From the IMG/VR virus record IMGVR_UViG_3300034108_000283, positions 1-64,000 of that record: a stretch of 64,000 bases of DNA. One strand, 5' to 3'. A program made the position numbers and the translations under genes. The notes below the pieces were generated by a model. That model saw only the letters and a program-made list of their open reading frames with translations. It had not been told where the DNA came from and did not search any database. The DNA is from a virus. This document shows, piece after piece, positions 1-64,000 of the stretch. How positions within the stretch are numbered: position 1 is the stretch's first letter; each line of letters begins with the position of its first letter.

Positions 1-2
1 CT

Positions 3-233
3 AACTATCAAACACTTGCTGGTCCTGGAGGTAAAGTAATTTATACTCCAACTGAGAAACAACTTACTCCTGAAAAACCAGGAGCAACTGAAGCAGAATA
101 CTACAAAGATTTGTTAGCAGCTGGATTGAAAGAAGATGTAGCAGGTAAATTAGTAATAGATAAGTTTAAGTCTAAAAAAGGCGGAAATGTTCAAAGAGGT
201 TACATATACACTGATTGGCCAATCTTCCTATAA
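3..233 (+). CDS. C-terminal end of an upstream gene (partial)
   Basis: An open frame entering from the left edge gives about 76 residues and stops with TAA at 231-233, ending in YIYTDWPIFL. It lies on the same strand as, and 62 bp before, the large virion protein genes, so it is probably the last gene of the preceding structural module. I do not recognise a family from this fragment. The rest of the gene lies outside the window. Confidence 0.75.
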   Translation, partial: NYQTLAGPGGKVIYTPTEKQLTPEKPGATEAEYYKDLLAAGLKEDVAGKLVIDKFKSKKGGNVQRGYIYTDWPIFL

Positions 234-295
234 ACTTTATATGTTTATTAAACTTAAAAAATTTTAATAGTTTTACAATATAGATAAAAAACATT

Positions 296-3200
296 ATGGC
301 TACGTATCTACAAGGAGTCACAGATTATATACCACAGTTTCAACCCTTTCAACCGGATCTGAACTTTTATGCTAATGTAATGCAGACAAAGCAGACCCAG
401 TATGATACAAACTGGAAGGCTTTAAACAAGATGTATAGTCAGTATTATTATGCTGACTTAACAAGAGATGGTAATATAAAAAAGAAAGATGAGTATTTAA
501 ATAACATTGAGTTTAATCTTAAGAGAGTATCTCAATTAGATTTATCACTTGAACAAAATGCAGCACAGGCTACACAAGTATTCAAACCTTTTTATGAAGA
601 TAAAAGTTTGATGAAAGATATGGCTTGGACTAAAAACTATAACAACCAACTTAACCGTGCTGAGATATTCAGAAATTCAAATGAAACTGAACAAAAAACA
701 CAATATTGGGAAGAGGGTGTTAGAGGAATGAACTATCTAAGAGATGAGTTTAAAGAAGCAACAGATGAAGATGCAATGGGTTTTCAAAATGCTGAGTATG
801 TACCTAATGTAGATGTATTAGGTAAAGCAGAAAAGATTGCTAAAGACTCAGGATTGTCTATTGAGCAAGTAGATTTTAGTGATGGTGGCAAGTTCATTGT
901 TAAAACCAAAAATGGTGAAGCACTTACTGAACCTTTACAAAAGTTATTTGAAGCTAGATTAGGTAGTGATCCGTCTATTCAATCTAAATATAAAATGCAA
1001 GCATATGTAGATAGAAAAGATTATGCTTATACTAATGCTGCACAGTTTAACGGAGACAAGAATGCTGCAGAAATGAAATATCTTGAGAACAGTTTTAATG
1101 TACTTAAAGCGCAGAGTGATGTAAGATACAAACAACTTCAAACTAACTCTGGTGTTTATGATAATAAAATAAAAGATATTCAAGCTCAAATTGATAATGG
1201 TACAGCATCTCCAAATGCAAAGTTGATGCTAGAGCAATACAAAATGAATAAGGATATCAATGATAAAGTTTTAGCAAGAGCTGAGAATGAATCTAAAATG
1301 CTTAATGATGGTAAAACTAAAACTCCTTTAACTTCAACAGGGTTTACAAATCCTTATGGAGATCTTAAGTCATTAAGATATAAAGTAGATAATGGTATGG
1401 CATCATTACTTATGCAGAAAGATCTTGATGAAGCAGCTAATATCTATGCATATAGAGATATGGAAATAGATGTAGAAGCTAATCCATATAAGATCTTAGA
1501 AGAAAAGCAAAGAAACAGTATGCAACTTATTGCAGCAAGAGAAGCTGCATCAATGAGATTAGCTGAATTCAAAAGCAATCTTCAAAAACAAAAAGACTAT
1601 GAAGACAATATCATAGAAAATGGTGCCGGATACAGAGATGAAAAAGGTAACATACAGTTGTATGAAGACCAAAACATGGTAACAACTGAAGAAGAAAAGT
1701 CAGGTGGTGTTACTGGTGCTATTAATTTTAAAAATAAGAGCCGTGATATTTCTGAAATGACTAAGCAACAGTTTCTTGATCCTTACTTCCAATCAACATT
1801 TGCTGTATTAGATCAAGCTATTGCTGATAAAAAAATGAGCAAACAAGAGGCTGGTAAAATACTTGGGTATAATAAAAATCAAGGTATATCTCTTGATGAC
1901 TTTATTAAGAAGTATAACACATATGGTGACTCTTGGTTAAGAAAACAAGTAGGGGCTAAAGGAGTTAGAGATATCAGAAACAAAATGAATGAATGGATAG
2001 GTAATAACAGAGATCTAGATTTATTTACACAGAATGGTGAGAAGACCGCTCTATACAAAACTTATAGAGAGGCTAACATGAAGATGAATGACTATATGTT
2101 ATATATTAAATCAGATGAAAAATGGAAAAAAGAAACTTCTAAGTCTGTAATTACTGATCTTACTAGACAAGGTTATGATAAAGCTAAGTATTTGTATGAT
2201 GATAACGGCAATAAGAGAACTGAAAAAGAATACATAAGAGCTCTTCTTGATAATAAAGCAATTTCAAAAGATGAAATGGCAGAGTATATTGCTCAAGAAA
2301 AAATTCAAAAAGGAGAAGCTGGGTATAAAGCAGCTGTAGAATTAATTGGAATGAATGATTATTGGACTGCAAAAGGTGCACAGTTCCTTGATGTATTAGA
2401 CAGAGTAAATAAATTTTTAAAACCAATTGCGGCACCTAAACAATATATAGCTGAAAAAATATACGGAGTAGCTACTACACCATCAGTTAATTTTGATTAT
2501 GATGAATTAGTAAAAGCTGCAGGTAAAGCTTATTCAACTGAAAAAGTTATTAAAACACCACCTCCAAGAATCCCTGGAGGACCAACTGGATCTGGTACAG
2601 GTTTATTTGCAACAGGCTCATCAAGAATAACGGTTAATCCAAAAGTACATGGTGTTGGTTATGCACATTTTGCTGATGTAAGTAATGACTTAAAAACTTT
2701 TGGAATGGATAACATGGACAGAGTATCATTTTATGGTATCTCTAAGGATATGTATGATAAGTCTGGAAATAAACATAATGATGTTGGTAAAGCGGCATTA
2801 GATAAAATCCGTGAGGATATGCAGAAGAAAAAGTCTTCTCTTGGAGCTTTTGAACTTAAAGTGTCTCCTATTGCTGGAGGTTCTGATAGAATGGCTGCAG
2901 TAAGAATAATACCAAATCTTGAATGGATTAAAGCTAATACAGCTAAGTTAAATTCAAAAGGAGGTATATCTGAACCTGGATTGTTTACACCAAATGAAGC
3001 AGCAGCAATTGCTAAACATGGTATTACATATTTTATGAATAATAAAAAGATGAATAGTAATATGTATAAGCAATCTTATCAATCACCAATGGAAAGTTAT
3101 GTTGAAACATTTGGTAAGTATGAATTAAATAGTATTGGTGGGGATCCAATGAAATCTTTTAAAGTAGAAAAGAATACATTAGGAACTGGTGACTATATTA

Positions 3201-3388
3201 CTACTGTTACCTATCCTTTATTTAATCCTGATACAGGTAAGTTAGAAAAACAAGTATATAGAAATAATGTAGGATTTACTGGTCAAAATCTAGAAAATTT
3301 AAGAGATGGCATGATCTATAACTTTATGGATGATGCGGATATACAGAATACATTACAGTATAATAACTTTGAAAACCTAGGTCAATAA
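296..3388 (+). CDS. large virion cargo-type protein, 1030 aa
   Basis: A long, mostly helical, charged protein with many Lys, Glu, Asn and Tyr residues and no signal peptide. The N-terminus (GVTDYIPQFQPFQPDLNFY) resembles the start of the large protein just upstream of the RNA polymerase genes in crAss-like phages. There, such proteins are capsid cargo ejected with the DNA; that role here is inferred from position and size. A Pro/Gly-rich linker near residues 755-780 separates a helical N-terminal part from a C-terminal domain of about 250 residues. Its stop overlaps the next start (TAATG at 3386-3390), which implies translational coupling. No catalytic motif was found. Confidence 0.85.
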   Translation: MATYLQGVTDYIPQFQPFQPDLNFYANVMQTKQTQYDTNWKALNKMYSQYYYADLTRDGNIKKKDEYLNNIEFNLKRVSQLDLSLEQNAAQATQVFKPFYEDKSLMKDMAWTKNYNNQLNRAEIFRNSNETEQKTQYWEEGVRGMNYLRDEFKEATDEDAMGFQNAEYVPNVDVLGKAEKIAKDSGLSIEQVDFSDGGKFIVKTKNGEALTEPLQKLFEARLGSDPSIQSKYKMQAYVDRKDYAYTNAAQFNGDKNAAEMKYLENSFNVLKAQSDVRYKQLQTNSGVYDNKIKDIQAQIDNGTASPNAKLMLEQYKMNKDINDKVLARAENESKMLNDGKTKTPLTSTGFTNPYGDLKSLRYKVDNGMASLLMQKDLDEAANIYAYRDMEIDVEANPYKILEEKQRNSMQLIAAREAASMRLAEFKSNLQKQKDYEDNIIENGAGYRDEKGNIQLYEDQNMVTTEEEKSGGVTGAINFKNKSRDISEMTKQQFLDPYFQSTFAVLDQAIADKKMSKQEAGKILGYNKNQGISLDDFIKKYNTYGDSWLRKQVGAKGVRDIRNKMNEWIGNNRDLDLFTQNGEKTALYKTYREANMKMNDYMLYIKSDEKWKKETSKSVITDLTRQGYDKAKYLYDDNGNKRTEKEYIRALLDNKAISKDEMAEYIAQEKIQKGEAGYKAAVELIGMNDYWTAKGAQFLDVLDRVNKFLKPIAAPKQYIAEKIYGVATTPSVNFDYDELVKAAGKAYSTEKVIKTPPPRIPGGPTGSGTGLFATGSSRITVNPKVHGVGYAHFADVSNDLKTFGMDNMDRVSFYGISKDMYDKSGNKHNDVGKAALDKIREDMQKKKSSLGAFELKVSPIAGGSDRMAAVRIIPNLEWIKANTAKLNSKGGISEPGLFTPNEAAAIAKHGITYFMNNKKMNSNMYKQSYQSPMESYVETFGKYELNSIGGDPMKSFKVEKNTLGTGDYITTVTYPLFNPDTGKLEKQVYRNNVGFTGQNLENLRDGMIYNFMDDADIQNTLQYNNFENLGQ

Positions 3389-6300
3389 TGGCAGAAGAAA
3401 CACCTTTTAGTCCTTTAGATTCTTTAGGACCAGAATACGGAGGCATTAATGCTCCTAGATTAGATGCACAAGGCTTATCACCATTTGAAGGTGATATGCT
3501 TACGGATCCAAAAATTAATTTTCCAAAGCCGGAGAATTACTTTCCTGTGTTACCACAGGTTACAAACTTAGATAGACCTAATAGTTCTATTGAAAGAAAT
3601 GTTGTAAGAACTCCTGCAAACAATCCTAGTATAAAACCTAAAAAAGTTTCTGGAGCTCAGAATAAAGCAAGTATAACAAAATCTTTAGATGCTTTCTTTC
3701 AAGCTAATCAGAATAAAGACAACTATGCTAAAATCTATTCATACAATGCTGGACCGGATGGTAATGCATTTTATAAAAGATATGCAGCATATGGTCAAGA
3801 AACATTTGACAAGATTGGTTTTCATCCATTAAGAGATAATGAATCAAACTTTAATGCTCAGACATCTAGATGGGATGACTTTTCTAGAATGATGACTCAC
3901 TCATTTGTTCCTTTGTTTTCTAGAGGTTTTGTATCCGGACCAAAGAGTTTATGGAAAATGGCTCATGGAGACTTTACAAGTTCAGACAGAGAAGATGCAA
4001 GAGCATATGAAGAAGCAGCAGCAATAGGTCAATCATCTAAAGGTGGTGTATTTGGATTTGCAAATAATACTATGATGAACTTTGGGTATACAGCAGGTAT
4101 TATAACTGAAGCTGTTGCTGAAGAAATTGCTGGTGCATTACTTGCTGCCCCTACAGGTGGTGCAAGTTTATTTGCAACTACTGCTAATATAGCAACTAAA
4201 GTTCCTAGAGCTTTAAGCTTAACACAAAGAGCAGTTAAAGGATATGATGCTGTAAAGACTACTCTTAAAAGTTTTGACAGTATAAATGCTGCAAGAAAGT
4301 TTTGGAATGCTGCAGCTTCTAATAAAACAGTATCTGCAATAGGTAGAGGTCTTAATCCTTTAGAGAATAGTTTTGAAGCATTTAAAGCTATTAAAGGCAC
4401 TGACAATATAACTGACTTAGCAGCACTTTCAAAAACTGCTGGTGGTTTTTATAGAGATATTAGAAAGATAAACATGGCTTTATCTGAAGCTAGACTTGAA
4501 GCTGGTATGGTTGAGAATAAAGTATATGATAAACTTTATCATGAAGCATACATGGCAAAAGGTGAACCACCATCAAACAAAGAACAAGCTGAATTAGAAA
4601 AACAAGCTAAGGATGCTTCATTGGAAACTTTGTTAGCTAATACAGCTCTCATATATGCATCTAACTCAATTACATTTAATAACATCACATCACCAAGAGG
4701 AGGTTTAAGAAACTTTATTAAATCTACTACTGATGATATATATGAAATAGCTGCAAGAGAAGGTCAGAAAGACTTTGGTAAACTTGGTAAAGTTGTTTAT
4801 GATAAAACAGCTAGACAGTTTGAGTTACAAAAGTCTAATCTAAAAACTTGGGCAAAAGGTTGGAGAAAAGATCCTATACATAAATCAATTGGTAGTACAA
4901 TAGGATATTTTAAAGCTAACTTTACAGAAGGTATTCAAGAGAACTTCCAGGAAGTAATTGCTCAGGCAAATGAAAGATACTATATAGATAGTTACAAAAG
5001 CCCTACTCTACAAACACAGTTGTATTCTAAAGGAGTAATTAAAGCTAATCTAAAACCTAAAGCTGATTACTATGCACAAGGTTTAAAAGATCAGTTTAAT
5101 TCACAAGGTCTTGAAACATTTGCATCTGGTTTCTTTATGGGAACATTAGCATCTCCATTAAATGCAGCTATTCCTTTTTTAAGTTCCACATATAATAGAA
5201 CTTTTGATAAAGAAGGTTTTGCTAAATGGAAAAAAGATCAAACAGCAATTGCAGAAAATCTTGTTAAAGATTTGAATGATGTTAAGATGAAAGACTTTAT
5301 GTCTGATAGAGTTATGAATACAGGAGCTCAAGATTTGATTAGCAAGATTAGAATAAATGCTAGTAAGAAAGGAGGTCTAGATGCTGAGACAGAATCATTT
5401 GTAAATGCAGTAAATACCATGAGAAGAACCGGTACATCTGGTATCTTTATGGATACTCTTAAGTCATTTAAACAATATGATGACAAAGAGTTTGCAGATG
5501 CAATGAAAATTACTGAAGAACAAGTTCCTAAGTATAGAGGTAGAGTTGATAAAGCTATTGCTAGATTAAATAACATCAATAATATTTTTGAGAATGGTGA
5601 AAGAAAACACCCTAATCCTGTAAGCTTAGATAATTTAGGTGAAGAAGGAACACCTGAGTATGATGCTAAACTAGCTTTATATAAAGGTTGGAATGATTCT
5701 CTCCGGAATTATGCATTTTTCAATGAAGCATATAATGATGTTAAAGGAAGAAGAGCTAGTATCCAAAATAAGTATAATACTAATCCAAACTTTCAAAGTT
5801 TAAGCAGCACTGATAAATCTTTATTGTTTCAACCTGAAAGAATAATTGATGAGGTAAGACTGTTAAACACACAATTAGCATTAGAAAAAGATGGAGAAAA
5901 CAATGCTAAAAAAGTAAATGAATTAGAAAGCAGAATCCAACTTCTTTCTGAATTTGCAAAAGCTCACAAAGGATTTGATGAATACTTTAACAGAGCTGAT
6001 GAAGATAAAGTAAAGATTGTAAAAGAAGAGCTTCAGAAAAAGACAGGTAAAGAACCAACTGCAGAAGAAATAGCAGAAGAGTTAGACAAAAGAGTTGGGT
6101 CACTGGATAATGAAGAACTTAAAATGTTCCATTTACTTAATCTTAAGAATGCTCATAATAATTATTTAAAAACTCTTTCTAAAGATAAAGGTGATTACAT
6201 ATTTGATGAGCAAGCTGATGAAGCATTTGAACAACTTGTAGATTACTATAAACTTGGGCAAGAAGGAAAAGCTCTAGCTACGTATGTAGATATCATGAAC

Positions 6301-9300
6301 AACCCAGCGGAGTTCATGGAGTCTGCAAGAAGAAATGCTGAAGTAGCAAGAAAGTTCTATGACAGAAGAATAAAATACTTTGAAGATCTTGTTGCATCTG
6401 AGATGGGTAAAGTAAGAGATAATGCTCTATTGAATAAACTAGCTGATAATCAGTTGTATTTGAACAGAGAGGACATGGAGAATTATCTTGGAGACAAGAA
6501 CATCCCACCTTCTGAAATATATGACGGTAAAACTAAACAGATATACCCAGAAGGTAGTGAAGAATATAAGAAAATCTATGCAGAATACTTTGAGAAAAGA
6601 GCTGAGTTAAAGTCTCAACTAAAGCCTAAAAAGACTAATGTTGTTAAGAAAGACTATGAAGATAAGATCAATGAGTTAAAGCAAAAAATGCAAGATGAGA
6701 TTGATGCTTTACCAAAAGAAACTGTTAAAGAATATGGTGAAGACATTAAGAGAAAAGGTAAAAACAAATCTGTTAAAATTCAAGAGATTGCTGAGCAACT
6801 CCAACCGGAAGAGTATGTAGAAGTTGACTATAAAGATGCTATTGAACCAATGGTGTTTTATAAAGATGCTGCTGGTGAATTAAGATATGATAATGCTGAA
6901 GGTGATATAGTAGAAATACCTACAATCAAAACTAAATTTACAGAAGCTAAGAAGTTTACATATACTGAAAAAGCTGATGAAGCTGAGGTAAAAAAGATTC
7001 AGGATAGATATGAAGCAAGAATAGCAGAAGTAATGGATGCATATAATGCAGACATGCAAGATATAGAAACAGAAGAACCGTATGAAGAAGTAACACAGGA
7101 CTCAGACTTAACAGAGTATGCGGACTTTAGAAACATGCTATATTCTGAATTCTTAAAATATGTAGACACATTACCGCAAGAAGAGCAGGATGCTATCTAT
7201 GCAGATGATAATGTTACAGATGCAGAGTTTGAGAAATGGTATAGGCTTCCGGAAAATAAAAAATACTTTGACCAGTACAATAAAGAAAACAAACCTACCG
7301 GTCCAAAGAACAATGTAGTATTTACATTTGAAGGAACAGATATAGATACAAAAGATCTAAGTCTACCTGAAATAATAAAATACCGGGATAATATTAATAA
7401 TAAGATCAACAATATAAACAGTCAGTTAGAAACTGAGCAAGAGTTTGAGGATGATGAAGACCCGGATGTTATAGCAGATCTTAAAAAGCAGAAAAGAGCT
7501 TTAATGACAGATGTTAGAAATCTTAATGCTGTAATTAGCCGTAGACAATTTGAAGGTTTCCCTGCAGAAATAAAAGAAGCAGTTCAGAAGATTCAGATTC
7601 TTATTGAGAAACAAAAAGGTGTAGAAGAAAACTATTTACTTACTGCAGATGACCCGGTAACTGGTCTTAAAAAAGGAGAGACGGCTTATAGAATTAACAA
7701 GCTTATCCATAGAAGGGTAACTAATGCTATACAAGAAGTATTAGGTAAAGACTATGAATACCAAGGTAAGACACAAGTTGAGTCTGCATTTAATAATACT
7801 ATTGGTGTTAATGGTTTAAATCAAGATTCTATAAATGATTTTATATCACAGCTAAATGCACTACTAGAAATTAATAAACTTCCGGGTGCTAATGCTTTAT
7901 TCCTTGAAAAACTTACAGATCAGTTAAGAGCTTTAGATGGTCTTACTCCTGAGCAAATTAAACTTGAAAAACAAAAAGATGTTTTACTTGACAAGTTAGA
8001 TGCAAAAGACAGAGATATTATTAAAGCTGAAGAAAATAACCTACCTGAAAGAGTAAACAATCTAGTATCTCAAAAGAATGAAATACTTAAAGAACTAGCA
8101 GCTGTTGAGAAACAAATCAAAGGTGCTACAGCTCCTACAACTACACCTGATATAGAAGCTAAGCGAGCTGATATAGAAAAGAAATATGCAGAAGAATTAG
8201 AAATCTATAAAGATAACTTAAATGACAGATGGGGTATTGCTACTGAAGAAACAATTGAAGAAAGAATTAATGCTGATTATAAGGCAGCACTAGCGGCTAT
8301 AGGTCAAGAACCAACTAAAGTATCTGAAGAAGAATCTACTAGTCATAATACTACAAAAGATATTGTTCTAAAGATGTTTGCTGAAGAAACATATCAAGAC
8401 AGTAGAGATGCTGGTAACTTTTTGGATGATGTTAAAGATTATTTAGAGTCCGGTATTAAACCAAAGTTTGATGAAAGTAAACTATCTCAAGATGCTTATG
8501 ATAACTTATTTGGACCCACAAGTTTCTTAACGGGTATAAAACAAAGAGTAGATGCTGGTGAGTTTTATTTAATTGGTAGAGGGTTAGTTGTTTATGATTC
8601 TGATATTACCAGACCTGATGGAACCAAAGATAGGATAGCAGGGGAGATTGACTTACTCTTAGCTACTAAAGATGGTATAATGATAGTGGATATCAAGTCT
8701 GGTGAGATGAGAAAGTGGACTGACTTTAACCAACTTAGTAAGGCTGAAGATAAAAGAAACTATTCTAAAAGAGAAGAGTATACATTACAGCTAGGATCTT
8801 ATGCTACTATGCTAGAAAAAATGATAGATTATCCAGTATCAGGAATTGCTCTACTTGCTATTGAAAGAAGTTCAGACAAACAGACTAATGCAATGGTATC
8901 AGCAGGGAAACCTTCTGGAATGAGTATCTATTATGATCAAACATACCAAAAGAATCCTGATGGTACTTATAAAAGAAATCAATTTGGTGAACTAATATCT
9001 AAAGCTGCCCAAACTAAATTTTCAGATTGGATGGTTCCTTTGTATAGAGAAACTGTACAGGATAAGTTAGATATATTATTTCCTCCCGGAGCTGTTAAAT
9101 TTATGCCTGGTCTTAAAGAAAAAGCAATTAAAGAGTTTAATAATTATCTAGTGGACTTACAAAGTATTACAAATGAAGATACTAAACAAAACAAAACTGC
9201 ATTAAATGAGATTGAGCAGAAAATAAATAACTTTGCTCAAAACAATAATCTTGACATTCCTGAGAATCTAAAAGAAGCTCTTAATCAAAAGAAACTTGCT

Positions 9301-10443
9301 CTTGGTCAGGTAGTTGGTAAAAAGTTTATAGATAAAACTATTACTAAGTATGAAGGTCTAGCTGCTCAAAGTAAATCTGAAGTAGATAAACTTGCTGCTA
9401 AACTTTCTACAATTAAATCTGATATATCATTTGATAATATTAATCTAGATCCTTCTAGTGCATTTATACAAGAACAGTTAGAACAAGATGAAGAATTTGC
9501 TACTAGATATGCAGTTCATTTTAATCAATTTTTAAATGCTACTGGTGAACCTACTACAGGTCAGCTTGTAGCAGCAGATACATTACATAAATCAGGAATT
9601 CTTACAGATGAAGAATATCAGCCAATAAAAGATGGTGAATTTAATAAAGAAGAAGTATCTGAAAAGATACATGAAGGTGTAAAAAGAATCCAGTATCTAA
9701 AAGCTAACAGTGAAACAAATGAAGAGTTAAATAAGTTTAAAGAATATCAGTCTCAGATTATCAAACTTATAACTACTGATAAAGTAAATCAATCTAACAT
9801 AGGTATTGCTAATGCTCTTAAACTTGCTAATGCTAAAATTGCTGAAGGTGATGTTAAGATGGCATTGGATCTTGTAAATGCTGAAGTGTTTAAACTGGAA
9901 TCTCAATTGAAATATACTACAAAAGAGTTTGTTCAAAATAAAATCCAAGAGAAAATTGATGATTTAAATAAAGTTACTGAAGCCATAATAACTACTACAG
10001 GTTATGTAGAAGAAGTCTTTGTCCCTGAGCAAGAAGTAGTAGAAGGAGAGCTTGAAGAGTTTGACAATGAAGACCAATTAGATAAAATTATTGTCAAAAA
10101 AGGCATGGATCTTTACAGAGATAATGCTAAATTTACTGTCCAAACTGTCCATAGAAATAATACTGTTACTCTTAGAGATAGTTCAGGTAATAAACTTACA
10201 GTTACTATGGAAGAACTAAATAAAAACTACAAGACTGAATCTGATTTATTAGGTCCTGAAGTTGCTCCGGAAGAAATAACTCTTACACCAGAAGAACAAG
10301 AATTTGTAAACCAGTCTGAAGATAATGTAGATGCATTATTAGATAATGATAAAGTGACAGATGCTCTAATGAATCAAGCGGATAAAATCAAATCTTCAGA
10401 TGAAGCTGAGGATGCCTTATTAGATGACTTAAATTGTGAATAA
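3388..10443 (+). CDS. 2351-aa virion protein with PD-(D/E)XK nuclease domain
   Basis: A giant protein between the 1030-aa cargo protein and the RNA polymerase protein, probably packaged and injected. Residues about 230-270 form a hydrophobic Gly/Ala-rich stretch that could contact membrane. Long charged, coiled-coil-like segments fill roughly residues 750-1650. A nuclease-fold core follows: GEID (D1755) on one strand, then a hairpin, then VDIKSG (D1768, K1770), then a helix YTLQLGSYATMLE whose Gln and Tyr are typical of RecB/Cas4-like PD-(D/E)XK enzymes. A nuclease inside a virion protein could process host or phage DNA on entry (inference). The acidic C-terminal tail is rich in Asp and Glu. 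The next ATG lies 2 bp after its TAA. Confidence 0.85.
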   Translation: MAEETPFSPLDSLGPEYGGINAPRLDAQGLSPFEGDMLTDPKINFPKPENYFPVLPQVTNLDRPNSSIERNVVRTPANNPSIKPKKVSGAQNKASITKSLDAFFQANQNKDNYAKIYSYNAGPDGNAFYKRYAAYGQETFDKIGFHPLRDNESNFNAQTSRWDDFSRMMTHSFVPLFSRGFVSGPKSLWKMAHGDFTSSDREDARAYEEAAAIGQSSKGGVFGFANNTMMNFGYTAGIITEAVAEEIAGALLAAPTGGASLFATTANIATKVPRALSLTQRAVKGYDAVKTTLKSFDSINAARKFWNAAASNKTVSAIGRGLNPLENSFEAFKAIKGTDNITDLAALSKTAGGFYRDIRKINMALSEARLEAGMVENKVYDKLYHEAYMAKGEPPSNKEQAELEKQAKDASLETLLANTALIYASNSITFNNITSPRGGLRNFIKSTTDDIYEIAAREGQKDFGKLGKVVYDKTARQFELQKSNLKTWAKGWRKDPIHKSIGSTIGYFKANFTEGIQENFQEVIAQANERYYIDSYKSPTLQTQLYSKGVIKANLKPKADYYAQGLKDQFNSQGLETFASGFFMGTLASPLNAAIPFLSSTYNRTFDKEGFAKWKKDQTAIAENLVKDLNDVKMKDFMSDRVMNTGAQDLISKIRINASKKGGLDAETESFVNAVNTMRRTGTSGIFMDTLKSFKQYDDKEFADAMKITEEQVPKYRGRVDKAIARLNNINNIFENGERKHPNPVSLDNLGEEGTPEYDAKLALYKGWNDSLRNYAFFNEAYNDVKGRRASIQNKYNTNPNFQSLSSTDKSLLFQPERIIDEVRLLNTQLALEKDGENNAKKVNELESRIQLLSEFAKAHKGFDEYFNRADEDKVKIVKEELQKKTGKEPTAEEIAEELDKRVGSLDNEELKMFHLLNLKNAHNNYLKTLSKDKGDYIFDEQADEAFEQLVDYYKLGQEGKALATYVDIMNNPAEFMESARRNAEVARKFYDRRIKYFEDLVASEMGKVRDNALLNKLADNQLYLNREDMENYLGDKNIPPSEIYDGKTKQIYPEGSEEYKKIYAEYFEKRAELKSQLKPKKTNVVKKDYEDKINELKQKMQDEIDALPKETVKEYGEDIKRKGKNKSVKIQEIAEQLQPEEYVEVDYKDAIEPMVFYKDAAGELRYDNAEGDIVEIPTIKTKFTEAKKFTYTEKADEAEVKKIQDRYEARIAEVMDAYNADMQDIETEEPYEEVTQDSDLTEYADFRNMLYSEFLKYVDTLPQEEQDAIYADDNVTDAEFEKWYRLPENKKYFDQYNKENKPTGPKNNVVFTFEGTDIDTKDLSLPEIIKYRDNINNKINNINSQLETEQEFEDDEDPDVIADLKKQKRALMTDVRNLNAVISRRQFEGFPAEIKEAVQKIQILIEKQKGVEENYLLTADDPVTGLKKGETAYRINKLIHRRVTNAIQEVLGKDYEYQGKTQVESAFNNTIGVNGLNQDSINDFISQLNALLEINKLPGANALFLEKLTDQLRALDGLTPEQIKLEKQKDVLLDKLDAKDRDIIKAEENNLPERVNNLVSQKNEILKELAAVEKQIKGATAPTTTPDIEAKRADIEKKYAEELEIYKDNLNDRWGIATEETIEERINADYKAALAAIGQEPTKVSEEESTSHNTTKDIVLKMFAEETYQDSRDAGNFLDDVKDYLESGIKPKFDESKLSQDAYDNLFGPTSFLTGIKQRVDAGEFYLIGRGLVVYDSDITRPDGTKDRIAGEIDLLLATKDGIMIVDIKSGEMRKWTDFNQLSKAEDKRNYSKREEYTLQLGSYATMLEKMIDYPVSGIALLAIERSSDKQTNAMVSAGKPSGMSIYYDQTYQKNPDGTYKRNQFGELISKAAQTKFSDWMVPLYRETVQDKLDILFPPGAVKFMPGLKEKAIKEFNNYLVDLQSITNEDTKQNKTALNEIEQKINNFAQNNNLDIPENLKEALNQKKLALGQVVGKKFIDKTITKYEGLAAQSKSEVDKLAAKLSTIKSDISFDNINLDPSSAFIQEQLEQDEEFATRYAVHFNQFLNATGEPTTGQLVAADTLHKSGILTDEEYQPIKDGEFNKEEVSEKIHEGVKRIQYLKANSETNEELNKFKEYQSQIIKLITTDKVNQSNIGIANALKLANAKIAEGDVKMALDLVNAEVFKLESQLKYTTKEFVQNKIQEKIDDLNKVTEAIITTTGYVEEVFVPEQEVVEGELEEFDNEDQLDKIIVKKGMDLYRDNAKFTVQTVHRNNTVTLRDSSGNKLTVTMEELNKNYKTESDLLGPEVAPEEITLTPEEQEFVNQSEDNVDALLDNDKVTDALMNQADKIKSSDEAEDALLDDLNCE

Positions 10444-10445
10444 TC

Positions 10446-13400
10446 ATGAGTATAACATGTGCCCTTTCTGATTCTCAGATTGAAAAACTATTTAAACTAA
10501 CATATAAAAGAATGAAAGATTCATTAGACTCAGGTACTGAGTTTGATGCTGAAGATTTCATGAAAGATTTGTTTAATAAAATTGCTGGTAAACAAGATGC
10601 AGAAACTGCAGCTAAGTTTATTCAGCATGTTCCGGCCATGGTTTATGCATTGTCTGCTAAATCTGCTTTTAAAAACTTAGATTTTAAAGATACTTTAAAT
10701 GAGTCTGCTATTAAAAAATTAAGTAGACAGTTTAAATCAGATACAGGGATCAGTGATGTTGTTAGTAGATATCAAGTAAAGCCAGATGTTTTACCCGGTA
10801 AAGTTGAAAGAGAAGCTGATAATGCTAATAAGATAGAGCTTGATCAAATTCCAATACCAGAAGAACCAGTAACTGTAATTGAGTCAGATAGATTTAAAAC
10901 ATTAAGTCCTTGGGGAGGAACTCTTCAGAATTACATTAAGATTAATCCTAATAAAAAATCTGATGGTTCTATAGTAATTGAAGAAATTAATCCAGAGAAA
11001 GCTCATATCATAAAGACTTTTGAAAACATAAAACAAATACAAGCCATGAGTGACCTCACTGATGGTATTATTTATGAAGGTAAAAAGTTAATGTTCCGTG
11101 CAGAAAATTTAGACTTATTTGCCAGAGGTGAAAACCTAGACATGCTTGATAAAGAAACTAGAGATGAGATAGCTGCTTCTAGAACAATTATCAATAACAA
11201 ATCTAAAGTTGATCCTGCAATTGCACAAGTAAATCAAAGAGTTATACTTGTTCTTACTGATGAGTTTGGTAATACTATCTATGTAGACAATGAAGGTAAG
11301 ATAACTGATAAAGAGACTGGAAAGTTAGTATACCAGTTCATGAGAACTGTAAGAAAACAAGGTAATAAATATACTGTAAAAGACATCTATAATCAAGAAG
11401 ATCAAGTTCTTTCTCCAGAAGAGTTTGCAAGAATGACTTACAATCCAGAAATAGATGGAACAAAGAGAGAGTACTTTGATAAAGTTGTAGCAGAACAACA
11501 AAAGCAGATGAAAGAGTTGTATGACCTACAACAGAAAGCATTAAAGAATGAAGCAAAGTTATTACCGGTTACAGGTATTACTACAGGTATATCATCTAAT
11601 TTAAGTTCAACAACAATATTGTTAAATGAGCTTACAAAGTTTCCTGGTATAACTGCTGATGTTTATAGTACAATTGAAACTGCACCAAGAGATACAGCTA
11701 CACTAAGAAAAGGTGAAGCCACAATTGAGATTAACGGAAACACTTTTGCAATTGACAGACCAAGAATAACAAAAGATATTGCAGATGAAGTGGCTTCAGT
11801 ATTAACTAATCCTAATATTCCTTTAGCAGCTAAAAAAGGTTTTGTAGATCAGTTTTTACCAAGTTCCTTAGATATCCAAGGTTCTGCCAAAAAGTATAAA
11901 TTTAGTTTTGATAAAGATCTAAAATACTTATACTTCAATGAGTATAAAGATTTTAAATTTAAAAACCCTGTAGATGAGAAAGGAATATTATTAACAGATA
12001 CTAATTTAAAAAAACTATCCGCTGAAGAAGTTAAAAACATTAAAGATAGAATAGTAAATGTTTTAATGAATGGTGGAATTAAGAATAATATAGAAGGTCA
12101 ATCAAATGCTGTATTCATATCATATGATAGCAGCAAGTTTAACAAAAACTACCAAAGACTATCTGAGGATGGTTCAAGATTCATTGATAAATCATATAAT
12201 GAATTCTTAAGTACTTTACCAGCTGAAGTAAAAATTATAAATGCAGACCCCGGATTCTATAACTATTCAGTTAGTTACACTACTCCTGATAGTACATTAG
12301 GTAAAGTAATTGAATCTAACACAAAGCAATTAACCTTTGATGAAGAGTTAGCATTAGAGGCTGAGAAACTTAAAAATGATCCGGCTACTATAGAATCTAA
12401 TAGAATTATAAATCAAGCTAATAGTGAAGCTTGGAGACTTCTTGTTGAGTCAGATCCAACCGTTAAAGTAAAACCTGTATCAGAACCAGTATTAATTGTA
12501 TCATATTTAAGAAATCAGATTGCTACAAATCCAACATATACAAAAGAGTTTGTTACAAAAGTATTTGATAACATACTTGGAGCTTATTGGAGACAAATTG
12601 GAGATGCTCAATCTAAACTTATTAATGATGAGATTAACAAAAGATTTCCAGAACCTATTAATTCTAAGGAACTCACTAATGCAGAAACATTACAAATCTT
12701 AACTGAACCAGGTGCACCAGCTCCTGAAAGTACAGATTCTGCAGTAAGTGAAATATTTAAATCAAATGGTAAGATAGACTTAGATTCTATACCAGGTTCA
12801 TTTGATAGAAAAGGATTTGACAAAGAAAGAATAAATCCTCTTAAAGTTCTACGGGCTAAGAAGTGGTGGAACAGTGAAGAGATTAAACCTTTAAGAGACC
12901 TTATCTCATTTGAGCATGCAGCTAATCTTGTTAACTCAGATGTGTTTGCAACATTTATAGTTAATGCTGCATATATAGCTGATACAAATGATAAAATGGG
13001 TACTATTAAAGTGAATAAGCTTAATGGTTCATTTTACCAAAATCTTACCTCATACCATGAGGCGTGGCATGTTTTCTCTCAGTTGTTCTTAACTAAGGAA
13101 CAAAAGATTGATCTATATACAGAGCTTCAGAATTATACTGATTCTAATGGTAATCAACCTTATGCAAATAAAAAGTTTAAAGAACTAGAAGAAATGCTAG
13201 CTGAAGACTTTAGAAATTATGTTAAGTCCGGTAAAGCAAAACAAAATGCTCCAAAAAGAAATACAATCTTTAGACAAATACTAAACTTCTTAAAACAGCT
13301 ATTTGGTAAGTATCTTAATAAGTTTAAGAAAGAAGATATTCAGTTAGATAGCCTGAATTCTCCAATGGCTAAAGAGTTATTTGATAACTTATTCCTTGGT

Positions 13401-16400
13401 AGATTTAATAGTTATCAAGCTTCTGTAGACAATGCTTTATTATATGATTTAGATAGAGGAGTAAGACAGGTAAATAATCCAAAAGAAGATGCTTTAAGTC
13501 CTCAAGATGGTAATCAAATGGTTAAGACCATAGATAGTATCTTCTCTGAAAAAATTGATGATATCTACGACACTAGAGTTATTGAAGCTAGAAAACAGAT
13601 TGCTGAGACAGCACTTAAAGAAGGAATAAAAGTAACCCCTGAGTATATAGAACAACAATTACATACAAAAGGTCTTAAGTCTGCAAGTGTATTAATGCTT
13701 ACTGATACTGCAAAGAGAGCTTGGTTATATGGTGAAACAAAGGACAGACTTCAGGAAATACTTGAAAGTGAACAAGCTAAGTTAGAAAAAGTTAAAGGTC
13801 AAAAAGACTTTAATGAGTATGCTACATTAAAAGAAATTTCTGATAATGCGGTAGCTGTAATGAAGAATAAGAAAGGAGAAGATAAGTACTTCTTCTTAGC
13901 ATCTCAGATTGATGACTTCAGCAAACTAGACCCATCTTTAAAACGTGGTGAAAGAGTTAGAGGAGAAGACTATAAAGGCAGTATTAAAATACTTGGTGAT
14001 TTCTACAAACATAAAGAAATAACCAAAGATGGAAGACCTGTTGATATTGTTATCATTTCTAAAATACAAGATGCTGAATTACAGTTTCAGAATTATAAAA
14101 ATGCAGAGAAACAAAAAGCATATACAGAAGTTATATTAAATAAGAATGCTAAAAATATTCTTGTTGATGACAAACAACAATTAGTTAGAGATAACATAAG
14201 AATCTTACAAAATACATTGGCTAACTGGGGTGATGAAAAGAGTGGTATGGTTAAGTATCATATGGAAAACACTGATTATGAAATTGGTAAAAATAAGTTT
14301 GACATAGAAGTACAAAGCCAATCAAAACAAGAGATTGACCAAGACGGTAATGTTATAGATGAAACTGAAGTTACTGAAGGTGCAACAACAGATATTGAAG
14401 CTAAAACAGGTACTCAGTCTCTTCAGCAAATGATGAGTAAAGAAACTACTTATCTTATCAAAAGTTTATTTAAAGTAAACCCTGATGGTACTACACCAAC
14501 AGATAGATTTGGAGTTAAAGAAAGAGCAGACTTTAATAAAGTATTTACTATTCTAGCCAAGACTATAGGCGGAGAAAGAGATAGATACAAAGCATATGCA
14601 AAGCTAGCTGAGGAATCTGAAAAGTTTCCTGAGCTTAAGCAGTTATATGAAAAGAAATATCCAGACCCGAACAATATTACAAATACACATGAGATGGATA
14701 TCAGTGTAAGGTTCTGGCAAGACTTTGGTAAATTCAGAGTTAAGTACATGCAGTTGTTTGCATTTAATGATTCTGACAGTAATACTATAGACTTTAGAGT
14801 TAAAGAATCTTCTATTGCTATTGACAATACTCTAAATAGATGGATGGCTTTATTCAAAAGTACACAAGCTACTTCATATATTAACAAAGGTAAAGACAAT
14901 GTTTCTACATTAAACTTAGCTAATCTAGTAAAAGACTTTGGTACTAAAGGAGAACTAGCAAAAAAAGATGCACTAGACTTTGCTAGAGCAATGGCTATTG
15001 ACTTAGATAACAATGACAATATTAAAAAAGAACTAGCAGACAACTTTGACTACTATGGTCTAGCTTATATATTTGATATTGTTAAAGGTTTCAATGAGAT
15101 AAATAACTTAAAAGAAGGTGATCCGAAATTAACAGCTGAAAGAGTTAAGTATCTTGATATGTTTAAGAAGAATCCAATTGATGTTCTTAAAAATATTATT
15201 CCTGTTGGTGTATTATCTACTCTTAAAGGTTCAGTAAAAGAGCTTACACAGTTAAAGAGACTTGCTGAATTACAATCTAAGTATGGTTTTGACTCAGCTA
15301 CAACTGGTGTTATCCGTGCCAACGGTAATACAGGATACCAAGAAATGAATTGGAGTTCTGCTGCATCTTATGTATATGCATTAAATGAAGTTACAGAAAT
15401 GCATCAGCTATGGACAGATCCAAGATATAGTTATATGTCTTACCTGAATCCAGCTATTAATCCACACACACTTCAACTAAGCATTATTAAAAGTTTGTTT
15501 GATGCTAATGGTAAAAAGATACCAGGTAAAAGTGTTTTATTAATGGCAGTAGATGGTACATCTATGTCTAATAAAAAGACAGTTACCAAAAATGGAAGAC
15601 AAGTTGAGATAGAAGAAGCAGAAGGTAATACTACTACTGAACTAGATCCACAGTCTAAGTTTTTACAGGAATTACATACAATGCTTTTAGGTGGTGTAGC
15701 TGAATTCCCAAGACACTCTGAAAAGAAATTCTCATATGGTATTAAGGTTGTAGGAGGTATAGAGGGAAGTTCAGTAGGTTATCTTTTACAAGGCACAGAT
15801 AAAAATCTTTATGTAGACATGGATATGTTTACTAAAACAGATGAAAAAGGTAGACTTAATGGTGAAATCTATGCTATTGGTAATAACATACTTCCATATA
15901 TCCAGGGTGAGTTTGATAGAATTAAAAAATTCAGAGGAGCAAACAAAGAAGAATACTTAAAAATTACTGGGTATAACAAATTAGTTGATGATGGTAATGG
16001 TAATGATGTACCTGCCGGCTCAGTATTTTCTGCATTTGATTCTGTACTTAAACAAGAAACTAAGAATCAGTTGTATGCATTAGCTGATGAACAAATAGAT
16101 GTTCCTTTAGTAGATTACTTAAGAGGTAAGCCATTAAGAAAAATGATGGCAGATGATATCATAGACTACTTTAATGAAAAAACTAATGAGTTAGACACTC
16201 TGTATTTTCAAAAAATGCCATTCTTGTCTAAGTCTATTTTTGAAAAACTTGGATATAAAGCTGATGAATTAACTAGTAATAAAATCAATAGTCTAAAATT
16301 AGATAAGACATTAACTGATAGGATACTAAAAGCATATTTGTATAATGACTTTATTCATAAGTATGAGTCAGCAATGCTTGTATATGGTGATCATGCCCAG

Positions 16401-19400
16401 TGGGGTCATGATAAAGAAGACTGGACCAAACGTATACCTGGTTTAACTTCAGATGGTACCGGGTTCCTTTTTGATAAAGGAATGAAAAGCTTCATTAAAG
16501 ATAACTTCAACAAAGTTACATATGCAAGCTTAAACATGCCTGAGATACCTGCAGACAAAAAGTTTATATATGGTGAGACTCTAAACACAGCAGTTATAAA
16601 AGATGCTGTGAGAGATTCATTATATCTAGATGATATGGTCAAAGCATGGAAAGAAGAATATGCCGGAACCTATGATTCTAAAACTATAGATGAGCTTATT
16701 AAAAAAGATATTAAGCCATTCATGGGAATGAAAGAAGGTGATGGTATGGCATATATGACTTTTGATGCATATAGAACTTTACACAAAGCTGGAGGAAAAG
16801 GATGGACACTGGCTCAAGAAAGCCTTTACCAAAGAATCATCAAAGGAGAAAAAGTAAATCCTAAGACTGTAAAAGATTACTTCCCTGTATATAAGTTACA
16901 TTACTTTGGAGCTTTACAAAACAATATTGCACCAGTAAGAGCAATGCATAAATTTGCTGTGATACCTTTAATCCCGGGAGTTAATGCACAAGAAGGTTCA
17001 GAGTTAGATATATTACATAAAAAAATGTTAAAAGAGAACATTCAATATGTAGCATTTGACTCATGTTCTAAAGGAGCTAACTTAACATCTAATGGTAAAG
17101 TAGATAATATCTTTACTAGTAAAGATGATAAAGCTATTAAAGAGGATGCTGAATTTACAGTGAATCCTATTTACATGGCAAACTTAAAAGAGGTAACAGT
17201 TATTAATGAACACTTTAAGGGCTCTCTTCCTATTGCTACACAGACCAGAGGTATCTTACTTGATAACCTATATAGAGAAGGTAAATTAATCAATGAGAAA
17301 AACAAACCAGTACTTGATGAGTATTTATCTGCAGTAAAAGATTACTCAGAAATATTAAAAGAAGAATTACTAAGTGAAATTGGCTTTGAGTTTATAGATG
17401 GTAGAGCTGTTGGTAACTTAAAACAGTTTGTTGAAGTTATCAGAGATGAATTAAAAAACAGAGATACTCCTGAACACCTTATCAGATTGCTCAACACTGC
17501 TAATGACAGAGAGCTAGCAATGGATTTATCATTACATCCAGAGGCTGATACAGTTGAAAAGCTTATCATGAGCTTTTTACAGAATGGGTTAATTAAACAA
17601 AAAACTAATGGAGAACCATTAGTACAAACTCCAACTACCTTTACTAATGGTATTTGGGATTCTCAATACACTGCTTTAACTGATCTTGAAGAAATTAAAA
17701 AGTGGATGGGTTCAAACACTCTACCATTCTATTTAAGAAATGCAGGAGAAAGAAGTACTGAGATGAAAGTTGCTGTTGCATTGCAAGGTGAGTTTATTAA
17801 ACTCTTAAATGGCAAGCACACAGATGAAGAAAAGATTGGTACTATTGATAGACTTAATGAAGTTATCAAAGATCCTAAATGGTTAGAGGCTAATAAGGAT
17901 GCTGTAACAATGTTTGGTCCAAGGATTCCTAATGATGCTACCAATACAATTGAAGCAGCAACAGTATGGCATTTCTTACCTGAAGCATTTGGTAACAGTA
18001 TAATAGTACCAACTGAGATAGTTGCAAAAGCTGGATCTGACTTTGACGGGGATAAGTTATTCATGACTTTCACTAACATAGATAATGAAGGTAAAGCTAT
18101 TTCTAAAGGAGTAGATAAATTTAAAACTCTACTTAAAGAAACTCAGGCACTTGAAAAAGCTAATAAACCTATAAAAGGAAGACCTTCTTCAAGAGCTCTT
18201 ATTGCTGAGCAGAAAAAATATTTACAGAACAGATTTAAAAATGCTGCTGTAGAAATCTTGATGTTGCCGGAGAACTATGCATACTTGACTAAACCAAATG
18301 GAACTTACCTGGTAGACAAGTATGTAGCTGAGTTAGAAGAAAACAAAAAAGGTTACAATAGATATAAGAACACTCATGGTCAGGCACCTAAACTTTCTGC
18401 TGCTGATGAAAACGGTAAAAGAAAAACTGTCATAAGTCCTACTAGAGTACTTGAGGCTACTTATAACTTGTATAAGCATGATGCTAACTTATCTCTTGAA
18501 CCTTCACTAGGTATCATGGCCAAGTTAGCTAAGAGCCACCCTATATACAAATCAGTTGGTGCTTTAATGCCAGCTACATATAGAGCTTCTGCTTTTATTG
18601 AAGCATTAAACAAAACAATAGAAACAGGTTATACATTACCTGTAGTAATGAGATTTGCTCATAACAAAACTAGGAATGCTAAGGGTCAAGAAGTTATATC
18701 TTTGTCCGGAGAAAGAACTCAAAGTGGTTCCCGTATATCAGATGTAACATCACATGCTTTACAAGGTATCTTAGATAGAGCTAAAGAATCATTTCCATTT
18801 GAATTAAAACTGGTTCCAGAAGCTATGGATGTATTTAGTTACATGCTTCAGGCCGGAGTTGATGAGGAACAAATATTCTTTTTCTTAAACCAACCTCTTA
18901 TTGCTGAGTACTTTGAAAAACAAAAGTTAAAAGAAAGTGCTTATTCTAAAATAGTTGGTAGTAAAGAGAAAGGTAGTCCTGCAAATAATATCATAAACAA
19001 TTTGCTTAAGAACTTTGACCAGGCTAGTTTGAATCCATTATATGATAGAATTAATGTAGCTAAATTAAGATATGTTCTAAATGATTTAAAAACTAAAGGT
19101 GAAGACCAAAAGTATTATTACAAAATAAAAAAAGAATCTGGTGTTAAAGAAATTACATTAAAAGACTTACAAGCTAATATAGATAGTGGTGGTTTGGCTC
19201 CTGAAAATATTGAGAGAATATCTACCATGCCTAATATGAGTAATGATTCTACAGTTTATTTTTACAGCAATGCTATAAACAGTACAGAGAACTTTGCTTT
19301 TGCAACTGAAGTATTGTCAAATGAATACTTACCAAAAGGTGATGTTCCTACAAAAACTTTAAAAGATGGTGTAAAAGATAACAAGACAATGAAAGCTCTT

Positions 19401-22400
19401 GCATTATTCATGAACTATCTTGAACTGGAAAGACAGTTTAAAGGTATGAATGATTTGCAACAAACATTCTCTCCGGATACCGGCAAGCTTACTACAGTAC
19501 AACAGGTACTTAAAAGAATGGAAGCTTATGAAGAATTAAGAAAGAGTAAATCAATAGATCAAGACTTCTTAAACAGATTACTTAAAGAATCTATACTATC
19601 TTCATTTAACCAAGATGACTTAATTAAACAGCTTACCGAGCCTTTGTTTAATCTAAGACTTAATCCTGAGATAACTAAATATATTAGTGATGCATTTGTA
19701 GATCAGTCTAAAGCATCTAGAATAAGAAGTAATCCTACATTTGGTAAAGGTATAAATGGTCAAGAAAGATTTAGTACTTTGTTTAACAACGGAGTAATAA
19801 ACTACATCTATCAAAACTATTTGTCTAACTTCAGCAATGAAAAAGGAGAACTAGTAAATATCCCGGATACTTATAAAGATAACAGACCAGTTATCAAAGT
19901 AGATAATTTAGACACAGATGTTGAAATAGTAGAAGAAGGTATAGCAATTAACACCCGCAGAATTGAAACTGATTATGCAAACAAAGCATACTTAGAAACA
20001 AGTGTGGCTGAAAATAACTATGGTTCTAGAGGCCTGGATACATTTAAAATCAAAGATGATCCATTCCAGACATTAGCAAGTTATTACAGATATGTTATTG
20101 CTAGAGAGTCTAATAGAGTAAATCACCCAATTGAATCTCTTGAAAATAATAGTGAATTTATGAGACGGGTATATGCAATGGGTAATGCCAATGATGCATA
20201 TGAAAGCTATATATCTGAAAGAGCACTAGGAGCTAGTTTCAACAATAAGTATATCATGGGTAAAACCAAATATAGTTATTCTGATTCTTTGTTGAATTTA
20301 ATTAATGAGTTTGGTGATACACTTAAAGTTAATTATCCTATAACAGCTCAATTATCTCCGGGAACAAACACAGAAGGTGCTAAAGTTCTTCAGTTAAATA
20401 ACCAGAAAGAAGCCCAAGGAGAATTAGCTTCAGTATATTATAACAATCTTAGAAACTTAGCTGACCCAAGTGTAACTAAAGTTCAGAATAAAAACAAAAC
20501 TGATGAAGAAAATGAAAGTGATAACCAAAGAATATCTGAGATGTTTAATTTGTTCTCACTTAATATGTTCTATCAACATGGTGTAGGTAAAACAAGATTA
20601 GGTTTTATTAAAGCATTAGATCCTGTACAATACAAAGATATTGTTGAAGGTGGATCTAAAGCATTCCTTAAGAACTACTTGAGCACTGAAATACTAGATG
20701 AGATATTCAACACAGTTGTAAGCATGGATAAGTTTAAGAACTATCTTGTTTCTCCGGAAGGATATATCCATAGTGATTTAGCAACAGCAGAGGTATCTAA
20801 ACCAACTAATGATGGTACATTAGAAACATTTGATGATAGTGAAGGAGAAGATGAAGTTCTAGTAAGATTAATAAATCAAGAAGATGTTAATGCATTTAAT
20901 GATTATGTAAAAAAATCAGGAGGTAAAAGACCTGAGAAATTCTTTACATCTAAAACTTTATACCCTGCATTCTATAACTCAGCTACTGGTAAAAGAGAAG
21001 GCATGCCTCAGACTGCTATATGGATTAAAAACCAATACGGTACATATGACATGCTGGATCAAGAGACCGGTGAGTTCTACTATGAGAATGTAAACCTTGC
21101 AACAGGTATGCAGATCACTAAGAAAGAAGATGTTCAACCTACTGAACCTACTGAAGGATCAACTCAGTTATCAGAATATACAAATCATTCTGGCGGAGCT
21201 CTAGGTTCAGATACACAATGGGATGTAATTGGTAAAGAGTTTGGAATGGTTAATAACCAACATTACTATACAGGAGTAATATCTGAAAAGAATGCACCTC
21301 TTGGTAATGTAGACATTACTGATAAACCAATTGCAATAGAAGGTGCTAAAAAGGTAGCAGATGCGGCTAGAGAAATGTGGGGTTATAAGTATAACACTAT
21401 GAAAGACCAGAGACTTATTAGAAACTGGGCTCAAGTTGCTAATTCTGATGCAGTATTTGCTATCGGTACATTAGGTAAAGAAGGTGACATATGGAAAGGT
21501 GATGAAAAATCTGCTGAACCAAGAAAGCTTCTCAAGTTTGCTGTTCAAGGTGGTACCGGATATGCTGTAGAGATGGCAATACAAGCTGGTAAACCAGTGT
21601 ATGTATTTGATCAAGTAAGAAACCAATGGTATAAAAATATCAAAGGTCAGTGGTCTAAGTCTGAAGTTCCTACCCTTACTAAAAACTTTGCAGGTATTGG
21701 CACTAGAGAAATAAATGAAGCTGGTAAACAAGCTATTAGAGATGTTTATAAAAACACTGCTTCTCAAGCTCCTACTCAACCATCTACTACTAGTACATTA
21801 GAATCAGTAGCAGATATTCCACAAAATAAAGTATCCGGAATAAATTCTTATGGTTCTACAGTAACAGCTAACAATGAAGCTATCAAAGCACTTGGTAAAA
21901 ATCCACATTCTATTGATATGATAGAGGCAGGATTTAGAACAAGAACAACCAGAAGTGAATCTGAAATGGCTAAGTATGCTATTAAAGTTGGGGATACTAT
22001 AAAACACTTTGGTAAATCTGCAGATGGTTCAACTAAAACTGTTTATGCTAAGGTAACTGCTATACATCCTAAAGGTTCTGAAGGTTGGAAAGGTACTTGG
22101 AATAAAGAAGGTTGGAGAGCTGAAGATGTGAATGTTATAGATAGATTTAAAGACGGTGCTGCTGCAATAGAGTTTGAAGTAATTCAACCATCTACTGAAC
22201 CATCTGAAGTTCAAGAAGGAGTAGAAATATCATCTAATGCTAAAGGTTTAGCTGCTGCTCTAACTAATCCAACTGAGTTAGCTAAATCTAAAGGTAATCT
22301 AACTCAGTCTTATCCTGTTGAATTTAGAGGAAAGACATATAAAGATGCAGAAGCTGCGTATCAAGCATTAAAATCTACAGCTACTAAAGATGAAGGACCT

Positions 22401-23069
22401 AACAGTACTTATAACCTTATGGTAGACATTATTAAAGCTAAGCTTCAACAACATCCAAGATTAGTTAGTGAAATAACTAAACAAGGAGGATCTGCTTGGA
22501 TACTTTCTTCTACACATCAACCTACTAAACAAAATAGTGTATGGGAAACTGGCGGCAAAAACTGGTTTATTAAAGCTCTTAATGATGCTTATTTATCCAC
22601 TACTCAACCAGTTTCTCAACCTACTGTTAAACCTACTAAAGCACCAGTAAGCCCAGCTCCAGCAGATAGTATAGAGAATGATATGAAAGTATATGCTTAT
22701 CTTTTAAATGAAAGAGATGGTGTTCAACCTCAATATTTTAAAGCTGGTCCAAATGAAAATAGAGTCTACAATTTAAATAAGTTTGGTAACTATGACTTAA
22801 TAGATGCTGTAACGGGTGAAATATATATGAGAAACATTAATATGGAGACAGGTAAACAGGAAACTGAACCATTTCTTAATTCTCCTGTGGATCCTGTAGC
22901 TAAACAAGCTGCCCTTGATAAACTCATCACTCAAAGAGCTACAACTAACATAGAAGAACAATTAGCAGTAAAGGGTTATGATATTAATGATATAATCAAT
23001 AATTTAGCAAATGCTAAGACTCAGGAAGACTTTAATAAAATAACTAAAATACTTGATAAATTATGTTAG
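10446..23069 (+). CDS. 4207-aa polyvalent virion RNA polymerase protein
   Basis: This is the largest gene of the window. The motif SDFDGDKLF (D2532, D2534, D2536) is the metal-binding loop of single-chain double-psi-barrel RNA polymerases (YonO, crAss-like virion RNAP, related to QDE-1). A DSCSKG segment (K2209) about 320 residues earlier fits the first barrel, and DGMAYMTFDAYR before it is also typical. HEAWH at 871-875 is a zincin metallopeptidase motif. The C-terminus adds a SLOG domain (SGGALGSD near 3582, FAGIGTRE at 3748-3755), an ASCH-like domain (RTRTTR at 3831-3836, TWNKEGW near 3888) and a NADAR-like domain (about 3925-4050), joined by Pro/Thr/Ser-rich linkers. Two copies of a 30-residue module (3529-3558 and 4111-4140) flank this cassette. 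The RNAP probably enters with the DNA to transcribe early genes; other roles are inferred. Confidence 0.92.
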   Translation: MSITCALSDSQIEKLFKLTYKRMKDSLDSGTEFDAEDFMKDLFNKIAGKQDAETAAKFIQHVPAMVYALSAKSAFKNLDFKDTLNESAIKKLSRQFKSDTGISDVVSRYQVKPDVLPGKVEREADNANKIELDQIPIPEEPVTVIESDRFKTLSPWGGTLQNYIKINPNKKSDGSIVIEEINPEKAHIIKTFENIKQIQAMSDLTDGIIYEGKKLMFRAENLDLFARGENLDMLDKETRDEIAASRTIINNKSKVDPAIAQVNQRVILVLTDEFGNTIYVDNEGKITDKETGKLVYQFMRTVRKQGNKYTVKDIYNQEDQVLSPEEFARMTYNPEIDGTKREYFDKVVAEQQKQMKELYDLQQKALKNEAKLLPVTGITTGISSNLSSTTILLNELTKFPGITADVYSTIETAPRDTATLRKGEATIEINGNTFAIDRPRITKDIADEVASVLTNPNIPLAAKKGFVDQFLPSSLDIQGSAKKYKFSFDKDLKYLYFNEYKDFKFKNPVDEKGILLTDTNLKKLSAEEVKNIKDRIVNVLMNGGIKNNIEGQSNAVFISYDSSKFNKNYQRLSEDGSRFIDKSYNEFLSTLPAEVKIINADPGFYNYSVSYTTPDSTLGKVIESNTKQLTFDEELALEAEKLKNDPATIESNRIINQANSEAWRLLVESDPTVKVKPVSEPVLIVSYLRNQIATNPTYTKEFVTKVFDNILGAYWRQIGDAQSKLINDEINKRFPEPINSKELTNAETLQILTEPGAPAPESTDSAVSEIFKSNGKIDLDSIPGSFDRKGFDKERINPLKVLRAKKWWNSEEIKPLRDLISFEHAANLVNSDVFATFIVNAAYIADTNDKMGTIKVNKLNGSFYQNLTSYHEAWHVFSQLFLTKEQKIDLYTELQNYTDSNGNQPYANKKFKELEEMLAEDFRNYVKSGKAKQNAPKRNTIFRQILNFLKQLFGKYLNKFKKEDIQLDSLNSPMAKELFDNLFLGRFNSYQASVDNALLYDLDRGVRQVNNPKEDALSPQDGNQMVKTIDSIFSEKIDDIYDTRVIEARKQIAETALKEGIKVTPEYIEQQLHTKGLKSASVLMLTDTAKRAWLYGETKDRLQEILESEQAKLEKVKGQKDFNEYATLKEISDNAVAVMKNKKGEDKYFFLASQIDDFSKLDPSLKRGERVRGEDYKGSIKILGDFYKHKEITKDGRPVDIVIISKIQDAELQFQNYKNAEKQKAYTEVILNKNAKNILVDDKQQLVRDNIRILQNTLANWGDEKSGMVKYHMENTDYEIGKNKFDIEVQSQSKQEIDQDGNVIDETEVTEGATTDIEAKTGTQSLQQMMSKETTYLIKSLFKVNPDGTTPTDRFGVKERADFNKVFTILAKTIGGERDRYKAYAKLAEESEKFPELKQLYEKKYPDPNNITNTHEMDISVRFWQDFGKFRVKYMQLFAFNDSDSNTIDFRVKESSIAIDNTLNRWMALFKSTQATSYINKGKDNVSTLNLANLVKDFGTKGELAKKDALDFARAMAIDLDNNDNIKKELADNFDYYGLAYIFDIVKGFNEINNLKEGDPKLTAERVKYLDMFKKNPIDVLKNIIPVGVLSTLKGSVKELTQLKRLAELQSKYGFDSATTGVIRANGNTGYQEMNWSSAASYVYALNEVTEMHQLWTDPRYSYMSYLNPAINPHTLQLSIIKSLFDANGKKIPGKSVLLMAVDGTSMSNKKTVTKNGRQVEIEEAEGNTTTELDPQSKFLQELHTMLLGGVAEFPRHSEKKFSYGIKVVGGIEGSSVGYLLQGTDKNLYVDMDMFTKTDEKGRLNGEIYAIGNNILPYIQGEFDRIKKFRGANKEEYLKITGYNKLVDDGNGNDVPAGSVFSAFDSVLKQETKNQLYALADEQIDVPLVDYLRGKPLRKMMADDIIDYFNEKTNELDTLYFQKMPFLSKSIFEKLGYKADELTSNKINSLKLDKTLTDRILKAYLYNDFIHKYESAMLVYGDHAQWGHDKEDWTKRIPGLTSDGTGFLFDKGMKSFIKDNFNKVTYASLNMPEIPADKKFIYGETLNTAVIKDAVRDSLYLDDMVKAWKEEYAGTYDSKTIDELIKKDIKPFMGMKEGDGMAYMTFDAYRTLHKAGGKGWTLAQESLYQRIIKGEKVNPKTVKDYFPVYKLHYFGALQNNIAPVRAMHKFAVIPLIPGVNAQEGSELDILHKKMLKENIQYVAFDSCSKGANLTSNGKVDNIFTSKDDKAIKEDAEFTVNPIYMANLKEVTVINEHFKGSLPIATQTRGILLDNLYREGKLINEKNKPVLDEYLSAVKDYSEILKEELLSEIGFEFIDGRAVGNLKQFVEVIRDELKNRDTPEHLIRLLNTANDRELAMDLSLHPEADTVEKLIMSFLQNGLIKQKTNGEPLVQTPTTFTNGIWDSQYTALTDLEEIKKWMGSNTLPFYLRNAGERSTEMKVAVALQGEFIKLLNGKHTDEEKIGTIDRLNEVIKDPKWLEANKDAVTMFGPRIPNDATNTIEAATVWHFLPEAFGNSIIVPTEIVAKAGSDFDGDKLFMTFTNIDNEGKAISKGVDKFKTLLKETQALEKANKPIKGRPSSRALIAEQKKYLQNRFKNAAVEILMLPENYAYLTKPNGTYLVDKYVAELEENKKGYNRYKNTHGQAPKLSAADENGKRKTVISPTRVLEATYNLYKHDANLSLEPSLGIMAKLAKSHPIYKSVGALMPATYRASAFIEALNKTIETGYTLPVVMRFAHNKTRNAKGQEVISLSGERTQSGSRISDVTSHALQGILDRAKESFPFELKLVPEAMDVFSYMLQAGVDEEQIFFFLNQPLIAEYFEKQKLKESAYSKIVGSKEKGSPANNIINNLLKNFDQASLNPLYDRINVAKLRYVLNDLKTKGEDQKYYYKIKKESGVKEITLKDLQANIDSGGLAPENIERISTMPNMSNDSTVYFYSNAINSTENFAFATEVLSNEYLPKGDVPTKTLKDGVKDNKTMKALALFMNYLELERQFKGMNDLQQTFSPDTGKLTTVQQVLKRMEAYEELRKSKSIDQDFLNRLLKESILSSFNQDDLIKQLTEPLFNLRLNPEITKYISDAFVDQSKASRIRSNPTFGKGINGQERFSTLFNNGVINYIYQNYLSNFSNEKGELVNIPDTYKDNRPVIKVDNLDTDVEIVEEGIAINTRRIETDYANKAYLETSVAENNYGSRGLDTFKIKDDPFQTLASYYRYVIARESNRVNHPIESLENNSEFMRRVYAMGNANDAYESYISERALGASFNNKYIMGKTKYSYSDSLLNLINEFGDTLKVNYPITAQLSPGTNTEGAKVLQLNNQKEAQGELASVYYNNLRNLADPSVTKVQNKNKTDEENESDNQRISEMFNLFSLNMFYQHGVGKTRLGFIKALDPVQYKDIVEGGSKAFLKNYLSTEILDEIFNTVVSMDKFKNYLVSPEGYIHSDLATAEVSKPTNDGTLETFDDSEGEDEVLVRLINQEDVNAFNDYVKKSGGKRPEKFFTSKTLYPAFYNSATGKREGMPQTAIWIKNQYGTYDMLDQETGEFYYENVNLATGMQITKKEDVQPTEPTEGSTQLSEYTNHSGGALGSDTQWDVIGKEFGMVNNQHYYTGVISEKNAPLGNVDITDKPIAIEGAKKVADAAREMWGYKYNTMKDQRLIRNWAQVANSDAVFAIGTLGKEGDIWKGDEKSAEPRKLLKFAVQGGTGYAVEMAIQAGKPVYVFDQVRNQWYKNIKGQWSKSEVPTLTKNFAGIGTREINEAGKQAIRDVYKNTASQAPTQPSTTSTLESVADIPQNKVSGINSYGSTVTANNEAIKALGKNPHSIDMIEAGFRTRTTRSESEMAKYAIKVGDTIKHFGKSADGSTKTVYAKVTAIHPKGSEGWKGTWNKEGWRAEDVNVIDRFKDGAAAIEFEVIQPSTEPSEVQEGVEISSNAKGLAAALTNPTELAKSKGNLTQSYPVEFRGKTYKDAEAAYQALKSTATKDEGPNSTYNLMVDIIKAKLQQHPRLVSEITKQGGSAWILSSTHQPTKQNSVWETGGKNWFIKALNDAYLSTTQPVSQPTVKPTKAPVSPAPADSIENDMKVYAYLLNERDGVQPQYFKAGPNENRVYNLNKFGNYDLIDAVTGEIYMRNINMETGKQETEPFLNSPVDPVAKQAALDKLITQRATTNIEEQLAVKGYDINDIINNLANAKTQEDFNKITKILDKLC
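21030..21119 (+). repeat. copy 1 of internal 30-residue protein module
   Basis: Encodes residues 3529-3558 of the giant RNAP protein. Aligned without gaps to copy 2, 15 of 30 residues are identical, including G-x-YD, TGE, N-x-N and TG. It lies just before the SLOG-ASCH-NADAR cassette. Confidence 0.8.
22776..22865 (+). repeat. copy 2 of internal 30-residue protein module
   Basis: Encodes residues 4111-4140 of the giant RNAP protein and lies just after the NADAR-like domain. Together with copy 1 it brackets the whole accessory cassette. Confidence 0.8.
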
Positions 23070-26000
23070 GCAATTGTCCAAATAAAAATAGTGATGAATG
23101 GAGAAGACTTCTTGCCCAAGAAAATGGTAATGAAGAAAGAGCTCTAGAAGAATGGCATAGACTTAATGAAGAGAATGATGATTCTGATTTTGAAACACCT
23201 ATTGAAGATGACCCAGACTTAACTGAAGATGAAGAACCTCAAGACTTTACAGAAAAAGTTCAGAAAATAAGAGTCTTCTTAGAAGAACAAAGATATCAGT
23301 TAAGTAGAAAGAAAGTTAAAAATCAAAAGGCACAGCAAGCTAAACTTAATAGATTAATAAAGGAAATTAAAGAGCTTGAAGCTGTTGAGTCAATCAACTT
23401 ATTTGTAGATGATGTTTTTGACAAAGCTCTTGCATTTAAAAAAGAGTTTAAAGATCTTCTTACTAATCACAAAGAAGGTAAAATTACAAATAAAGATTTC
23501 TTAGAAGGTCTTGTAATGATGAATGAGTTTGCTAATGGCTACAGTATACTAGATGAAATTGCAGAAGATGAAGTTGATGACTACTTTAATACTCCAGTAG
23601 AAAGAAAAAATATTTCAGATTATACCCCTCAAGACAAATTAAAAGAAGCTATAAACATTAGAAAGTATTTAAAGCTGGCATTTACAAAAGAGGTTCCAGA
23701 CTTACTTGCTGAATCATTAGTTAACTATAGAACATATGCTAATAGAGAATCTATAATTGATCAGATTAAAAAGTATGAAACTAGAATAGCAGAAATAAAA
23801 GCATCAAATTTTTCAGATGTTATAAAAAATAAAGACATAGCAGATAATAAGAAAGAGTTAGCCAAGTGGCAAAACATGTTATTAGATAAACAAAAGCTAG
23901 CAAATACATTAAGAATGGCATCTAAAGATGAAAGTGTATTTGATTATCTACTTAATCCTCTTATTAGTTCTGAAGATAGTGCTATGGCTTTATTTGCCAA
24001 AATGGTTAAGTCTCAGTTTGAAGGAGCCAGGATGGAAGACAGAATGGAAAGAGATGAGTCAGTAGCAAAACTAGAAGAGTTTATTGCTAAGACTGGTAGA
24101 AGTAGAAATAATGTTGCTGCACTTAATGAAGGTCTCTATGAAGAAATAAATGTTCTAAGAAGAGACTTTAAAGGTAAAGCAGTTAAACAAGACGGAGAAC
24201 TTGTCTTTGATAAAAAAATGTCATTTGTACAAAAGTTTGACCTTAATAAATATGGTGAGGCTGAAGCACAGTTTTATAAAGATAATCCAAAGCCAAGAAT
24301 ATCTGAAGATGCTTCTAATGAAGATATGTTAAATCATGAAGTAGCTTTAAAAGAATGGAAAACTAAAAGAAGAACTTGGTATCAAAACAATAGGCAACCA
24401 AAATCTCAAGAAGAAATACAAAAAATACAAAAAGCTAAAAAAGCTGATGTAGATGCTGGTATAATCACAGCAGAAGAATATGATGAATGGTTGCAAAAAG
24501 TTGAGTATGTAGATAAAAAAACAGGAAAGAAATTCTTTTATGGAGAACTAACAGAACCGGCTCAAAAATATATAAATGATAAGTGGTTAAAACTTTATGA
24601 TAAAGAAGGTAATCCAATTTCACCAGAAGGTGAGTATCATAAATATTTAACTGATACTTATTTAAGAGACCAAGAATCAATACCAGAAATGCAAAGACTT
24701 GGTTTTATTCTTCCTTCAATTCCTATGGAAGATTATGAAAGAGTCTATAGAAAAGGAGTAGGAAATCTAGTAAAGAAAAATACAGTTGAAGCATTTAAAA
24801 TACAAAGCTATGACCAAGATATATATGGTACTAGTTTAGGTCAAGGTGAAGATTTAGATACAAGACCATATGCTAGAGCTGCATTAACCGGTCAAGTAAT
24901 TCTACCTGTATACTATACTCAACCAATGGATGCAGATGATGTTAGTGTAGATTTAATAGGATCTGTATTAAAGTATGGATCTATGTCTAGAAGATATGAG
25001 GCAATGAATGAAGTATATGCTGAGATTAATGCATTTAAAACTATCATTGGAGAAAGAGAAGTATCTACTGTAAATGCATCTGGAGAATCTATATTAAACA
25101 TTGCAGCTAAGAAATTAGGATTTGATCAGTATCTAAAATCAACAGGTACATCATATTCTAAAATGCATGTTGATGCTTTTATAGAAATGGTGATTCAAGG
25201 TGAATCTCAAAAAGCAGAAAAGCTTTTAGGTATGGAAATATCTAAGATTGCAAATACTGGTATGGCTATATCAGCTATTACTACAATCTCTATGGATGTA
25301 CTTAAAGGTACAGCAAACAACTTACAAGGTAATATTCAGGTTGCAATTGAGGCTGCAGGAGGTGAATACTTTACTGCAAAAAACTTAGCTAAAGGTTTTG
25401 CAAAATACTGGGCAACATTAGGTGCTAATATTACTGACTTTGGTAAAGCTAAACCTGAAAGTTGGATGGGACAGTTAATTGATATTTATGATCCAATCCA
25501 GGGAACATTCAAAGATGAATATGGTAAAAATGTTTCTGCTAGTATAGCTAATAAACTTTTTAGAACTAACACACTATTCTTTAACCAAAACTTTGCTGAA
25601 CATGAGATACAAGTTAAAACCTTGTTTGCATTAATGGATGCCAAAAAAGTTATTGATAAAGAAACAGGTGAAGAAATTACTTTACTACAAGCTCATGAAA
25701 AATATGGACCACAATTATTTGAGGTAACAAAAGATGAGAATGGTAAGAGAGTATATGAATATAAGATAGCAGTAGATGTTACTAACCTAGATGGCACAGT
25801 AGAAAGAGTAGATTTTGATGAAAGACAAAGGCAAGACTTTATGAATACACTACATGCATTAAATAAAAGAATGCATGGTGTATATAATGACTTTGACAAA
25901 AGTACATTACAAAGATTTGCCGGTGGTAGATTGTTACTAATGTACCGTAAACATCTAGTTCCCGGATTAAAAAGAAGATATAAAGGTGCTTCATTTGATG

Positions 26001-26557
26001 AAGAACTTGGAGGAGCTACAGAAGGTATGTACAGAGTATTCTGGAGAACATTAATGAAAGACACAATAAGATATAAAACTGATATCTTTAAAAAGTGGAG
26101 TACTTATACAGCATTTGAAAAAGCACAGATTAGAAAAGTAGTTGCAGAACTTACTATTATTGCAGCTCTTGCCGCATTAATAATAGTATTGTCAGCTATG
26201 GCAGGAGGTGATGATGGTGAAGAGAAAAAAGAAATGCCATATGCATACCACTTTATGCTTTATCAAGCCATGCGTATGAGAAGTGAAACAGCATCATACT
26301 TAAAACCAAGTGACTTTTGGAGGGTAGTAAAATCACCAACAGCTATGATAAGTGTAGTTGATAGGTTTACTAAGTTTACTGATCAGTTTTTATTTACATG
26401 GGATGAAGATGATTTAGTATTTAAAAAGAAATCAGGAATATGGAATAAAGGTGATAACAAATCATGGGCATACTTTTTAAAATTAATGGGCTTTACAGGA
26501 TACAACTTAACTCCTGATAAAGCTGTAGAAGGATTTAAATCAACATTTGCAAAATAA
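23063..26557 (+). CDS. 1164-aa virion-module protein with C-terminal membrane helix
   Basis: It starts inside the last codons of the RNAP gene (7-bp overlap) and belongs to the same transcription unit. The N-terminus is acidic with coiled-coil-like helices. The middle has mixed alpha/beta character with no catalytic motif I recognise. A strongly hydrophobic helix lies at about residues 1028-1049 (LTIIAALAALIIVLSAMAG), followed by an acidic GGDDGEEKKE stretch and about 100 more residues. The position after the RNAP and the single membrane segment suggest a co-packaged or ejection-related protein. It could also be a second RNAP-associated subunit, as some crAss-like phages split the enzyme. Neither role is shown by the sequence. 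Confidence 0.82.
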   Translation: MLGNCPNKNSDEWRRLLAQENGNEERALEEWHRLNEENDDSDFETPIEDDPDLTEDEEPQDFTEKVQKIRVFLEEQRYQLSRKKVKNQKAQQAKLNRLIKEIKELEAVESINLFVDDVFDKALAFKKEFKDLLTNHKEGKITNKDFLEGLVMMNEFANGYSILDEIAEDEVDDYFNTPVERKNISDYTPQDKLKEAINIRKYLKLAFTKEVPDLLAESLVNYRTYANRESIIDQIKKYETRIAEIKASNFSDVIKNKDIADNKKELAKWQNMLLDKQKLANTLRMASKDESVFDYLLNPLISSEDSAMALFAKMVKSQFEGARMEDRMERDESVAKLEEFIAKTGRSRNNVAALNEGLYEEINVLRRDFKGKAVKQDGELVFDKKMSFVQKFDLNKYGEAEAQFYKDNPKPRISEDASNEDMLNHEVALKEWKTKRRTWYQNNRQPKSQEEIQKIQKAKKADVDAGIITAEEYDEWLQKVEYVDKKTGKKFFYGELTEPAQKYINDKWLKLYDKEGNPISPEGEYHKYLTDTYLRDQESIPEMQRLGFILPSIPMEDYERVYRKGVGNLVKKNTVEAFKIQSYDQDIYGTSLGQGEDLDTRPYARAALTGQVILPVYYTQPMDADDVSVDLIGSVLKYGSMSRRYEAMNEVYAEINAFKTIIGEREVSTVNASGESILNIAAKKLGFDQYLKSTGTSYSKMHVDAFIEMVIQGESQKAEKLLGMEISKIANTGMAISAITTISMDVLKGTANNLQGNIQVAIEAAGGEYFTAKNLAKGFAKYWATLGANITDFGKAKPESWMGQLIDIYDPIQGTFKDEYGKNVSASIANKLFRTNTLFFNQNFAEHEIQVKTLFALMDAKKVIDKETGEEITLLQAHEKYGPQLFEVTKDENGKRVYEYKIAVDVTNLDGTVERVDFDERQRQDFMNTLHALNKRMHGVYNDFDKSTLQRFAGGRLLLMYRKHLVPGLKRRYKGASFDEELGGATEGMYRVFWRTLMKDTIRYKTDIFKKWSTYTAFEKAQIRKVVAELTIIAALAALIIVLSAMAGGDDGEEKKEMPYAYHFMLYQAMRMRSETASYLKPSDFWRVVKSPTAMISVVDRFTKFTDQFLFTWDEDDLVFKKKSGIWNKGDNKSWAYFLKLMGFTGYNLTPDKAVEGFKSTFAK

Positions 26558-26568
26558 TAATTTAACTA

Positions 26569-26709
26569 ATGGCAAAATCAGCAACAACAACAGTAAAAGC
26601 ATATATCAAGGTTAAGAAATCTAGACCGGGTGTGCATAGCAAAACTAAGAATTCTAGAATGAAAGGTGCTAAGCATTACAAGAAGGCATATAGAGCTCAA
26701 GGGAGATAA
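26569..26709 (+). CDS. 46-aa highly basic protein
   Basis: ATG at 26569 lies 11 bp after the preceding stop. The product is Lys/Arg-rich (AYIKVKKSRPGVHSKTK, then HYKKAYRAQGR at the end) with almost no acidic residues, like small nucleic-acid-binding or DNA-condensing proteins. It closes the + strand virion module, which fits a packaged DNA- or RNA-binding peptide (inference). Codon use matches the neighbours. Confidence 0.75.
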   Translation: MAKSATTTVKAYIKVKKSRPGVHSKTKNSRMKGAKHYKKAYRAQGR

Positions 26710-26710
26710 G

Positions 26711-26739
26711 AAAAAAAAGGGGAGCCATTATAGCTCCCC
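26711..26739 (-). terminator. Rho-independent terminator, - strand
   Basis: Perfect 7-bp stem GGGGAGC/GCTCCCC with a 7-nt loop. On the - strand it is followed by eight T. It ends the leftmost - strand unit and faces the end of the + strand virion operon. Confidence 0.85.
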
Positions 26740-26743
26740 GGGT

Positions 26744-26920
26744 TTAATCATCTTCTTCACAACAGTCACATTCTTCTGACTCTTGTTGTCCATACTCATT
26801 ATCAAACCAGTCTCTGGCTTCTTGTTTTGTTGGATAATCTTTAAGTCCTGCTTCTATAGCAGCTGCAAATCCTACCATATAGGCTTCAATCATTGCTTTT
26901 CTGAATGCTACTGGATGCAT
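26744..26920 (-). CDS. 58-aa protein with acidic Cys-rich tail
   Basis: Starts at ATG 26918-26920, one base after the stop of the upstream MazG-like gene, and stops just before the terminator. The N-terminal half looks like an amphipathic helix, and the motif YPTKQEARDWF resembles a short phage helix-turn. The C-terminus is acidic with clustered cysteines (ECDCCEEDD) that could bind metal. No family recognised. Confidence 0.7.
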   Translation of the reverse strand: MHPVAFRKAMIEAYMVGFAAAIEAGLKDYPTKQEARDWFDNEYGQQESEECDCCEEDD

Positions 26921-26921
26921 G

Positions 26922-27308
26922 TTAATCTACTTTAATAAATTTACTGATATCAGGTCTGAAGTATCCCGGACCTTTTAATATTTTACCATCTTCTCTAAGA
27001 ATAGGTTTACCATCTTCACCTAGCTTGCTCATATTACTTTCTTGTATTTCATCAAATACATCTGTTATAATATGCTGCATACCATGTTTAAGTATAGTAC
27101 CACATAATATGTATAACTTATCACCTAATGCATCTGCTATATCTACTAATGAGTTTTTGTGACATGCATCAAGATACTCATCATTCTCTTCAGCCATCAG
27201 TCTATGTCTTAGTACTGCATCATCTTTCTCAAGATTCTGTGGCCATTGACCATCTATTTGATTAAAGGCTCTATGAAATTCTGCTACTGCTTTTAATTGT
27301 TTTTCCAT
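26922..27308 (-). CDS. MazG-like NTP pyrophosphohydrolase
   Basis: A 128-aa all-alpha protein. The pattern EENDEYLDACHKNSLVDIAD, then ALGDKLYILCG, matches the EExxE...DxxD helices that bind magnesium in the MazG/phosphoribosyl-ATP pyrophosphohydrolase superfamily, and the FRPDI ending is common in phage members. Such enzymes hydrolyse nucleoside triphosphates to monophosphates and pyrophosphate, and in phages may sanitise the nucleotide pool or alter alarmone signalling. It is preceded by a terminator (27320-27350), so it probably has its own promoter. Confidence 0.75.
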   Translation of the reverse strand: MEKQLKAVAEFHRAFNQIDGQWPQNLEKDDAVLRHRLMAEENDEYLDACHKNSLVDIADALGDKLYILCGTILKHGMQHIITDVFDEIQESNMSKLGEDGKPILREDGKILKGPGYFRPDISKFIKVD

Positions 27309-27319
27309 GTTGTAAATTT

Positions 27320-27350
27320 AAAAAAAAAGGGGACACATTGCTGCATCCCC
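27320..27350 (-). terminator. Rho-independent terminator, - strand
   Basis: GGGGA/TCCCC stem beside a run of eight or more A on the + strand (T on the - strand). It lies downstream of the DUF932-like gene. Confidence 0.8.
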
Positions 27351-27393
27351 TATTACTATTATTAACCCTAATCATTCATGATGAAAAGGTTCT

Positions 27394-28560
27394 TTAGAAA
27401 AAGTCTGGAATATTTCCAGAGTCTTCTTCAGGTTCTTCAGAAACAAAATCCAAATCAAAATCTGCTAAGTTATTTGTTTCTTTCTTTTCTTCTACAGGCA
27501 TAATCAAATCTAGATTAGCTTCTTCTACTTTATATTCAAAAGCATCATTCTCAGGCTCAGGTGCAGGCATTTGAGGAATATCCTCATCATCTTCTGGATC
27601 TGGTTCTGGAATAACCGGAGCTTCAAATGTGTTACCAGCAGGATCAGTATAGTGTATTACTTCATCATTTACCCATGGTACTTCTTCTTCTGTAACTTCA
27701 ATAGTATCTTCTTCAACAAATGAATCTTCTACAGCTTCAGTTTCCTCTAGAATGATTTCTTCTGACTGGTGCAGATCATCTGCATAGTTATCATCTTCTT
27801 GCACCACTTGATTATCAGGCACTTGCGTAACTGGAGAAGTAGCCGGTGCAAAATTACATATGGTCCCTATAAAGTAATGAAGAATTCTTTGATCTTCCAT
27901 CCAAGTTTTAGGATGTGAATGCTGTAATGAGTTAGTTACAAAGTTATAGAATGCCCATAAGCTATCTGTATTAGCAAATACTTGTTGTGGTTTTTTCATT
28001 TGATCTCTAATCATACTAGCCTGCTCAGTAGTAAGAATCTCATACTCTGCAAACAGGACACCTAAAAGCTGCGCTTGTCTTCTTTTGTTCAAACTTACTC
28101 CTTCCATAGAAGCTTTATCAGCACATAACTGATTATAATACATATGTGCATTAGAAATATATTGGTCTATAGTATCTTTTACTTCAGTATCTGCAGTACC
28201 AGTATGCTTTCTAACCCAGCTACCTATATCTCCGGAGATCATTACTGACCCGCTCTGATTGATATAAGCACCAACTACACATTTAAATTTCACTTGTTTG
28301 TTATAACTGTTTGTCCATGCAAACATCATTGACAACTCAGGATCCTGATTGAAGTTCAATCTATAGATACCTTGAGCAATTTGTCCGTCAGCAGTACATC
28401 TATACTCCTCTTCTACAATTCCAAAGCCTGCAGTAGCAAGAGCTTGGTATGCATAATCCATTACAAATTGGTGGCTAATTACAGTATAACTAGCACCATG
28501 GTTTGGTAAAGGCACACTAACTAGGTGCGCCTTTGTTGTGTTCTGTATTTTCTTTGGCAT
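27394..28560 (-). CDS. DUF932-like phage protein
   Basis: 388 aa. The N-terminal 240 residues (SYTVISHQFVMDYAYQAL, MMFAWTNSYNKQVKF, SGSVMISGDIGSWVRKH) and a later helical part (WAFYNFVTNSLQHSH) resemble the DUF932 phage/plasmid family, whose biochemical role is unclear. The C-terminal 130 residues are very rich in Glu, Asp and Pro and look disordered. It directly follows the DNA polymerase gene with no spacer, so it is probably co-transcribed with replication functions. The family assignment is by pattern only. Confidence 0.6.
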   Translation of the reverse strand: MPKKIQNTTKAHLVSVPLPNHGASYTVISHQFVMDYAYQALATAGFGIVEEEYRCTADGQIAQGIYRLNFNQDPELSMMFAWTNSYNKQVKFKCVVGAYINQSGSVMISGDIGSWVRKHTGTADTEVKDTIDQYISNAHMYYNQLCADKASMEGVSLNKRRQAQLLGVLFAEYEILTTEQASMIRDQMKKPQQVFANTDSLWAFYNFVTNSLQHSHPKTWMEDQRILHYFIGTICNFAPATSPVTQVPDNQVVQEDDNYADDLHQSEEIILEETEAVEDSFVEEDTIEVTEEEVPWVNDEVIHYTDPAGNTFEAPVIPEPDPEDDEDIPQMPAPEPENDAFEYKVEEANLDLIMPVEEKKETNNLADFDLDFVSEEPEEDSGNIPDFF

Positions 28561-30459
28561 TTAAAATAATTTTAATTGATTTCTATTTGGCTCTAACCCA
28601 GCTATCTCTTTCTTTACCTTATCTAGATAATAGCTTAGATTAATCTTGTAATCATCAAATGGTTTTTCTTCATGGTCAATATAAATAGTCTGCATCCATT
28701 GGCCGGATTCTATTTGAGTTTCTCTACCATCAAACAAGTTAGTCTTAATAACCTTACAGCCGGAATTAGATACATAATATCTAATAGTATCCTGCAGTTT
28801 AGTCTTCTCATACTCACCATTAACAATAGAATGTGAATAAAATTCCCAGTCACCTTTTATCTTTTTACCACCACAATAATCAAATATGTTTTGGTTTTGT
28901 TTTAGATAATCTTCAGGCTCAATACCATCTACAAAATAAGCATGTAGAGCTTTAGGAACTATTAGGAAACTTTTATTCTTATGCAACGCCAGGTTTTCAT
29001 ACTCAAATCTACCTTTACATTTAGACTTACCATCTTCAGTAACTGCTATATAGTTATTTACATCACCCAATACAAACTTAGAATACTTATCATGTTCCAG
29101 TTGTAGATTAGTAATCCTTTCCCATTCTGCACATATCTCCATATACTTATCTACTTTGTCTCTTGAAATCAGAGTTTCCAAACCATCTGTATTCTGAGCT
29201 AGCGGTACAGATCCTGGTATACCTTCAGTAAGCATTTCATACAATAAAGTCAAACTCAACTGACCATTAATGGTAATTCTCATGGTAAACTCTGGATCAT
29301 ATAGAAAACTATTCTCATCATTACTGAGTCCATAAGTTGAATTAAGAATAATCTTATATACATAATTCTTAGGATCCTTCTTAGGTATCTTCTTTCTTTC
29401 TTCAAAAAACCACTCATATAGTTCACAAAAATCTGCTTGTGGTAAATGTCCCGGAGCCCATCCATTTCTAATAGCTAGATTAGGATAGAAACTAGTAACA
29501 TCTGAAGTCATAATAACCATATCTTCAGTAGACTCATACACTCTACTAGTTCTAGCACCATGGATACCACCAAGACCATAATCAGTTTTAACTCCTTTAT
29601 ACTGCACTGAATACTTAAATCCTCCTTTAGTCTCACCTGGATAGATAACAACTTCCCTAAATTTCTTTAACAGGTTCTGAAATGTAGCTGTCTTGAATTC
29701 TATATAAGGTAGTATGATATCATTAACAACAATCTGAGGTCTATGAGTTCTCATCTGTCTCAGTTCATATTTCTTTATACCAGTCTGTTTACTCAAGAAA
29801 TGTAGAAATAACTCTTTAGATATCCGGGGCTCAGAGGCTGAGAATAAATCAATGTTATACTCTTCAGTCAAAGCTTTCCTAAGATTAATCTGCTCTTTAC
29901 TGAGCTGCATAATCTGTTTAGTAGACCTAACATCATTAATACAGTAATTGATAATATCCGGAATCTGTTCTGCTTCTACTTCAGTAGTATGATGAATAGG
30001 CATATCTATGATATTCTTCCAATCCATTGTATACTGAATCCATTTTAAACTAGATCTCTTAGCTGGATTATCCCAGTGGTTAAGTTTAAATACATCTACC
30101 TGTCTAATACTTAAATCTCTAGGACTGAATTCTAAGAATTCTCCATCACTCTGTCTTCTGATTACATCTTGTGCTTTAGAATATACAAACCTGGCAATCT
30201 CATCACCGGTCATATCAAGTAAATCATGACCCTTAGCTAAACAATGCTCAGTGATTTGACTGTCAAATCCTAAACCATTAAAGCTAACATGCCATTCATT
30301 ATTATTTACATTATGCATTAAGAAAGTTAGGAAAGGAACAATGTCATTTCTAGACTCATGCATTACAAATATCTCTCTGTCTTCAGATTTTATATCTTCA
30401 AAGACTGCAATGAAACAATTAGATAATGTTTCATAATCCATTACATAGTGTGTTTTCAT
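28561..30459 (-). CDS. polB: family B DNA polymerase
   Basis: Replicative DNA polymerase with an N-terminal 3'-5' exonuclease. Exo motifs: DYE (D8, E10), NGLGFD (N61, D66) and YCINDVRS. Polymerase motif A is SDVTSFYP (D320), motif B is KIILNSTYG (K369, N373, Y376, G377), and motif C is NTDG (D425), where most family B enzymes have DTDS. The second, essential aspartate is kept. At 632 aa it is compact for the family. The start is ATG 30459; an in-frame GTG two codons earlier is less likely. Crassvirales vary between family A and B polymerases, so this marks the lineage. Confidence 0.93.
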   Translation of the reverse strand: MKTHYVMDYETLSNCFIAVFEDIKSEDREIFVMHESRNDIVPFLTFLMHNVNNNEWHVSFNGLGFDSQITEHCLAKGHDLLDMTGDEIARFVYSKAQDVIRRQSDGEFLEFSPRDLSIRQVDVFKLNHWDNPAKRSSLKWIQYTMDWKNIIDMPIHHTTEVEAEQIPDIINYCINDVRSTKQIMQLSKEQINLRKALTEEYNIDLFSASEPRISKELFLHFLSKQTGIKKYELRQMRTHRPQIVVNDIILPYIEFKTATFQNLLKKFREVVIYPGETKGGFKYSVQYKGVKTDYGLGGIHGARTSRVYESTEDMVIMTSDVTSFYPNLAIRNGWAPGHLPQADFCELYEWFFEERKKIPKKDPKNYVYKIILNSTYGLSNDENSFLYDPEFTMRITINGQLSLTLLYEMLTEGIPGSVPLAQNTDGLETLISRDKVDKYMEICAEWERITNLQLEHDKYSKFVLGDVNNYIAVTEDGKSKCKGRFEYENLALHKNKSFLIVPKALHAYFVDGIEPEDYLKQNQNIFDYCGGKKIKGDWEFYSHSIVNGEYEKTKLQDTIRYYVSNSGCKVIKTNLFDGRETQIESGQWMQTIYIDHEEKPFDDYKINLSYYLDKVKKEIAGLEPNRNQLKLF

Positions 30460-30503
30460 ACCCACTTGTTCAGTTAAGCTGTTCCCCCGTTTAATTTGTA
30501 CAT

Positions 30504-30534
30504 AAAAAAAGAGGGTAGTCTCTCCTCCACCCTC
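30504..30534 (-). terminator. Rho-independent terminator, - strand
   Basis: GAGGGT/ACCCTC stem with seven T following on the - strand. It separates the 131-aa gene from the polymerase gene. Confidence 0.8.
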
Positions 30535-30554
30535 CCTTTTAATTTAGAAGAACG

Positions 30555-30950
30555 CTACTTTGTAGCTTTTTTACTTGGGGTTTCTGTTTCACCCAAGAAT
30601 TTTTTATAATCAAACTTCTTTGCATTTACTGCAAACAAAGATATAACATCTTCCATAGCTGCTTTGTCTTCTACATAGAACTCTTGGAATACTTCAATCT
30701 TATGTCTTTCTTCTCTAAAAGTTCTACCATTAGGTCTTGCATGCTTAACCGCAATTGGATCACCATTGTCATCCATTTTAGGTAACATATGCAAAGCTTG
30801 CTTAGTTAACTTAGAAATTATTACAAAGACTTTAGTATCCGGATCAAAGATACATTCTACATAAGGACATGAATCCGCTATAGGGATCATTCTAAAAGTT
30901 TGCTTATCATTCCAAGTAGCTTGGATAAGCATCATTGTGTTTTCACTCAT
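30555..30950 (-). CDS. hypothetical protein, 131 aa
   Basis: The ATG start at 30950 (MSENTMMLIQATWND) is preferred over a TTG nine codons upstream. The protein is beta-rich with aromatic residues and a Lys-rich tail (ETPSKKATK). It sits just before the polymerase gene in the direction of transcription and is followed by a terminator. A replication-accessory role is possible from context, but no family is recognised. Confidence 0.7.
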   Translation of the reverse strand: MSENTMMLIQATWNDKQTFRMIPIADSCPYVECIFDPDTKVFVIISKLTKQALHMLPKMDDNGDPIAVKHARPNGRTFREERHKIEVFQEFYVEDKAAMEDVISLFAVNAKKFDYKKFLGETETPSKKATK

Positions 30951-30978
30951 CTGTTGGTTTTTAAAAATGTTTTGCAAA

Positions 30979-31545
30979 TTAATCTAGAATTTTTATATTT
31001 TCCAAATCTCCCACTCCAATTAACAACTTTTCTTTTTCTAGATCAGGCTTACTACAAAGTTCACCTACAGATCTGAGTAGATCAGTTGATACCGCTAGTA
31101 TATCTGCATATTGTTTGAAATAAAATTCTGGATACAGATAGCTTTTAATATAATTATGATTAGCTCCATTATTATTAAAATATCTTAATATCCTTTGCTT
31201 TAAATGATCTTGTATTTGGCTATAACTACCATTTACAACATGATTCCAATCATTCTTTAAATCAGAAAAATTAAATATCAGTACACTTGTTGAGTCATCA
31301 ATCTTAATATAATCATCCAGTCTTGTATGTCTAATGAGGGTTTGTGCCTCAAATAGCATATAGTCTGGATCATCTTTAGTTTGATAAACACATACAAGTT
31401 TTGCATCCTCAGTGGTGTACTTATCTCCCCAACTCAAATAAGTTTCAGTTGGTAGAGCTTTGGCACCTCTTGGTATATCTAAGAGCGGATACAAAAAGAT
31501 CTTAGATTTTTGGAAATACTTCCGGTAAATTTCATTTAAAGCCAT
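30979..31545 (-). CDS. hypothetical protein, 188 aa
   Basis: Soluble alpha/beta protein, moderately rich in aromatic residues (KIFLYPLLDIPRG, YLYPEFYFKQYADIL). The gene is closely spaced between a RecE-like nuclease and the 131-aa gene in one transcription unit. Its N-terminal phrase about P-R-G and YLSWGD recalls conserved uncharacterised phage proteins, but I cannot name a family. Confidence 0.75.
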   Translation of the reverse strand: MALNEIYRKYFQKSKIFLYPLLDIPRGAKALPTETYLSWGDKYTTEDAKLVCVYQTKDDPDYMLFEAQTLIRHTRLDDYIKIDDSTSVLIFNFSDLKNDWNHVVNGSYSQIQDHLKQRILRYFNNNGANHNYIKSYLYPEFYFKQYADILAVSTDLLRSVGELCSKPDLEKEKLLIGVGDLENIKILD

Positions 31546-31550
31546 AGATA

Positions 31551-32555
31551 TTAAAGTTTTACATTACCCAATGCTAGCTCATATGGCAAATCATATCTTT
31601 TGTTTTCATAGTGCCACTTAATCTTTTGCACTATTTCTTCAAATGATTCTGACCATTTAACTAGTGTTTCTGAAGAAACCTGGTAAGGATAAACTTGATT
31701 GTACTTATCAATTACTATAAAAGTAACTTGTACATTCCAATCATCACCAATACTAAACTTTTCCTTAGCTAGCAATACATAGATAATAGCTTGTATCCAA
31801 TATCTATAATACTCCACAGAGTCAGGAAAGTCTTGTATTGACTTACCAAGAGTCTTTAAGTCATTAATGAAGATAGTTTTTGAGTTATAATCAACAACTA
31901 CATTGTCAAGGACACCGTGGAAACCAAAAGGTAAATTGTCTGCTTCAGCTTTTACAAACAACTCATTGTAAGCTTCAATAGATTTGTCTTCTACATCTCT
32001 GTCTAGTTGCAGCAATGCCCGCACATTACTGTTATTCTTTAGTACTTCAACTGAAACTTTACAGCCATCTAAAGTTGGTTGATCTACTGTTGTTTTATCT
32101 AGACTAAGTTTAAGAAATTCAAAATACTCTGTGTTCTCTGATGTCAGAATCTTGTCAAGTCTTTGCTGATCTGTTTTGAGTGTCTGGTAGAGATTAGCTG
32201 TGAGTAGCTGTGTGAGTATATCTTGTGAGTAGTCTGACAAATTTAATGTATTATTTCCAACTGTCAAGTGATATTTAAAAATATTATCAATAATTTTTCT
32301 CTGACTATCAGTAGGAAACTTACCCGGCATAGTTACAAAATGCTCATCATACTTATCTGGCTCAAACAAAAGACAGTGCAGAACGCGCCCTCCTACAAGA
32401 TGCGCGTCTGTACCATCCTCCCTTTGATTCAAAACATAATGGTTATAAAACATAACCGGTGAAAACAATAACTTGTTGATGCCACTATAACTGAAGTAAA
32501 ACTTCTGCCTATAGAATCTATCTAGTTCCTCAGAACCAATCAAAGTTTGTATCAT
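31551..32555 (-). CDS. RecE/PDDEXK-family exonuclease
   Basis: 334 aa from ATG 32555 (MIQTLIGSEELDRFY); the longer reading begins with TTG and overlaps the upstream gene more. The N-terminal motif YSGINKLLFSPVMFYNHYV, then GGRVLHCLLFEPDKYDEHF, matches the DUF3799/RecE-type PD-(D/E)XK nucleases. The catalytic core reads GVLDNVVVDY, then INDLKTLG (D and K), then a helix with YWIQAIIYV. Such enzymes resect double-stranded DNA for single-strand-annealing recombination. The Sak4-like ATPase and ssDNA-binding gene to the right would be natural partners (inference). Confidence 0.8.
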   Translation of the reverse strand: MIQTLIGSEELDRFYRQKFYFSYSGINKLLFSPVMFYNHYVLNQREDGTDAHLVGGRVLHCLLFEPDKYDEHFVTMPGKFPTDSQRKIIDNIFKYHLTVGNNTLNLSDYSQDILTQLLTANLYQTLKTDQQRLDKILTSENTEYFEFLKLSLDKTTVDQPTLDGCKVSVEVLKNNSNVRALLQLDRDVEDKSIEAYNELFVKAEADNLPFGFHGVLDNVVVDYNSKTIFINDLKTLGKSIQDFPDSVEYYRYWIQAIIYVLLAKEKFSIGDDWNVQVTFIVIDKYNQVYPYQVSSETLVKWSESFEEIVQKIKWHYENKRYDLPYELALGNVKL

Positions 32556-33846
32556 CTTGTTCTTTTTGATTGTTATTTGATTCAGATTCCTCAGCAAGTT
32601 TACTTATCATTTCTCCTAAAGCATAATCTTCTGCTTCAGTAAAAACAGGCTCATCTTCTAATGCTATTAACTCTGACTTAAGTTCATTTCTCTCAATTCT
32701 AGTAAATGCTTCTTCTATGTCTTCATTAGGTAGTTCAATGTCAGTAGCCACCCCCGCCACCCCTGGAGAGTTATCTTCAGATTGTTCAGGAATAAAGTCA
32801 TTAACATGTTGATAGATATAATTAGTATTTAACTGTTTGAGTAAGTCTTCACTAATAGTAACAGTTTTAACTTTAAAGTAATTAGTGTCTCCATTTTTTC
32901 CAATTTCATCAGAATACCTTCTCATCAAAATATCTAGTTTATCTGTAGTTAAGACATCTTTAGCAATAAGAGACTTGATAATATCATCTATATCAGTACC
33001 TAAATAGTTTTTGTTCTTCTTAAGAAATCCAATAAGAGACTTAAAATTCACATGGTTCTTAGTATGACAACTAGATATTTGGTAACTATATTCTTTAAAC
33101 AACATCTCTAAAAACAGCAAAGACTCAATGTAATTAGAATTAGCCATAATCTCCATAGCCAAAATATGATTGTCATTATCATTACTCTCAAACATTTGGC
33201 TTATCTGTTCATACATTGCTTCATCTATAATAGTAGCATCATCACCATTTATATGTTTTAGAATTGACATCTCATCATATACAGTAGCACCTGCCATCTT
33301 GTGGCATAAGTCTGCATGATCATCATCAATAGCATTATACCACTTAGAAGAATTCATATTATCACTGTGTGATTTTAGAGCTGCATTATCCCCATGTCTA
33401 ATGTCATTATATACAGAATAATCAAACAATACTCTATCTTCTTGATAGTTTTCTAATGCTTCTCGGATGTTTTCTCTGTACCTATCATCCATATACATAT
33501 TTGGATCATTCATCAACTCATTGAAGTCTGTAAGATCCATGCTGTATCTCCATACACCACTAGTAATTTTATCCTTTGTATTCTTTGCAGCAAATATATG
33601 TGTTGCATCATCTATATTTCTTACAGTTCTTATCCCATGTTGTAAAGCTAGATCTTTAAGCTTTATTCTTGGAACATTAACTCCTGGTAGAAAATAAAGT
33701 TTGTCACCTTTTGTAGGAACATATTCATCAAGATATGTGGGAAACATATCTTCAGTCCTATCTTCCATACAGAATAAAGGTTCTACTTTAATCATTACCT
33801 CACTTGCATTTGATTCTACTTCTGATAATATAATATATCTTCTCAT
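32530..33846 (-). CDS. hypothetical protein, 438 aa
   Basis: Begins MRRYIILSEVESNASEV, overlaps the downstream nuclease gene by 26 bp and lies in the replication block. It is acidic and mostly helical after residue 130. Residues 55-115 (YFLPGVNVPRIKLKDLALQHGI...THIFAAK) look like a compact alpha/beta domain. The C-terminal 80 residues are low-complexity and acidic (Glu/Asp/Asn-rich, ending DDTNFDWF), like protein-interaction tails of single-strand-binding or replication proteins. Function unknown. Confidence 0.8.
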   Translation of the reverse strand: MRRYIILSEVESNASEVMIKVEPLFCMEDRTEDMFPTYLDEYVPTKGDKLYFLPGVNVPRIKLKDLALQHGIRTVRNIDDATHIFAAKNTKDKITSGVWRYSMDLTDFNELMNDPNMYMDDRYRENIREALENYQEDRVLFDYSVYNDIRHGDNAALKSHSDNMNSSKWYNAIDDDHADLCHKMAGATVYDEMSILKHINGDDATIIDEAMYEQISQMFESNDNDNHILAMEIMANSNYIESLLFLEMLFKEYSYQISSCHTKNHVNFKSLIGFLKKNKNYLGTDIDDIIKSLIAKDVLTTDKLDILMRRYSDEIGKNGDTNYFKVKTVTISEDLLKQLNTNYIYQHVNDFIPEQSEDNSPGVAGVATDIELPNEDIEEAFTRIERNELKSELIALEDEPVFTEAEDYALGEMISKLAEESESNNNQKEQDDTNFDWF

Positions 33847-33863
33847 AGTTTAAAAATTAATAA

Positions 33864-33881
33864 GGGGAGTATTACCTCCCC
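33864..33881 (-). terminator. hairpin terminator, - strand
   Basis: GGGGAG/CTCCCC stem with a 6-nt loop, followed on the - strand by an interrupted T tract. It lies downstream of the AAA+ ATPase gene. Confidence 0.6.
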
Positions 33882-33940
33882 CTATGTTTGTTTTTAGTTA
33901 AATAATTTTTCTTTAAAAGGGAAAAAGCTTAATGCTTCAA

Positions 33941-35110
33941 TTACTTGACAGCCATCTTCACCACGTCCTTATTCATCATAAGTTGTGCAAACTTAACCTT
34001 GTTTCCATTGACAATCTCCTTGATAATATAGTATCTAAGGTCATCAGTAAATGCATCACAGTCTGTAGTAAGTTTGATTAACCTTTGAGTCATAGTTGCC
34101 GGAACAGGTTTAGTGTCTGCAAATACCAATGAATAATTTATCAATCTGGTTGCAATCACACTAGAAATATCTGCTCTAAACTCATCATCTTTACCTACAG
34201 CATTTGTTAATGCATTCATTACATATTGCTCATCTTTAGTAAGTGTATCTTCAGGTGAGATAATCTTATCTAACTTGTTGTTAATGAACATAGTAAACAT
34301 AGAACTAAAGTCTACACCAACAGAACCCTCACCAATCATTTGAATTAGAGGCAGGTCTGCTTCAAACTTAGGAATAGAGCTAATAGCATTAAAGAAAGTA
34401 GTAATAGATCTTGGATTAACTCTTTGAGTCACCAGCTCCGGATGCATCAACATAAAGTTAATACATCTACCATCTATTCCTGCAGTCTCAGCCCACTTAG
34501 CCCATACGTTTACATCATACTTCAACTCAACAGATACAAATCTTGTCTTCTGAGCTACATCAAGACTAGTTACATTATAGTCACCATTGTCTGGATTAGT
34601 AGTCAAGATAACATGCCAGTTCTTAGGAAGCTTCCATGATACATATTCCTGTCTATCTAAGATCTCCATAGTAGCTTGCATAAATCTATGGTCAGCCCGG
34701 GTATAATCATCAAGAATCAAGAAACCACCTTCACCTTTACCTTGAATCCATTCAGGAGCAGCATGTGACATACGCTTACCAATAACTTTGTATCCTTTCT
34801 TAATAGCTGCATCTATCTGAGCTTCATTAATCCAAGTAGTTTTACCTTCTGCATTCTGTATTTCAAATTCTTTTACAGGAAAACCAACTAAGTCACCTAA
34901 TTCTTCCAGCTGAGATAAATTCAGCTTAACAACTTGCATATTCATTTCTTTACCCAACTGCATGATAGCTGAAGTCTTACCAAGACCCGCATCACCCTCA
35001 ATATTAATAGCCACAGGAACTTTGCCCTCTGCTTGAATATACTGATTGTTGTTAACCATGTGCTTAATAAAGCTCTTTAACTCTTCTACATTCAATTGTA
35101 CTTGACTCAT
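33941..35110 (-). CDS. MoxR-type AAA+ ATPase
   Basis: 389 aa with Walker A GDAGLGKT (39-46), Walker B GGFLILDDYTRAD, sensor 1 LTTNPDNGDYN and a run of helices consistent with a MoxR/dynein-related AAA+ module. MoxR ATPases act as chaperones that remodel a partner, usually a VWA-domain protein. Here the gene directly downstream of the VWA/HExxH gene (13-bp gap) makes the standard pair. It probably uses ATP to load or activate a metal-dependent partner complex; the phage target is unknown. Confidence 0.85.
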   Translation of the reverse strand: MSQVQLNVEELKSFIKHMVNNNQYIQAEGKVPVAINIEGDAGLGKTSAIMQLGKEMNMQVVKLNLSQLEELGDLVGFPVKEFEIQNAEGKTTWINEAQIDAAIKKGYKVIGKRMSHAAPEWIQGKGEGGFLILDDYTRADHRFMQATMEILDRQEYVSWKLPKNWHVILTTNPDNGDYNVTSLDVAQKTRFVSVELKYDVNVWAKWAETAGIDGRCINFMLMHPELVTQRVNPRSITTFFNAISSIPKFEADLPLIQMIGEGSVGVDFSSMFTMFINNKLDKIISPEDTLTKDEQYVMNALTNAVGKDDEFRADISSVIATRLINYSLVFADTKPVPATMTQRLIKLTTDCDAFTDDLRYYIIKEIVNGNKVKFAQLMMNKDVVKMAVK

Positions 35111-35123
35111 TTTCTTAATTTTT

Positions 35124-36428
35124 TTAAATTTCTAACTTGATTACTTTTCCGGGCAAACTGTCATTCATACTTGATCTTTCTGACAAAACCCATAGAACAT
35201 TTCCTTTTGGTTTTACAGAAGTATTACATTCACCATCAGTAAAATATACTAAGCTTGTATATTTTTTCTGATTCTCATTATAATAATCTAAGACAGGATC
35301 AAATTCTGTTCCTCCTCTACCTTGCACTTCTAGTTCTAATTTACCTGTATAGGGTTTAATAGAACCAATCTTAGTATCACATTGTACAATAGTAATATCA
35401 ACACCGGCCTTATAGATATGATGAATCTCATTCATAAACTCTTTCAACTCAGAATCACTTACAGAACCTGAAGTATCTATAGCTAAAAGCATATGTTGTT
35501 TCATCTTAATCTTGAGACCCGGATTGTCACTAAATCTTCTATTCTCTTTCCGCCTGATCTTCTTGGTAAATACTTTTGTACTGATTCCAGTAAACCTACG
35601 GATATACCCTCTCCAATCAAACTTAGGGGCTTCTATTTGTTCTACAATGATAAGACCATCTATCTCACCTGGCACAGTACCCCGTTTCTTAACAGTTTGT
35701 TCCTTAGCATCACTAAGCACTTTCTGCAACTGCTTTTCAATTAACTTTTGCTCAGCTTCAGTAAGATTATCAAACTCTTCCCAGGTACCATGATCAGGAA
35801 CATTACCCATATCAATATTGTCAAGAAGATTGTCCATTGCTTGATTACCACAAGTACCATTCTTCTCTTTCTCATCTTTAAACTCTTTAAGCTTGTCATA
35901 GTAATATCTACAACCTGCTCTAAGTTCAAGATTCATATCAGCATAGTCTTCTATAAAAATACCTCTACTAGGTGCATTCTTAAGTATCTCAGCTATTTCT
36001 TCAGGACTAGCTCCTGTTTCCATAGCTGCAGACATTTCAAGTTTTAGTTTTTCATTTAATGCTTCATATTCTTCTTTAGAATATTCTCCACCCGGTAACC
36101 AAGACTTTTCAATATACTGATTAATTTCCATATCCATTGCCACATTTGCAAGTCTCTTATCACTAAACTTAAAGTAAGTAGTAAGGTGACCAAATGCAAT
36201 ATGAAGCAATTCATGTTTTAATATACCAAGCTTTTGTTCTTCATTAAGACCTTCCCAAAAATCAGGATTAATAGCAAGCTGATAATTAATACCATTCTTA
36301 CTAACCCCGGCAGTAGGAACTCTCTTAGCATCCCATAGCTTATTCAACATGATGAGAAAGAACCCATAATAGGGCTCCTTCAACATCAGGTCTTTACTGG
36401 CTTTACTTAAACTCTGAACTTTGTCCAT
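35124..36428 (-). CDS. VWA-like protein with HExxH metallopeptidase motif
   Basis: 434 aa. HELLH at 72-76 inside LGILKHELLHIAFGH is a zincin site. The C-terminal third has a von Willebrand A fold with a MIDAS motif, AIDTSGSVSD (near residue 317), and later GRGGTEFDP and FTDGECNT. This matches the putative metallopeptidase plus VWA-like (DUF2201) family that pairs with MoxR ATPases. Its start touches the stop of the 133-aa gene (1-bp overlap). The pair may mature or dismantle a protein complex during replication (inference). Confidence 0.85.
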   Translation of the reverse strand: MDKVQSLSKASKDLMLKEPYYGFFLIMLNKLWDAKRVPTAGVSKNGINYQLAINPDFWEGLNEEQKLGILKHELLHIAFGHLTTYFKFSDKRLANVAMDMEINQYIEKSWLPGGEYSKEEYEALNEKLKLEMSAAMETGASPEEIAEILKNAPSRGIFIEDYADMNLELRAGCRYYYDKLKEFKDEKEKNGTCGNQAMDNLLDNIDMGNVPDHGTWEEFDNLTEAEQKLIEKQLQKVLSDAKEQTVKKRGTVPGEIDGLIIVEQIEAPKFDWRGYIRRFTGISTKVFTKKIRRKENRRFSDNPGLKIKMKQHMLLAIDTSGSVSDSELKEFMNEIHHIYKAGVDITIVQCDTKIGSIKPYTGKLELEVQGRGGTEFDPVLDYYNENQKKYTSLVYFTDGECNTSVKPKGNVLWVLSERSSMNDSLPGKVIKLEI

Positions 36429-36829
36429 TAGTCTTTTAGTTTAATATCTATTTCAAATTTTTCTGTTGGATATCCTAGTTGTCCTAAGAACCCAACCATA
36501 TCTACTACAAAATTCTCTAAGAACAATTCTATTGAATCTTTACTAGATCCATTAGAAGTCATAAGAGATAAACATTTACCGCTGGTAAGCATATTATCCC
36601 CTAGTGCAGCAGCTTTATTTAACACCTTATAAGATTTTGGTGCTTCTTTTTCCCAAGCATCTTTTGGTAACTTAGAAAACTTATACAGCACTAGTAACTC
36701 ACCAATATATTTTTTGTGGTCAGTATTCTCTAATGCTTGAAATGCAATAACATGATTATCCTGATCTTCAGATTTAAGCATGTTTAATAAATTCTTTGTT
36801 TCTTCTTTGTCAAATTTTACTTTTGCCAT
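36428..36829 (-). CDS. hypothetical protein, 133 aa
   Basis: Helical, Lys/Asp-rich soluble protein (MLKSEDQDNHVIAFQALENT). The pattern of paired helices resembles a HEAT/ARM-like repeat. It sits directly upstream of, and overlaps by 1 bp, the VWA peptidase gene, so it may belong to the MoxR-VWA complex, where a third adaptor is common. No family recognised. Confidence 0.72.
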   Translation of the reverse strand: MAKVKFDKEETKNLLNMLKSEDQDNHVIAFQALENTDHKKYIGELLVLYKFSKLPKDAWEKEAPKSYKVLNKAAALGDNMLTSGKCLSLMTSNGSSKDSIELFLENFVVDMVGFLGQLGYPTEKFEIDIKLKD

Positions 36830-36840
36830 TACTTTTCTGT

Positions 36841-36936
36841 TTAAAATTTTATAATCATATTGTAGTGTTCTAGAGCTTCATCATAAGAAGTTGCCCATAT
36901 TCTGTAACCATCAATTACAAATAGTTGTTTTTCCAT
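36841..36936 (-). CDS. 31-aa microprotein
   Basis: Reads MEKQLFVIDGYRIWATSYDE and continues to a stop at 36841-36843. Its ATG shares one base with the stop of the upstream 131-aa gene (TAATG junction), the same coupling seen at other junctions here, which supports a real gene. It resembles a short beta-hairpin plus helix, like the small phage proteins that read YRIWA-x-SYxEA. Function unknown. Confidence 0.6.
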   Translation of the reverse strand: MEKQLFVIDGYRIWATSYDEALEHYNMIIKF

Positions 36937-37331
36937 TACTTTTCTTTTTTAGATTCAACAATTTCAATTAACTTTTCAAGACATGCAAGTTCTGCTTCTT
37001 CATAGGTTTTATACACTTGGCTTTCACAGCTTTCTAATTGACCTTCATTTAGAACATCTCCAATGTATCTTATTCTAAAATAAAATTCATCATACTCTTT
37101 ATACGGAGCGCACACATAACTTATATAGAAGTACTTCTCTCTAAACCATCTAAATGCTTGTTGGTAGAGTGATGTCATAGTAGCTTTAAGATTAATAAAG
37201 TTTCTATTATGCATTGTACAACCAGGAAAGTTAAATTCCTGTGCCATGTCATAATATGCGAAACAAGGTTCATCAAACCCAAGTTGTTTCATTCTTAAAG
37301 CTAACTCATAAGGCACAAATTCTTTTTCCAT
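36936..37331 (-). CDS. conserved phage protein, 131 aa
   Basis: The pattern YELALRMKQLGFDEPCFAYY, then YQQAFRWFREKYFYISYV, then YKTYEEAELACLEKLIEIV, is a recurring uncharacterised protein of Bacteroidota phages and prophages. It is soluble alpha/beta. The stop of this gene and the start of the next overlap. No activity is known to me. Confidence 0.75.
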   Translation of the reverse strand: MEKEFVPYELALRMKQLGFDEPCFAYYDMAQEFNFPGCTMHNRNFINLKATMTSLYQQAFRWFREKYFYISYVCAPYKEYDEFYFRIRYIGDVLNEGQLESCESQVYKTYEEAELACLEKLIEIVESKKEK

Positions 37332-37678
37332 CAGTCTTCAATTTTTAAAGTTTTTATTGCCCACTCTTGAGGCTTACCACTTGCAATCATATCTACCCAT
37401 TCTTTTGCACTTGGAATATATCCATTACAATCTTCTTTAACATGCTGTTCTGCAACATATCTTGTATACACAGTTTTACCATCTGAATTAATAAAACTTT
37501 TACCAAATACTCTTTCACATTCAAATATACCTTCACTATGGTGCCGGAACATTCTATGCATACTGTGTCCAATCCACCCTTTAGTTTCATCAAGCCACTC
37601 GTGAATAGCTTGATAATCAGAGACTTGACCTTTCCATTTTCTTACTGATGTTTTACAATGCTCTAAAGGATGTGCCAT
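37331..37678 (-). CDS. DUF6915-like protein
   Basis: 115 aa from ATG 37678 (MAHPLEHCKTSVRKWKG), which begins one base after the upstream stop; a start eight codons earlier would overlap that gene. The pattern MAHPLEHC, IHEWLDETKGW, HSMHRMFRHHSEGIFECERVFG and VAEQHVKEDCNGYIPSAKEW matches a small His-rich phage/bacterial family (DUF6915 by recollection). The many conserved His and Cys residues suggest metal binding. Function unknown. Confidence 0.72.
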   Translation of the reverse strand: MAHPLEHCKTSVRKWKGQVSDYQAIHEWLDETKGWIGHSMHRMFRHHSEGIFECERVFGKSFINSDGKTVYTRYVAEQHVKEDCNGYIPSAKEWVDMIASGKPQEWAIKTLKIED

Positions 37679-37679
37679 A

Positions 37680-37865
37680 CTATTTATTTTGTAAATGTTC
37701 AATAACTCTTTCCCAATAACTTCTAGCTTTCATTTTACCATCTTGATACGGTGCTAATGCATGAGTTGCTTGTGCAGATTTTAATGAAGCTTCTTTAGCT
37801 TTATCTTCACCATATAACTTTACAGCATAGTTATATAACTCTTCTGCTTTTTCTTTTTCTTTCAT
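37680..37865 (-). CDS. hypothetical protein, 61 aa
   Basis: Short helical, Lys/Ala-rich protein (KEKEKAEELYNYAVKLYGED). Tightly packed: its ATG overlaps the stop of the upstream gene by 1 bp and its stop lies one base before the next start. Function unknown. Confidence 0.68.
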   Translation of the reverse strand: MKEKEKAEELYNYAVKLYGEDKAKEASLKSAQATHALAPYQDGKMKARSYWERVIEHLQNK

Positions 37866-38272
37866 TATTCTTCATCTGCTTTACTTAATAAATCTCCATC
37901 ATGAAAATAATCTTCAGTTTCAGTAATTCTGATATGATTATTGATAACATATTTTCCTGAAGGAACACATATACCTACATCACCAAAACCACCTTCATTA
38001 TTCCACCAGTCTTCTATATCATCAAGAAGTTTATCAATAACAAACTCTTCAACTAAGTTATAAAGTTCCCTATCTATATTACTTAATAAAAATTCATTAT
38101 TCCAATCATCTATATTATCAATCACATCTTCTGGAGTTTCACATGGTTCTTTTGTAAAACCAATCCATTCTATGGAACCAGAGTCTCCGGCACCATCATA
38201 TTTTACTTTAACACCAGTAACATTCAAATCAGCCAACTGAAACAGAAGGCTTGTCAATTCTAATTCTGTCAT
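37865..38272 (-). CDS. DUF6878-like protein
   Basis: 135 aa. VKYDGAGDSGSIEWIGF and a later DWWNNEGGFGDVGICV, then INNHIRITETEDY, resemble a small conserved family found on plasmids and phages (DUF6878 by recollection). Acidic overall. It lies in the same run of small genes with 2-bp or overlapping junctions. Function unknown. Confidence 0.68.
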   Translation of the reverse strand: MTELELTSLLFQLADLNVTGVKVKYDGAGDSGSIEWIGFTKEPCETPEDVIDNIDDWNNEFLLSNIDRELYNLVEEFVIDKLLDDIEDWWNNEGGFGDVGICVPSGKYVINNHIRITETEDYFHDGDLLSKADEE

Positions 38273-38274
38273 AA

Positions 38275-38700
38275 CTATTTGATTTTATAAAACCTACCTA
38301 AGATATTTCCATTTAGGAATTCTTCTTTTTCAAGAACCTCTCTTGTAAACTGATACTTAGTCTCATAATATGTAAGTTCCATTTTGGAAAAACATATCTT
38401 AACCATAAACCTTTTAATCTTTACACCAGTTTTGTGAGCTTCTTTAAGAACTGCATTACTACTATAATAGTTTTGATAACTGGGCTTAGTAACAGTCTCA
38501 TACTTTTTAGTCCTTTTATCTGTTACTTGAGCCATAGCTTTTTTACCAAACTTTTTCTTTGTAATAGAGTAAAAGTTCTTCTTACCTACATATCTTACAG
38601 ACTTTCCATTAATAACAGCTTCCATCTCATACACAAAACCTACTGCTCCATCTGGAATCATGCTATCATTAAAAGGTCTTCCTTCATATAACCAGCTCAT
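38275..38700 (-). CDS. GIY-YIG-like small nuclease-fold protein
   Basis: 141 aa. GFVYEMEAVINGKSVRYVGKKNFYS resembles the GIY...YIG core of GIY-YIG nucleases (here GFVY and YVGKK). Later elements YYSSNAVLKEAHKTG, ELTYYETKYQF and NGNILGRFYKI match the downstream pattern of phage homing- or repair-type relatives (E and N conserved). It overlaps the primase gene by 4 bp (ATGA). It may be a free-standing endonuclease; the family call is by motif only. Confidence 0.6.
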   Translation of the reverse strand: MSWLYEGRPFNDSMIPDGAVGFVYEMEAVINGKSVRYVGKKNFYSITKKKFGKKAMAQVTDKRTKKYETVTKPSYQNYYSSNAVLKEAHKTGVKIKRFMVKICFSKMELTYYETKYQFTREVLEKEEFLNGNILGRFYKIK

Positions 38701-39677
38701 AATGCTTGTTTTAATAGTAAAAATAATACATCTCTAACTTTATCTATACCATGCAGCTTAACAGAATCTGAAAGATCTTTTTCCATAGGTAGAATAATAT
38801 AATTAAACCCATACATATGTTTGTATCTTTCAGCTGCTTTTATCCCCGGCTCATCATTATCAAACAGAACAATAATCTTCTGATAATGTCTTACAAACTC
38901 ACTCATAGCTCTCTCACCTATCATAGTATTCTCACTGTCCGGAGCAATTGCTTCAATATTATTAATACCTAGTCTATTAAAACACATTAGATCTTTAAGA
39001 GAAGAAGTAATCAGTAGATATTTACTTTCATACTTAAGCTGATCCATACCTTGGATATAATTCTCAACCTTTATAAATTTCTTATCTGGTACCTTGGGCA
39101 TGTAAATTTTGTATAAACTCCCATCATTTCTAAAATAACCATAAGTAAAAGGCTTTTTAAATACAAATGAAGTTATAGTACCATCTGTTTCTGTTTTTTC
39201 CATTGTAAAGAAATCTAAAGGAACAACATTATATCTATCAAGCATGTTAGATCCAATCTTAAAACCAATCCAGTAATCTTTATCTAAACTATTCCAGTGC
39301 CTCATCTCATAATCCACAACCTTAAACTTGTCATGTATTACTATTTCTCTCTTCTCAAGTACTGTATTGTTTTTAAGATATGCTTGATAGTCATTCATTA
39401 TCTTCTTAGCTGCGTCACCTGGAGTCAGGTTATACAACTGCTGAATCAAATTCCATGAGCTACCCTGATTACCTGAAGAAAAATCTTTGTGCTTATATCT
39501 ATTAGATACAACATCAAAATAAATAAACATAGAAGGAACTTTATCCTTTGAGTTAAATGCAGAAAGCATTTTTATATCTTGACCTGTAAGTTTTTCTTTT
39601 AGGTTTAAATAATATTCATAAATCCATTCATCCGGTACATCTTTTATATCAGATATCAGTCCTTTGGTTGAAATCAT
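38697..39677 (-). CDS. DnaG-like primase with Toprim domain
   Basis: 326 aa. The C-terminal Toprim signature reads IIVLFDNDEPGIKAAERYK, then a following KDLSDSVKLHG, preceded by LLITSSLKDLMCFNRLGI (Toprim E/G region replaced by a SSLKD element). The N-terminal 90 residues align in pattern to the zinc-binding CHC2 domain (SKDKVPSMFIYFD..KHKDFSSGNQGSSWNLI) but lack its cysteines. It would synthesise RNA primers for the helicase and polymerase encoded nearby. The gene is preceded by a terminator, so it may start a new transcript. Confidence 0.85.
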   Translation of the reverse strand: MISTKGLISDIKDVPDEWIYEYYLNLKEKLTGQDIKMLSAFNSKDKVPSMFIYFDVVSNRYKHKDFSSGNQGSSWNLIQQLYNLTPGDAAKKIMNDYQAYLKNNTVLEKREIVIHDKFKVVDYEMRHWNSLDKDYWIGFKIGSNMLDRYNVVPLDFFTMEKTETDGTITSFVFKKPFTYGYFRNDGSLYKIYMPKVPDKKFIKVENYIQGMDQLKYESKYLLITSSLKDLMCFNRLGINNIEAIAPDSENTMIGERAMSEFVRHYQKIIVLFDNDEPGIKAAERYKHMYGFNYIILPMEKDLSDSVKLHGIDKVRDVLFLLLKQAL

Positions 39678-39692
39678 AACACATAATTAAAT

Positions 39693-39723
39693 AAAAAAGG
39701 GGCCAGAAGTATTAACTGACCCC
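39693..39723 (-). terminator. Rho-independent terminator, - strand
   Basis: GGGG-C-CAG stem paired with CTG-A-CCCC (one mismatch), with six T on the - strand. Downstream of the ssDNA-binding-like gene. Confidence 0.72.
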
Positions 39724-39738
39724 TCTTGACTAGTTTAA

Positions 39739-40425
39739 TTAGTCTAAGCTGAAATCAGTAGAAGTTTTATTTGGGATAGTTAAATCATCATCATCTCCAA
39801 AATTCTTAACTTCTTGCACTTCTTGTTTCTTTAAGTGAATACTTTCATCAAAAGTTAATACTTTACCATCTTTAGTACTACCATAAGCATACTTACCTTT
39901 GTCTGCTTTTGGAAGATACAAGTTGTAGTTAGTATAACCATTCTTGTCAACATATTCTCTACCTGCAACACAGAAGTTTAAATAGATATCTTTAAACGGT
40001 GCAGATTTATTGAAAGCAATTACAAAGTCATCAATAGTAGCATGTAAATCATCTTGGCTATCAAACCAACTAGAAATACCTAGGTTGTTGCACAGACTTT
40101 TAAGAAATATCATTAATGATCTATCTCTCTCAATCTTAATTCCACCTTTAGTAACACCATCAGCAAAAGCATACATACTTGCTTTTACTTTACCTACTTG
40201 ACCTGCATGTCTTCCTAAACTTTCATTGTCTTTATCAAAAAGAAATCCTTCAAAACCATCAATTGGCTCAGTTTCTACATGTAAAAGCAAATGCTTTGCA
40301 CCTTCAATAAAGCTAAAATCTTCAAGCTCCAGCTTGTTAATTTTAAGTGTAACATTTCCAGGTGAAATTGTTTTAGGAAGCCCTCCGCCTCCACTAGTTA
40401 CTAGGTCTTTTGTACTTAATCCCAT
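39739..40425 (-). CDS. putative single-stranded-DNA-binding protein
   Basis: 228 aa. A beta-rich core (residues 20-180, with VTLKINKLELEDF and HLLLHVETEPIDGF) is followed by a flexible acidic tail, NFGDDDDLTIPNKTSTDFSLD. An acidic C-terminal tail is a hallmark of phage and bacterial ssDNA-binding proteins, which use it to recruit partners. It lies between the primase and Sak4-like genes and has its own terminator. The SSB role is inferred from tail and context, not from a clear family match. Confidence 0.6.
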   Translation of the reverse strand: MGLSTKDLVTSGGGGLPKTISPGNVTLKINKLELEDFSFIEGAKHLLLHVETEPIDGFEGFLFDKDNESLGRHAGQVGKVKASMYAFADGVTKGGIKIERDRSLMIFLKSLCNNLGISSWFDSQDDLHATIDDFVIAFNKSAPFKDIYLNFCVAGREYVDKNGYTNYNLYLPKADKGKYAYGSTKDGKVLTFDESIHLKKQEVQEVKNFGDDDDLTIPNKTSTDFSLD

Positions 40426-40436
40426 TGTTATTTATT

Positions 40437-41162
40437 TTAATTATTAATGAATACTTTGTCCCATGAAGTTGTTAAAACTCCACTCTCTGAATCTGTAATT
40501 ACTATCTCTTGATTTCTCAAATGATCTGGTCTTGCACCGCAAGTTACTTCTTCACTAGTTTTGAAACTTAAAATAGTTTTGTTTCCTTTTCTATACATAT
40601 AACCAATTGCATCAGCATTTGCACAGATTAAAGATTTGATTTTACCTGTCAAATCAATGTTTGCAGACATAACCATCTCACCTTTATCATCAACTACCTT
40701 GTCTTTAATGTGACCAGATAAAATAATGTGGGGTGCTAAGGTATCAATAAAATCTAAAACCTGGAAAAATGCTTCACGGATATATAAATATCCAGCACCA
40801 TTTGGCAATGTAGAAACAGTATCACCACTGAAACTTTTACCCATTGGAGTATTCTTATACAGCTTAATTGCAAGCGGCATAATCATAGTCTCTAATGCAG
40901 TCACAGTATCTATAGTAACATACTTATAGGGTTTACCTGCTTCTTTAATTGCTTTACCGGCATCTAATAGCTCTTGTAGACTATTAACTTTAATCTTAAG
41001 AGCATCTACATAATCAGAACCATTTTCTAAATCTATAATCAGATTGTTTTCTAATCCTGCAAATGCAGTTGTTTTACCAGTCTTTGGCTTTGAATAAATC
41101 AGTAATCTCTTTGGATTAACCTGAGTTGCCTTTACTTTACTTGTTGGAAGTACTATACTCAT
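40437..41162 (-). CDS. Sak4-like RecA-fold ATPase
   Basis: 241 aa. Walker A SKPKTGKT (24-31), NLIIDLENGSDYVDAL, then a Walker B-like YVTIDTVTALETM and a later HIILSGHIKDK match the AAA_24/Sak4 single-strand-annealing ATPase family of phages. Such proteins work with an SSB and a RecE-type nuclease in recombination; both are encoded in the same block. It overlaps the upstream gene by 4 bp. Confidence 0.85.
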   Translation of the reverse strand: MSIVLPTSKVKATQVNPKRLLIYSKPKTGKTTAFAGLENNLIIDLENGSDYVDALKIKVNSLQELLDAGKAIKEAGKPYKYVTIDTVTALETMIMPLAIKLYKNTPMGKSFSGDTVSTLPNGAGYLYIREAFFQVLDFIDTLAPHIILSGHIKDKVVDDKGEMVMSANIDLTGKIKSLICANADAIGYMYRKGNKTILSFKTSEEVTCGARPDHLRNQEIVITDSESGVLTTSWDKVFINN

Positions 41163-41833
41163 ATTTCACTTTTTGTATGTTTTTTAATCAAATCATTCAG
41201 CCAAGGCTTAGCACTTACCGGTTCCATTAGCATAATTGCTGCTAAATCTCTAATAGTTGCTTCACTTAAAGGTACATCAGCAATTTCTACATTGTCTGTA
41301 TCTGCCTCTACTTTTAAATCAGAACCAACTTCTGCCTCAAAATCAGGAAATAAAGACTGTTGTAATCTTGGCAGTTTGATATTTTCAACTGCAGATTCAG
41401 CAGGAGCAGTACCCGCATCTTTTCTTTTCTGATATACATTATAAGGTATCTCAGTTCCGTCTTTAAGAACAGCACGCAATTCAGTTACAGGAATAGTATA
41501 AAGTTTATAAGGCTCACCTTTATAGTTTACACCTTCTTTCATCTCATACTCTTCTCCATAATAAGGATTGTTTCTGTACTTAAATAATTGTCTATCAGAA
41601 TTAAAAGGCACAATATCAATTACATTGTCTTTTTCATCTTTAACATTGTCATAAAACTCTATGTATATATCAAGCTCCTTAGTTATCTCAGACGCAAAAA
41701 GCTGAAATTGCCTTTCTGCTTTACCTTTTACAAAGTAAGCGGTCTTAATAACAAATGTAGGATCTGCTATTCCATGAGCTCTAAATGTCTCCAAGTGTTC
41801 TGCAAAAAACTCTTTTTCTTTTTCTTTTCTCAT
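41159..41833 (-). CDS. hypothetical protein, 224 aa
   Basis: Begins MRKEKEKEFFAEHLETF. The middle has mixed beta strands (IYIEFYDNVKDEKDNVIDIVPFN). A loop rich in Ala and Pro near residue 150 leads to an acidic stretch and a helical C-terminus (SEATIRDLAAIMLMEPVSAKPWLNDLI). It lies between the DnaB-like helicase and the Sak4 ATPase, overlapping the latter by 4 bp, so a replication or recombination role is likely from context. No family recognised. Confidence 0.75.
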   Translation of the reverse strand: MRKEKEKEFFAEHLETFRAHGIADPTFVIKTAYFVKGKAERQFQLFASEITKELDIYIEFYDNVKDEKDNVIDIVPFNSDRQLFKYRNNPYYGEEYEMKEGVNYKGEPYKLYTIPVTELRAVLKDGTEIPYNVYQKRKDAGTAPAESAVENIKLPRLQQSLFPDFEAEVGSDLKVEADTDNVEIADVPLSEATIRDLAAIMLMEPVSAKPWLNDLIKKHTKSEI

Positions 41834-41847
41834 ACTCTATTTACATT

Positions 41848-42849
41848 TTAAATTGATACTTTTTTTGTAGCTTGTGCCGGTGTGTCTATCTCTACAATCC
41901 TCATGATTGTTCTGTCTAGCTTAAAGAAGCTCATCCTTGTGGTACCATTTCTAGATTTCAGAAAATGAAAGACTAATAAGTCTTCATCATTTATAATATA
42001 TCTATCAGGACCATACTGTCTTATTTTTCTTAGAGAGGGTTTATTTATACCTAAGACTACATCCGCATGCTGCAATAAAGCATCTGACCCATATATATCT
42101 GAATCCAATACATAATTTCCATACTCCCCATCCCTCTGTCTCTCTACATTATCTATGTTTCTGTTAAGCTGACTTAACACTACAAAAGCTACCGGATAGT
42201 TTTTTTTCATCATAGTGAGTGCCTTGCCTAATGCTGAGAGCATCTCAAAGTCATCCTTTTGGTTCTTGGCTTTTGCAAATAATGTTGAGTGATCTATACC
42301 TACAAGCATATTCATATATGTTCCATCTGGTTTCTTAAACTTTTCCATTTCATAATGAATAGTTGCACACATTTCATCAACATTACAAGTGTCATATAGA
42401 ACTCTAGTAATATCATTTTCTACAGATTTCTCATAATACTCAACACATTTGTCATAGATTGCTTTATCCACCTTCACTCCATCTTTACTCATTAATGTAT
42501 TGTAATCAGCACCGGTTTCTAAACTAAGTTTTCTTACTCCGCTAGTTTCATCTACCATCTCAAACTGAAACTTAAGTATTCTAAATTCTTGATCAGGATT
42601 TTGGTCTATTATGTCACTAAATAACTGTTCTAAGAATAAGGTTTTACCTGTTCCAGGTCTAGCACCAACTACGGTGATAGTTCTCCATTCTAATCCATCA
42701 CAAAAAGCATCATTAAATTTGGGCCATGCACTTTTAAGAGATTTAATATCTCCATTTCTCCTGCCTTTCATCTTAAGGATTGCTTTTCTTAAAGAGTCTC
42801 TTTCACTTACAGGCAGCAAAGGCCTGGCTCCATTAAATAATTCTGCCAT
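41848..42849 (-). CDS. DnaB-like replicative helicase
   Basis: 333 aa, RecA-fold. Walker A GARPGTGKT (62-70) inside WRTITVVGARPGTGKTLFLEQL, Walker B-like NMLVGIDHSTLF, and the downstream AFVVLSQLNRNID with a later GSDALLQHADVVL match the C-terminal ATPase domain of DnaB/gp4-type hexameric helicases. The usual N-terminal domain of DnaB is missing or reduced to about 40 residues. It would unwind the duplex ahead of the PolB enzyme. Confidence 0.88.
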   Translation of the reverse strand: MAELFNGARPLLPVSERDSLRKAILKMKGRRNGDIKSLKSAWPKFNDAFCDGLEWRTITVVGARPGTGKTLFLEQLFSDIIDQNPDQEFRILKFQFEMVDETSGVRKLSLETGADYNTLMSKDGVKVDKAIYDKCVEYYEKSVENDITRVLYDTCNVDEMCATIHYEMEKFKKPDGTYMNMLVGIDHSTLFAKAKNQKDDFEMLSALGKALTMMKKNYPVAFVVLSQLNRNIDNVERQRDGEYGNYVLDSDIYGSDALLQHADVVLGINKPSLRKIRQYGPDRYIINDEDLLVFHFLKSRNGTTRMSFFKLDRTIMRIVEIDTPAQATKKVSI

Positions 42850-42853
42850 ATTG

Positions 42854-43030
42854 TTATTGATTTTCTATTGTACTATTTTTCACTTGGTTATACACCTCAT
42901 GTAATAATGTAATTAGCAATTCAATTAGGAAATACTTCCAAAAAGGCATAGGTACAATAAATAAATCTACTACACCATAACCAATTGCTGTTCCTAATAT
43001 TGCTATAATTATTAAAATTCCTTTTGTCAT
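42854..43030 (-). CDS. 58-aa membrane protein
   Basis: ATG at 43028-43030 overlaps the TGA of the upstream gene (ATGA). The N-terminus is a hydrophobic helix (GILIIIAILGTAIGYGVV) and a second segment (WKYFLIELLITLL) follows, with a short polar tail. It fits two membrane-spanning helices. A small membrane protein inside a replication block is unusual; it could tether replication to the membrane or act in exclusion, but nothing proves either. Confidence 0.7.
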   Translation of the reverse strand: MTKGILIIIAILGTAIGYGVVDLFIVPMPFWKYFLIELLITLLHEVYNQVKNSTIENQ

Positions 43031-43617
43031 ACTACTCTTTCTTTAAAATAAGAACCACCTTCTCCATCAAGGGTTGTGTTTAATAACTGACAATATGTTG
43101 CTAGATCAGATTCAAAAGTCTTATCTAAATTTTGTCTCCTTATGAAATACTGAGAGTTTCTCATATAATCATAATTTCTGACACTAAATTCATCAACATA
43201 TTTTTCAGTAGCTTTTAGGATTGTTTCCCAGTCATAATCATAATTCTCAAAGAACCATTTAAAAGCACCTTCAAGATTCTTGGGATTAACTCTAGCATAT
43301 TTACCGGAGTTAAGTTTCCTATTAGGAAATATTTCTACATATTCCTGTATCTTCTCTAAGAAGCCATCTCCCATTAAATCTCTAAGTGTTTTCTTTTTAG
43401 TTCTCTTGAAGAACCCGTTAATTTCCTCCATAAAGATAAGACTTTTACTTGTAAGTTGCAAGTTTTCATCTATCCAATGATCTTGTTGCAGCCTTTTGCA
43501 CTCAAGTTCTTTATTGATAAAATTATGAGGTATTATTTTTTCTCTTATACAATGCAAAACATAGTATGTGTTTGGTGTTAGGTTCTCTTTTATCAACCTT
43601 TGAAATATCTCTGTCAT
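43027..43617 (-). CDS. putative replication initiation or helicase-loader protein
   Basis: 196 aa from ATG 43617 (MTEIFQRLIKENLT); a TTG two codons earlier is less likely. The C-terminal helices (WETILKATEKYVDEF, then YDYMRNSQYFIRR) resemble the C-terminal domain of phage replication initiators and helicase loaders (a Y...K/M-TFL-type motif, here QYFIRR). The N-terminus could be a winged helix (TPNTYYVLHCIREKI). Position next to the DnaB-like gene supports it. The assignment is tentative. It overlaps the UDG gene by 1 bp (TAATG). Confidence 0.55.
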   Translation of the reverse strand: MTEIFQRLIKENLTPNTYYVLHCIREKIIPHNFINKELECKRLQQDHWIDENLQLTSKSLIFMEEINGFFKRTKKKTLRDLMGDGFLEKIQEYVEIFPNRKLNSGKYARVNPKNLEGAFKWFFENYDYDWETILKATEKYVDEFSVRNYDYMRNSQYFIRRQNLDKTFESDLATYCQLLNTTLDGEGGSYFKERVV

Positions 43618-44330
43618 TACCAAGTAATTTTTGCATTAAACTGTCTTTCTACAACTTCATTAATCTTAACAAACAGGTTATCTGAGTTCCATCTCTCCTG
43701 CTGATTATATGCAGCACTGGCTGGATGGCTTACAAAAAACTTATAGTTGTTATCATTAACGGCTTCAGACCATTCTTGAGCTTGTTTACCCATATATACA
43801 TATATAAGTCCGGCTTCATTCCATGTTAAATAATCAAACAGATAAGCCATAAAAGGTTTCCATATATTGTAATGCTGCCCTATCTTACCTACTGTAGTTG
43901 TAAGAGCTGTATTAACTAATAGTATACCTTGTTCTGCCCATCTTGTTAAATCTGTATCAAGACTACCAGGATGCCCATTGTAAACAGTTCTGTTTACTTC
44001 ATCTAGTAAATATCTAAGACTAGGTTGTAACTCTTTAGTATTGCTACAGCTAAAAGCTATACCATCAGCAACACCAATTTGAGGATACGGATCCTGCCCT
44101 ACTATAACTACCTTAAGTTCATTTACAGGACATTCTTCAAATGCTCTAAACATTTGTTTTAATGGCGGAGTAAATCTTCTGCCATCCATAGATAATCTAG
44201 CTAACTCTGTAATTATTTTATCAAACTCTGCACTATATATAAAACTTCTTAGTTTTGTTGACCATCCGGAGTTTTCTAATCTAGCATACAGTTTATCCTT
44301 AATTTCCTCTAAATCTAGTTTCTGATTCAT
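43617..44330 (-). CDS. ung: uracil-DNA glycosylase (family 1)
   Basis: 237 aa. GQDPYP at 78-83 (catalytic D80) inside VVIVGQDPYPQIGVADGIAFSC is the Ung water-activating motif. LTRWAEQGILLVNTALT and the C-terminal SHPASAAYNQQERW (the HPS-type leucine-loop region) complete the pattern. It removes uracil from DNA as the first step of base-excision repair. Its start is 31 bp from the divergent + strand gene, so the two share a promoter region. Confidence 0.94.
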   Translation of the reverse strand: MNQKLDLEEIKDKLYARLENSGWSTKLRSFIYSAEFDKIITELARLSMDGRRFTPPLKQMFRAFEECPVNELKVVIVGQDPYPQIGVADGIAFSCSNTKELQPSLRYLLDEVNRTVYNGHPGSLDTDLTRWAEQGILLVNTALTTTVGKIGQHYNIWKPFMAYLFDYLTWNEAGLIYVYMGKQAQEWSEAVNDNNYKFFVSHPASAAYNQQERWNSDNLFVKINEVVERQFNAKITW

Positions 44331-44338
44331 ATTTTATT

Positions 44339-44346
44339 TATTTTTG
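44339..44346 (+). promoter_or_regulatory. host-type -7 element before a lone + strand gene
   Basis: TATTTTTG fits the Bacteroidota TAnnTTTG -7 consensus, 15 nt before the ATG at 44362. No good -33 TTTG is visible at the usual 19-nt spacing, so confidence is modest. Confidence 0.4.
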
Positions 44347-44361
44347 TTTAAAACTAACACA

Positions 44362-44673
44362 ATGGCAATAAAAGTTAAAGAACTAAAAGATGATGCTATC
44401 ATTGAAGTAAAAGTCAATAAAAACTATTACTTAATGGTAAAATCAGTTCTTCTTCATCTAGTAAGTTTAATTACAGCTGAAGATAAAGATGCTTACATTA
44501 AAGAAGCAATCAGTAAAGAATATAAAGACTTAGATGAAATTCAAAGATCTTTCTATACTCTTTCTTTATTACTAGCTGAAATAGAACAAGTTGCTAAAAC
44601 CAAAGAACTCTTTGTAGAAAAAGAAGTTCTTGAGCCTGGTGATGAAGGTTATGTAGCTCCTAAGCTAGATTAA
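44362..44673 (+). CDS. lone + strand protein, 103 aa
   Basis: The only + strand gene between 26.7 and 60.2 kb. ATG at 44362 is preferred to an upstream in-frame TTG. Residues 1-20 (MAIKVKELKDDAIIEVKVN) and the tail LEPGDEGYVAPKLD frame a helical middle (SVLLHLVSLI, FYTLSLLLAEIEQVA). This resembles small conserved phage proteins of Bacteroidota phages whose role is unknown to me. It converges on and overlaps the next - strand gene by 14 bp at their stops. Opposite orientation suggests different timing from its neighbours. Confidence 0.75.
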   Translation: MAIKVKELKDDAIIEVKVNKNYYLMVKSVLLHLVSLITAEDKDAYIKEAISKEYKDLDEIQRSFYTLSLLLAEIEQVAKTKELFVEKEVLEPGDEGYVAPKLD

Positions 44674-45034
44674 TATTATAAATCTTTCCTACTTCCACAC
44701 AAGCTTCAATAGCTAAAGCTAATTCATCTTTACTACAGTCTGCAAATGATTTACATATTGTAGCATCTCCTCCGTCATAACATAATCCTGATCTTTCTTT
44801 AATCAACACTTTCATTTCTTCAAAAGTATAGCCAGATTCTTTGGCTAATTCTCTTATACATGCATGCACTTTTGCCAACTGTGCAATACTGTGGTCAGCA
44901 TCTGCTAGACCAATATACATTTCTACTTTCTGTCCTTCTGGAATTTTGTCCAAAAAGATTTGATAAGCTAACTTAGATTTATCATCTGGATAGGTTAGCT
45001 TACCATCTTTCTTAACTAATTTAACTGATAACAT
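44660..45034 (-). CDS. hypothetical protein, 124 aa (recombination-associated type)
   Basis: Soluble helical protein; the phrase DKIPEGQKVEMYIGLADAD, then AQLAKVHACIRELAKESGYTF, EEMKVLIKERSGL and a final helix SKDELALAIEACVEVGKI, resembles the helical core of phage recombination-associated proteins (NinB-like fold) in pattern only. No catalytic residues are identified. It ends head-on against the lone + strand gene. Confidence 0.6.
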   Translation of the reverse strand: MLSVKLVKKDGKLTYPDDKSKLAYQIFLDKIPEGQKVEMYIGLADADHSIAQLAKVHACIRELAKESGYTFEEMKVLIKERSGLCYDGGDATICKSFADCSKDELALAIEACVEVGKIYNINLA

Positions 45035-45035
45035 A

Positions 45036-45287
45036 CTAACAAGTTATATTATTAATAACTTCAAGAAACTGCATATAATGTTCTCTTGAATAAATTCTAA
45101 TTGCTGGCACATCCCAACATTTTATTGTCCAATTATTATCTTTTACATCTATACTATCTGTGCTGTATAAGACTATATTGTCACAGAGTTCTTTATTGTA
45201 ATAATGATAATCATACCCATTCTGACTCTCAACATCTTGAATTAATATTTTTTCAAATCCTAATTCTATTAATTCTTCTTCTGTCAT
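45036..45287 (-). CDS. hypothetical protein, 83 aa
   Basis: Acidic protein with a Tyr-rich beta pattern (NGYDYHYYNKELCDNIVLYST), followed by strands (NWTIKCWDVPAIRIYSREHY). It overlaps the upstream gene by 4 bp and sits 1 bp before the next. No family recognised. Confidence 0.65.
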   Translation of the reverse strand: MTEEELIELGFEKILIQDVESQNGYDYHYYNKELCDNIVLYSTDSIDVKDNNWTIKCWDVPAIRIYSREHYMQFLEVINNITC

Positions 45288-45694
45288 TTGTTTACTAATT
45301 TAGTTAAGAAATCTGCTGGATTCAGAACTTCTTGTGAATAATTTTGCCGGGCATAGTCATAGCCTTTATAGTCCATTAAAGCTCCAAACTTAGCATGTCT
45401 TTCTTTCATATAGTGTTTGACTATCTGTACTACAATATAGAAGTTATCCGTATCTTCTGATATCATCATATTAAATACATTTTCTACTTCATCAGCAGTA
45501 ATTAATCCTAAGATTTTATTAAGCTTTAATTCAGCATAAAACATAAACTTTCTATACTGCCCATGATATGGACCGGAAGAATATAAGTTAAAAGTATAAC
45601 TCATATTGGGATCCGCATTTTTTAACAGCTCATAATGATCAGAACAAATAGCTATACAAAGTTTGCTTAGCTCTTTATCTTCTCTTTTACCCAT
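45284..45694 (-). CDS. hypothetical protein, 136 aa
   Basis: The ATG at 45694 (MGKREDKELSKLCIAICSDHY) shares one base with the TAA of the upstream microprotein gene; a longer TTG start would lie inside that gene. Mostly helical with FYAELKLNKILGLITADE. Function unknown. Confidence 0.68.
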   Translation of the reverse strand: MGKREDKELSKLCIAICSDHYELLKNADPNMSYTFNLYSSGPYHGQYRKFMFYAELKLNKILGLITADEVENVFNMMISEDTDNFYIVVQIVKHYMKERHAKFGALMDYKGYDYARQNYSQEVLNPADFLTKLVNK

Positions 45695-45792
45695 TATTGA
45701 TCCCAATTATTTTCATCATCATCTCTTAAAGAAAATATTATAAGACCTGATGATACTAATACTAACACTATTACTATTACTATTGTACTCAT
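45694..45792 (-). CDS. 32-aa single-span membrane microprotein
   Basis: ATG at 45790-45792; stop shares a base with the next start (TAATG). Residues 4-21 are Val/Ile/Leu-rich (IVIVIVLVLVSSGLIIF), then a charged tail LRDDDENNWDQ. The stop of the preceding gene lies two bases upstream, so it fills the gap exactly. It looks like one of several small membrane proteins in this stretch. Confidence 0.62.
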   Translation of the reverse strand: MSTIVIVIVLVLVSSGLIIFSLRDDDENNWDQ

Positions 45793-45794
45793 AA

Positions 45795-46082
45795 CTATCT
45801 GTTTATAAATTTAATTGCTGCATTAAAATGATCAACTATATCCAAAAATCTTTGAGGATTAGTTTCCTTATAATCTAAAATACTATCTAGAGCTAAATCA
45901 TAATCATCATCAAGCTCCATCATAACTGCCATAAAATGCATATTAGTCATAGGTTCACTAAAGCTTATAGTTATAGGACATTCATTATGTAATTTTATAT
46001 AATATCCTTTTAAGAGTTTGTGTTGATTAAATCCATACTTTTTTAAGGTTCTCTTAACTTTTTTAACTTCTTCTGCTGTCAT
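45795..46082 (-). CDS. hypothetical protein, 95 aa
   Basis: Begins MTAEEVKKVKRTLKKYGF. Mixed alpha/beta with an acidic middle (MAVMMELDDDYDLALDSILDY). The ORF fits the 2-bp gap before the membrane microprotein and an 8-bp gap after the next gene upstream. No family recognised. Confidence 0.65.
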   Translation of the reverse strand: MTAEEVKKVKRTLKKYGFNQHKLLKGYYIKLHNECPITISFSEPMTNMHFMAVMMELDDDYDLALDSILDYKETNPQRFLDIVDHFNAAIKFINR

Positions 46083-46090
46083 GTTCCATT

Positions 46091-46312
46091 TTATTCCATT
46101 GTTAGGTTGTTATCAGATAAAATCTCTCGGATCTTATCTCTTAATTCTTCATAAGTATTATATACTTTAGGAGGTAGTTTTTCATTATACTTAAGTTCAT
46201 TTCTTAAGTGCTGATCTAATTCCCACATAGCGTGTTTCCATTTCCAACCATCTAAGGCTACTCTAGCATCTTCTGCTGCATCTTCATCAGAAAATTCAAT
46301 TGTTACTTTCAT
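46091..46312 (-). CDS. small conserved phage protein, 73 aa
   Basis: ATG at 46312 (MKVTIEFSDEDAAEDARVA) lies one base after the upstream stop; a longer reading would overlap it. GWKWKHAMWELDQHLRNELK is a helical pattern seen repeatedly in small phage proteins (ALxxWxxxxALWDLDQYLRxEIK). Soluble, no catalytic motif. Function unknown. Confidence 0.72.
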   Translation of the reverse strand: MKVTIEFSDEDAAEDARVALDGWKWKHAMWELDQHLRNELKYNEKLPPKVYNTYEELRDKIREILSDNNLTME

Positions 46313-46313
46313 A

Positions 46314-46508
46314 TTACTTGTTTTTTCTTTGGTCCCAGTAATCAATAAAAAATCCTGCGGCAACTATTAAGTTCATACCGCAGGAAGCTATAATCTCAAT
46401 AGCATCTTCATAGATAGTACTCAACAAATGTATGTGACCTACTGTCCAAAAAGGTATGGCTAAGTTTTGGCTTATCCAAACTATAAGATATTTAATAAAA
46501 TGTTTCAA
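46314..46508 (-). CDS. small membrane protein, 64 aa
   Basis: Hydrophobic segments at about residues 4-25 (FIKYLIVWISQNLAIPFWTVG) and 35-55 (AIEIIASCGMNLIVAAGFF), then a short charged tail DYWDQRKNK. Probably two helices across the inner membrane. It sits in a run of membrane and secreted proteins (45.7-48.0 kb). A holin-like or exclusion role is possible but not supported by a family match. Confidence 0.65.
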   Translation of the reverse strand: MKHFIKYLIVWISQNLAIPFWTVGHIHLLSTIYEDAIEIIASCGMNLIVAAGFFIDYWDQRKNK

Positions 46509-46922
46509 TTACTGTAATGCTTCTAGTATCTTATCAAGATTCTTATTTGTAAGAAAAAATGTTGTTCCAGAACTAGACATATAAGCCATATTAGATCCTG
46601 TCTTTAAGAACCAAGTCTTTTCATCTAATTCAAAGGTTAACTCTTTCTTATCTATTATAGCTTGCTTTAAGATATTAAAAAACTCTACTGTACTTTCTTT
46701 AGATCCTAAATGTATATAATCAATGTCAGTAATATACTGGTACTCAAGATTCTTATAATACAATGTATACCAATTTTTTTCAGCATCATAAAAATGTGTT
46801 AGTTTAGGTAAGCCTGTAAGTTTGCTATACCATACTGTGCTATCCTTTGTTGTTTCTTTAACAACAATTTGTGAATGTGCTGTACTTACTGACAACACTA
46901 AAAATAAAAATAACTTTTTCAT
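46509..46922 (-). CDS. secreted protein with signal peptide, 137 aa
   Basis: The N-terminus MKKLFLFLVLSVSTAHSQ is a classical type I signal peptide with AHS before the probable cleavage site. The mature part is beta-rich (WYTLYYKNLEYQYITDIDYI, TWFLKTGSNMAYMSSSGTTFFL). It would be exported to the periplasm or outside. It overlaps the upstream gene by 4 bp. The family is not recognised; a superinfection or envelope-acting role is a guess from export. Confidence 0.72.
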   Translation of the reverse strand: MKKLFLFLVLSVSTAHSQIVVKETTKDSTVWYSKLTGLPKLTHFYDAEKNWYTLYYKNLEYQYITDIDYIHLGSKESTVEFFNILKQAIIDKKELTFELDEKTWFLKTGSNMAYMSSSGTTFFLTNKNLDKILEALQ

Positions 46923-47134
46923 CTGTTTCTTCTTTTAATAATTCTATCAATTAATTTAAACATGCTGTCAAGGAATATGTAATTTACAAGTGACATAATC
47001 ATTAGTAAAATCCAATTCCATACTCCAGGATAACATAGCTGCATATATACTGCAGCACCCGTACTACCAATTACAGCAAGTACATGAATGAATACCATAT
47101 ACCATAGTATCCAAGTTCTAGTCCCCTTCTTCAT
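46919..47134 (-). CDS. small membrane protein, 71 aa
   Basis: Two hydrophobic helices (WILWYMVFIHVLAVIGSTGAA and WILLMIMSLVNYIFLDSMF) with a positively charged tail (RIIKRRNR), so the C-terminus is probably cytoplasmic. It overlaps the secreted-protein gene by 4 bp, so the two may act together. Confidence 0.68.
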   Translation of the reverse strand: MKKGTRTWILWYMVFIHVLAVIGSTGAAVYMQLCYPGVWNWILLMIMSLVNYIFLDSMFKLIDRIIKRRNR

Positions 47135-47136
47135 TG

Positions 47137-47388
47137 TTAATAGATTTCTGGTTCTTGTCCTTCTTCTGTGGTTCCACTGACTTTTTTAGCTTTAACCACC
47201 TCTGTAATCTTTCCTGAATTTTCTGATTCAAGATGCTGTATTCTAGCTTTCTCTTGTTGTCTTTCATACTCTTCCCAATTATACATATCTAACTCTTTCA
47301 TTCTAACTGCATCTTCTATAGTCATACCTTCTGGTATACCACCGTTTGCATTAATTAAATCTATACAAAATTCTTTCATTCTTCCCAT
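47137..47388 (-). CDS. hypothetical protein, 83 aa
   Basis: N-terminal part (KEFCIDLINANGGIPEGMT) and a charged helix (YNWEEYERQQEKARIQHLES), then a hydrophilic tail rich in Glu and Lys. The first 35 residues could be a short globular domain. It overlaps the DnaA-like HTH gene by 13 bp. Function unknown. Confidence 0.65.
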   Translation of the reverse strand: MGRMKEFCIDLINANGGIPEGMTIEDAVRMKELDMYNWEEYERQQEKARIQHLESENSGKITEVVKAKKVSGTTEEGQEPEIY

Positions 47389-47825
47389 AGTTTTAAGGCT
47401 TTTAGTGTTAATTCTTTTACTGCCATATCAATTCTTGATATCTCCTTAAATTCCATATACTTTTTGATTTTCTTTCTAGCTTCTTTATCAAAGTGAGTTA
47501 TAACTGCTGTATATTTTTTATCAGCTTGTCCGGCCTTATGATTAGGAAACTCATATGGAAATGCAATCATAAGATCATTTACATTTGCAATAAAACTAAT
47601 GTCACTATATTCAAGTAATTGATACGGGTGAAACTTTGCAGAAGTTACCGTTTCTCTTTTCATATCAAATACTTTTCCTATAGTAACTTCTGTTTTATTA
47701 AACTTGTAATACATAAGTGCAATTAGATAGTTTCTTCTATCCATACTTCTTCTGTTCTTACCCTCCTTAAGAAGATCTTTAACTAACTCACATTGCACCA
47801 ACACATCTTCATAAGTATAATCCAT
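47376..47825 (-). CDS. DnaA domain IV-like helix-turn-helix protein
   Basis: 149 aa. YLIALMYYKFNKTEVTIGKVFDMKRETVTSAKF resembles the helix-turn-helix of DnaA domain IV (IG-x-x-FGRDHSTV...). The remainder is helical and basic at the end (KKIKKYMEFKEISRIDMAVKEL). It could bind DNA at a replication or regulatory site. The match is pattern-level, so a generic HTH regulator is the alternative. No AAA+ domain is present. Confidence 0.55.
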   Translation of the reverse strand: MDYTYEDVLVQCELVKDLLKEGKNRRSMDRRNYLIALMYYKFNKTEVTIGKVFDMKRETVTSAKFHPYQLLEYSDISFIANVNDLMIAFPYEFPNHKAGQADKKYTAVITHFDKEARKKIKKYMEFKEISRIDMAVKELTLKALKLWEE

Positions 47826-47828
47826 ATG

Positions 47829-48011
47829 CTACATAAAAAATGGGAACAATAATCCTTTTATCTCAGAGATAATAGGTCCAATAATAAGTGTACTTAAAAA
47901 TCCATGTGTTTGAGACCACTGATACCAAAAATACAGCATAAATATATGTGCTGTAAGCATGTATGCACATACTAATACTGTAAAGACAGCTAGTCCATTA
48001 TCCTCTTTCAT
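47829..48011 (-). CDS. small membrane protein, 60 aa
   Basis: Hydrophobic throughout: residues 7-25 (LAVFTVLVCAYMLTAHIFML) and 37-58 (GFLSTLIIGPIISEIKGLLF), ending FPFFM. Short polar N-terminus MKEDNG. Two spans are likely. It belongs to the cluster of short membrane proteins. Confidence 0.6.
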   Translation of the reverse strand: MKEDNGLAVFTVLVCAYMLTAHIFMLYFWYQWSQTHGFLSTLIIGPIISEIKGLLFPFFM

Positions 48012-48022
48012 ACTAATAAATT

Positions 48023-48310
48023 TTAAATTAATTCTAAATCTGCTTCCTGTGATTCAGGTTCAGATACTTCTTCTGATTCTTTCAGTTTTTCTACTAAATG
48101 CTGAACAGAAATAAATCTATCAGCACTGTAATACTCAAAAGGAAATGATTGTTCTGATAGTTGTACTTCTTTCAATCTATAACCATATCTATTTTGTTGT
48201 AGACTCATTCTGGCTATTTCAACTACAGTGTATATTTTACCTTCCTCTAACCATTCATATGGTGAGATTCTTTTAGGTTTGTTGGCAGCATCAATGCAAA
48301 TCACCTGCAT
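48023..48310 (-). CDS. conserved phage protein, 95 aa
   Basis: The ATG at 48310 (MQVICIDAANKPKRISPYEW) replaces a TTG three codons upstream. CIDAANKPKRIS, EGKIYTVVEIARM and YRLKEVQL, then FEYYSADRFI, form a recurring pattern of small uncharacterised proteins in Bacteroidota phages. It overlaps the ClpS gene by 20 bp. The acidic tail is rich in Glu and Ser. Confidence 0.7.
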   Translation of the reverse strand: MQVICIDAANKPKRISPYEWLEEGKIYTVVEIARMSLQQNRYGYRLKEVQLSEQSFPFEYYSADRFISVQHLVEKLKESEEVSEPESQEADLELI

Positions 48311-48545
48311 ATTCTTCAATTTCTGATTTAATGTCTAGATCATCAAATTTATTCTTTAATTCAAACATTTCCAAGAAATCTCCTGATTTAACTGCACATT
48401 TTCCTTTATTGTGTGCTATGACCGCACATTGCTCAGCTTGAATAGGCTCATGTTTACAGAACCTAATCAAGCTAGCCATGATATACTGATAAGAATTTAC
48501 ATCATCATTGTAAATAACTACTCTGTGTGTTTTTTGCTCTTCCAT
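48291..48545 (-). CDS. clpS: ClpS-like protease adaptor
   Basis: 84 aa from ATG 48545 (MEEQKTHRVVIYNDDVNSYQ); a GTG start 15 codons earlier would lie inside the upstream helicase gene. YNDDVNSY with N13, D14 and D15, the helix YIMASLIRFCKHEPIQAEQ, then IAHNKGKCAVKSG with H45, match ClpS, the adaptor that feeds N-degron substrates to ClpAP. N13/D14/D15 and H45 correspond to the amino-terminus-binding pocket. A phage-encoded copy could redirect host ClpA/ClpC proteolysis. It sits directly after the SF2 helicase gene. Confidence 0.85.
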   Translation of the reverse strand: MEEQKTHRVVIYNDDVNSYQYIMASLIRFCKHEPIQAEQCAVIAHNKGKCAVKSGDFLEMFELKNKFDDLDIKSEIEEYAGDLH

Positions 48546-48562
48546 ACCATTAAGATAATAAA

Positions 48563-49660
48563 TTAAACTGTCACATTGAAATTTTTCCACATAATTTTAG
48601 TCTGGTCAAATCCTTCCAATGCATCTTTTACCCATTTCTCATCTACTGTATCCATATAACATAGTATATGGACAATAGCTTTATCATCTGGGTTTAATCT
48701 TAATAACCTACCTATTCTCTGAGCTGCTTTTCTCTCATTACCATATGCATGCATAATAATACCTTGTTTTAAATTAGGTATGTTTACACCCTCATTCAAC
48801 TGTAGAACAGTAGAAAGTTTGGTAATCTCTCCATCTTTGAACTTAAGCAAGTTCTCTTCTGATTTTGGATTGTTGCTATGATAGCTATGATCACATAACT
48901 TATCAGCTTGAGCCTGAGTATTAGCAAATAGAATACACTTACTTTCTATGCTGTCAAATAATAACTTAGCATACTTTTCTTTAGTAGGATATTCCATTAA
49001 AGCTTTCATTCTCATGACTCTAAGCATATGTACACTACCGGAACCTACATCTAGTCTTCTAGACCAATAAACATAGTTAGATTCTTCATCTGTCATATAT
49101 GTTTTATTCTTCATAGTGACTTGATAGTTCTTTTCTTTGCTTAGTCTAAGCTCATGCACAACAATCTTATAATCATTCAGTATTCCATTTTCTATGGCAT
49201 CATCTGCCTTAAATATAAATACTACAGGACAAAACTCTTGCACTAGCTTACCTTTCTCTGAATAGTCTCTCTTTGGTGGAGTACCAGTCAGCCCAAGTAT
49301 CTTGCCTTTGAATAACTGCAAGAATCCCCGGTGACTGTCTAGTAAACTATGCATCTCATCTAAGTATACAACATCATAATCATTAGGATCATGTTTGTTT
49401 AAGCTTAGATAAGTAGTAAATACTATTCTACCTAGAAGATGATGCTTATCAAACTTAACAGCATCATCTTTCCAGGATTGAAATATAGCTTTCTTAGGTG
49501 CAACTACAAGACATTTCATCAGTGGTGTAGTATTTCTATCCATATGAGTCAGGCCAACAAGGGTCTTACCGACCCCTGTACCTAAGACTACGGAAGCCCG
49601 CTGCTTACCATCAGTAGCAGCTAGAGCTTCCATTTGTATGTCTTGTCTGTTTTTTGTCAT
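48563..49660 (-). CDS. SF2 DNA/RNA helicase
   Basis: 365 aa. Motif I GTGVGKT (27-33), motif II VVYLDEMHSLLD, motif III LGLTGTPPKRD, then a second RecA domain with KCILFANTQAQADKL and motif VI-like NERKAAQRIGRLLRLNPDDKA. This is a compact type-III-restriction/UvsW-like superfamily 2 helicase. It could promote branch migration, recombination-dependent replication or repair. It overlaps the ParB-like gene by 4 bp. Confidence 0.85.
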   Translation of the reverse strand: MTKNRQDIQMEALAATDGKQRASVVLGTGVGKTLVGLTHMDRNTTPLMKCLVVAPKKAIFQSWKDDAVKFDKHHLLGRIVFTTYLSLNKHDPNDYDVVYLDEMHSLLDSHRGFLQLFKGKILGLTGTPPKRDYSEKGKLVQEFCPVVFIFKADDAIENGILNDYKIVVHELRLSKEKNYQVTMKNKTYMTDEESNYVYWSRRLDVGSGSVHMLRVMRMKALMEYPTKEKYAKLLFDSIESKCILFANTQAQADKLCDHSYHSNNPKSEENLLKFKDGEITKLSTVLQLNEGVNIPNLKQGIIMHAYGNERKAAQRIGRLLRLNPDDKAIVHILCYMDTVDEKWVKDALEGFDQTKIMWKNFNVTV

Positions 49661-50400
49661 TTTGGTAAATTAAATATTTTCTTTCTAATGTAATTACCTG
49701 TCTCATCACCAGTTGACATAAGCTTAACTGTTTTTAGATGTCTATCTAAATTAGCCATTACTTTGGTATGATTGTAATTACCATAAGCTTGCATAAATGC
49801 TGTTAAAAATTGAAACTTAACTGCTCTATCTGACATACCAATCTTTAGGAAGATGTCATTAAATGCTTTACACATTGCTTCAGCATTTGGATTAGTAATA
49901 GTAAAATTACCTGTTTTGATAACTGAAGTACCATGCTTAAGTCCTGGGCTATTTACTCCAAGCATAGCAAGCATAGTAACTTCTATATCATACATATTCT
50001 TCCACTTGAACAGTTTCATATAATCTGGACGGATCATTTTCCATGCATTAACATAGTTCATTAAATCCCAAGACTTAGATGAGTTGTTTAAGTATGCCAT
50101 CTTTTCAATTAAATCTTCTTCAGATTCAATTTCAATTTCTACATAAGGAATCATTCTATCTTCTCTTTCCAATGCTGTAGCAAGATGCTGACCATCAATT
50201 ATATAGGTTTTATCTTCACCTTCTATAATATTAGTAGTACAGGCTATAACACATCTTAATACACCCATTTTCCGGATACTGGTAATCATCTTTTGAACAT
50301 GTTTGCTATCAATACCTCTGTTCATAGGTAAAACAGAGAATGTTGAATAGTTCATTGTGTGTTTAATTTTAAGTTCTTTTCCAATCATTTTCATAATCAT
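49657..50400 (-). CDS. ParB/sulfiredoxin-fold protein
   Basis: 247 aa. The phrase YIIDGQHLATALEREDRMIPYVEI is the ParB N-terminal domain motif (DGxHRxxA-type, here DGQHLATA), followed by ESEEDLIEKMAYLNNSSKSWD. ParB-like domains hydrolyse nucleotides (CTP in true ParB) or nick DNA. The C-terminal helices may bind DNA. No partner ParA is in view, so partition is not implied; control of replication or of host DNA is possible. It is translationally coupled to the SF2 helicase. Confidence 0.7.
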   Translation of the reverse strand: MIMKMIGKELKIKHTMNYSTFSVLPMNRGIDSKHVQKMITSIRKMGVLRCVIACTTNIIEGEDKTYIIDGQHLATALEREDRMIPYVEIEIESEEDLIEKMAYLNNSSKSWDLMNYVNAWKMIRPDYMKLFKWKNMYDIEVTMLAMLGVNSPGLKHGTSVIKTGNFTITNPNAEAMCKAFNDIFLKIGMSDRAVKFQFLTAFMQAYGNYNHTKVMANLDRHLKTVKLMSTGDETGNYIRKKIFNLPK

Positions 50401-50426
50401 AAGTTTTAAATCATTAATAAATAATA

Positions 50427-50606
50427 CTAAATTTTCTCATTTTTAATCAGTAGACTATTTGCATAAAGAGTGTTTCTAAATGCTGCTATAGCTACTTTTG
50501 CAGTTTCAAGTTTTTTACTTTTTTGAAACTCATCATACAATTCATTACCAACAGTCTCAGACTTATCAGCAATGCTTTTAATTTGTTTTGTGTTTGGTTT
50601 ACTCAT
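50427..50606 (-). CDS. hypothetical protein, 59 aa
   Basis: ATG at 50604-50606 overlaps the TGA of the upstream gene (ATGA). The product is one long Lys-rich helix pair (NTKQIKSIADKSETVG, then KKLETAKVAIAAFRNTLYA). Overlap and spacing support a real gene too short for routine detection. Function unknown. Confidence 0.65.
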   Translation of the reverse strand: MSKPNTKQIKSIADKSETVGNELYDEFQKSKKLETAKVAIAAFRNTLYANSLLIKNEKI

Positions 50607-50890
50607 GCTATCATTCTTTTAAGTTCTCTTTTCTTCCTAGCTATTTCTACCAATTCAGGATACTTTTTAAGTTCTTTATACTTAACTTTAAGTGACTGCA
50701 TTAAGTCATACTTAGGAAGTGTATAATCTCTGCTTAAAATAGTATTCAGCTCCTCCAACCTTAATTTTATTTTTCTTCTGGTTGGAAAGCAACAGCAAGT
50801 TTTTAGTTTTTCTGTAAGTAATCTAAATTCTCTCTGTCTATCTTGATAATATTCCAATATTGTTTTTAAAATAACTTCATTTGATCCCAT
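50603..50890 (-). CDS. hypothetical helical protein, 95 aa
   Basis: ATG 50890 (MGSNEVILKTILEYYQ) is preferred over a TTG two codons upstream. Long basic helices (RQREFRLLTEKLK, KIKLRLEELNTIL, KVKYKELKKYPEL) with a CCCF patch in the loop between them. It looks like a coiled-coil DNA- or protein-binding adaptor. Its neighbours are the HNH protein and a 59-aa helix protein. Function unknown. Confidence 0.65.
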   Translation of the reverse strand: MGSNEVILKTILEYYQDRQREFRLLTEKLKTCCCFPTRRKIKLRLEELNTILSRDYTLPKYDLMQSLKVKYKELKKYPELVEIARKKRELKRMIA

Positions 50891-50896
50891 AATCAA

Positions 50897-51301
50897 TCAT
50901 TTAAGCCAGCCCATTGTACGGGCTTCTTCTGGATGATTATGCACCCAGTCATGACAGTTTCTACAAACCGCTTTCCATGTACTTTGTATTAAATAAAATG
51001 CATCTCTGTTAGCTCCTGCGTATGTATGGTGAACATCAGTAGCCCCATGACCACATCCGTTCACCTTCACCATACACAAAGGGTTCTCAGTAAGATATCT
51101 TTCTCTTAGTTTGCTATACTCCGCATCTTTCTTTGCTCTTTTAGCAGAAACACGGGGGATGGCAGAATTTGTTGGTTTCTGTACAGTATCTCCGCTTTTG
51201 TGGCAACTCCAGCAGTTTTTACATAGCTTTAATCCCCCGGTTCCACTACTCTTCCATATGGGTCTTTCTAACCCACATCCATCACATACCTTAGTCTTCA
51301 T
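50897..51301 (-). CDS. HNH-type nuclease, NinG-like
   Basis: 134 aa from ATG 51301. An N-terminal zinc-ribbon (CDGCGLERPIW..CKNCWSCH) is followed by a basic linker (SAKRAKKDAEYSKLRERYL) and an HNH core: DVHHTYAGANRDAF with WKAVCRNCHDWVHNHPEEA. This resembles NinG/Rap-family phage recombination nucleases that cut branched DNA. It overlaps the upstream small paralog by 11 bp. The ATG here replaces a TTG one codon earlier. Confidence 0.8.
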   Translation of the reverse strand: MKTKVCDGCGLERPIWKSSGTGGLKLCKNCWSCHKSGDTVQKPTNSAIPRVSAKRAKKDAEYSKLRERYLTENPLCMVKVNGCGHGATDVHHTYAGANRDAFYLIQSTWKAVCRNCHDWVHNHPEEARTMGWLK

Positions 51302-51509
51302 CAAAATAATTAATTATTGCTCTATTTCTAATATATTCCATAGCATCATGTATAGTTTCAAATTGCTTCATACTTGAAACTTTATAAAACTTACCTTCTA
51401 TAGAAAAAATAGTATCATCACAAAAAGTTGATTCCCATACATCATATATTCCACCTCTGCTGTTTGGCATAGCTCTCCATTTAAATCCAGGATAATCTCT
51501 AATACTCAT
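51291..51509 (-). CDS. tandem small paralog, copy 3
   Basis: 72 aa; ends with a helix pattern (TIHDAMEYIRNRAIINYFDED) shared with the next two genes upstream. Its start lies inside the end of its neighbour at a junction with nearly the same bases as the neighbour's other end. Soluble, acidic, unknown function. Confidence 0.65.
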   Translation of the reverse strand: MSIRDYPGFKWRAMPNSRGGIYDVWESTFCDDTIFSIEGKFYKVSSMKQFETIHDAMEYIRNRAIINYFDED

Positions 51510-51744
51510 CATCAAAAAATTCAGTTATTGCTTGGTATCTAACATGATATACAGCTTCTTCTAAAGTATCATAATATTCCCCTCTAAAAGGATGGTTTAC
51601 ATCATACTTAACTCTATAACCATCACCACTAGTTTCTATTTCAAGATCTGAAAATCTAGATCTCCACCAACCAACATATCCTCTATGTGTAAGTAAATGA
51701 TCAGATATGAATCCTGGTATGTCTGGTAAATCCGTAGTGCTCAT
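51499..51744 (-). CDS. tandem small paralog, copy 2
   Basis: 81 aa; ATG 51744 follows an in-frame TTG. The N-terminal half (GYVGWWRSRFSDLEIETSGDGYRV) is beta-rich and the C-terminal helix (TLEEAVYHVRYQAITEFFDDEY) matches its neighbours. It overlaps both flanking paralogs. Unknown function; a family of small adaptors is suggested. Confidence 0.65.
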   Translation of the reverse strand: MSTTDLPDIPGFISDHLLTHRGYVGWWRSRFSDLEIETSGDGYRVKYDVNHPFRGEYYDTLEEAVYHVRYQAITEFFDDEY

Positions 51745-52006
51745 AATCAAAAAATTCAGTGAATAACTCTGCTACTACATATTGCATAGCTTTCTTCTTA
51801 GACCGGAATGTAACTATGTCCTCATGAAGATAACTATACAAAGGTTCTACTGTGTAATGAAAACCAGAACCCCCATTATTTCTAATAGGGGTTATGATAT
51901 ATTTTCCATAAACATCAGTTAAGTATACATTAAATCCATGGCTGATATTACCAGTTCCATCTGTATACATGTACTGTTCTTCAAAGATTCCGTTACTTAC
52001 TGGCAT
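51701..52006 (-). CDS. tandem small paralog, copy 1
   Basis: 101 aa; C-terminal helix KKKAMQYVVAELFTEFFDYEH corresponds to the paralogs, then 11 extra residues (YGFTRHTRIHI) run into the next gene. It overlaps copy 2 by 44 bp. This looks like the lost stop of an ancestral TEFFDxEY end. Unknown function. Confidence 0.65.
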   Translation of the reverse strand: MPVSNGIFEEQYMYTDGTGNISHGFNVYLTDVYGKYIITPIRNNGGSGFHYTVEPLYSYLHEDIVTFRSKKKAMQYVVAELFTEFFDYEHYGFTRHTRIHI

Positions 52007-52484
52007 TTTTAAGTCTTGGTAGTTGATTTGGATCCTTATCTAAACTTAAAAAGTTTTTAGGAAGGATGCCTTCAGCCATAAAGATAGTAATAATTTGTTC
52101 TTTATTTATACCTAAATCTTTAAAAGTTAAAGTATTCTTGAACTTGTCATCAGTCTCAGTATCAGCTATTAATAACTCTGTGAGTGGACTTTTAGGAAAC
52201 AAAGTCTTGAATATAAAATTGCTATATTGTATAGTAACTTGTTGTTTAAACTTATTAAGTACAACCTGAGCTCTCTTATAAACATTAACTATTCTTTGTT
52301 TCTTTTTGCTACACATAGTAGCCAATTCTTGTTGTGTCAGAGCATCTAGACCATATAGTGCTCTTTTGTATAAATAATTCTGGTATTGTGAATACCCATC
52401 AGTTTCATATTGCATGTACATTCTACCTGCAGATAACTGATAATTTTTTACATCTTGTTTTAGCTTTTCCATTTTGTTATACAT
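51993..52484 (-). CDS. hypothetical protein, 163 aa
   Basis: Helical and basic (YLYKRALYGLDALTQQELATM, then KKKQRIVNVYKRAQVVLNKFKQ), ending in a polar tail. The pattern of a short conserved helix, a basic helix and an F/N-rich strand recurs in crAss-like genomes near replication genes, but I cannot name it. A terminator lies upstream of it (52494-52525), so it starts a transcript here. Confidence 0.68.
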   Translation of the reverse strand: MYNKMEKLKQDVKNYQLSAGRMYMQYETDGYSQYQNYLYKRALYGLDALTQQELATMCSKKKQRIVNVYKRAQVVLNKFKQQVTIQYSNFIFKTLFPKSPLTELLIADTETDDKFKNTLTFKDLGINKEQIITIFMAEGILPKNFLSLDKDPNQLPRLKNASK

Positions 52485-52493
52485 TTAAATTCA

Positions 52494-52525
52494 TAAAAAA
52501 AGAAAGGGGACAGTTACCCATCCCC
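52494..52525 (-). terminator. Rho-independent terminator, - strand
   Basis: GGGGA/TCCCC stem after an A-rich run that reads as T on the - strand. It ends the 154-aa gene unit. Confidence 0.75.
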
Positions 52526-52547
52526 TTATTCATATACACTCTATTAA

Positions 52548-53012
52548 TTAGATACCGAATTCTTCATTTGGTTTAATAGCACTAGACTTAGTAGTCTCAT
52601 AAGCTGCTTTGATTTCTTCCACATTTGTGTGAGCAATAAAGCTATCTGTAAGATTTTGCTTCTCAGTATACAAAGTGCGTCTGTAAACTGGAGCACCCTC
52701 AACACGGCAAACAATACCTGTGGAACCTGCTACTTTAAGGTCACGCTCAGGATTCTTACCATTAAATGGCTCCATTGCCTCTTGCACAATGATTTTACCA
52801 TCAAGCAATTGACCTTCATAGTAACCTGCATCTTGCAAATCACTAATTGGACCAGAGATTATTGCAGACAACTTCTTTCTTCTTAGGAAACCATTGTCAT
52901 CATACTGATTAACTGATTGTTCAACCCGGATAAATCCAAATTCTGGGTTACTAGATAAATTGATTACTGATTTAGTAGTAGCATCTGCTAATACAACAAC
53001 TTTTGAACTCAT
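52548..53012 (-). CDS. abundant-type phage protein, 154 aa
   Basis: ATG 53012 (MSSKVVVLADATTKSVI) fits a Bacteroidota-type A-rich leader; a longer start lacks this. Beta-rich (GFIRVEQSVNQYDDNGFLRRKKLSAIISG; then GKIIVQEAMEP and STGIVCRVEGAPVYRRTLYTEK) with a flexible acidic end. It is slightly GC-richer than its neighbours and sits alone between terminators, as highly expressed proteins often do. A nucleic-acid-binding (OB-like) role is possible; the family is unknown. Confidence 0.7.
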   Translation of the reverse strand: MSSKVVVLADATTKSVINLSSNPEFGFIRVEQSVNQYDDNGFLRRKKLSAIISGPISDLQDAGYYEGQLLDGKIIVQEAMEPFNGKNPERDLKVAGSTGIVCRVEGAPVYRRTLYTEKQNLTDSFIAHTNVEEIKAAYETTKSSAIKPNEEFGI

Positions 53013-53078
53013 AACTTTAAGTTTTAAATAGATAAATAAATAATAATTGAATTGATCTTTTGAGTTGATTACTATAAT

Positions 53079-53097
53079 ACTAGTCACTCATACTAGT
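53079..53097. promoter_or_regulatory. palindromic operator-like element
   Basis: ACTAGT, then 7 bp, then ACTAGT, each half being its own palindrome, in the leader region of the 154-aa gene. This arrangement is typical of a dimeric repressor site. No repressor gene is assigned. Confidence 0.4.
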
Positions 53098-53106
53098 AAT
53101 AAGTTG

Positions 53107-53136
53107 ATAATACCTTTATTGCAATTCCGGTATTAT
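53107..53136 (-). terminator. hairpin overlapping a stop, - strand
   Basis: ATAATACC/GGTATTAT 8-bp stem overlapping the stop of the 89-aa gene. No clear T tract follows on the - strand, so it may be a weak terminator or an attenuation hairpin before the 154-aa gene. Confidence 0.45.
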
Positions 53137-53402
53137 GTATCCAATGGGCCCGTAAGGTCTATTATATCATCAAATGGAATATCATCTGATACAATGTCAT
53201 CACAACTTTCATCATCTGGTAGATAATCAAAGTCATAGTATTTTTCTTTTGTGTTCTGAAGAACAGCTGACTCTAGGAAGGGATTTAATGCATACTCTCC
53301 TGCATCTAAGGACATAAGGTATTGCTCATCTTCATCAGTAAGATCTAAGTATTGTTCTATGGTTAGAAATATTACCTTGCCATTAGGCAGTTGATAGAGC
53401 AT
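53133..53402 (-). CDS. hypothetical protein, 89 aa
   Basis: Acidic protein; a short strand pattern (GKVIFLTIEQYLDLTDEDEQ) then DYLPDDESCDDIVSDDIPFDD. It ends in DLTGPLDT. Strongly acidic, possibly a DNA mimic or interaction tail, but this is only from charge. It overlaps a hairpin at its stop. Confidence 0.65.
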   Translation of the reverse strand: MLYQLPNGKVIFLTIEQYLDLTDEDEQYLMSLDAGEYALNPFLESAVLQNTKEKYYDFDYLPDDESCDDIVSDDIPFDDIIDLTGPLDT

Positions 53403-53494
53403 TTTAAATTCATAAAGTTTAGTAAATGTAAACCATTCTTAAGAATAGTGATTATACCAACCTACAAATTATTGCACTATATAGCTAAACAATG

Positions 53495-53516
53495 AAAAGG
53501 GGGCATTGCTACCCCC
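53495..53516 (-). terminator. Rho-independent terminator, - strand
   Basis: GGGGG/CCCCC stem with an 8-nt loop followed by T on the - strand, between the 142-aa gene and the 89-aa gene. Confidence 0.75.
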
Positions 53517-53558
53517 GTATCATTTGGTCAGGAAAAGCATATCCACAGATATACTATC

Positions 53559-53987
53559 TTAAAATTCTTCCATGATCTCTAATGTATCAGCCATTAGGTA
53601 ACTACTAAATGTCTGTTGTGTGCTTTGTGAATCAATACCAAGAGACTCAACTTCATAATGTTTCCAATCATGAAAGCCTCTAAATTCCTTGATAGTGCAA
53701 GCAATCATACCATTATTGTCAGATAAATCAGACTCTATTGTTTTAGGTTTGTTTATCTCATAGCTTAAATTGTTGACATGAGTAAGACATATAGTACCTA
53801 CAGGAATTATATCCGGTAACTTTCTACCTAGTATTAGTTTAAACAACCATTTAGTACAATCTGAACTACTACCAATAAATGGAGTCAATAACTTAGTTAT
53901 CTCTTCTGCATTTGGATGATTAATCATTGATTTGAGAGTATTATACAAATCTGTTTCATCAAACTCTAGGTGTATTTTTGTGCTCAT
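53559..53987 (-). CDS. hypothetical protein, 142 aa
   Basis: Helical then beta-rich (YNTLKSMINHPNAEEITKLL; then VGTICLTHVNNLSYEINKPK), ending in QTFSSYLMADTLEIMEEF. The pattern IIPVGTICLTHVNNLSYE...IKEF resembles small uncharacterised phage proteins with an SH3-like fold. It ends at a terminator and is 2 bp from the next gene. Unknown function. Confidence 0.68.
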   Translation of the reverse strand: MSTKIHLEFDETDLYNTLKSMINHPNAEEITKLLTPFIGSSSDCTKWLFKLILGRKLPDIIPVGTICLTHVNNLSYEINKPKTIESDLSDNNGMIACTIKEFRGFHDWKHYEVESLGIDSQSTQQTFSSYLMADTLEIMEEF

Positions 53988-53989
53988 AA

Positions 53990-54208
53990 CTAGTCATTTA
54001 TTCTTCTGAAGTCTCTTATTTTAGCTATAAGAGCTTCATTGTAGTGAGTAAAGAAACTTTTGTCTACAATCCGGTAGTTTATTCTTTCCATCATAGTTAC
54101 CGGATAAATAGTTTTCTTAATTCCAATAGGTATTAACTGATCTGATTCATCTTTAATATCAGCCTTAAGATTAAATCCAAGTACTGAAGTAATTAGTTCT
54201 CTATCCAT
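53990..54208 (-). CDS. hypothetical protein, 72 aa
   Basis: Residues 1-40 alternate strands (LITSVLGFNLKADIKDESDQLIPIG), then a basic helix (FFTHYNEALIAKIRDFRRIND). It overlaps the upstream gene by 8 bp. Unknown function. Confidence 0.65.
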   Translation of the reverse strand: MDRELITSVLGFNLKADIKDESDQLIPIGIKKTIYPVTMMERINYRIVDKSFFTHYNEALIAKIRDFRRIND

Positions 54209-54530
54209 TGTTAAACATGTTTTTCATTAAGTCATCTAATCTGTTCGTAGCATTAAACCGGTCAATTACCTTATGCATTACCATAGTTGCAAACACAATC
54301 TCATTAGTATGTACACAACCTTTGACCAAATCATCAAGACACTTGTATAACAACTCATTTTTTTGATATGAATCAATGCATAGTTTTGTTAACTCCTTTG
54401 CTCTATCTTCTGTAATACCTAGATTCTGATGTAACTGTTCACCTTCTTCATCAATAATACAGAGGTAAAACTCATTATCCTGTGGATAAGACTTCTTCTT
54501 TTTCTTAAATAATTTCCTGAACCACTTCAT
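54201..54530 (-). CDS. hypothetical protein with basic N-terminus, 109 aa
   Basis: Starts MKWFRKLFKKKKKSY, a strongly positive amphipathic segment that could associate with membrane or nucleic acid, followed by a globular helical part (EDRAKELTKLCIDSYQKNELLY). It overlaps the next gene by 8 bp. Unknown function. Confidence 0.68.
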   Translation of the reverse strand: MKWFRKLFKKKKKSYPQDNEFYLCIIDEEGEQLHQNLGITEDRAKELTKLCIDSYQKNELLYKCLDDLVKGCVHTNEIVFATMVMHKVIDRFNATNRLDDLMKNMFNNG

Positions 54531-54532
54531 AA

Positions 54533-54754
54533 TTATCTTTTTAGTTTAAACTCTTGTTTTCTTTGCTCATCATACCATATTTGTACACTTATACAAACTG
54601 TGATTGACACTAACAAACCTTGAAATACATAACCAACTGGTGTGTAATTCTCAAAATTGAAGGCTTCACCAAATGATATCATACCTTCTAGGATACATAA
54701 TACTACTAATCCTATACTTACATTCAAAATAAAATTTACTAATTTCATAATCAT
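54533..54754 (-). CDS. small membrane protein, 73 aa
   Basis: Two hydrophobic stretches (LVNFILNVSIGLVVLCILEGM and VGYVFQGLLVSITVCISVQIW), then a basic tail (DEQRKQEFKLKR). An ATG two codons downstream is an alternative start. Probably two helices across the inner membrane. Unknown function. Confidence 0.65.
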   Translation of the reverse strand: MIMKLVNFILNVSIGLVVLCILEGMISFGEAFNFENYTPVGYVFQGLLVSITVCISVQIWYDEQRKQEFKLKR

Positions 54755-54775
54755 ACATTTTTTAGTTAATAAATA

Positions 54776-54804
54776 AGACAGACTATTACACCTTTTGTCT
54801 GTCT
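54776..54804 (-). terminator. hairpin terminator, - strand
   Basis: AGACAGAC/GTCTGTCT 8-bp stem with a 13-nt loop, then a T-rich stretch on the - strand, downstream of the 84-aa gene. Confidence 0.6.
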
Positions 54805-54827
54805 ACTGCGGTTGGAGGTGTACGCAA

Positions 54828-55082
54828 TTATAATAAATACTTAACTGTCATAGCATAGCCAAATAGACCGGTAGCTGCACCACAAAATGCTATTAATGTT
54901 ACTGTCATAGCATTAATTGTATTGTTCTGCATTAACTTGTCTAATTGTTCTTCTATAACTACTATCTGATACTCTGCTTCTGATAGCATTTGATACTTTA
55001 AATCTGTCGGAACATCACTTAGTTGAACTTCATCTCTAAGGTTGTTCCAAAAATCTAGCTTTTCCTGTAGCTCTTTAATCAT
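54828..55082 (-). CDS. tail-anchored protein, 84 aa
   Basis: A coiled-coil-like N-terminus (MIKELQEKLDFWNNLRDEV, then QIVVIEEQLDKLMQNN) and one C-terminal hydrophobic helix (AMTVTLIAFCGAATGLFGYAM). Probably inserted in the inner membrane by its C-terminus. The A-rich leader before ATG is typical. Unknown function. Confidence 0.65.
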   Translation of the reverse strand: MIKELQEKLDFWNNLRDEVQLSDVPTDLKYQMLSEAEYQIVVIEEQLDKLMQNNTINAMTVTLIAFCGAATGLFGYAMTVKYLL

Positions 55083-55087
55083 AACTT

Positions 55088-55162
55088 TTAGTTTTTAGTG
55101 TTTAAATAATACTGTGAATAAAATAGTGCTATAAGTAGCACAGTAATCATAATTTCTTTCAT
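55088..55162 (-). CDS. 24-aa hydrophobic microprotein (candidate)
   Basis: Begins MKEIMITVLLIALFYSQYYL and stops at 55088-55090. One membrane span would fill most of it. It lies between two small membrane-associated genes, but a random short hydrophobic frame in AT-rich DNA is a real alternative. Confidence 0.3.
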   Translation of the reverse strand: MKEIMITVLLIALFYSQYYLNTKN

Positions 55163-55174
55163 AATCATTCAATA

Positions 55175-55348
55175 TTAGTTTCTATATGCATATGACCTTG
55201 ACTGTGCTTTACGTACAGATCTGTCTACATGGTATTTTCTACCATTACCGTGACAAGACTTATTTACCGCACAGCTGGTTAACCATAGTGCAAACATCAT
55301 ACACAGTCCAACTAACATTCCTTTGATTACAATACTTACATTTTTCAT
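55175..55348 (-). CDS. 57-aa lipoprotein
   Basis: A signal-peptide-like N-terminus (MKNVSIVIKGMLVGLCMMFA) leads to LTSC, a lipobox with Cys at residue 26, then a basic short mature part (GNGRKYHVDRSVRKAQSRSY). It would be lipid-anchored. Small phage lipoproteins can block superinfection or act as Rz1-like spanins. No partner Rz is visible. A-rich leader before ATG. Confidence 0.65.
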   Translation of the reverse strand: MKNVSIVIKGMLVGLCMMFALWLTSCAVNKSCHGNGRKYHVDRSVRKAQSRSYAYRN

Positions 55349-55375
55349 ATTAAGGGTTTAAAGTTTACTAAATAA

Positions 55376-55436
55376 AAGTACACAGTGAGAGTTTTAACCA
55401 CACCCACTCACAAGTTGACCGCGTTACTGTGTACTT
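55376..55436 (-). terminator. large structured hairpin, - strand
   Basis: An 11-bp inverted repeat AAGTACACAGT/ACTGTGTACTT (outer), with an inner GTGAG/CTCAC, then a T-rich stretch on the - strand. It lies just after the 85-aa gene. It could be a terminator or a structured 3' end. Confidence 0.65.
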
Positions 55437-55443
55437 AAGCTAA

Positions 55444-55701
55444 TTATCTATCTTCATAACATTGCTGACACATATGTACTTCATCACAAGTACAGGTCAG
55501 TTCAGGATTAATTGCATAGAGTCTTGCCATATCAGCAAACTCACTAGCAATCTCACCGTGCACCTGAAACTTAGGCTTAGGTGTAGTTAAAGCTCTCTTA
55601 GCTCTAATAAGCATTTTGAGAGTATTCCGGAGATGATTAATGTCCATAATATCAACATCAATCTTTTGACCATTCTTCATAGTCCAGTAAATAGTTTCCA
55701 T
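55444..55701 (-). CDS. small phage protein, 85 aa
   Basis: ATG 55701 (METIYWTMKNGQKIDVDIM) follows an A-rich leader; a longer reading is not supported. WTMKNGQKIDVDIMDINHLRN is a recurring small-protein pattern in Bacteroidota phages. A Cys-rich tail (CTCDEVHMCQQCYEDR) suggests a zinc site. Unknown function. Confidence 0.68.
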   Translation of the reverse strand: METIYWTMKNGQKIDVDIMDINHLRNTLKMLIRAKRALTTPKPKFQVHGEIASEFADMARLYAINPELTCTCDEVHMCQQCYEDR

Positions 55702-56280
55702 AAGTATAAGTTTAAGGGTTAATAATTTAATTAGTACTCTCACAAGGTTGCAACCCTTGAAGTATGTGACACATTTGGAATGTACCTCAATCGAAAAAGG
55801 TATTCACATTACCTGCTTGGATGAGAGTATAAAACCACAAGTCAACCCCTGCTTTACAGAATGAGGGGTTATGCCTGAAACCTTGTGGTGTATCTATATA
55901 TGACCGGAAATTATTGCTTTCCCGGAAGCCTTTACTGTCTTACTCTAACAAACCTACTATATAACAGTAGTACTAATATAGTTATGACTGATTCTGTGTA
56001 ATACTCACTTTAGATTAGCCATATACTTAGTATTGTATAAGCTGTGGCTATGATTCTGTGACCGTGTCTGTTGGTGTAATAATGCTGAGAGTTTGTCACT
56101 CAACCCCAAACTAACCTACATTCATTCACAGTTTGTTATTAATTACTGCACATATATTACACTATGGGTATCTTCATTCCCGGGGGTAGTATGCAATAAC
56201 TGTGCACTTTAGTCTTGACCATTCAATCAGCGGTTGTTGACCGGTAGTTGACCGCTGAAACAGTCTAACTATTTTTTTTA

Positions 56281-56292
56281 AAATTAAAGTTG
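56281..56292 (-). promoter_or_regulatory. orphan promoter-like motif
   Basis: AAATTAAAGTTG on the + strand matches the array motif (weaker variant, one fewer A). It points into the gene-free region, so it would drive a non-coding transcript. Confidence 0.4.
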
Positions 56293-56359
56293 CTTAAAGC
56301 TATTGTCTGAAAGACAATTAAACACATAGTATATACTATGGCTTCACTAAAAATAATAA

Positions 56360-56377
56360 GGGTGTATTTCTACACCC
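56360..56377 (-). terminator. Rho-independent terminator, - strand
   Basis: Perfect GGGTGTA/TACACCC stem with a 4-nt loop followed by a T-rich - strand tail, at the end of the 134-aa gene. Confidence 0.75.
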
Positions 56378-56392
56378 CTATTATCCTTGAGA

Positions 56393-56797
56393 TTATATCC
56401 CAATTTCCTCAGATACCTCAACCTCCTCAAAGTCATCATCAGAATTCTCAGAAGCAACAACAAGGCTTGATAATGTGTACCAAGGTTTACGCGCAGTTCC
56501 ATCAGCATTCTTGCTTCTAGAAACTTTACCTAAGTAGGTTTCCCCTACCTCCATACCTTGCTCATAGCTAGTACTATACACTACTATATCAGCTTTGGTG
56601 TGGCTGTTACCATTATCATCAGTAAACCTGATAGTTGCTAACTTGTAGGTTAGGGTATCCCCGTTACCATTAGTGTAAGTGAACTCTTTATCACTTAATC
56701 TAACCAAGGTAGCCTTAATGTTGGCAACCTTTTGCACATTACCACTAGGTGTTGTTTCTTCCTTAAACACCAACGCAATCTTTTTCTTTTCAATCAT
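56393..56797 (-). CDS. ssDNA-binding-like protein, 134 aa
   Basis: A beta-rich OB-like core (NIKATLVRLSDKEFTYTNGN, then YKLATIRFTDDNG and GETYLGKVSRS) plus an acidic tail (SENSDDDFEEVEVSEEIGI), the layout of a phage SSB. The gene is slightly GC-richer than its neighbours and has its own motif (56834-56845) and terminator, as expected for an abundant early protein. The gap between motif and ATG is longer (36 bp). The family is tentative. Confidence 0.6.
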   Translation of the reverse strand: MIEKKKIALVFKEETTPSGNVQKVANIKATLVRLSDKEFTYTNGNGDTLTYKLATIRFTDDNGNSHTKADIVVYSTSYEQGMEVGETYLGKVSRSKNADGTARKPWYTLSSLVVASENSDDDFEEVEVSEEIGI

Positions 56798-56833
56798 AAC
56801 TTTTTGATTTTTGGGTTAATAATAATTTTCTTA

Positions 56834-56845
56834 CAATAAAAGTTG
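56834..56845 (-). promoter_or_regulatory. array promoter motif
   Basis: CAATAAAAGTTG on the + strand (CAACTTTTATTG on the - strand), 36 bp upstream of the 134-aa gene, a longer spacing than elsewhere. Confidence 0.65.
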
Positions 56846-56905
56846 CAAAAGGCTAAGCCGAAGGCTTCCAACACTATCCTTTACTTACTCTCTCTCAGCT
56901 TAAAT

Positions 56906-56924
56906 AAAAAGGGGATTACTCCCC
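56906..56924 (-). terminator. Rho-independent terminator, - strand
   Basis: GGGGA-TTAC-TCCCC stem with an A run on the + strand (T on the - strand). It ends the 60-aa gene. Confidence 0.75.
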
Positions 56925-57098
56925 TAATTTATTCTGTACTTGTAGATCATCTCTAAATGCTTTTAGAGTATCTATTGCTATGCTAAGTTCATATTTATCA
57001 TAGGAAATTAAATCACTATCTGTTTTTATGACTCTTTCATAAAGACTAATCTTTGCATCAAGCATTGCAATAATTCTAAATACCGGTTCTGTGTCCAT
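56916..57098 (-). CDS. early-array protein, 60 aa
   Basis: Helical (VFRIIAMLDAKISLYERVIK, then YDKYELSIAIDTLKAFRDDL). One promoter-like motif lies 18 bp before its ATG and the terminator overlaps its stop. Unknown function. Confidence 0.7.
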   Translation of the reverse strand: MDTEPVFRIIAMLDAKISLYERVIKTDSDLISYDKYELSIAIDTLKAFRDDLQVQNKLGE

Positions 57099-57116
57099 AT
57101 TATATAGTTTAAGATT

Positions 57117-57128
57117 AAATAAAAGTTG
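57117..57128 (-). promoter_or_regulatory. array promoter motif
   Basis: AAATAAAAGTTG (first base differs from the consensus), 18 bp before the ATG at 57098. Confidence 0.65.
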
Positions 57129-57144
57129 TCTTTAAAAATAGAAA

Positions 57145-57160
57145 GGGGAACAATGTCCCC
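57145..57160 (-). terminator. Rho-independent terminator, - strand
   Basis: GGGGA-ACAATG-TCCCC stem, at the end of the 128-aa gene. Confidence 0.75.
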
Positions 57161-57166
57161 CTATAT

Positions 57167-57553
57167 CTATGGCTTAACAGGTGCTTCCAACAACTGAAAC
57201 AAATCATCTTTGTCTAACAGGTTGTGCAACTCACGCTTGTAGGTACCTAGCTCATGCAGATAACTTTGCCAAGCAGTGTAATCATTCCTTACAAGTCTAA
57301 GCTTCAGAACTGTGGCTTTAGATTCTTCATAATCTTTGGAATCCATACCTAGTTCTTTACTAGCATTAATCTGGCTATTCAACACGCCTATTGCAAAGAC
57401 ATATTGTTTATCAGAACTATGCATATTAATGGAAATGCTGTTGTTAACATTAATCTCAGGAATAGATGTTAATGACTCCATTAATTGAGAACACATTTCT
57501 TTAGCAAATTCTAAATCTGCTGTTGCTTGTTTGTAAGCTTCTAACTTTTTCAT
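57167..57553 (-). CDS. early-array protein, 128 aa
   Basis: Long helical protein (KLEAYKQATADLEFAKEM, then NDYTAWQSYLHELGTYKREL) with a central conserved-looking region that mentions SINMHSSDKQYVFAIG. A coiled-coil or four-helix protein is likely. Its own motif lies upstream, with a longer spacing of 24 bp to ATG. Unknown function. Confidence 0.72.
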   Translation of the reverse strand: MKKLEAYKQATADLEFAKEMCSQLMESLTSIPEINVNNSISINMHSSDKQYVFAIGVLNSQINASKELGMDSKDYEESKATVLKLRLVRNDYTAWQSYLHELGTYKRELHNLLDKDDLFQLLEAPVKP

Positions 57554-57577
57554 AGTGTATATTTTAATATTTTATTT

Positions 57578-57589
57578 CAATAAAAGTTG
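57578..57589 (-). promoter_or_regulatory. array promoter motif
   Basis: CAATAAAAGTTG, 24 bp before the ATG at 57553. Confidence 0.7.
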
Positions 57590-57600
57590 TAAAAAAATAA

Positions 57601-57621
57601 AGAGAGTATTACACCCTCTCT
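57601..57621 (-). terminator. Rho-independent terminator, - strand
   Basis: AGAGAG/CTCTCT stem around the stop of the 48-aa gene, with a T-rich - strand tail. Confidence 0.7.
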
Positions 57622-57755
57622 ATCTTTCTTTTAACATAAAGCTTTATATAAAGCTCATCAAGTTTCTGACTATCAACCATTTGCTTCATAGCTTCTATTG
57701 CTGACATCATAGTCTTGTACTCTTCCCAAGTTAATTCTAAGTTTACTTTGTCCAT
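57609..57755 (-). CDS. early-array protein, 48 aa
   Basis: Reads MDKVNLELTWEEYKTMMSAI and continues as a second helix ending KRKIERV. Preceded by the motif variant at 57773-57784 and ending in the terminator hairpin, so it is a full cassette although short. Unknown function. Confidence 0.68.
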   Translation of the reverse strand: MDKVNLELTWEEYKTMMSAIEAMKQMVDSQKLDELYIKLYVKRKIERV

Positions 57756-57772
57756 AGTATATAATTTAGATT

Positions 57773-57784
57773 ATATTAAAGTTG
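57773..57784 (-). promoter_or_regulatory. array promoter motif (variant)
   Basis: ATATTAAAGTTG, a weaker variant, 17 bp before the ATG at 57755. Confidence 0.5.
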
Positions 57785-57786
57785 TT

Positions 57787-57808
57787 AAAAAGGGGATGTT
57801 ACTCCCCT
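57787..57808 (-). terminator. Rho-independent terminator, - strand
   Basis: AGGGGA/TCCCCT stem with a T tail on the - strand, overlapping the end of the 87-aa gene. Confidence 0.75.
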
Positions 57809-58062
57809 TTAAGATTCTTATACACATATACAGGTATGAGTGTCTTTACAATTAACCTGTGCTCTGAATTACCACTAAAAATTGCTCCATCCATTCCCGG
57901 TGGATAGAATGTGAATTTTACAGCAACATCATTAATGATACAAATACCATTAACACGTGATGTGTTTGTAAGAGCCTTGGCAATAAAAGGTTCTGCATAA
58001 AAACAAATGCTATCAGAGCACTGTTCATTAATGCTTTCTGTAATAATAATTTCTATTTTCAT
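57799..58062 (-). CDS. early-array protein, 87 aa
   Basis: Beta-rich (KIEIIITESINEQCSDSICF, then AVKFTFYPPGMDGAIFSG and HRLIVKTLIPVYVY) with several Cys in the first third. A motif lies 18 bp upstream. No family recognised. Confidence 0.7.
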   Translation of the reverse strand: MKIEIIITESINEQCSDSICFYAEPFIAKALTNTSRVNGICIINDVAVKFTFYPPGMDGAIFSGNSEHRLIVKTLIPVYVYKNLKGE

Positions 58063-58080
58063 ATTATATAGTTTTTAATA

Positions 58081-58092
58081 AAATAAAAGTTG
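58081..58092 (-). promoter_or_regulatory. array promoter motif
   Basis: AAATAAAAGTTG (first base differs), 18 bp before the ATG at 58062. Confidence 0.6.
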
Positions 58093-58104
58093 TTATCTAT
58101 AAAT

Positions 58105-58127
58105 AAAAAGGGGGAATTTCTTCCCCC
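58105..58127 (-). terminator. Rho-independent terminator, - strand
   Basis: GGGGGAA/TTCCCCC stem with a 4-nt loop and T tail, ending the 60-aa gene. Confidence 0.8.
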
Positions 58128-58132
58128 ATAAA

Positions 58133-58315
58133 CTATACAACTAACAATGTATGTTCAGGGTGTATTATATGGTATTCTTCTACCAAACTATCCCTGTAAG
58201 CCTTTACCTCTTCTTCCGGTAATTGCTCAAATGCTTTTAACATAGCTTTGTCAGCTTTTTTTCCTAATAAGATTAATATCCCATCAATCTCATCAATCAT
58301 AAATTTTGTTACCAT
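58133..58315 (-). CDS. early-array protein, 60 aa
   Basis: Helical, with a hydrophobic start (VTKFMIDEIDGILILLGKKA) and QLPEEEVKAYRDSLVEEYHI. A motif lies 19 bp upstream and a strong terminator lies immediately downstream. Unknown function. Confidence 0.7.
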   Translation of the reverse strand: MVTKFMIDEIDGILILLGKKADKAMLKAFEQLPEEEVKAYRDSLVEEYHIIHPEHTLLVV

Positions 58316-58334
58316 AGTGTATATATTTTTATTA

Positions 58335-58346
58335 CAATAAAAGTTG
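58335..58346 (-). promoter_or_regulatory. array promoter motif
   Basis: CAATAAAAGTTG, 19 bp before the ATG at 58315. Confidence 0.7.
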
Positions 58347-58350
58347 AAAT

Positions 58351-58377
58351 AAAAACTTAGGGATTATCTCCCTAAGT
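58351..58377 (-). terminator. Rho-independent terminator, - strand
   Basis: 9-bp stem ACTTAGGGA/TCCCTAAGT with T tail. It overlaps the end of the 62-aa gene. Confidence 0.8.
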
Positions 58378-58552
58378 CTTCTTCATACTCAAATGTTCCG
58401 GTCTCTATGTATTCATAGATCTCTGCCTTAGTAGCATAGTCTACAACTTTGCCGTCTTCAAAGAACAGTGCATACTGTTTCCGGCCATCCATAGTCTGTT
58501 GATACTTAACTTGTCCTGTAAGTAACAACCAAATAAAAATAACTTTTGTCAT
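58364..58552 (-). CDS. early-array protein with N-terminal anchor, 62 aa
   Basis: The start MTKVIFIWLLLTGQVKYQ is a short hydrophobic anchor; the rest is polar with many Tyr and Glu residues (EIYEYIETGTFEYEEDLGR). Possibly membrane-attached. A motif lies 17 bp upstream. Unknown function. Confidence 0.68.
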   Translation of the reverse strand: MTKVIFIWLLLTGQVKYQQTMDGRKQYALFFEDGKVVDYATKAEIYEYIETGTFEYEEDLGR

Positions 58553-58569
58553 AATATATATTTCTAATG

Positions 58570-58581
58570 CAATAAAAGCTG
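58570..58581 (-). promoter_or_regulatory. array promoter motif
   Basis: CAATAAAAGCTG, 17 bp before the ATG at 58552. Confidence 0.7.
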
Positions 58582-58583
58582 TT

Positions 58584-58613
58584 TAAAAGAAGAAGGTTTA
58601 TAAGCCTTCTTCT
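58584..58613 (-). terminator. Rho-independent terminator, - strand
   Basis: 9-bp stem AGAAGAAGG/CCTTCTTCT with a T tail, at the stop of the 46-aa gene. Confidence 0.75.
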
Positions 58614-58738
58614 TCTTTATACTGTAGATATGATTCATATGCTGTTAAGCAATATGCATCATACTCTGCTTGTAATTCAGCACAAGAATTACAATGGTTT
58701 TCATCACCTAGTAAACAGGCACAAGTTGTATTTTCCAT
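58598..58738 (-). CDS. early-array Cys-rich protein, 46 aa
   Basis: Reads MENTTCACLLGDENHCNSCA, with CxC and CxxC plus His, a likely zinc-binding fold, then a helix rich in Tyr and Glu. A motif lies 18 bp upstream. The start MENT is shared with the next gene upstream, which suggests divergence from a common cassette or a fixed 5' end. Confidence 0.68.
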   Translation of the reverse strand: MENTTCACLLGDENHCNSCAELQAEYDAYCLTAYESYLQYKEEEGL

Positions 58739-58756
58739 AATATATAATTTCTGCTA

Positions 58757-58768
58757 CAATAGAAGTTG
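58757..58768 (-). promoter_or_regulatory. array promoter motif
   Basis: CAATAGAAGTTG, 18 bp before the ATG at 58738. Confidence 0.7.
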
Positions 58769-58786
58769 TTGCATCATATACAAAAT

Positions 58787-58804
58787 AAAGGAGCTATTGC
58801 TCCT
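58787..58804 (-). terminator. Rho-independent terminator, - strand
   Basis: AGGAGC/GCTCCT stem with a 4-nt loop (TATT), overlapping the end of the 66-aa gene. Confidence 0.65.
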
Positions 58805-58994
58805 CTATTTGTGTATCCCATTGTATGTCCCAAAAGTTTGCTCCAAAGTCTCCTTCTTGAAGAGAGTAAAGTAAAGAGTGAAGTTCTTTTGAAGTAAGAT
58901 CAGGTCTTGTGGTTTTAATTGTTTGTTCAGGTTCTCCGGTGTCCCCTCCGCCAATGGTGATCTTGTAGCTTAAAATATAAAGTGTATTTTCCAT
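58794..58994 (-). CDS. early-array protein, 66 aa
   Basis: Starts MENTLYILSYKITIGGGDTG; beta-rich, with a short helix (SKELHSLLYSLQEGDF) and WDIQWDTQIEEQ at the end. A motif lies 17 bp upstream. Unknown function. Confidence 0.7.
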   Translation of the reverse strand: MENTLYILSYKITIGGGDTGEPEQTIKTTRPDLTSKELHSLLYSLQEGDFGANFWDIQWDTQIEEQ

Positions 58995-59011
58995 AATATA
59001 AGTTTAGCACA

Positions 59012-59023
59012 CAATAGAAGTTG
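59012..59023 (-). promoter_or_regulatory. array promoter motif
   Basis: CAATAGAAGTTG, 17 bp before the ATG at 58994. Confidence 0.7.
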
Positions 59024-59030
59024 TCTAAAT

Positions 59031-59062
59031 AAAAAAGAGCAAGGATTATTCTCCCTGCTCTT
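59031..59062 (-). terminator. Rho-independent terminator, - strand
   Basis: 11-bp stem (one mismatch) beginning AAGAGC, with a T tail, overlapping the end of the 58-aa gene. Confidence 0.75.
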
Positions 59063-59222
59063 TTACTCTACAAACATTAAACACAATGTATTCTCCCGCA
59101 GTATGTATCTCATATTTCTTGAGAATACCTTTGGTCATCCATTGATTCAATCTAGTTTGCATTTTAGTTAGTTCTCCTGCATCTGATGCAAGAAAACTAT
59201 AAAGGTCAACACGTAGTTTCAT
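59046..59222 (-). CDS. early-array protein, 58 aa
   Basis: Begins MKLRVDLYSFLASDAGEL; then QTRLNQWMTKGILKKYEIH and VFNVCRVKEQGE. The middle resembles a short winged-helix or DNA-binding fold (MQTRLNQWMTKGILKKYEI), but this is weak. A motif lies 17 bp upstream. The terminator overlaps its stop. Confidence 0.68.
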   Translation of the reverse strand: MKLRVDLYSFLASDAGELTKMQTRLNQWMTKGILKKYEIHTAGEYIVFNVCRVKEQGE

Positions 59223-59239
59223 ATGTATAGTTTCTGTGG

Positions 59240-59251
59240 CAATAAAAGCTG
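59240..59251 (-). promoter_or_regulatory. array promoter motif
   Basis: CAATAAAAGCTG, 17 bp before the ATG at 59222. Confidence 0.7.
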
Positions 59252-59253
59252 AA

Positions 59254-59283
59254 AAATAAAAAGAGAGACATTGTCTCTCTCTT
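59254..59283 (-). terminator. Rho-independent terminator, - strand
   Basis: AGAGAGAC/GTCTCTCT 8-bp stem with a 3-nt loop and T tail. It precedes the 66-aa membrane gene's end. Confidence 0.75.
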
Positions 59284-59287
59284 AATG

Positions 59288-59488
59288 CTATGCACCTTGT
59301 AGCTTTTCTTCTATGTGCATTATTAGGTTAAGCATTCCCATAATGGAGCAACCTGCTAATATAATACCCATAGTAATTAAACCTACCATTGGTGCAGTTG
59401 GTTCTACAGATAATACTCCGAAGAAGTATAAACAGAATGTGCCAAGGCCTGAAGCATATAGCACAATAAACTTAAGTAATTGTTTCAT
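59288..59488 (-). CDS. early-array membrane protein, 66 aa
   Basis: ATG 59488 (MKQLLKFIVLYASGLGTFCL), set by the motif position; a longer frame only runs through the motif and terminator of the next cassette. Two hydrophobic spans (FIVLYASGLGTFCLYFFGV and MVGLITMGIILAGCSIMGML) and a short charged tail (HIEEKLQGA). Likely an inner-membrane protein. Confidence 0.7.
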   Translation of the reverse strand: MKQLLKFIVLYASGLGTFCLYFFGVLSVEPTAPMVGLITMGIILAGCSIMGMLNLIMHIEEKLQGA

Positions 59489-59506
59489 AGTATATAATTT
59501 CTCATA

Positions 59507-59518
59507 CAATAAAAGCTG
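59507..59518 (-). promoter_or_regulatory. array promoter motif
   Basis: CAATAAAAGCTG, 18 bp before the ATG at 59488. On the - strand, its bases and the following spacer read in frame as QLLLYEK, shared with the last cassette. Confidence 0.7.
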
Positions 59519-59530
59519 TCTAACACAGAA

Positions 59531-59551
59531 AAAAAAGGGGATATCATCCCC
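59531..59551 (-). terminator. Rho-independent terminator, - strand
   Basis: GGGGA-TATCA-TCCCC stem with a T tail. It ends the miniature cassette at 59560-59600. Confidence 0.8.
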
Positions 59552-59559
59552 TGTAGTGT

Positions 59560-59571
59560 TTAACTTTTCAT
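59560..59571 (-). other. minigene or remnant cassette (start, Lys, Ser, stop)
   Basis: Between the array motif (59589-59600) and a strong terminator (59531-59551), the expected start position holds only ATG AAA AGT TAA. It is either a decayed gene, a three-codon minigene or a leader for a short RNA. The spacing from motif to ATG (17 bp) matches the intact cassettes. Confidence 0.5.
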
Positions 59572-59588
59572 AGCTTTTAGTTTTCATA

Positions 59589-59600
59589 CAATAAAAGCTG
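59589..59600 (-). promoter_or_regulatory. array promoter motif (orphan cassette)
   Basis: CAATAAAAGCTG, identical to its neighbours, but followed by the minigene and terminator rather than a normal gene. Confidence 0.65.
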
Positions 59601-59603
59601 AAT

Positions 59604-59639
59604 TAAAAAGTAATACAGGTTATTCCCCTGTATTACTTT
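59604..59639 (-). terminator. strong Rho-independent terminator, - strand
   Basis: 13-bp stem AAAGTAATACAGG/CCTGTATTACTTT, overlapping the stop of the 60-aa gene. The longest stem in the array. Confidence 0.85.
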
Positions 59640-59802
59640 CCATTGCTGATACAGCAGCTTCAATACCTTCTTGAACATAAGCTCTATATGCTTTTAAATC
59701 AGATAGCTCATATAGTTCTTTAAATGTCTTACCTTCTGTTTCTAAGGTAGCAATTGCTTTATCTAGCGTTTCAGCTAAATCAAATAGTTGGTTTGCAGTC
59801 AT
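59620..59802 (-). CDS. early-array protein, 60 aa
   Basis: ATG 59802 (MTANQLFDLAETLDKAIATL) is set by the motif 18 bp upstream; a longer reading would translate the motif. Mostly helical and acidic (ELSDLKAYRAYVQEGIEAAV). It is the first cassette of the array as transcribed. Unknown function. Confidence 0.72.
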   Translation of the reverse strand: MTANQLFDLAETLDKAIATLETEGKTFKELYELSDLKAYRAYVQEGIEAAVSAMESNTGE

Positions 59803-59820
59803 AGTTATTAGTTTCTCATA

Positions 59821-59832
59821 CAATAGAAGTTG
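59821..59832 (-). promoter_or_regulatory. array promoter motif
   Basis: CAATAGAAGTTG, 18 bp before the ATG at 59802. It is the rightmost copy and faces the gene-free intergenic region. Confidence 0.7.
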
Positions 59833-60156
59833 TGCTATATACTGTCTTCTCTGTGTGTGTGGTTGTGCTGTTGGCTCGGTTGTCTCAGCACCCTCCCCCC
59901 TCTGTGTCATAGTCTTCTGCTCAGCTTTTGCATCTGTTGTCTCTGCTCTGTTCTGTCTCTGCTAGCATCCACACACTTTTCCTGTGTCAGAGTTTTTTAG
60001 ATTTTTTCCTAGATTCAGGCTTGCTCCCTCAGCTTCATAGGGGGTATGCCACTTTTTCTCAGAGCCCCGGGGGTTTTTGCTATATGCCCCATCTCACACT
60101 CTTATATAGTACAACTTAATTATCTTAAAAAAATTTGGTATGTTTAGAATTATGTA
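59833..60156. other. pyrimidine-rich intergenic region at divergent junction
   Basis: Visibly richer in C and G than its surroundings with strong strand asymmetry (many CTCTG/CTGTCT runs, C6 at about 59,893). No gene-like frame on either strand. It separates the - strand early array from the + strand module. It could be an origin, a DNA end or packaging site, or a leader; the sequence does not decide. Confidence 0.5.
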
Positions 60157-60164
60157 TATATTTG
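60134..60164 (+). promoter_or_regulatory. host-type promoter with TTTG-N19-TATATTTG
   Basis: TTTG at 60134-60137 and TATATTTG at 60157-60164 match the Bacteroidota -33/-7 consensus with a 19-nt spacer. The transcript would end at the terminator at 60201-60233, with no gene inside. Confidence 0.65.
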
Positions 60165-60167
60165 TTG

Positions 60168-60233
60168 AGCTAATAACTTTCATTTTAGGATTAATACTAA
60201 GAGCCCCGGAACTACAGTCTGGGGTTTTTTTAT
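60168..60233 (+). ncRNA. candidate short RNA
   Basis: Promoter-to-terminator unit of roughly 65 nt with no convincing gene. It resembles in layout and 3' sequence the one at 61,358-61,428 (TAACTTT, then AGCCC, GGAA and TCTGGGG). Expression is unproven. Confidence 0.4.
60201..60233 (+). terminator. Rho-independent terminator, + strand
   Basis: AGCCCCGGA/TCTGGGGTT stem (with wobble) then seven T. It closes the candidate short RNA. Confidence 0.7.
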
Positions 60234-60249
60234 TATATTATATATTATA

Positions 60250-60257
60250 TATATTTG
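60250..60257 (+). promoter_or_regulatory. host-type -7 element, leaderless start
   Basis: TATATTTG ends 4 nt before the ATG at 60262, so the transcript would be nearly leaderless. No strong -33 TTTG is visible 19 nt upstream. Confidence 0.5.
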
Positions 60258-60261
60258 TATT

Positions 60262-60705
60262 ATGAAAAAGTATGACATGGGTAAGTATGTGCTCCTTGCC
60301 GGAGAAGATGCTACCAAGATATTTGACTACTATGATGTAGATGAGATGCACGGGTTGAACCGTAAAGATGCTCAGGCAGAAGAAGTAGATAAGACTGTAG
60401 GCAACGGGGTGTATATGTATGGGTGGACTAACTATGACCCTAATGATAAGAAGCTTACAACAAAAGCTCCACACAAACCATTCTTGTTTATTAACCTAGG
60501 TACATTTAAGAAGTACTCTATTACAGAGAAAGCTACCGCAGTTATGCATGAGACTATGCACATGAGTATCTTACTTAATAACTGGAACATCAAGGATAAA
60601 GAAGAAGAGGTTATTGGTTTTGCTGAAGAACAAGCTAACAAGATTATTGATATACTAGGGTTTGATAAGAAGGAGCAGCCTAAGAAAGGGTTCTTCAAAA
60701 AATAA
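60262..60705 (+). CDS. HExxH metallopeptidase, 147 aa
   Basis: AVMHETMHMSILL (H96, E97, H100) is a zincin motif, followed about 20 residues later by KEEEVIGFAEEQANKI, where a glutamate could be the third zinc ligand. The N-terminal 60 residues look like an alpha/beta lead-in (GKYVLLAGEDATKIF). It is a short soluble metal-dependent peptidase with unknown target, similar in motif to SprT/IrrE-like proteins. The Lys-rich tail ends KKGFFKK. It begins the right-hand + strand module. Confidence 0.75.
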   Translation: MKKYDMGKYVLLAGEDATKIFDYYDVDEMHGLNRKDAQAEEVDKTVGNGVYMYGWTNYDPNDKKLTTKAPHKPFLFINLGTFKKYSITEKATAVMHETMHMSILLNNWNIKDKEEEVIGFAEEQANKIIDILGFDKKEQPKKGFFKK

Positions 60706-60708
60706 CAT

Positions 60709-61341
60709 ATGGCATATATAGAACATAACTTCTTTCCTCTCAAGGTATTTGTTAGGAATGAGTACATGTACCAACACCAAAAAGGTTTAGGAGAATTTAC
60801 CCCGGGGGTAATAGTATCAGTTAGATGTATGCCGGGACAAGCTGCATTGTTCCAGGTACTACTTGAGAATGGTGTACTTAGAGATAAGTTACCTAGTCAT
60901 GCTTTACTTACTGAACCAAAACTTCCAGATCCAGATCTACCATTTCATTATCTACAGATATGGAATTGCTTCTCATATAGATTTACTTTACTACATCTAT
61001 CATATGTATATGATACTAAAGTAGAAGTGTATATGAAGGACCATAAGTTTCACCCGGGTAGTTACTATGCTACTATTAACTGGGGAGCTAATGATTTTAA
61101 TACAGACCTGTCTCTAGCTGAAGATGCACTAGAGCATAAGAGTCACCATATCATATTATTAGATAATGGACAGATAGCATTGCAACCAAACAACAGAATC
61201 AAATGGTCAGAACCTAGCTTTGTTACTAAGCCTTTTCCAGAGAGACCGGATTATTTAGTTAATAAAGATTACTATAATTGTGAGGGATTTGACAAGTGGC
61301 ATACAGAAGATTCTGAAAGAATGTTTTATGATAATGAATAA
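60709..61341 (+). CDS. hypothetical protein, 210 aa
   Basis: Starts 3 bp after the peptidase gene. Beta-rich N-terminal part (VFVRNEYMYQHQKGLGEFTPGVIVSVRCMPGQAALFQVLL) and a later acidic, Tyr-rich C-terminus (DYYNCEGFDKWHTEDSERMFYDNE). The paired gene organisation suggests a peptidase substrate or partner. No family recognised. Confidence 0.72.
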   Translation: MAYIEHNFFPLKVFVRNEYMYQHQKGLGEFTPGVIVSVRCMPGQAALFQVLLENGVLRDKLPSHALLTEPKLPDPDLPFHYLQIWNCFSYRFTLLHLSYVYDTKVEVYMKDHKFHPGSYYATINWGANDFNTDLSLAEDALEHKSHHIILLDNGQIALQPNNRIKWSEPSFVTKPFPERPDYLVNKDYYNCEGFDKWHTEDSERMFYDNE

Positions 61342-61346
61342 TGTTG

Positions 61347-61354
61347 TATATTTG
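61347..61354 (+). promoter_or_regulatory. host-type -7 element
   Basis: TATATTTG 6 bp after the stop of the 210-aa gene. The transcript would run to the terminator at 61391-61428. Confidence 0.45.
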
Positions 61355-61357
61355 TAC

Positions 61358-61428
61358 AGTTCATAACATAACTTTTAATTGATTTAGCTGAAAGCCCTGG
61401 AAATTTTTTTCTGGGGTTTTTAGTTTAA
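61358..61428 (+). ncRNA. candidate short RNA
   Basis: About 70 nt between a -7-like element and a strong terminator, without a gene. Its 3' half resembles the 60,168-60,233 candidate. Expression is unproven. Confidence 0.4.
61391..61428 (+). terminator. Rho-independent terminator, + strand
   Basis: A 13-bp stem with several wobble pairs (from AAAGCCCTGGAAA) followed by T. It ends the preceding transcript. Confidence 0.7.
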
Positions 61429-61442
61429 ATTAAAATAGTTTA

Positions 61443-61450
61443 TATATTTG
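61443..61450 (+). promoter_or_regulatory. host-type -7 element
   Basis: TATATTTG 16 bp before an ATG at 61466. It drives the small-gene run from 61,500; a 24-residue frame starting at 61466 may be a leader peptide. Confidence 0.45.
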
Positions 61451-61499
61451 TGTCACCAACAAACCATGAGAGCAATAACTCCTAATTATTTATTTGACT

Positions 61500-61808
61500 A
61501 TGACTGCCCAGCAAAAGCTGTTGTGGGAAAAGCTAACTAAAGAAGTTAGAGATGCCGGCATGGACAATCTCCGTGCCCGGGAGCTCTATGATGAACTAAG
61601 TAAATTATTAAATATGTCAGATAAAACATTGATATCTATTACAGAAAAAGAATCAGGACTAGAAGTTAGGATTCATGAAGAAGCATATGGTAATCTAGCT
61701 CTTATAGGTTTATTAGAAAAGATCAAGTTGAATATTTTAGATTCTCTTCCTGATGATAAAGAACTAGAAGAATCTAAAGCAACAACCAAGCAGAAATATG
61801 ATGCATAA
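61500..61808 (+). CDS. hypothetical protein, 102 aa
   Basis: ATG at 61500 (MTAQQKLLWEKLTKEVRDAG); the upstream in-frame TTG two codons earlier is weaker. Charged helical protein (AELYDE-type and KIKLNILDSLPDDKELEESK). Part of a run of small genes 61.5-63.0 kb. Unknown function. Confidence 0.7.
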   Translation: MTAQQKLLWEKLTKEVRDAGMDNLRARELYDELSKLLNMSDKTLISITEKESGLEVRIHEEAYGNLALIGLLEKIKLNILDSLPDDKELEESKATTKQKYDA

Positions 61809-61825
61809 TTTTTAAAACCAACAAT

Positions 61826-62110
61826 ATGTCAGAAGAAACAGTTTACCCAACACCTGGTAATATACAGGCTAATGAAACTAAGATAACTCCATTTGGATAT
61901 AAAATCTTAGGTATCAAAGAAGATGCGGAAGATACATCAGATGTTTATAAAGTAAAAGTATTAGCAGCAGAGATTGCTGAGATTATGAAGAAGAACTATG
62001 AAGCAGAAAGGGTACCCTTAAAGAGTCTCCTGTTTGATCACGCAGTAGGAGAAATTCTTAATGCATCTATGTCAGTAGTAAAAGTATTAACATTTAAAAA
62101 TGAGGAATGA
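61826..62110 (+). CDS. small helical protein, possibly Acb2/Tad1-like
   Basis: 94 aa. The N-terminus (ETKITPFGYKILGIKED) is beta-like, then two helices (KVLAAEIAEIMKKNYEAERV and FDHAVGEILNASMSVVKVLT). This helix-hairpin layout, with A-x-x-x-I-x-N-A-S-M-x-V-V-K near the end, resembles the small nucleotide-sponge proteins (Acb2/Tad1-type hairpin) in pattern only. It could also be an unrelated four-helix protein. It overlaps the next gene by 4 bp. Confidence 0.5.
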   Translation: MSEETVYPTPGNIQANETKITPFGYKILGIKEDAEDTSDVYKVKVLAAEIAEIMKKNYEAERVPLKSLLFDHAVGEILNASMSVVKVLTFKNEE

Positions 62111-62400
62111 GTAATTTTAAAAAACTAAGAGGCCGAGCTATATTGCTTAATGTGCCACAGAGAAAGAAGTCAGTTATTGAACTGTCTGCAAAAGATGAAG
62201 AAGCTATGATGCAAGAAGCAGCTAAACTTTGGAGCAAACTTGCTGTATATGCTATAGGAGATAAAGTAGAAGAAGTAGCTGTAGGTGATGAAGTGTATGT
62301 AAGAACAGGATCTCTAAACATGGAGACTGTTGAGAGAATAGAAATTGATGGTGAGATTAAACTTCTCCTTACTGAAGGTGATGTTGTTATAATCTGGTAG
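62107..62400 (+). CDS. GroES-like co-chaperonin
   Basis: 97 aa. FKKLRGRAILLNVPQ is the first strand set, then a KKSVIELSA loop that sits where the GroES mobile loop is, VYAIGDKVEEVAVGDEVYVRTG, then VERIEIDGEIKLLLTEGDVVIIW. This follows GroES (VxxVG...VGDxV...DIL-type end) closely. A phage co-chaperonin could work with host GroEL to fold capsid proteins, as T4 gp31 does. It overlaps the previous gene by 4 bp. Confidence 0.7.
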   Translation: MSNFKKLRGRAILLNVPQRKKSVIELSAKDEEAMMQEAAKLWSKLAVYAIGDKVEEVAVGDEVYVRTGSLNMETVERIEIDGEIKLLLTEGDVVIIW

Positions 62401-62402
62401 TC

Positions 62403-62747
62403 ATGGATAAAAAGAAAACTCCGGTATCTCCTTATCCCGGCATGGCAGATGGAGTTATTGGTAGAAATACTAGCACTGTTACTTCCACTTTTGGACCTGG
62501 AAAAGATCTTACTGATAGAATAGTAAAACTATCTCCGGGACCAAGACCTGTATACTATGGTGGACAATCTAATCCTTATGAAGTATTTCAAGTACTTGAA
62601 GCTTGGGGTCTGGATAGAGACTTCTATTTAGGCAATGTCATTAAATATGTAGTAAGAGCTGGTAAAAAGAATCCGGGAGCATACAAAGAGGATCTGGAAA
62701 AAGCTATAGTATATCTCCAAAAGAGAATAGAAAGTTTGGATAAATAA
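62403..62747 (+). CDS. DUF3310 protein
   Basis: 114 aa. The C-terminal part (YYGGQSNPYEVFQVLEAWGL, then FYLGNVIKYVVRAGKKNP and YKEDLEKAIVYLQKRIESL) is the DUF3310 signature found in many phages. The N-terminal 50 residues are a Pro/Ser/Thr-rich flexible linker. The family is small helical; it is sometimes fused to nucleotide metabolism enzymes, but its role is unknown. Confidence 0.88.
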   Translation: MDKKKTPVSPYPGMADGVIGRNTSTVTSTFGPGKDLTDRIVKLSPGPRPVYYGGQSNPYEVFQVLEAWGLDRDFYLGNVIKYVVRAGKKNPGAYKEDLEKAIVYLQKRIESLDK

Positions 62748-62765
62748 ATATTCTTTCTATATTTG
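62735..62765 (+). promoter_or_regulatory. host-type promoter TTTG-N19-TATATTTG
   Basis: TTTG at 62735-62738 and TATATTTG at 62758-62765 with the ideal 19-nt spacer. The ATG at 62771 comes 5 nt later, giving a leaderless message. Confidence 0.7.
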
Positions 62766-62770
62766 TCTAC

Positions 62771-62965
62771 ATGAAAGCTATTTTAGTAATATTGCTGATA
62801 GGTGTAATTGGAGTATGTTGGATAGTTGCCAATGCTTTTAATAAACCTGTACTTAATAAAATGAAAAACTATTATGAAGATGATATAGAAGGTAGACAGA
62901 TTGCTAATGCTTTAATAGGTGTTATGATTCTGCTGTCTTTTCTTATCGGATATATTGTTGCTTAA
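62771..62965 (+). CDS. small membrane protein, 64 aa
   Basis: Two hydrophobic helices (ILVILLIGVIGVCWIVANAF and ALIGVMILLSFLIGYIVA) separated by a charged loop (KMKNYYEDDIEGRQ). It has its own promoter and a structured 3' end. It could be a holin-like or membrane-acting protein, but no family match. Confidence 0.68.
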   Translation: MKAILVILLIGVIGVCWIVANAFNKPVLNKMKNYYEDDIEGRQIANALIGVMILLSFLIGYIVA

Positions 62966-63013
62966 CAACCTGTTATCTCCTTTTGCGCTAATCTTGTTAA
63001 CCTGTTAAGCAAC
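62957..63013. repeat. 11-bp inverted repeat in the gene's 3' end
   Basis: GTTGCTTAACA (62957-62967) and TGTTAAGCAAC (63003-63013) pair perfectly around a 35-nt loop, overlapping the stop of the 64-aa gene. It is followed by the terminator at 63017, and forms a larger 3' structure. Confidence 0.6.
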
Positions 63014-63016
63014 TTA

Positions 63017-63047
63017 ATCCTCAGTTTTTTAACTGGGGATTTTTTTA
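63017..63047 (+). terminator. Rho-independent terminator, + strand
   Basis: ATCCTCAGT/ACTGGGGAT 9-bp stem (one wobble) followed by seven T. It separates the small membrane gene from the fibre gene. Confidence 0.8.
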
Positions 63048-63097
63048 TATCAAATATTTTTTGTATATTATAGTGTATATTTATAAAAACAATAATC

Positions 63098-64000
63098 ATG
63101 GATATTTTAAATTTCATTTCTTGGATAAGAGGACGCAGACAAGTAACATCTGTTGATCCGGCTAAATCTCTATTACCAGTTGGTCTTAAGGACGGTAGAA
63201 GAGATGATGAATACTTAGCAGGTGCTATATCAGTAGAAGACTTTACAGCTCAAGTAGCTTCTGTAATTCCATCAGGTGCCCAAGGACCAATAGGCCCACA
63301 GGGTGTACCAGGACCAGTAGGTCCAGCAGGATTAAACTGGCAAGGTGCATGGTCTGCAGCAGGTACATATGTAGTTGATGATGCTGTAGGATATGGTGGA
63401 GCATCTTGGTTTTGTATTGCTAACGTAGGACCTTCAGCAACTACACCTAACTTAGATCCAACTAAATGGGCACTATTAGCATCACAAGGAGCTACAGGAC
63501 CCCAAGGACCTCAAGGTATTCAAGGAATACAAGGACCATCAGGATCAGGATTGCCAGGAACAGTAATAAGTCAAACACAGTGGTGGACAGGTGCTTCATG
63601 GGCACCATCTACAGGATTAAGCCATAATGGATTGGGTAATGTTGGTATTAATAACACACCAGCATTAACTTATAAATTATTCATTAATGCTAATACAGGA
63701 TTTGGTCAAACCATAAGAAATACAACAGTTAATGGAGGTATAACAAATCAATTACAAACAGCTACTGCAACTGTCAACTGGGGTTTAAATAATTCTACTC
63801 ATCCCTTTCCTAATTCATTTTTTTTGGCAAGAGCAGATGCATCAGTAATGAAGTTTATGACAAGTAATGTTGATAGACTTATTATTCAAGGTAACGGTCA
63901 AGTAACAATAGGACAATCATTAGCAACAAACACTGATGCAAATTTTGTAGTTAAAAACAATGACATAGAAGTTGAAGAAATAGGTAAAGGTGTTATATTA
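63098..64000 (+). CDS. collagen-like tail or fibre protein (partial)
   Basis: Starts at ATG 63098 (MDILNFISWIRGRRQVTS) and remains open to the window edge (301 codons). A short N-terminal attachment domain is followed by Gly-x-y repeats (GPIGPQGVPGPVGPAG), a compact aromatic domain like a carbohydrate-binding module (NWQGAWSAAGTYVVDDAV, then SWFCIANVG), a second Gly-x-y run (GPQGPQGIQGIQGPSG) and a beta-rich part. This is typical of a phage tail fibre or capsid fibre that binds host glycans. The end of the gene is outside the window. Confidence 0.8.
   Translation, partial: MDILNFISWIRGRRQVTSVDPAKSLLPVGLKDGRRDDEYLAGAISVEDFTAQVASVIPSGAQGPIGPQGVPGPVGPAGLNWQGAWSAAGTYVVDDAVGYGGASWFCIANVGPSATTPNLDPTKWALLASQGATGPQGPQGIQGIQGPSGSGLPGTVISQTQWWTGASWAPSTGLSHNGLGNVGINNTPALTYKLFINANTGFGQTIRNTTVNGGITNQLQTATATVNWGLNNSTHPFPNSFFLARADASVMKFMTSNVDRLIIQGNGQVTIGQSLATNTDANFVVKNNDIEVEEIGKGVIL

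What the first reader, a model, noticed from the sequence alone, without database searches (positions are those of the whole stretch)
21030..22865. A SLOG + ASCH-like + NADAR-like cassette bracketed by a duplicated 30-residue module, fused to the virion RNA polymerase
Residues about 3560-4110 of the 4207-aa protein carry three domains of NAD/nucleotide-conflict biology: SLOG (SGGALGSD, FAGIGTRE), an ASCH-like part (RTRTTR, TWNKEGW) and a NADAR-like part. They are joined by Pro/Thr/Ser linkers. The segment is flanked by copies of one 30-residue module (3529-3558 and 4111-4140) with 15 identical residues, as if the cassette had been inserted inside, or acquired by duplication of, an ancestral C-terminal domain. 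SLOG proteins bind nucleotide signals and NADAR enzymes act on ADP-ribose linked bases. Because the RNAP protein is likely injected with the DNA, this would deliver anti-defence activities at time zero. Such multi-domain polyvalent phage proteins are a known theme; the bracketed arrangement is my observation.
Basis: partly seen in the sequence, partly recalled or inferred. Interest (0 to 1): 0.85.

Follow-up and report, generated by a model that had tools for sequence, protein, structure and literature searches.

The report
Swappable effector slot on phage polymerase
The giant RNA polymerase of this crAss-like phage, a kind of protein known to be carried in the virion, has near its end a slot filled with small enzyme-like domains that related phages swap for other sets while the polymerase stays almost identical, as if each phage loads a different toolkit to inject.

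Summary
The 4207-aa protein is a crAss-like virion RNA polymerase (profile match to PDB 6vr4, E 2.6e-25). Its C-terminus carries SLOG, ASCH-like and NADAR-like domains joined by Pro/Thr/Ser linkers, between two copies of one module. Comparison with relatives (49 distinct complete tails) shows more: the stretch is a swappable slot. Forty occupied slots hold 33 different domain strings (SLOG, 2OG-Fe(II) oxygenase, NADAR, ART, DUF4326-like, ASCH, helicase and others). In six of seven close but non-identical pairs the polymerase is almost unchanged and the set differs; a further backbone, 99.96% identical over 10.6 kb, also carries different sets. The same NADAR cassette (85-90% identical) rides on polymerases only 21-28% identical. 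Breakpoints cluster at linkers, whose DNA is a shared repeat (ACTCAACCTACT); one occupied/empty pair shows 12-bp repeats flanking the extra cassette. dN/dS is 0.05-0.34. The bracket is secondary: in several relatives the downstream module belongs to a separate gene after the polymerase gene, and arrays occur without it. Best reading: an exchangeable set of injected effectors, most likely counter-defence, shuffled by recombination at linkers. Function is inferred; the slot and its turnover are shown.

The parts
10446..23069 (+). Giant crAss-like virion RNA polymerase ORF, 4207 aa
   Evidence: ORF; core profile matches 6vr4 E 2.6e-25
16563..19025 (+). Conserved polymerase core (alignment A3), residues 2040-2860; catalytic DFDGD at about 18039-18053
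20883..21122 (+).
   Evidence: module HMM
21132..22673 (+). Exchangeable cassette slot, 514 aa, between the two modules
21132..21167 (+). Linker 1 (VQPTEPTEGSTQ); swap breakpoint against L036
21174..21761 (+). SLOG cassette (cpYpsA/DprA-like)
   Evidence: PHROG_768 E 6.2e-8; 16-sequence alignment
21756..21800 (+). Linker 2 (TASQAPTQPSTTSTL); swap breakpoint
21807..22187 (+). ASCH-like cassette (RTRTTR, TWNKEGW)
   Evidence: YqfB is the best structural match
22173..22220 (+). Linker 3 (FEVIQPSTEPSEVQEG; its first residues are the end of the ASCH-like domain); swap breakpoint
22221..22595 (+). NADAR-like cassette with the invariant His of the STHQP motif
22593..22664 (+). Linker 4 (LSTTQPVSQPTVKPTKAPVSPAPA)
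22680..22868 (+).
22869..23066 (+). C-terminal segment; with Mod2 it is the part that sits in a separate 250-309-aa gene in some relatives

Best explanation
The segment is an exchangeable effector slot at the C-terminus of a virion RNA polymerase. Small self-contained domains, most of which resemble enzymes or binders of nucleotides, ADP-ribose or nucleic-acid bases, are strung together by Pro/Thr/Ser linkers and would travel into the cell on the polymerase. There they most likely blunt host defences in the first minutes, before any phage gene is expressed: SLOG by binding or degrading NAD-derived signals, NADAR by removing ADP-ribose from guanine in phage DNA, ASCH by acting on a modified base or nucleotide. 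Different phages carry different sets because the linker-coding DNA is a recurrent repeat at which cassettes are gained, lost or replaced by recombination, helped by homology in the flanking polymerase and in shared cassettes. The duplicated module only frames the slot in this clade: part of a small downstream gene appears fused to the 3' end of the polymerase gene, with a second module copy in front of the array. Shown here: polymerase homology, the slot, cassette turnover on near-constant backbones, breakpoints clustered at linkers, purifying selection on cassettes, transfer between deeply diverged polymerases, and module location in relatives. Inferred: packaging and injection of this protein (from studied relatives), the recombination mechanism, the order of fusion and duplication, and every biochemical and counter-defence function.
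For: Core is crAss-like RNAP; the phi14:2 enzyme is a virion component translocated with the DNA (as stated in PMC7886860). 49 distinct complete tails, 40 occupied with 33 different domain strings; 6 of 7 non-identical pairs with cores at least 95% identical differ in set. Window vs L036: 98.2% DNA identity over 10,706 nt, then different cassettes, with a shared ASCH flanked by linkers. L052/L053 99.96% over 10,626 nt, L105/L107 98.9% over 10,422 nt, L052/L055 99.8% over 11,044 nt, all different afterwards. L133/L134: the extra cassette is flanked by GCTCAACCAACT repeats where the other has one near-copy; L120/L127: SLOG present or absent at a linker. Alignment ends lie within 10 aa of a linker in 50% of unique cases against 15% (sd 4%) at random; the commonest shared 12-mers are linker codons, in up to 10 of 15 slots. 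NADAR 85-90% identical on cores 21-28% identical (L015, L017, L019, L020), ASCH 95% on a 37% core (L034), SLOG 86% on a 29% core (L007). dN/dS: SLOG 0.05-0.34, ASCH 0.08-0.23, NADAR 0.07-0.20. The same SLOG family also sits in the virion RNAPs of the N4-like phages Pylas and PT15-A5; in Pylas it lies just before the N4-type catalytic region.
Against: No functional data. No defence system or host is known for this phage. In ASCH the YqfB catalytic Lys21 appears to be Arg, so a YqfB-type reaction is doubtful. NADAR gives no significant structural match. Domain ends are expected between domains under any shuffling, so linker breakpoints do not by themselves prove linker-driven recombination. Near-empty tails (L114, L115, L130) show that the array is dispensable in some lineages.
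Confidence: 0.6

Rival explanations
1. The cassettes serve the phage's own early metabolism or transcription (nucleotide supply, RNA or DNA repair and processing), and are swapped because such functions are redundant or host-specific, not because of defence.
For: Several cassettes resemble repair or metabolic enzymes: AlkB-type 2OG oxygenase, helicase, P-loop kinase-like, LOG-type SLOG. The slot sits on a polymerase that acts early.
Against: Very fast replacement on near-identical backbones and the concentration on NAD/ADP-ribose domains fit an arms race better; ART domains suggest modification of host targets.
Confidence: 0.22
2. The cassettes act against competing phages (superinfection exclusion) or as host-takeover toxins rather than against host defence.
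For: ART-type domains (PF18760 E 3e-10 in L052) are host-modifying in known phages such as T4 Alt, a capsid-packaged ART (PMC5512222).
Against: SLOG and NADAR are predicted or shown ADP-ribose processors, argued to counter host systems (PMC9503650, PMC11125620); the window's own set has no ART.
Confidence: 0.12
3. One reading: the duplicated module is the insertion device or the trace of an insertion into an ancestral C-terminal domain.
For: Two module copies flank the array throughout the window's clade.
Against: Arrays occur with no or one detectable module, the module belongs to a separate downstream gene in several relatives, and breakpoints lie in linkers, not in modules.
Confidence: 0.04
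4. The differing cassette sets are chimeras of metagenome assembly.
For: Metagenomic contigs; shared repeats and shared cassettes can mislead assemblers.
Against: Reading frames stay intact; the same arrangements recur in separate datasets (L010/L011; L001-L003; L008/L009; L022-L025); the linker repeats are short (12-mers); cassettes are under purifying selection.
Confidence: 0.02

Closest known systems
Polyvalent proteins (Iyer et al. 2017, PMC5512222)
   Same: Large polypeptides that string together enzymes of unlike activity, predicted to enter the host with the DNA; includes zincin, ART and helicase-type domains; N4 RNAP was one of the search queries; mosaicism with up to 50 domain combinations is noted for a Helicobacter family.
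   Different: A text search of that paper finds no mention of crAss phages, SLOG or NADAR. Here a fixed polymerase carries one defined slot whose set is replaced between nearly identical genomes, with breakpoints at a recurrent linker repeat.
crAss-like virion RNA polymerase (phi14:2, PDB 6vr4)
   Same: Polymerase core and DxDGD motif; encoded among large multidomain proteins, as described for the transcription block (PMC7886860).
   Different: The core profile matches 6vr4 but the cassettes give no PDB match; the Crassvirales papers read here describe no effector slot.
SLOG-NADAR-Macro domains of phage proteins (PMC9503650)
   Same: SLOG fused to NADAR and/or Macro domains, predicted to counter NAD-derived immune signals.
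   Different: Here they ride on a virion RNA polymerase and are shuffled as cassettes with many other domains; that text does not mention crAss phages.
Domain mosaicism of phage proteins (PMC10684548)
   Same: Recent shuffling of fragments between phage proteins, including some anti-defence proteins.
   Different: Its clearest recent cases are receptor-binding proteins and endolysins; crAss phages are not mentioned.

Membership tests
crAss-like virion RNA polymerase | Sequence homology to the phi14:2 enzyme with catalytic DxDGD | tested here: met
   6vr4 E 2.6e-25; DFDGD at 18039-18053
crAss-like virion RNA polymerase | Packaged in the virion and injected | not testable with these tools
   Known for studied relatives only (PMC7886860, PMC10136315)
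Polyvalent protein | Two or more domains of unlike activity in one polypeptide | tested here: met
   RNAP plus SLOG, ASCH-like and NADAR-like in one ORF
Polyvalent protein | Enters the host with the DNA early in infection | not testable with these tools
   Inferred from RNAP homology
SLOG (YpsA/DprA-like Rossmannoid) | Profile match and conserved GG(A)xGxD and GGT motifs | tested here: met
   PHROG_768 E 6.2e-8; cpYpsA and LDcluster4 in single members; motifs conserved in most of 16 sequences
SLOG (YpsA/DprA-like Rossmannoid) | Rossmannoid fold | not tested
NADAR | Profile match to the family | tested here: inconclusive
   Pfam NADAR in 4 of 14 members, best E 0.032; 13 of 14 match phrog_1017, which a clear NADAR also matches at 6e-21; profile-profile prob 76%
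NADAR | Fold match | tested here: inconclusive
   No significant Foldseek match; a NADAR (8bau) has the highest TM-score of the rows listed (0.46) but E 9.3
NADAR, phage gp30.3 type | Histidine in place of the last-strand Glu/Asp (PMC11125620) | tested here: inconclusive
   One His (STHQP) is invariant in 14 sequences, but its equivalence rests on weak alignment; T4 gp30.3 gives no pairwise match
ASCH (YqfB type) | ASCH fold | tested here: inconclusive
   Best PDB match YqfB 9kyf, prob 0.94, TM 0.46, E 0.1, on a model of pLDDT 68
ASCH (YqfB type) | Catalytic Lys21, Thr24, Arg26, Glu74 (PMC6972931) | tested here: not met
   By motif alignment the Lys is Arg in all 7 homologues; Thr and Arg kept, Glu probably kept

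The most novel reading that the evidence does not exclude
The C-terminus of crAss-like virion RNA polymerases is a general-purpose, rapidly reloaded delivery rack: phages share a pool of effector cassettes, absent as close matches from sequenced bacterial species genomes, and reload the rack through a repeat in the linker-coding DNA. The same idea arose separately on the unrelated N4-type virion polymerase.
Probability: 0.4. Interest if true: 0.88.

Novelty: new variant of a known kind. Interest (0 to 1): 0.74.

Why it matters
crAss-like phages are among the most abundant viruses known, yet how they meet host defences in the first minutes is unknown. A defined slot on an injected protein, with natural pairs that differ only in its content, makes that question testable and gives a catalogue of candidate counter-defence domains. 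It also shows domain-level gene exchange on a polymerase, with the exchange points visible in the DNA, and warns that such proteins are misnamed in databases (a 13-kb CDS in the crAssphage cr109_1 record is annotated as a DprA-like protein).

Tried and rejected
Pfam on the whole protein and on the window's separate domains gave nothing above cut-off; PDB by sequence gave nothing for the cassettes. Combining ASCH and NADAR fragments in one alignment misaligned them, so it was dropped. Foldseek on the NADAR model gave no significant match. T4 gp30.3 shows no pairwise similarity to the window's NADAR. No close relative of the cassettes was found in 84,980 bacterial and archaeal species genomes (short-peptide patterns, close relatives only). 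No plasmid carries the polymerase region. The bracket as an insertion device was considered and rejected. Assembly chimeras were considered and judged unlikely. Some early calls failed on wrong reading frames; the first attempt to submit lacked fields.

Full report
1. The observation. The finding's coordinates are exactly residues 3529-4140 of one ORF, 10446-23069. The two 30-residue stretches have 15 identities, and the wider modules align with a score of 102 against at most 56 in 500 shuffles. A module HMM finds these two copies and no other in the 115.9-kb record. Linker motifs are concentrated in this part of the protein.

2. What the protein is. A profile of the conserved core of ten relatives has one PDB match, 6vr4, E 2.6e-25, a DNA-dependent RNA polymerase; that it is the enzyme of crAss-like phage phi14:2 is general knowledge. 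The same record encodes a terminase large subunit and portal protein. In studied crAss-like phages this polymerase is a virion component translocated with the DNA (PMC7886860; PMC10136315). For this phage that step is inferred.

3. The three cassettes. SLOG: PHROG_768 at 6.2e-8 and weak matches of single members to several SLOG-type Pfam models. ASCH-like: a model of moderate confidence whose best structural match is E. coli YqfB, prob 0.94 but E 0.1; the YqfB catalytic Lys (PMC6972931) appears as Arg, so the YqfB reaction should not be assumed. NADAR-like: linked through phrog_1017 and a profile-profile match to clear NADAR cassettes found in the same slot of relatives, but without a significant fold match.

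4. The slot. Relatives were sampled by cassette, by the flanking backbone and by the polymerase core. Among 49 distinct complete tails, 40 carry recognised cassettes in 33 different strings, and tail length after the core ranges from 575 to 2426 aa. Recognised types include SLOG (17 proteins), 2OG-Fe(II) oxygenase (15), NADAR (13), ART-like (11), DUF4326-like (10), ASCH (9) and helicase (8). Pfam supports the oxygenase, NADAR, ART and helicase types directly in relatives. The names DUF4326-like, kinase-like, macro-like and zincin were assigned by reading motifs and are not profile-confirmed. Order and position vary freely.

5. Turnover. Six of seven non-identical pairs with cores at least 95% identical differ in cassette set. 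The window and L036 are 98.2% identical over 10,706 nt up to the first linker, then differ, sharing only an ASCH cassette bounded by linkers and the end of the protein. L052 and L053 are 99.96% identical over 10,626 nt up to the first cassette, and L055 gives a third set on the same backbone. Conversely, nearly identical cassettes ride on polymerases that share only 21-37% identity.

6. How exchange may work. Alignment ends within slots lie within 10 aa of a linker in 50% of unique cases, against 15% (sd 4%) for random positions. The commonest shared 12-mers across 15 slots are linker codons (CTCAACCTACTG, ACTCAACCTACT). In L133 an extra cassette of about 150 aa lies between two GCTCAACCAACT copies where L134 has one GCTCAACCAGCT. 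This fits recombination between linker repeats, with homology in flanks and shared cassettes as further crossover points. It is not proof, because any domain shuffling would place ends between domains.

7. Selection. dN/dS for the window's cassettes against relatives is 0.05-0.34 for SLOG, 0.08-0.23 for ASCH and 0.07-0.20 for NADAR, similar to the polymerase core at 0.09-0.24. The cassettes are maintained, so they do something.

8. The bracket. On the polymerase tree the two-module state is clustered around the window's clade, while arrays occur in lineages with two, one or no detectable module. In L006, L105, L107, L115 and L131 the module and the C-terminal segment sit in a separate gene just downstream of the polymerase gene; L075 has the same gene, but its polymerase gene is not on the locus. 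The simplest history is fusion of that gene's C-terminal part to the polymerase plus a module duplication; the order of events is not resolved, and absence by HMM may hide diverged copies.

9. A parallel. The same SLOG family lies in the virion RNA polymerases of the N4-like phages Pylas and PT15-A5; in Pylas at residues 984-1158, before the region matching N4 virion RNA polymerase structures (1392 onward). N4-type and crAss-type polymerases are not homologous in their catalytic folds (established knowledge), so this SLOG has been attached to virion polymerases more than once. A related SLOG is also encoded in a giant CDS of the gut crAssphage cr109_1 annotated as DprA-like.

10. Function. The most economical reading is an injected counter-defence set: SLOG and NADAR are argued to act on NAD-derived signals or ADP-ribosylated bases (PMC9503650, PMC11125620), and rapid replacement on a constant carrier is what an arms race would produce. 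No experiment supports this here. Rivals are phage-intrinsic early functions and host-takeover or anti-competitor roles.

11. Novelty. Polyvalent injected proteins and phage domain mosaicism are known (PMC5512222, PMC10684548), and SLOG-NADAR fusions are known (PMC9503650). In the open-access literature searched I found no report of a cassette slot on the crAss-like polymerase or of its turnover; subscription journals were not searchable. I rate it a new variant of a known kind.

Noticed in passing
window 12312-12683 (residues about 623-746 of the polymerase); L044 residues 549-669: A second variable stretch in the N-terminal part of the polymerase; in L044 and L047 it holds an ART-like cassette that L058 carries in its C-terminal slot.
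   Followed up: partly
L029:6092-11002: The NADAR cassette sits in the large protein encoded just upstream of the polymerase instead of in the polymerase, so other large proteins may also accept cassettes.
   Followed up: partly
window 23066 and the same position in relatives: Nearly all polymerase C-termini read here, despite differing sequence, have a Cys within the last ten or so residues (ILDKLC, YKKSC, CKGL, DTGDTC). Meaning unknown.
   Followed up: no
L079 (crAssphage cr109_1, NC_055892): A 13-kb CDS is annotated as a DprA-like protein because of a C-terminal SLOG-like domain; the SLOG stretch has four stops in table 11 and reads through with TAG as Gln.
   Followed up: partly
L006:8588-9505, L105:15709-16635: The stand-alone gene that holds the module has its own N-terminal domain, which in L110 is fused to the next large gene instead.
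   Followed up: partly
window:21174-21761 (SLOG): In the GGT motif region the residue at the LOG-type catalytic Glu position is Glu in the window and its closest SLOG relatives but Gln in many others, so some cassettes may bind rather than cut (by eye).
   Followed up: no
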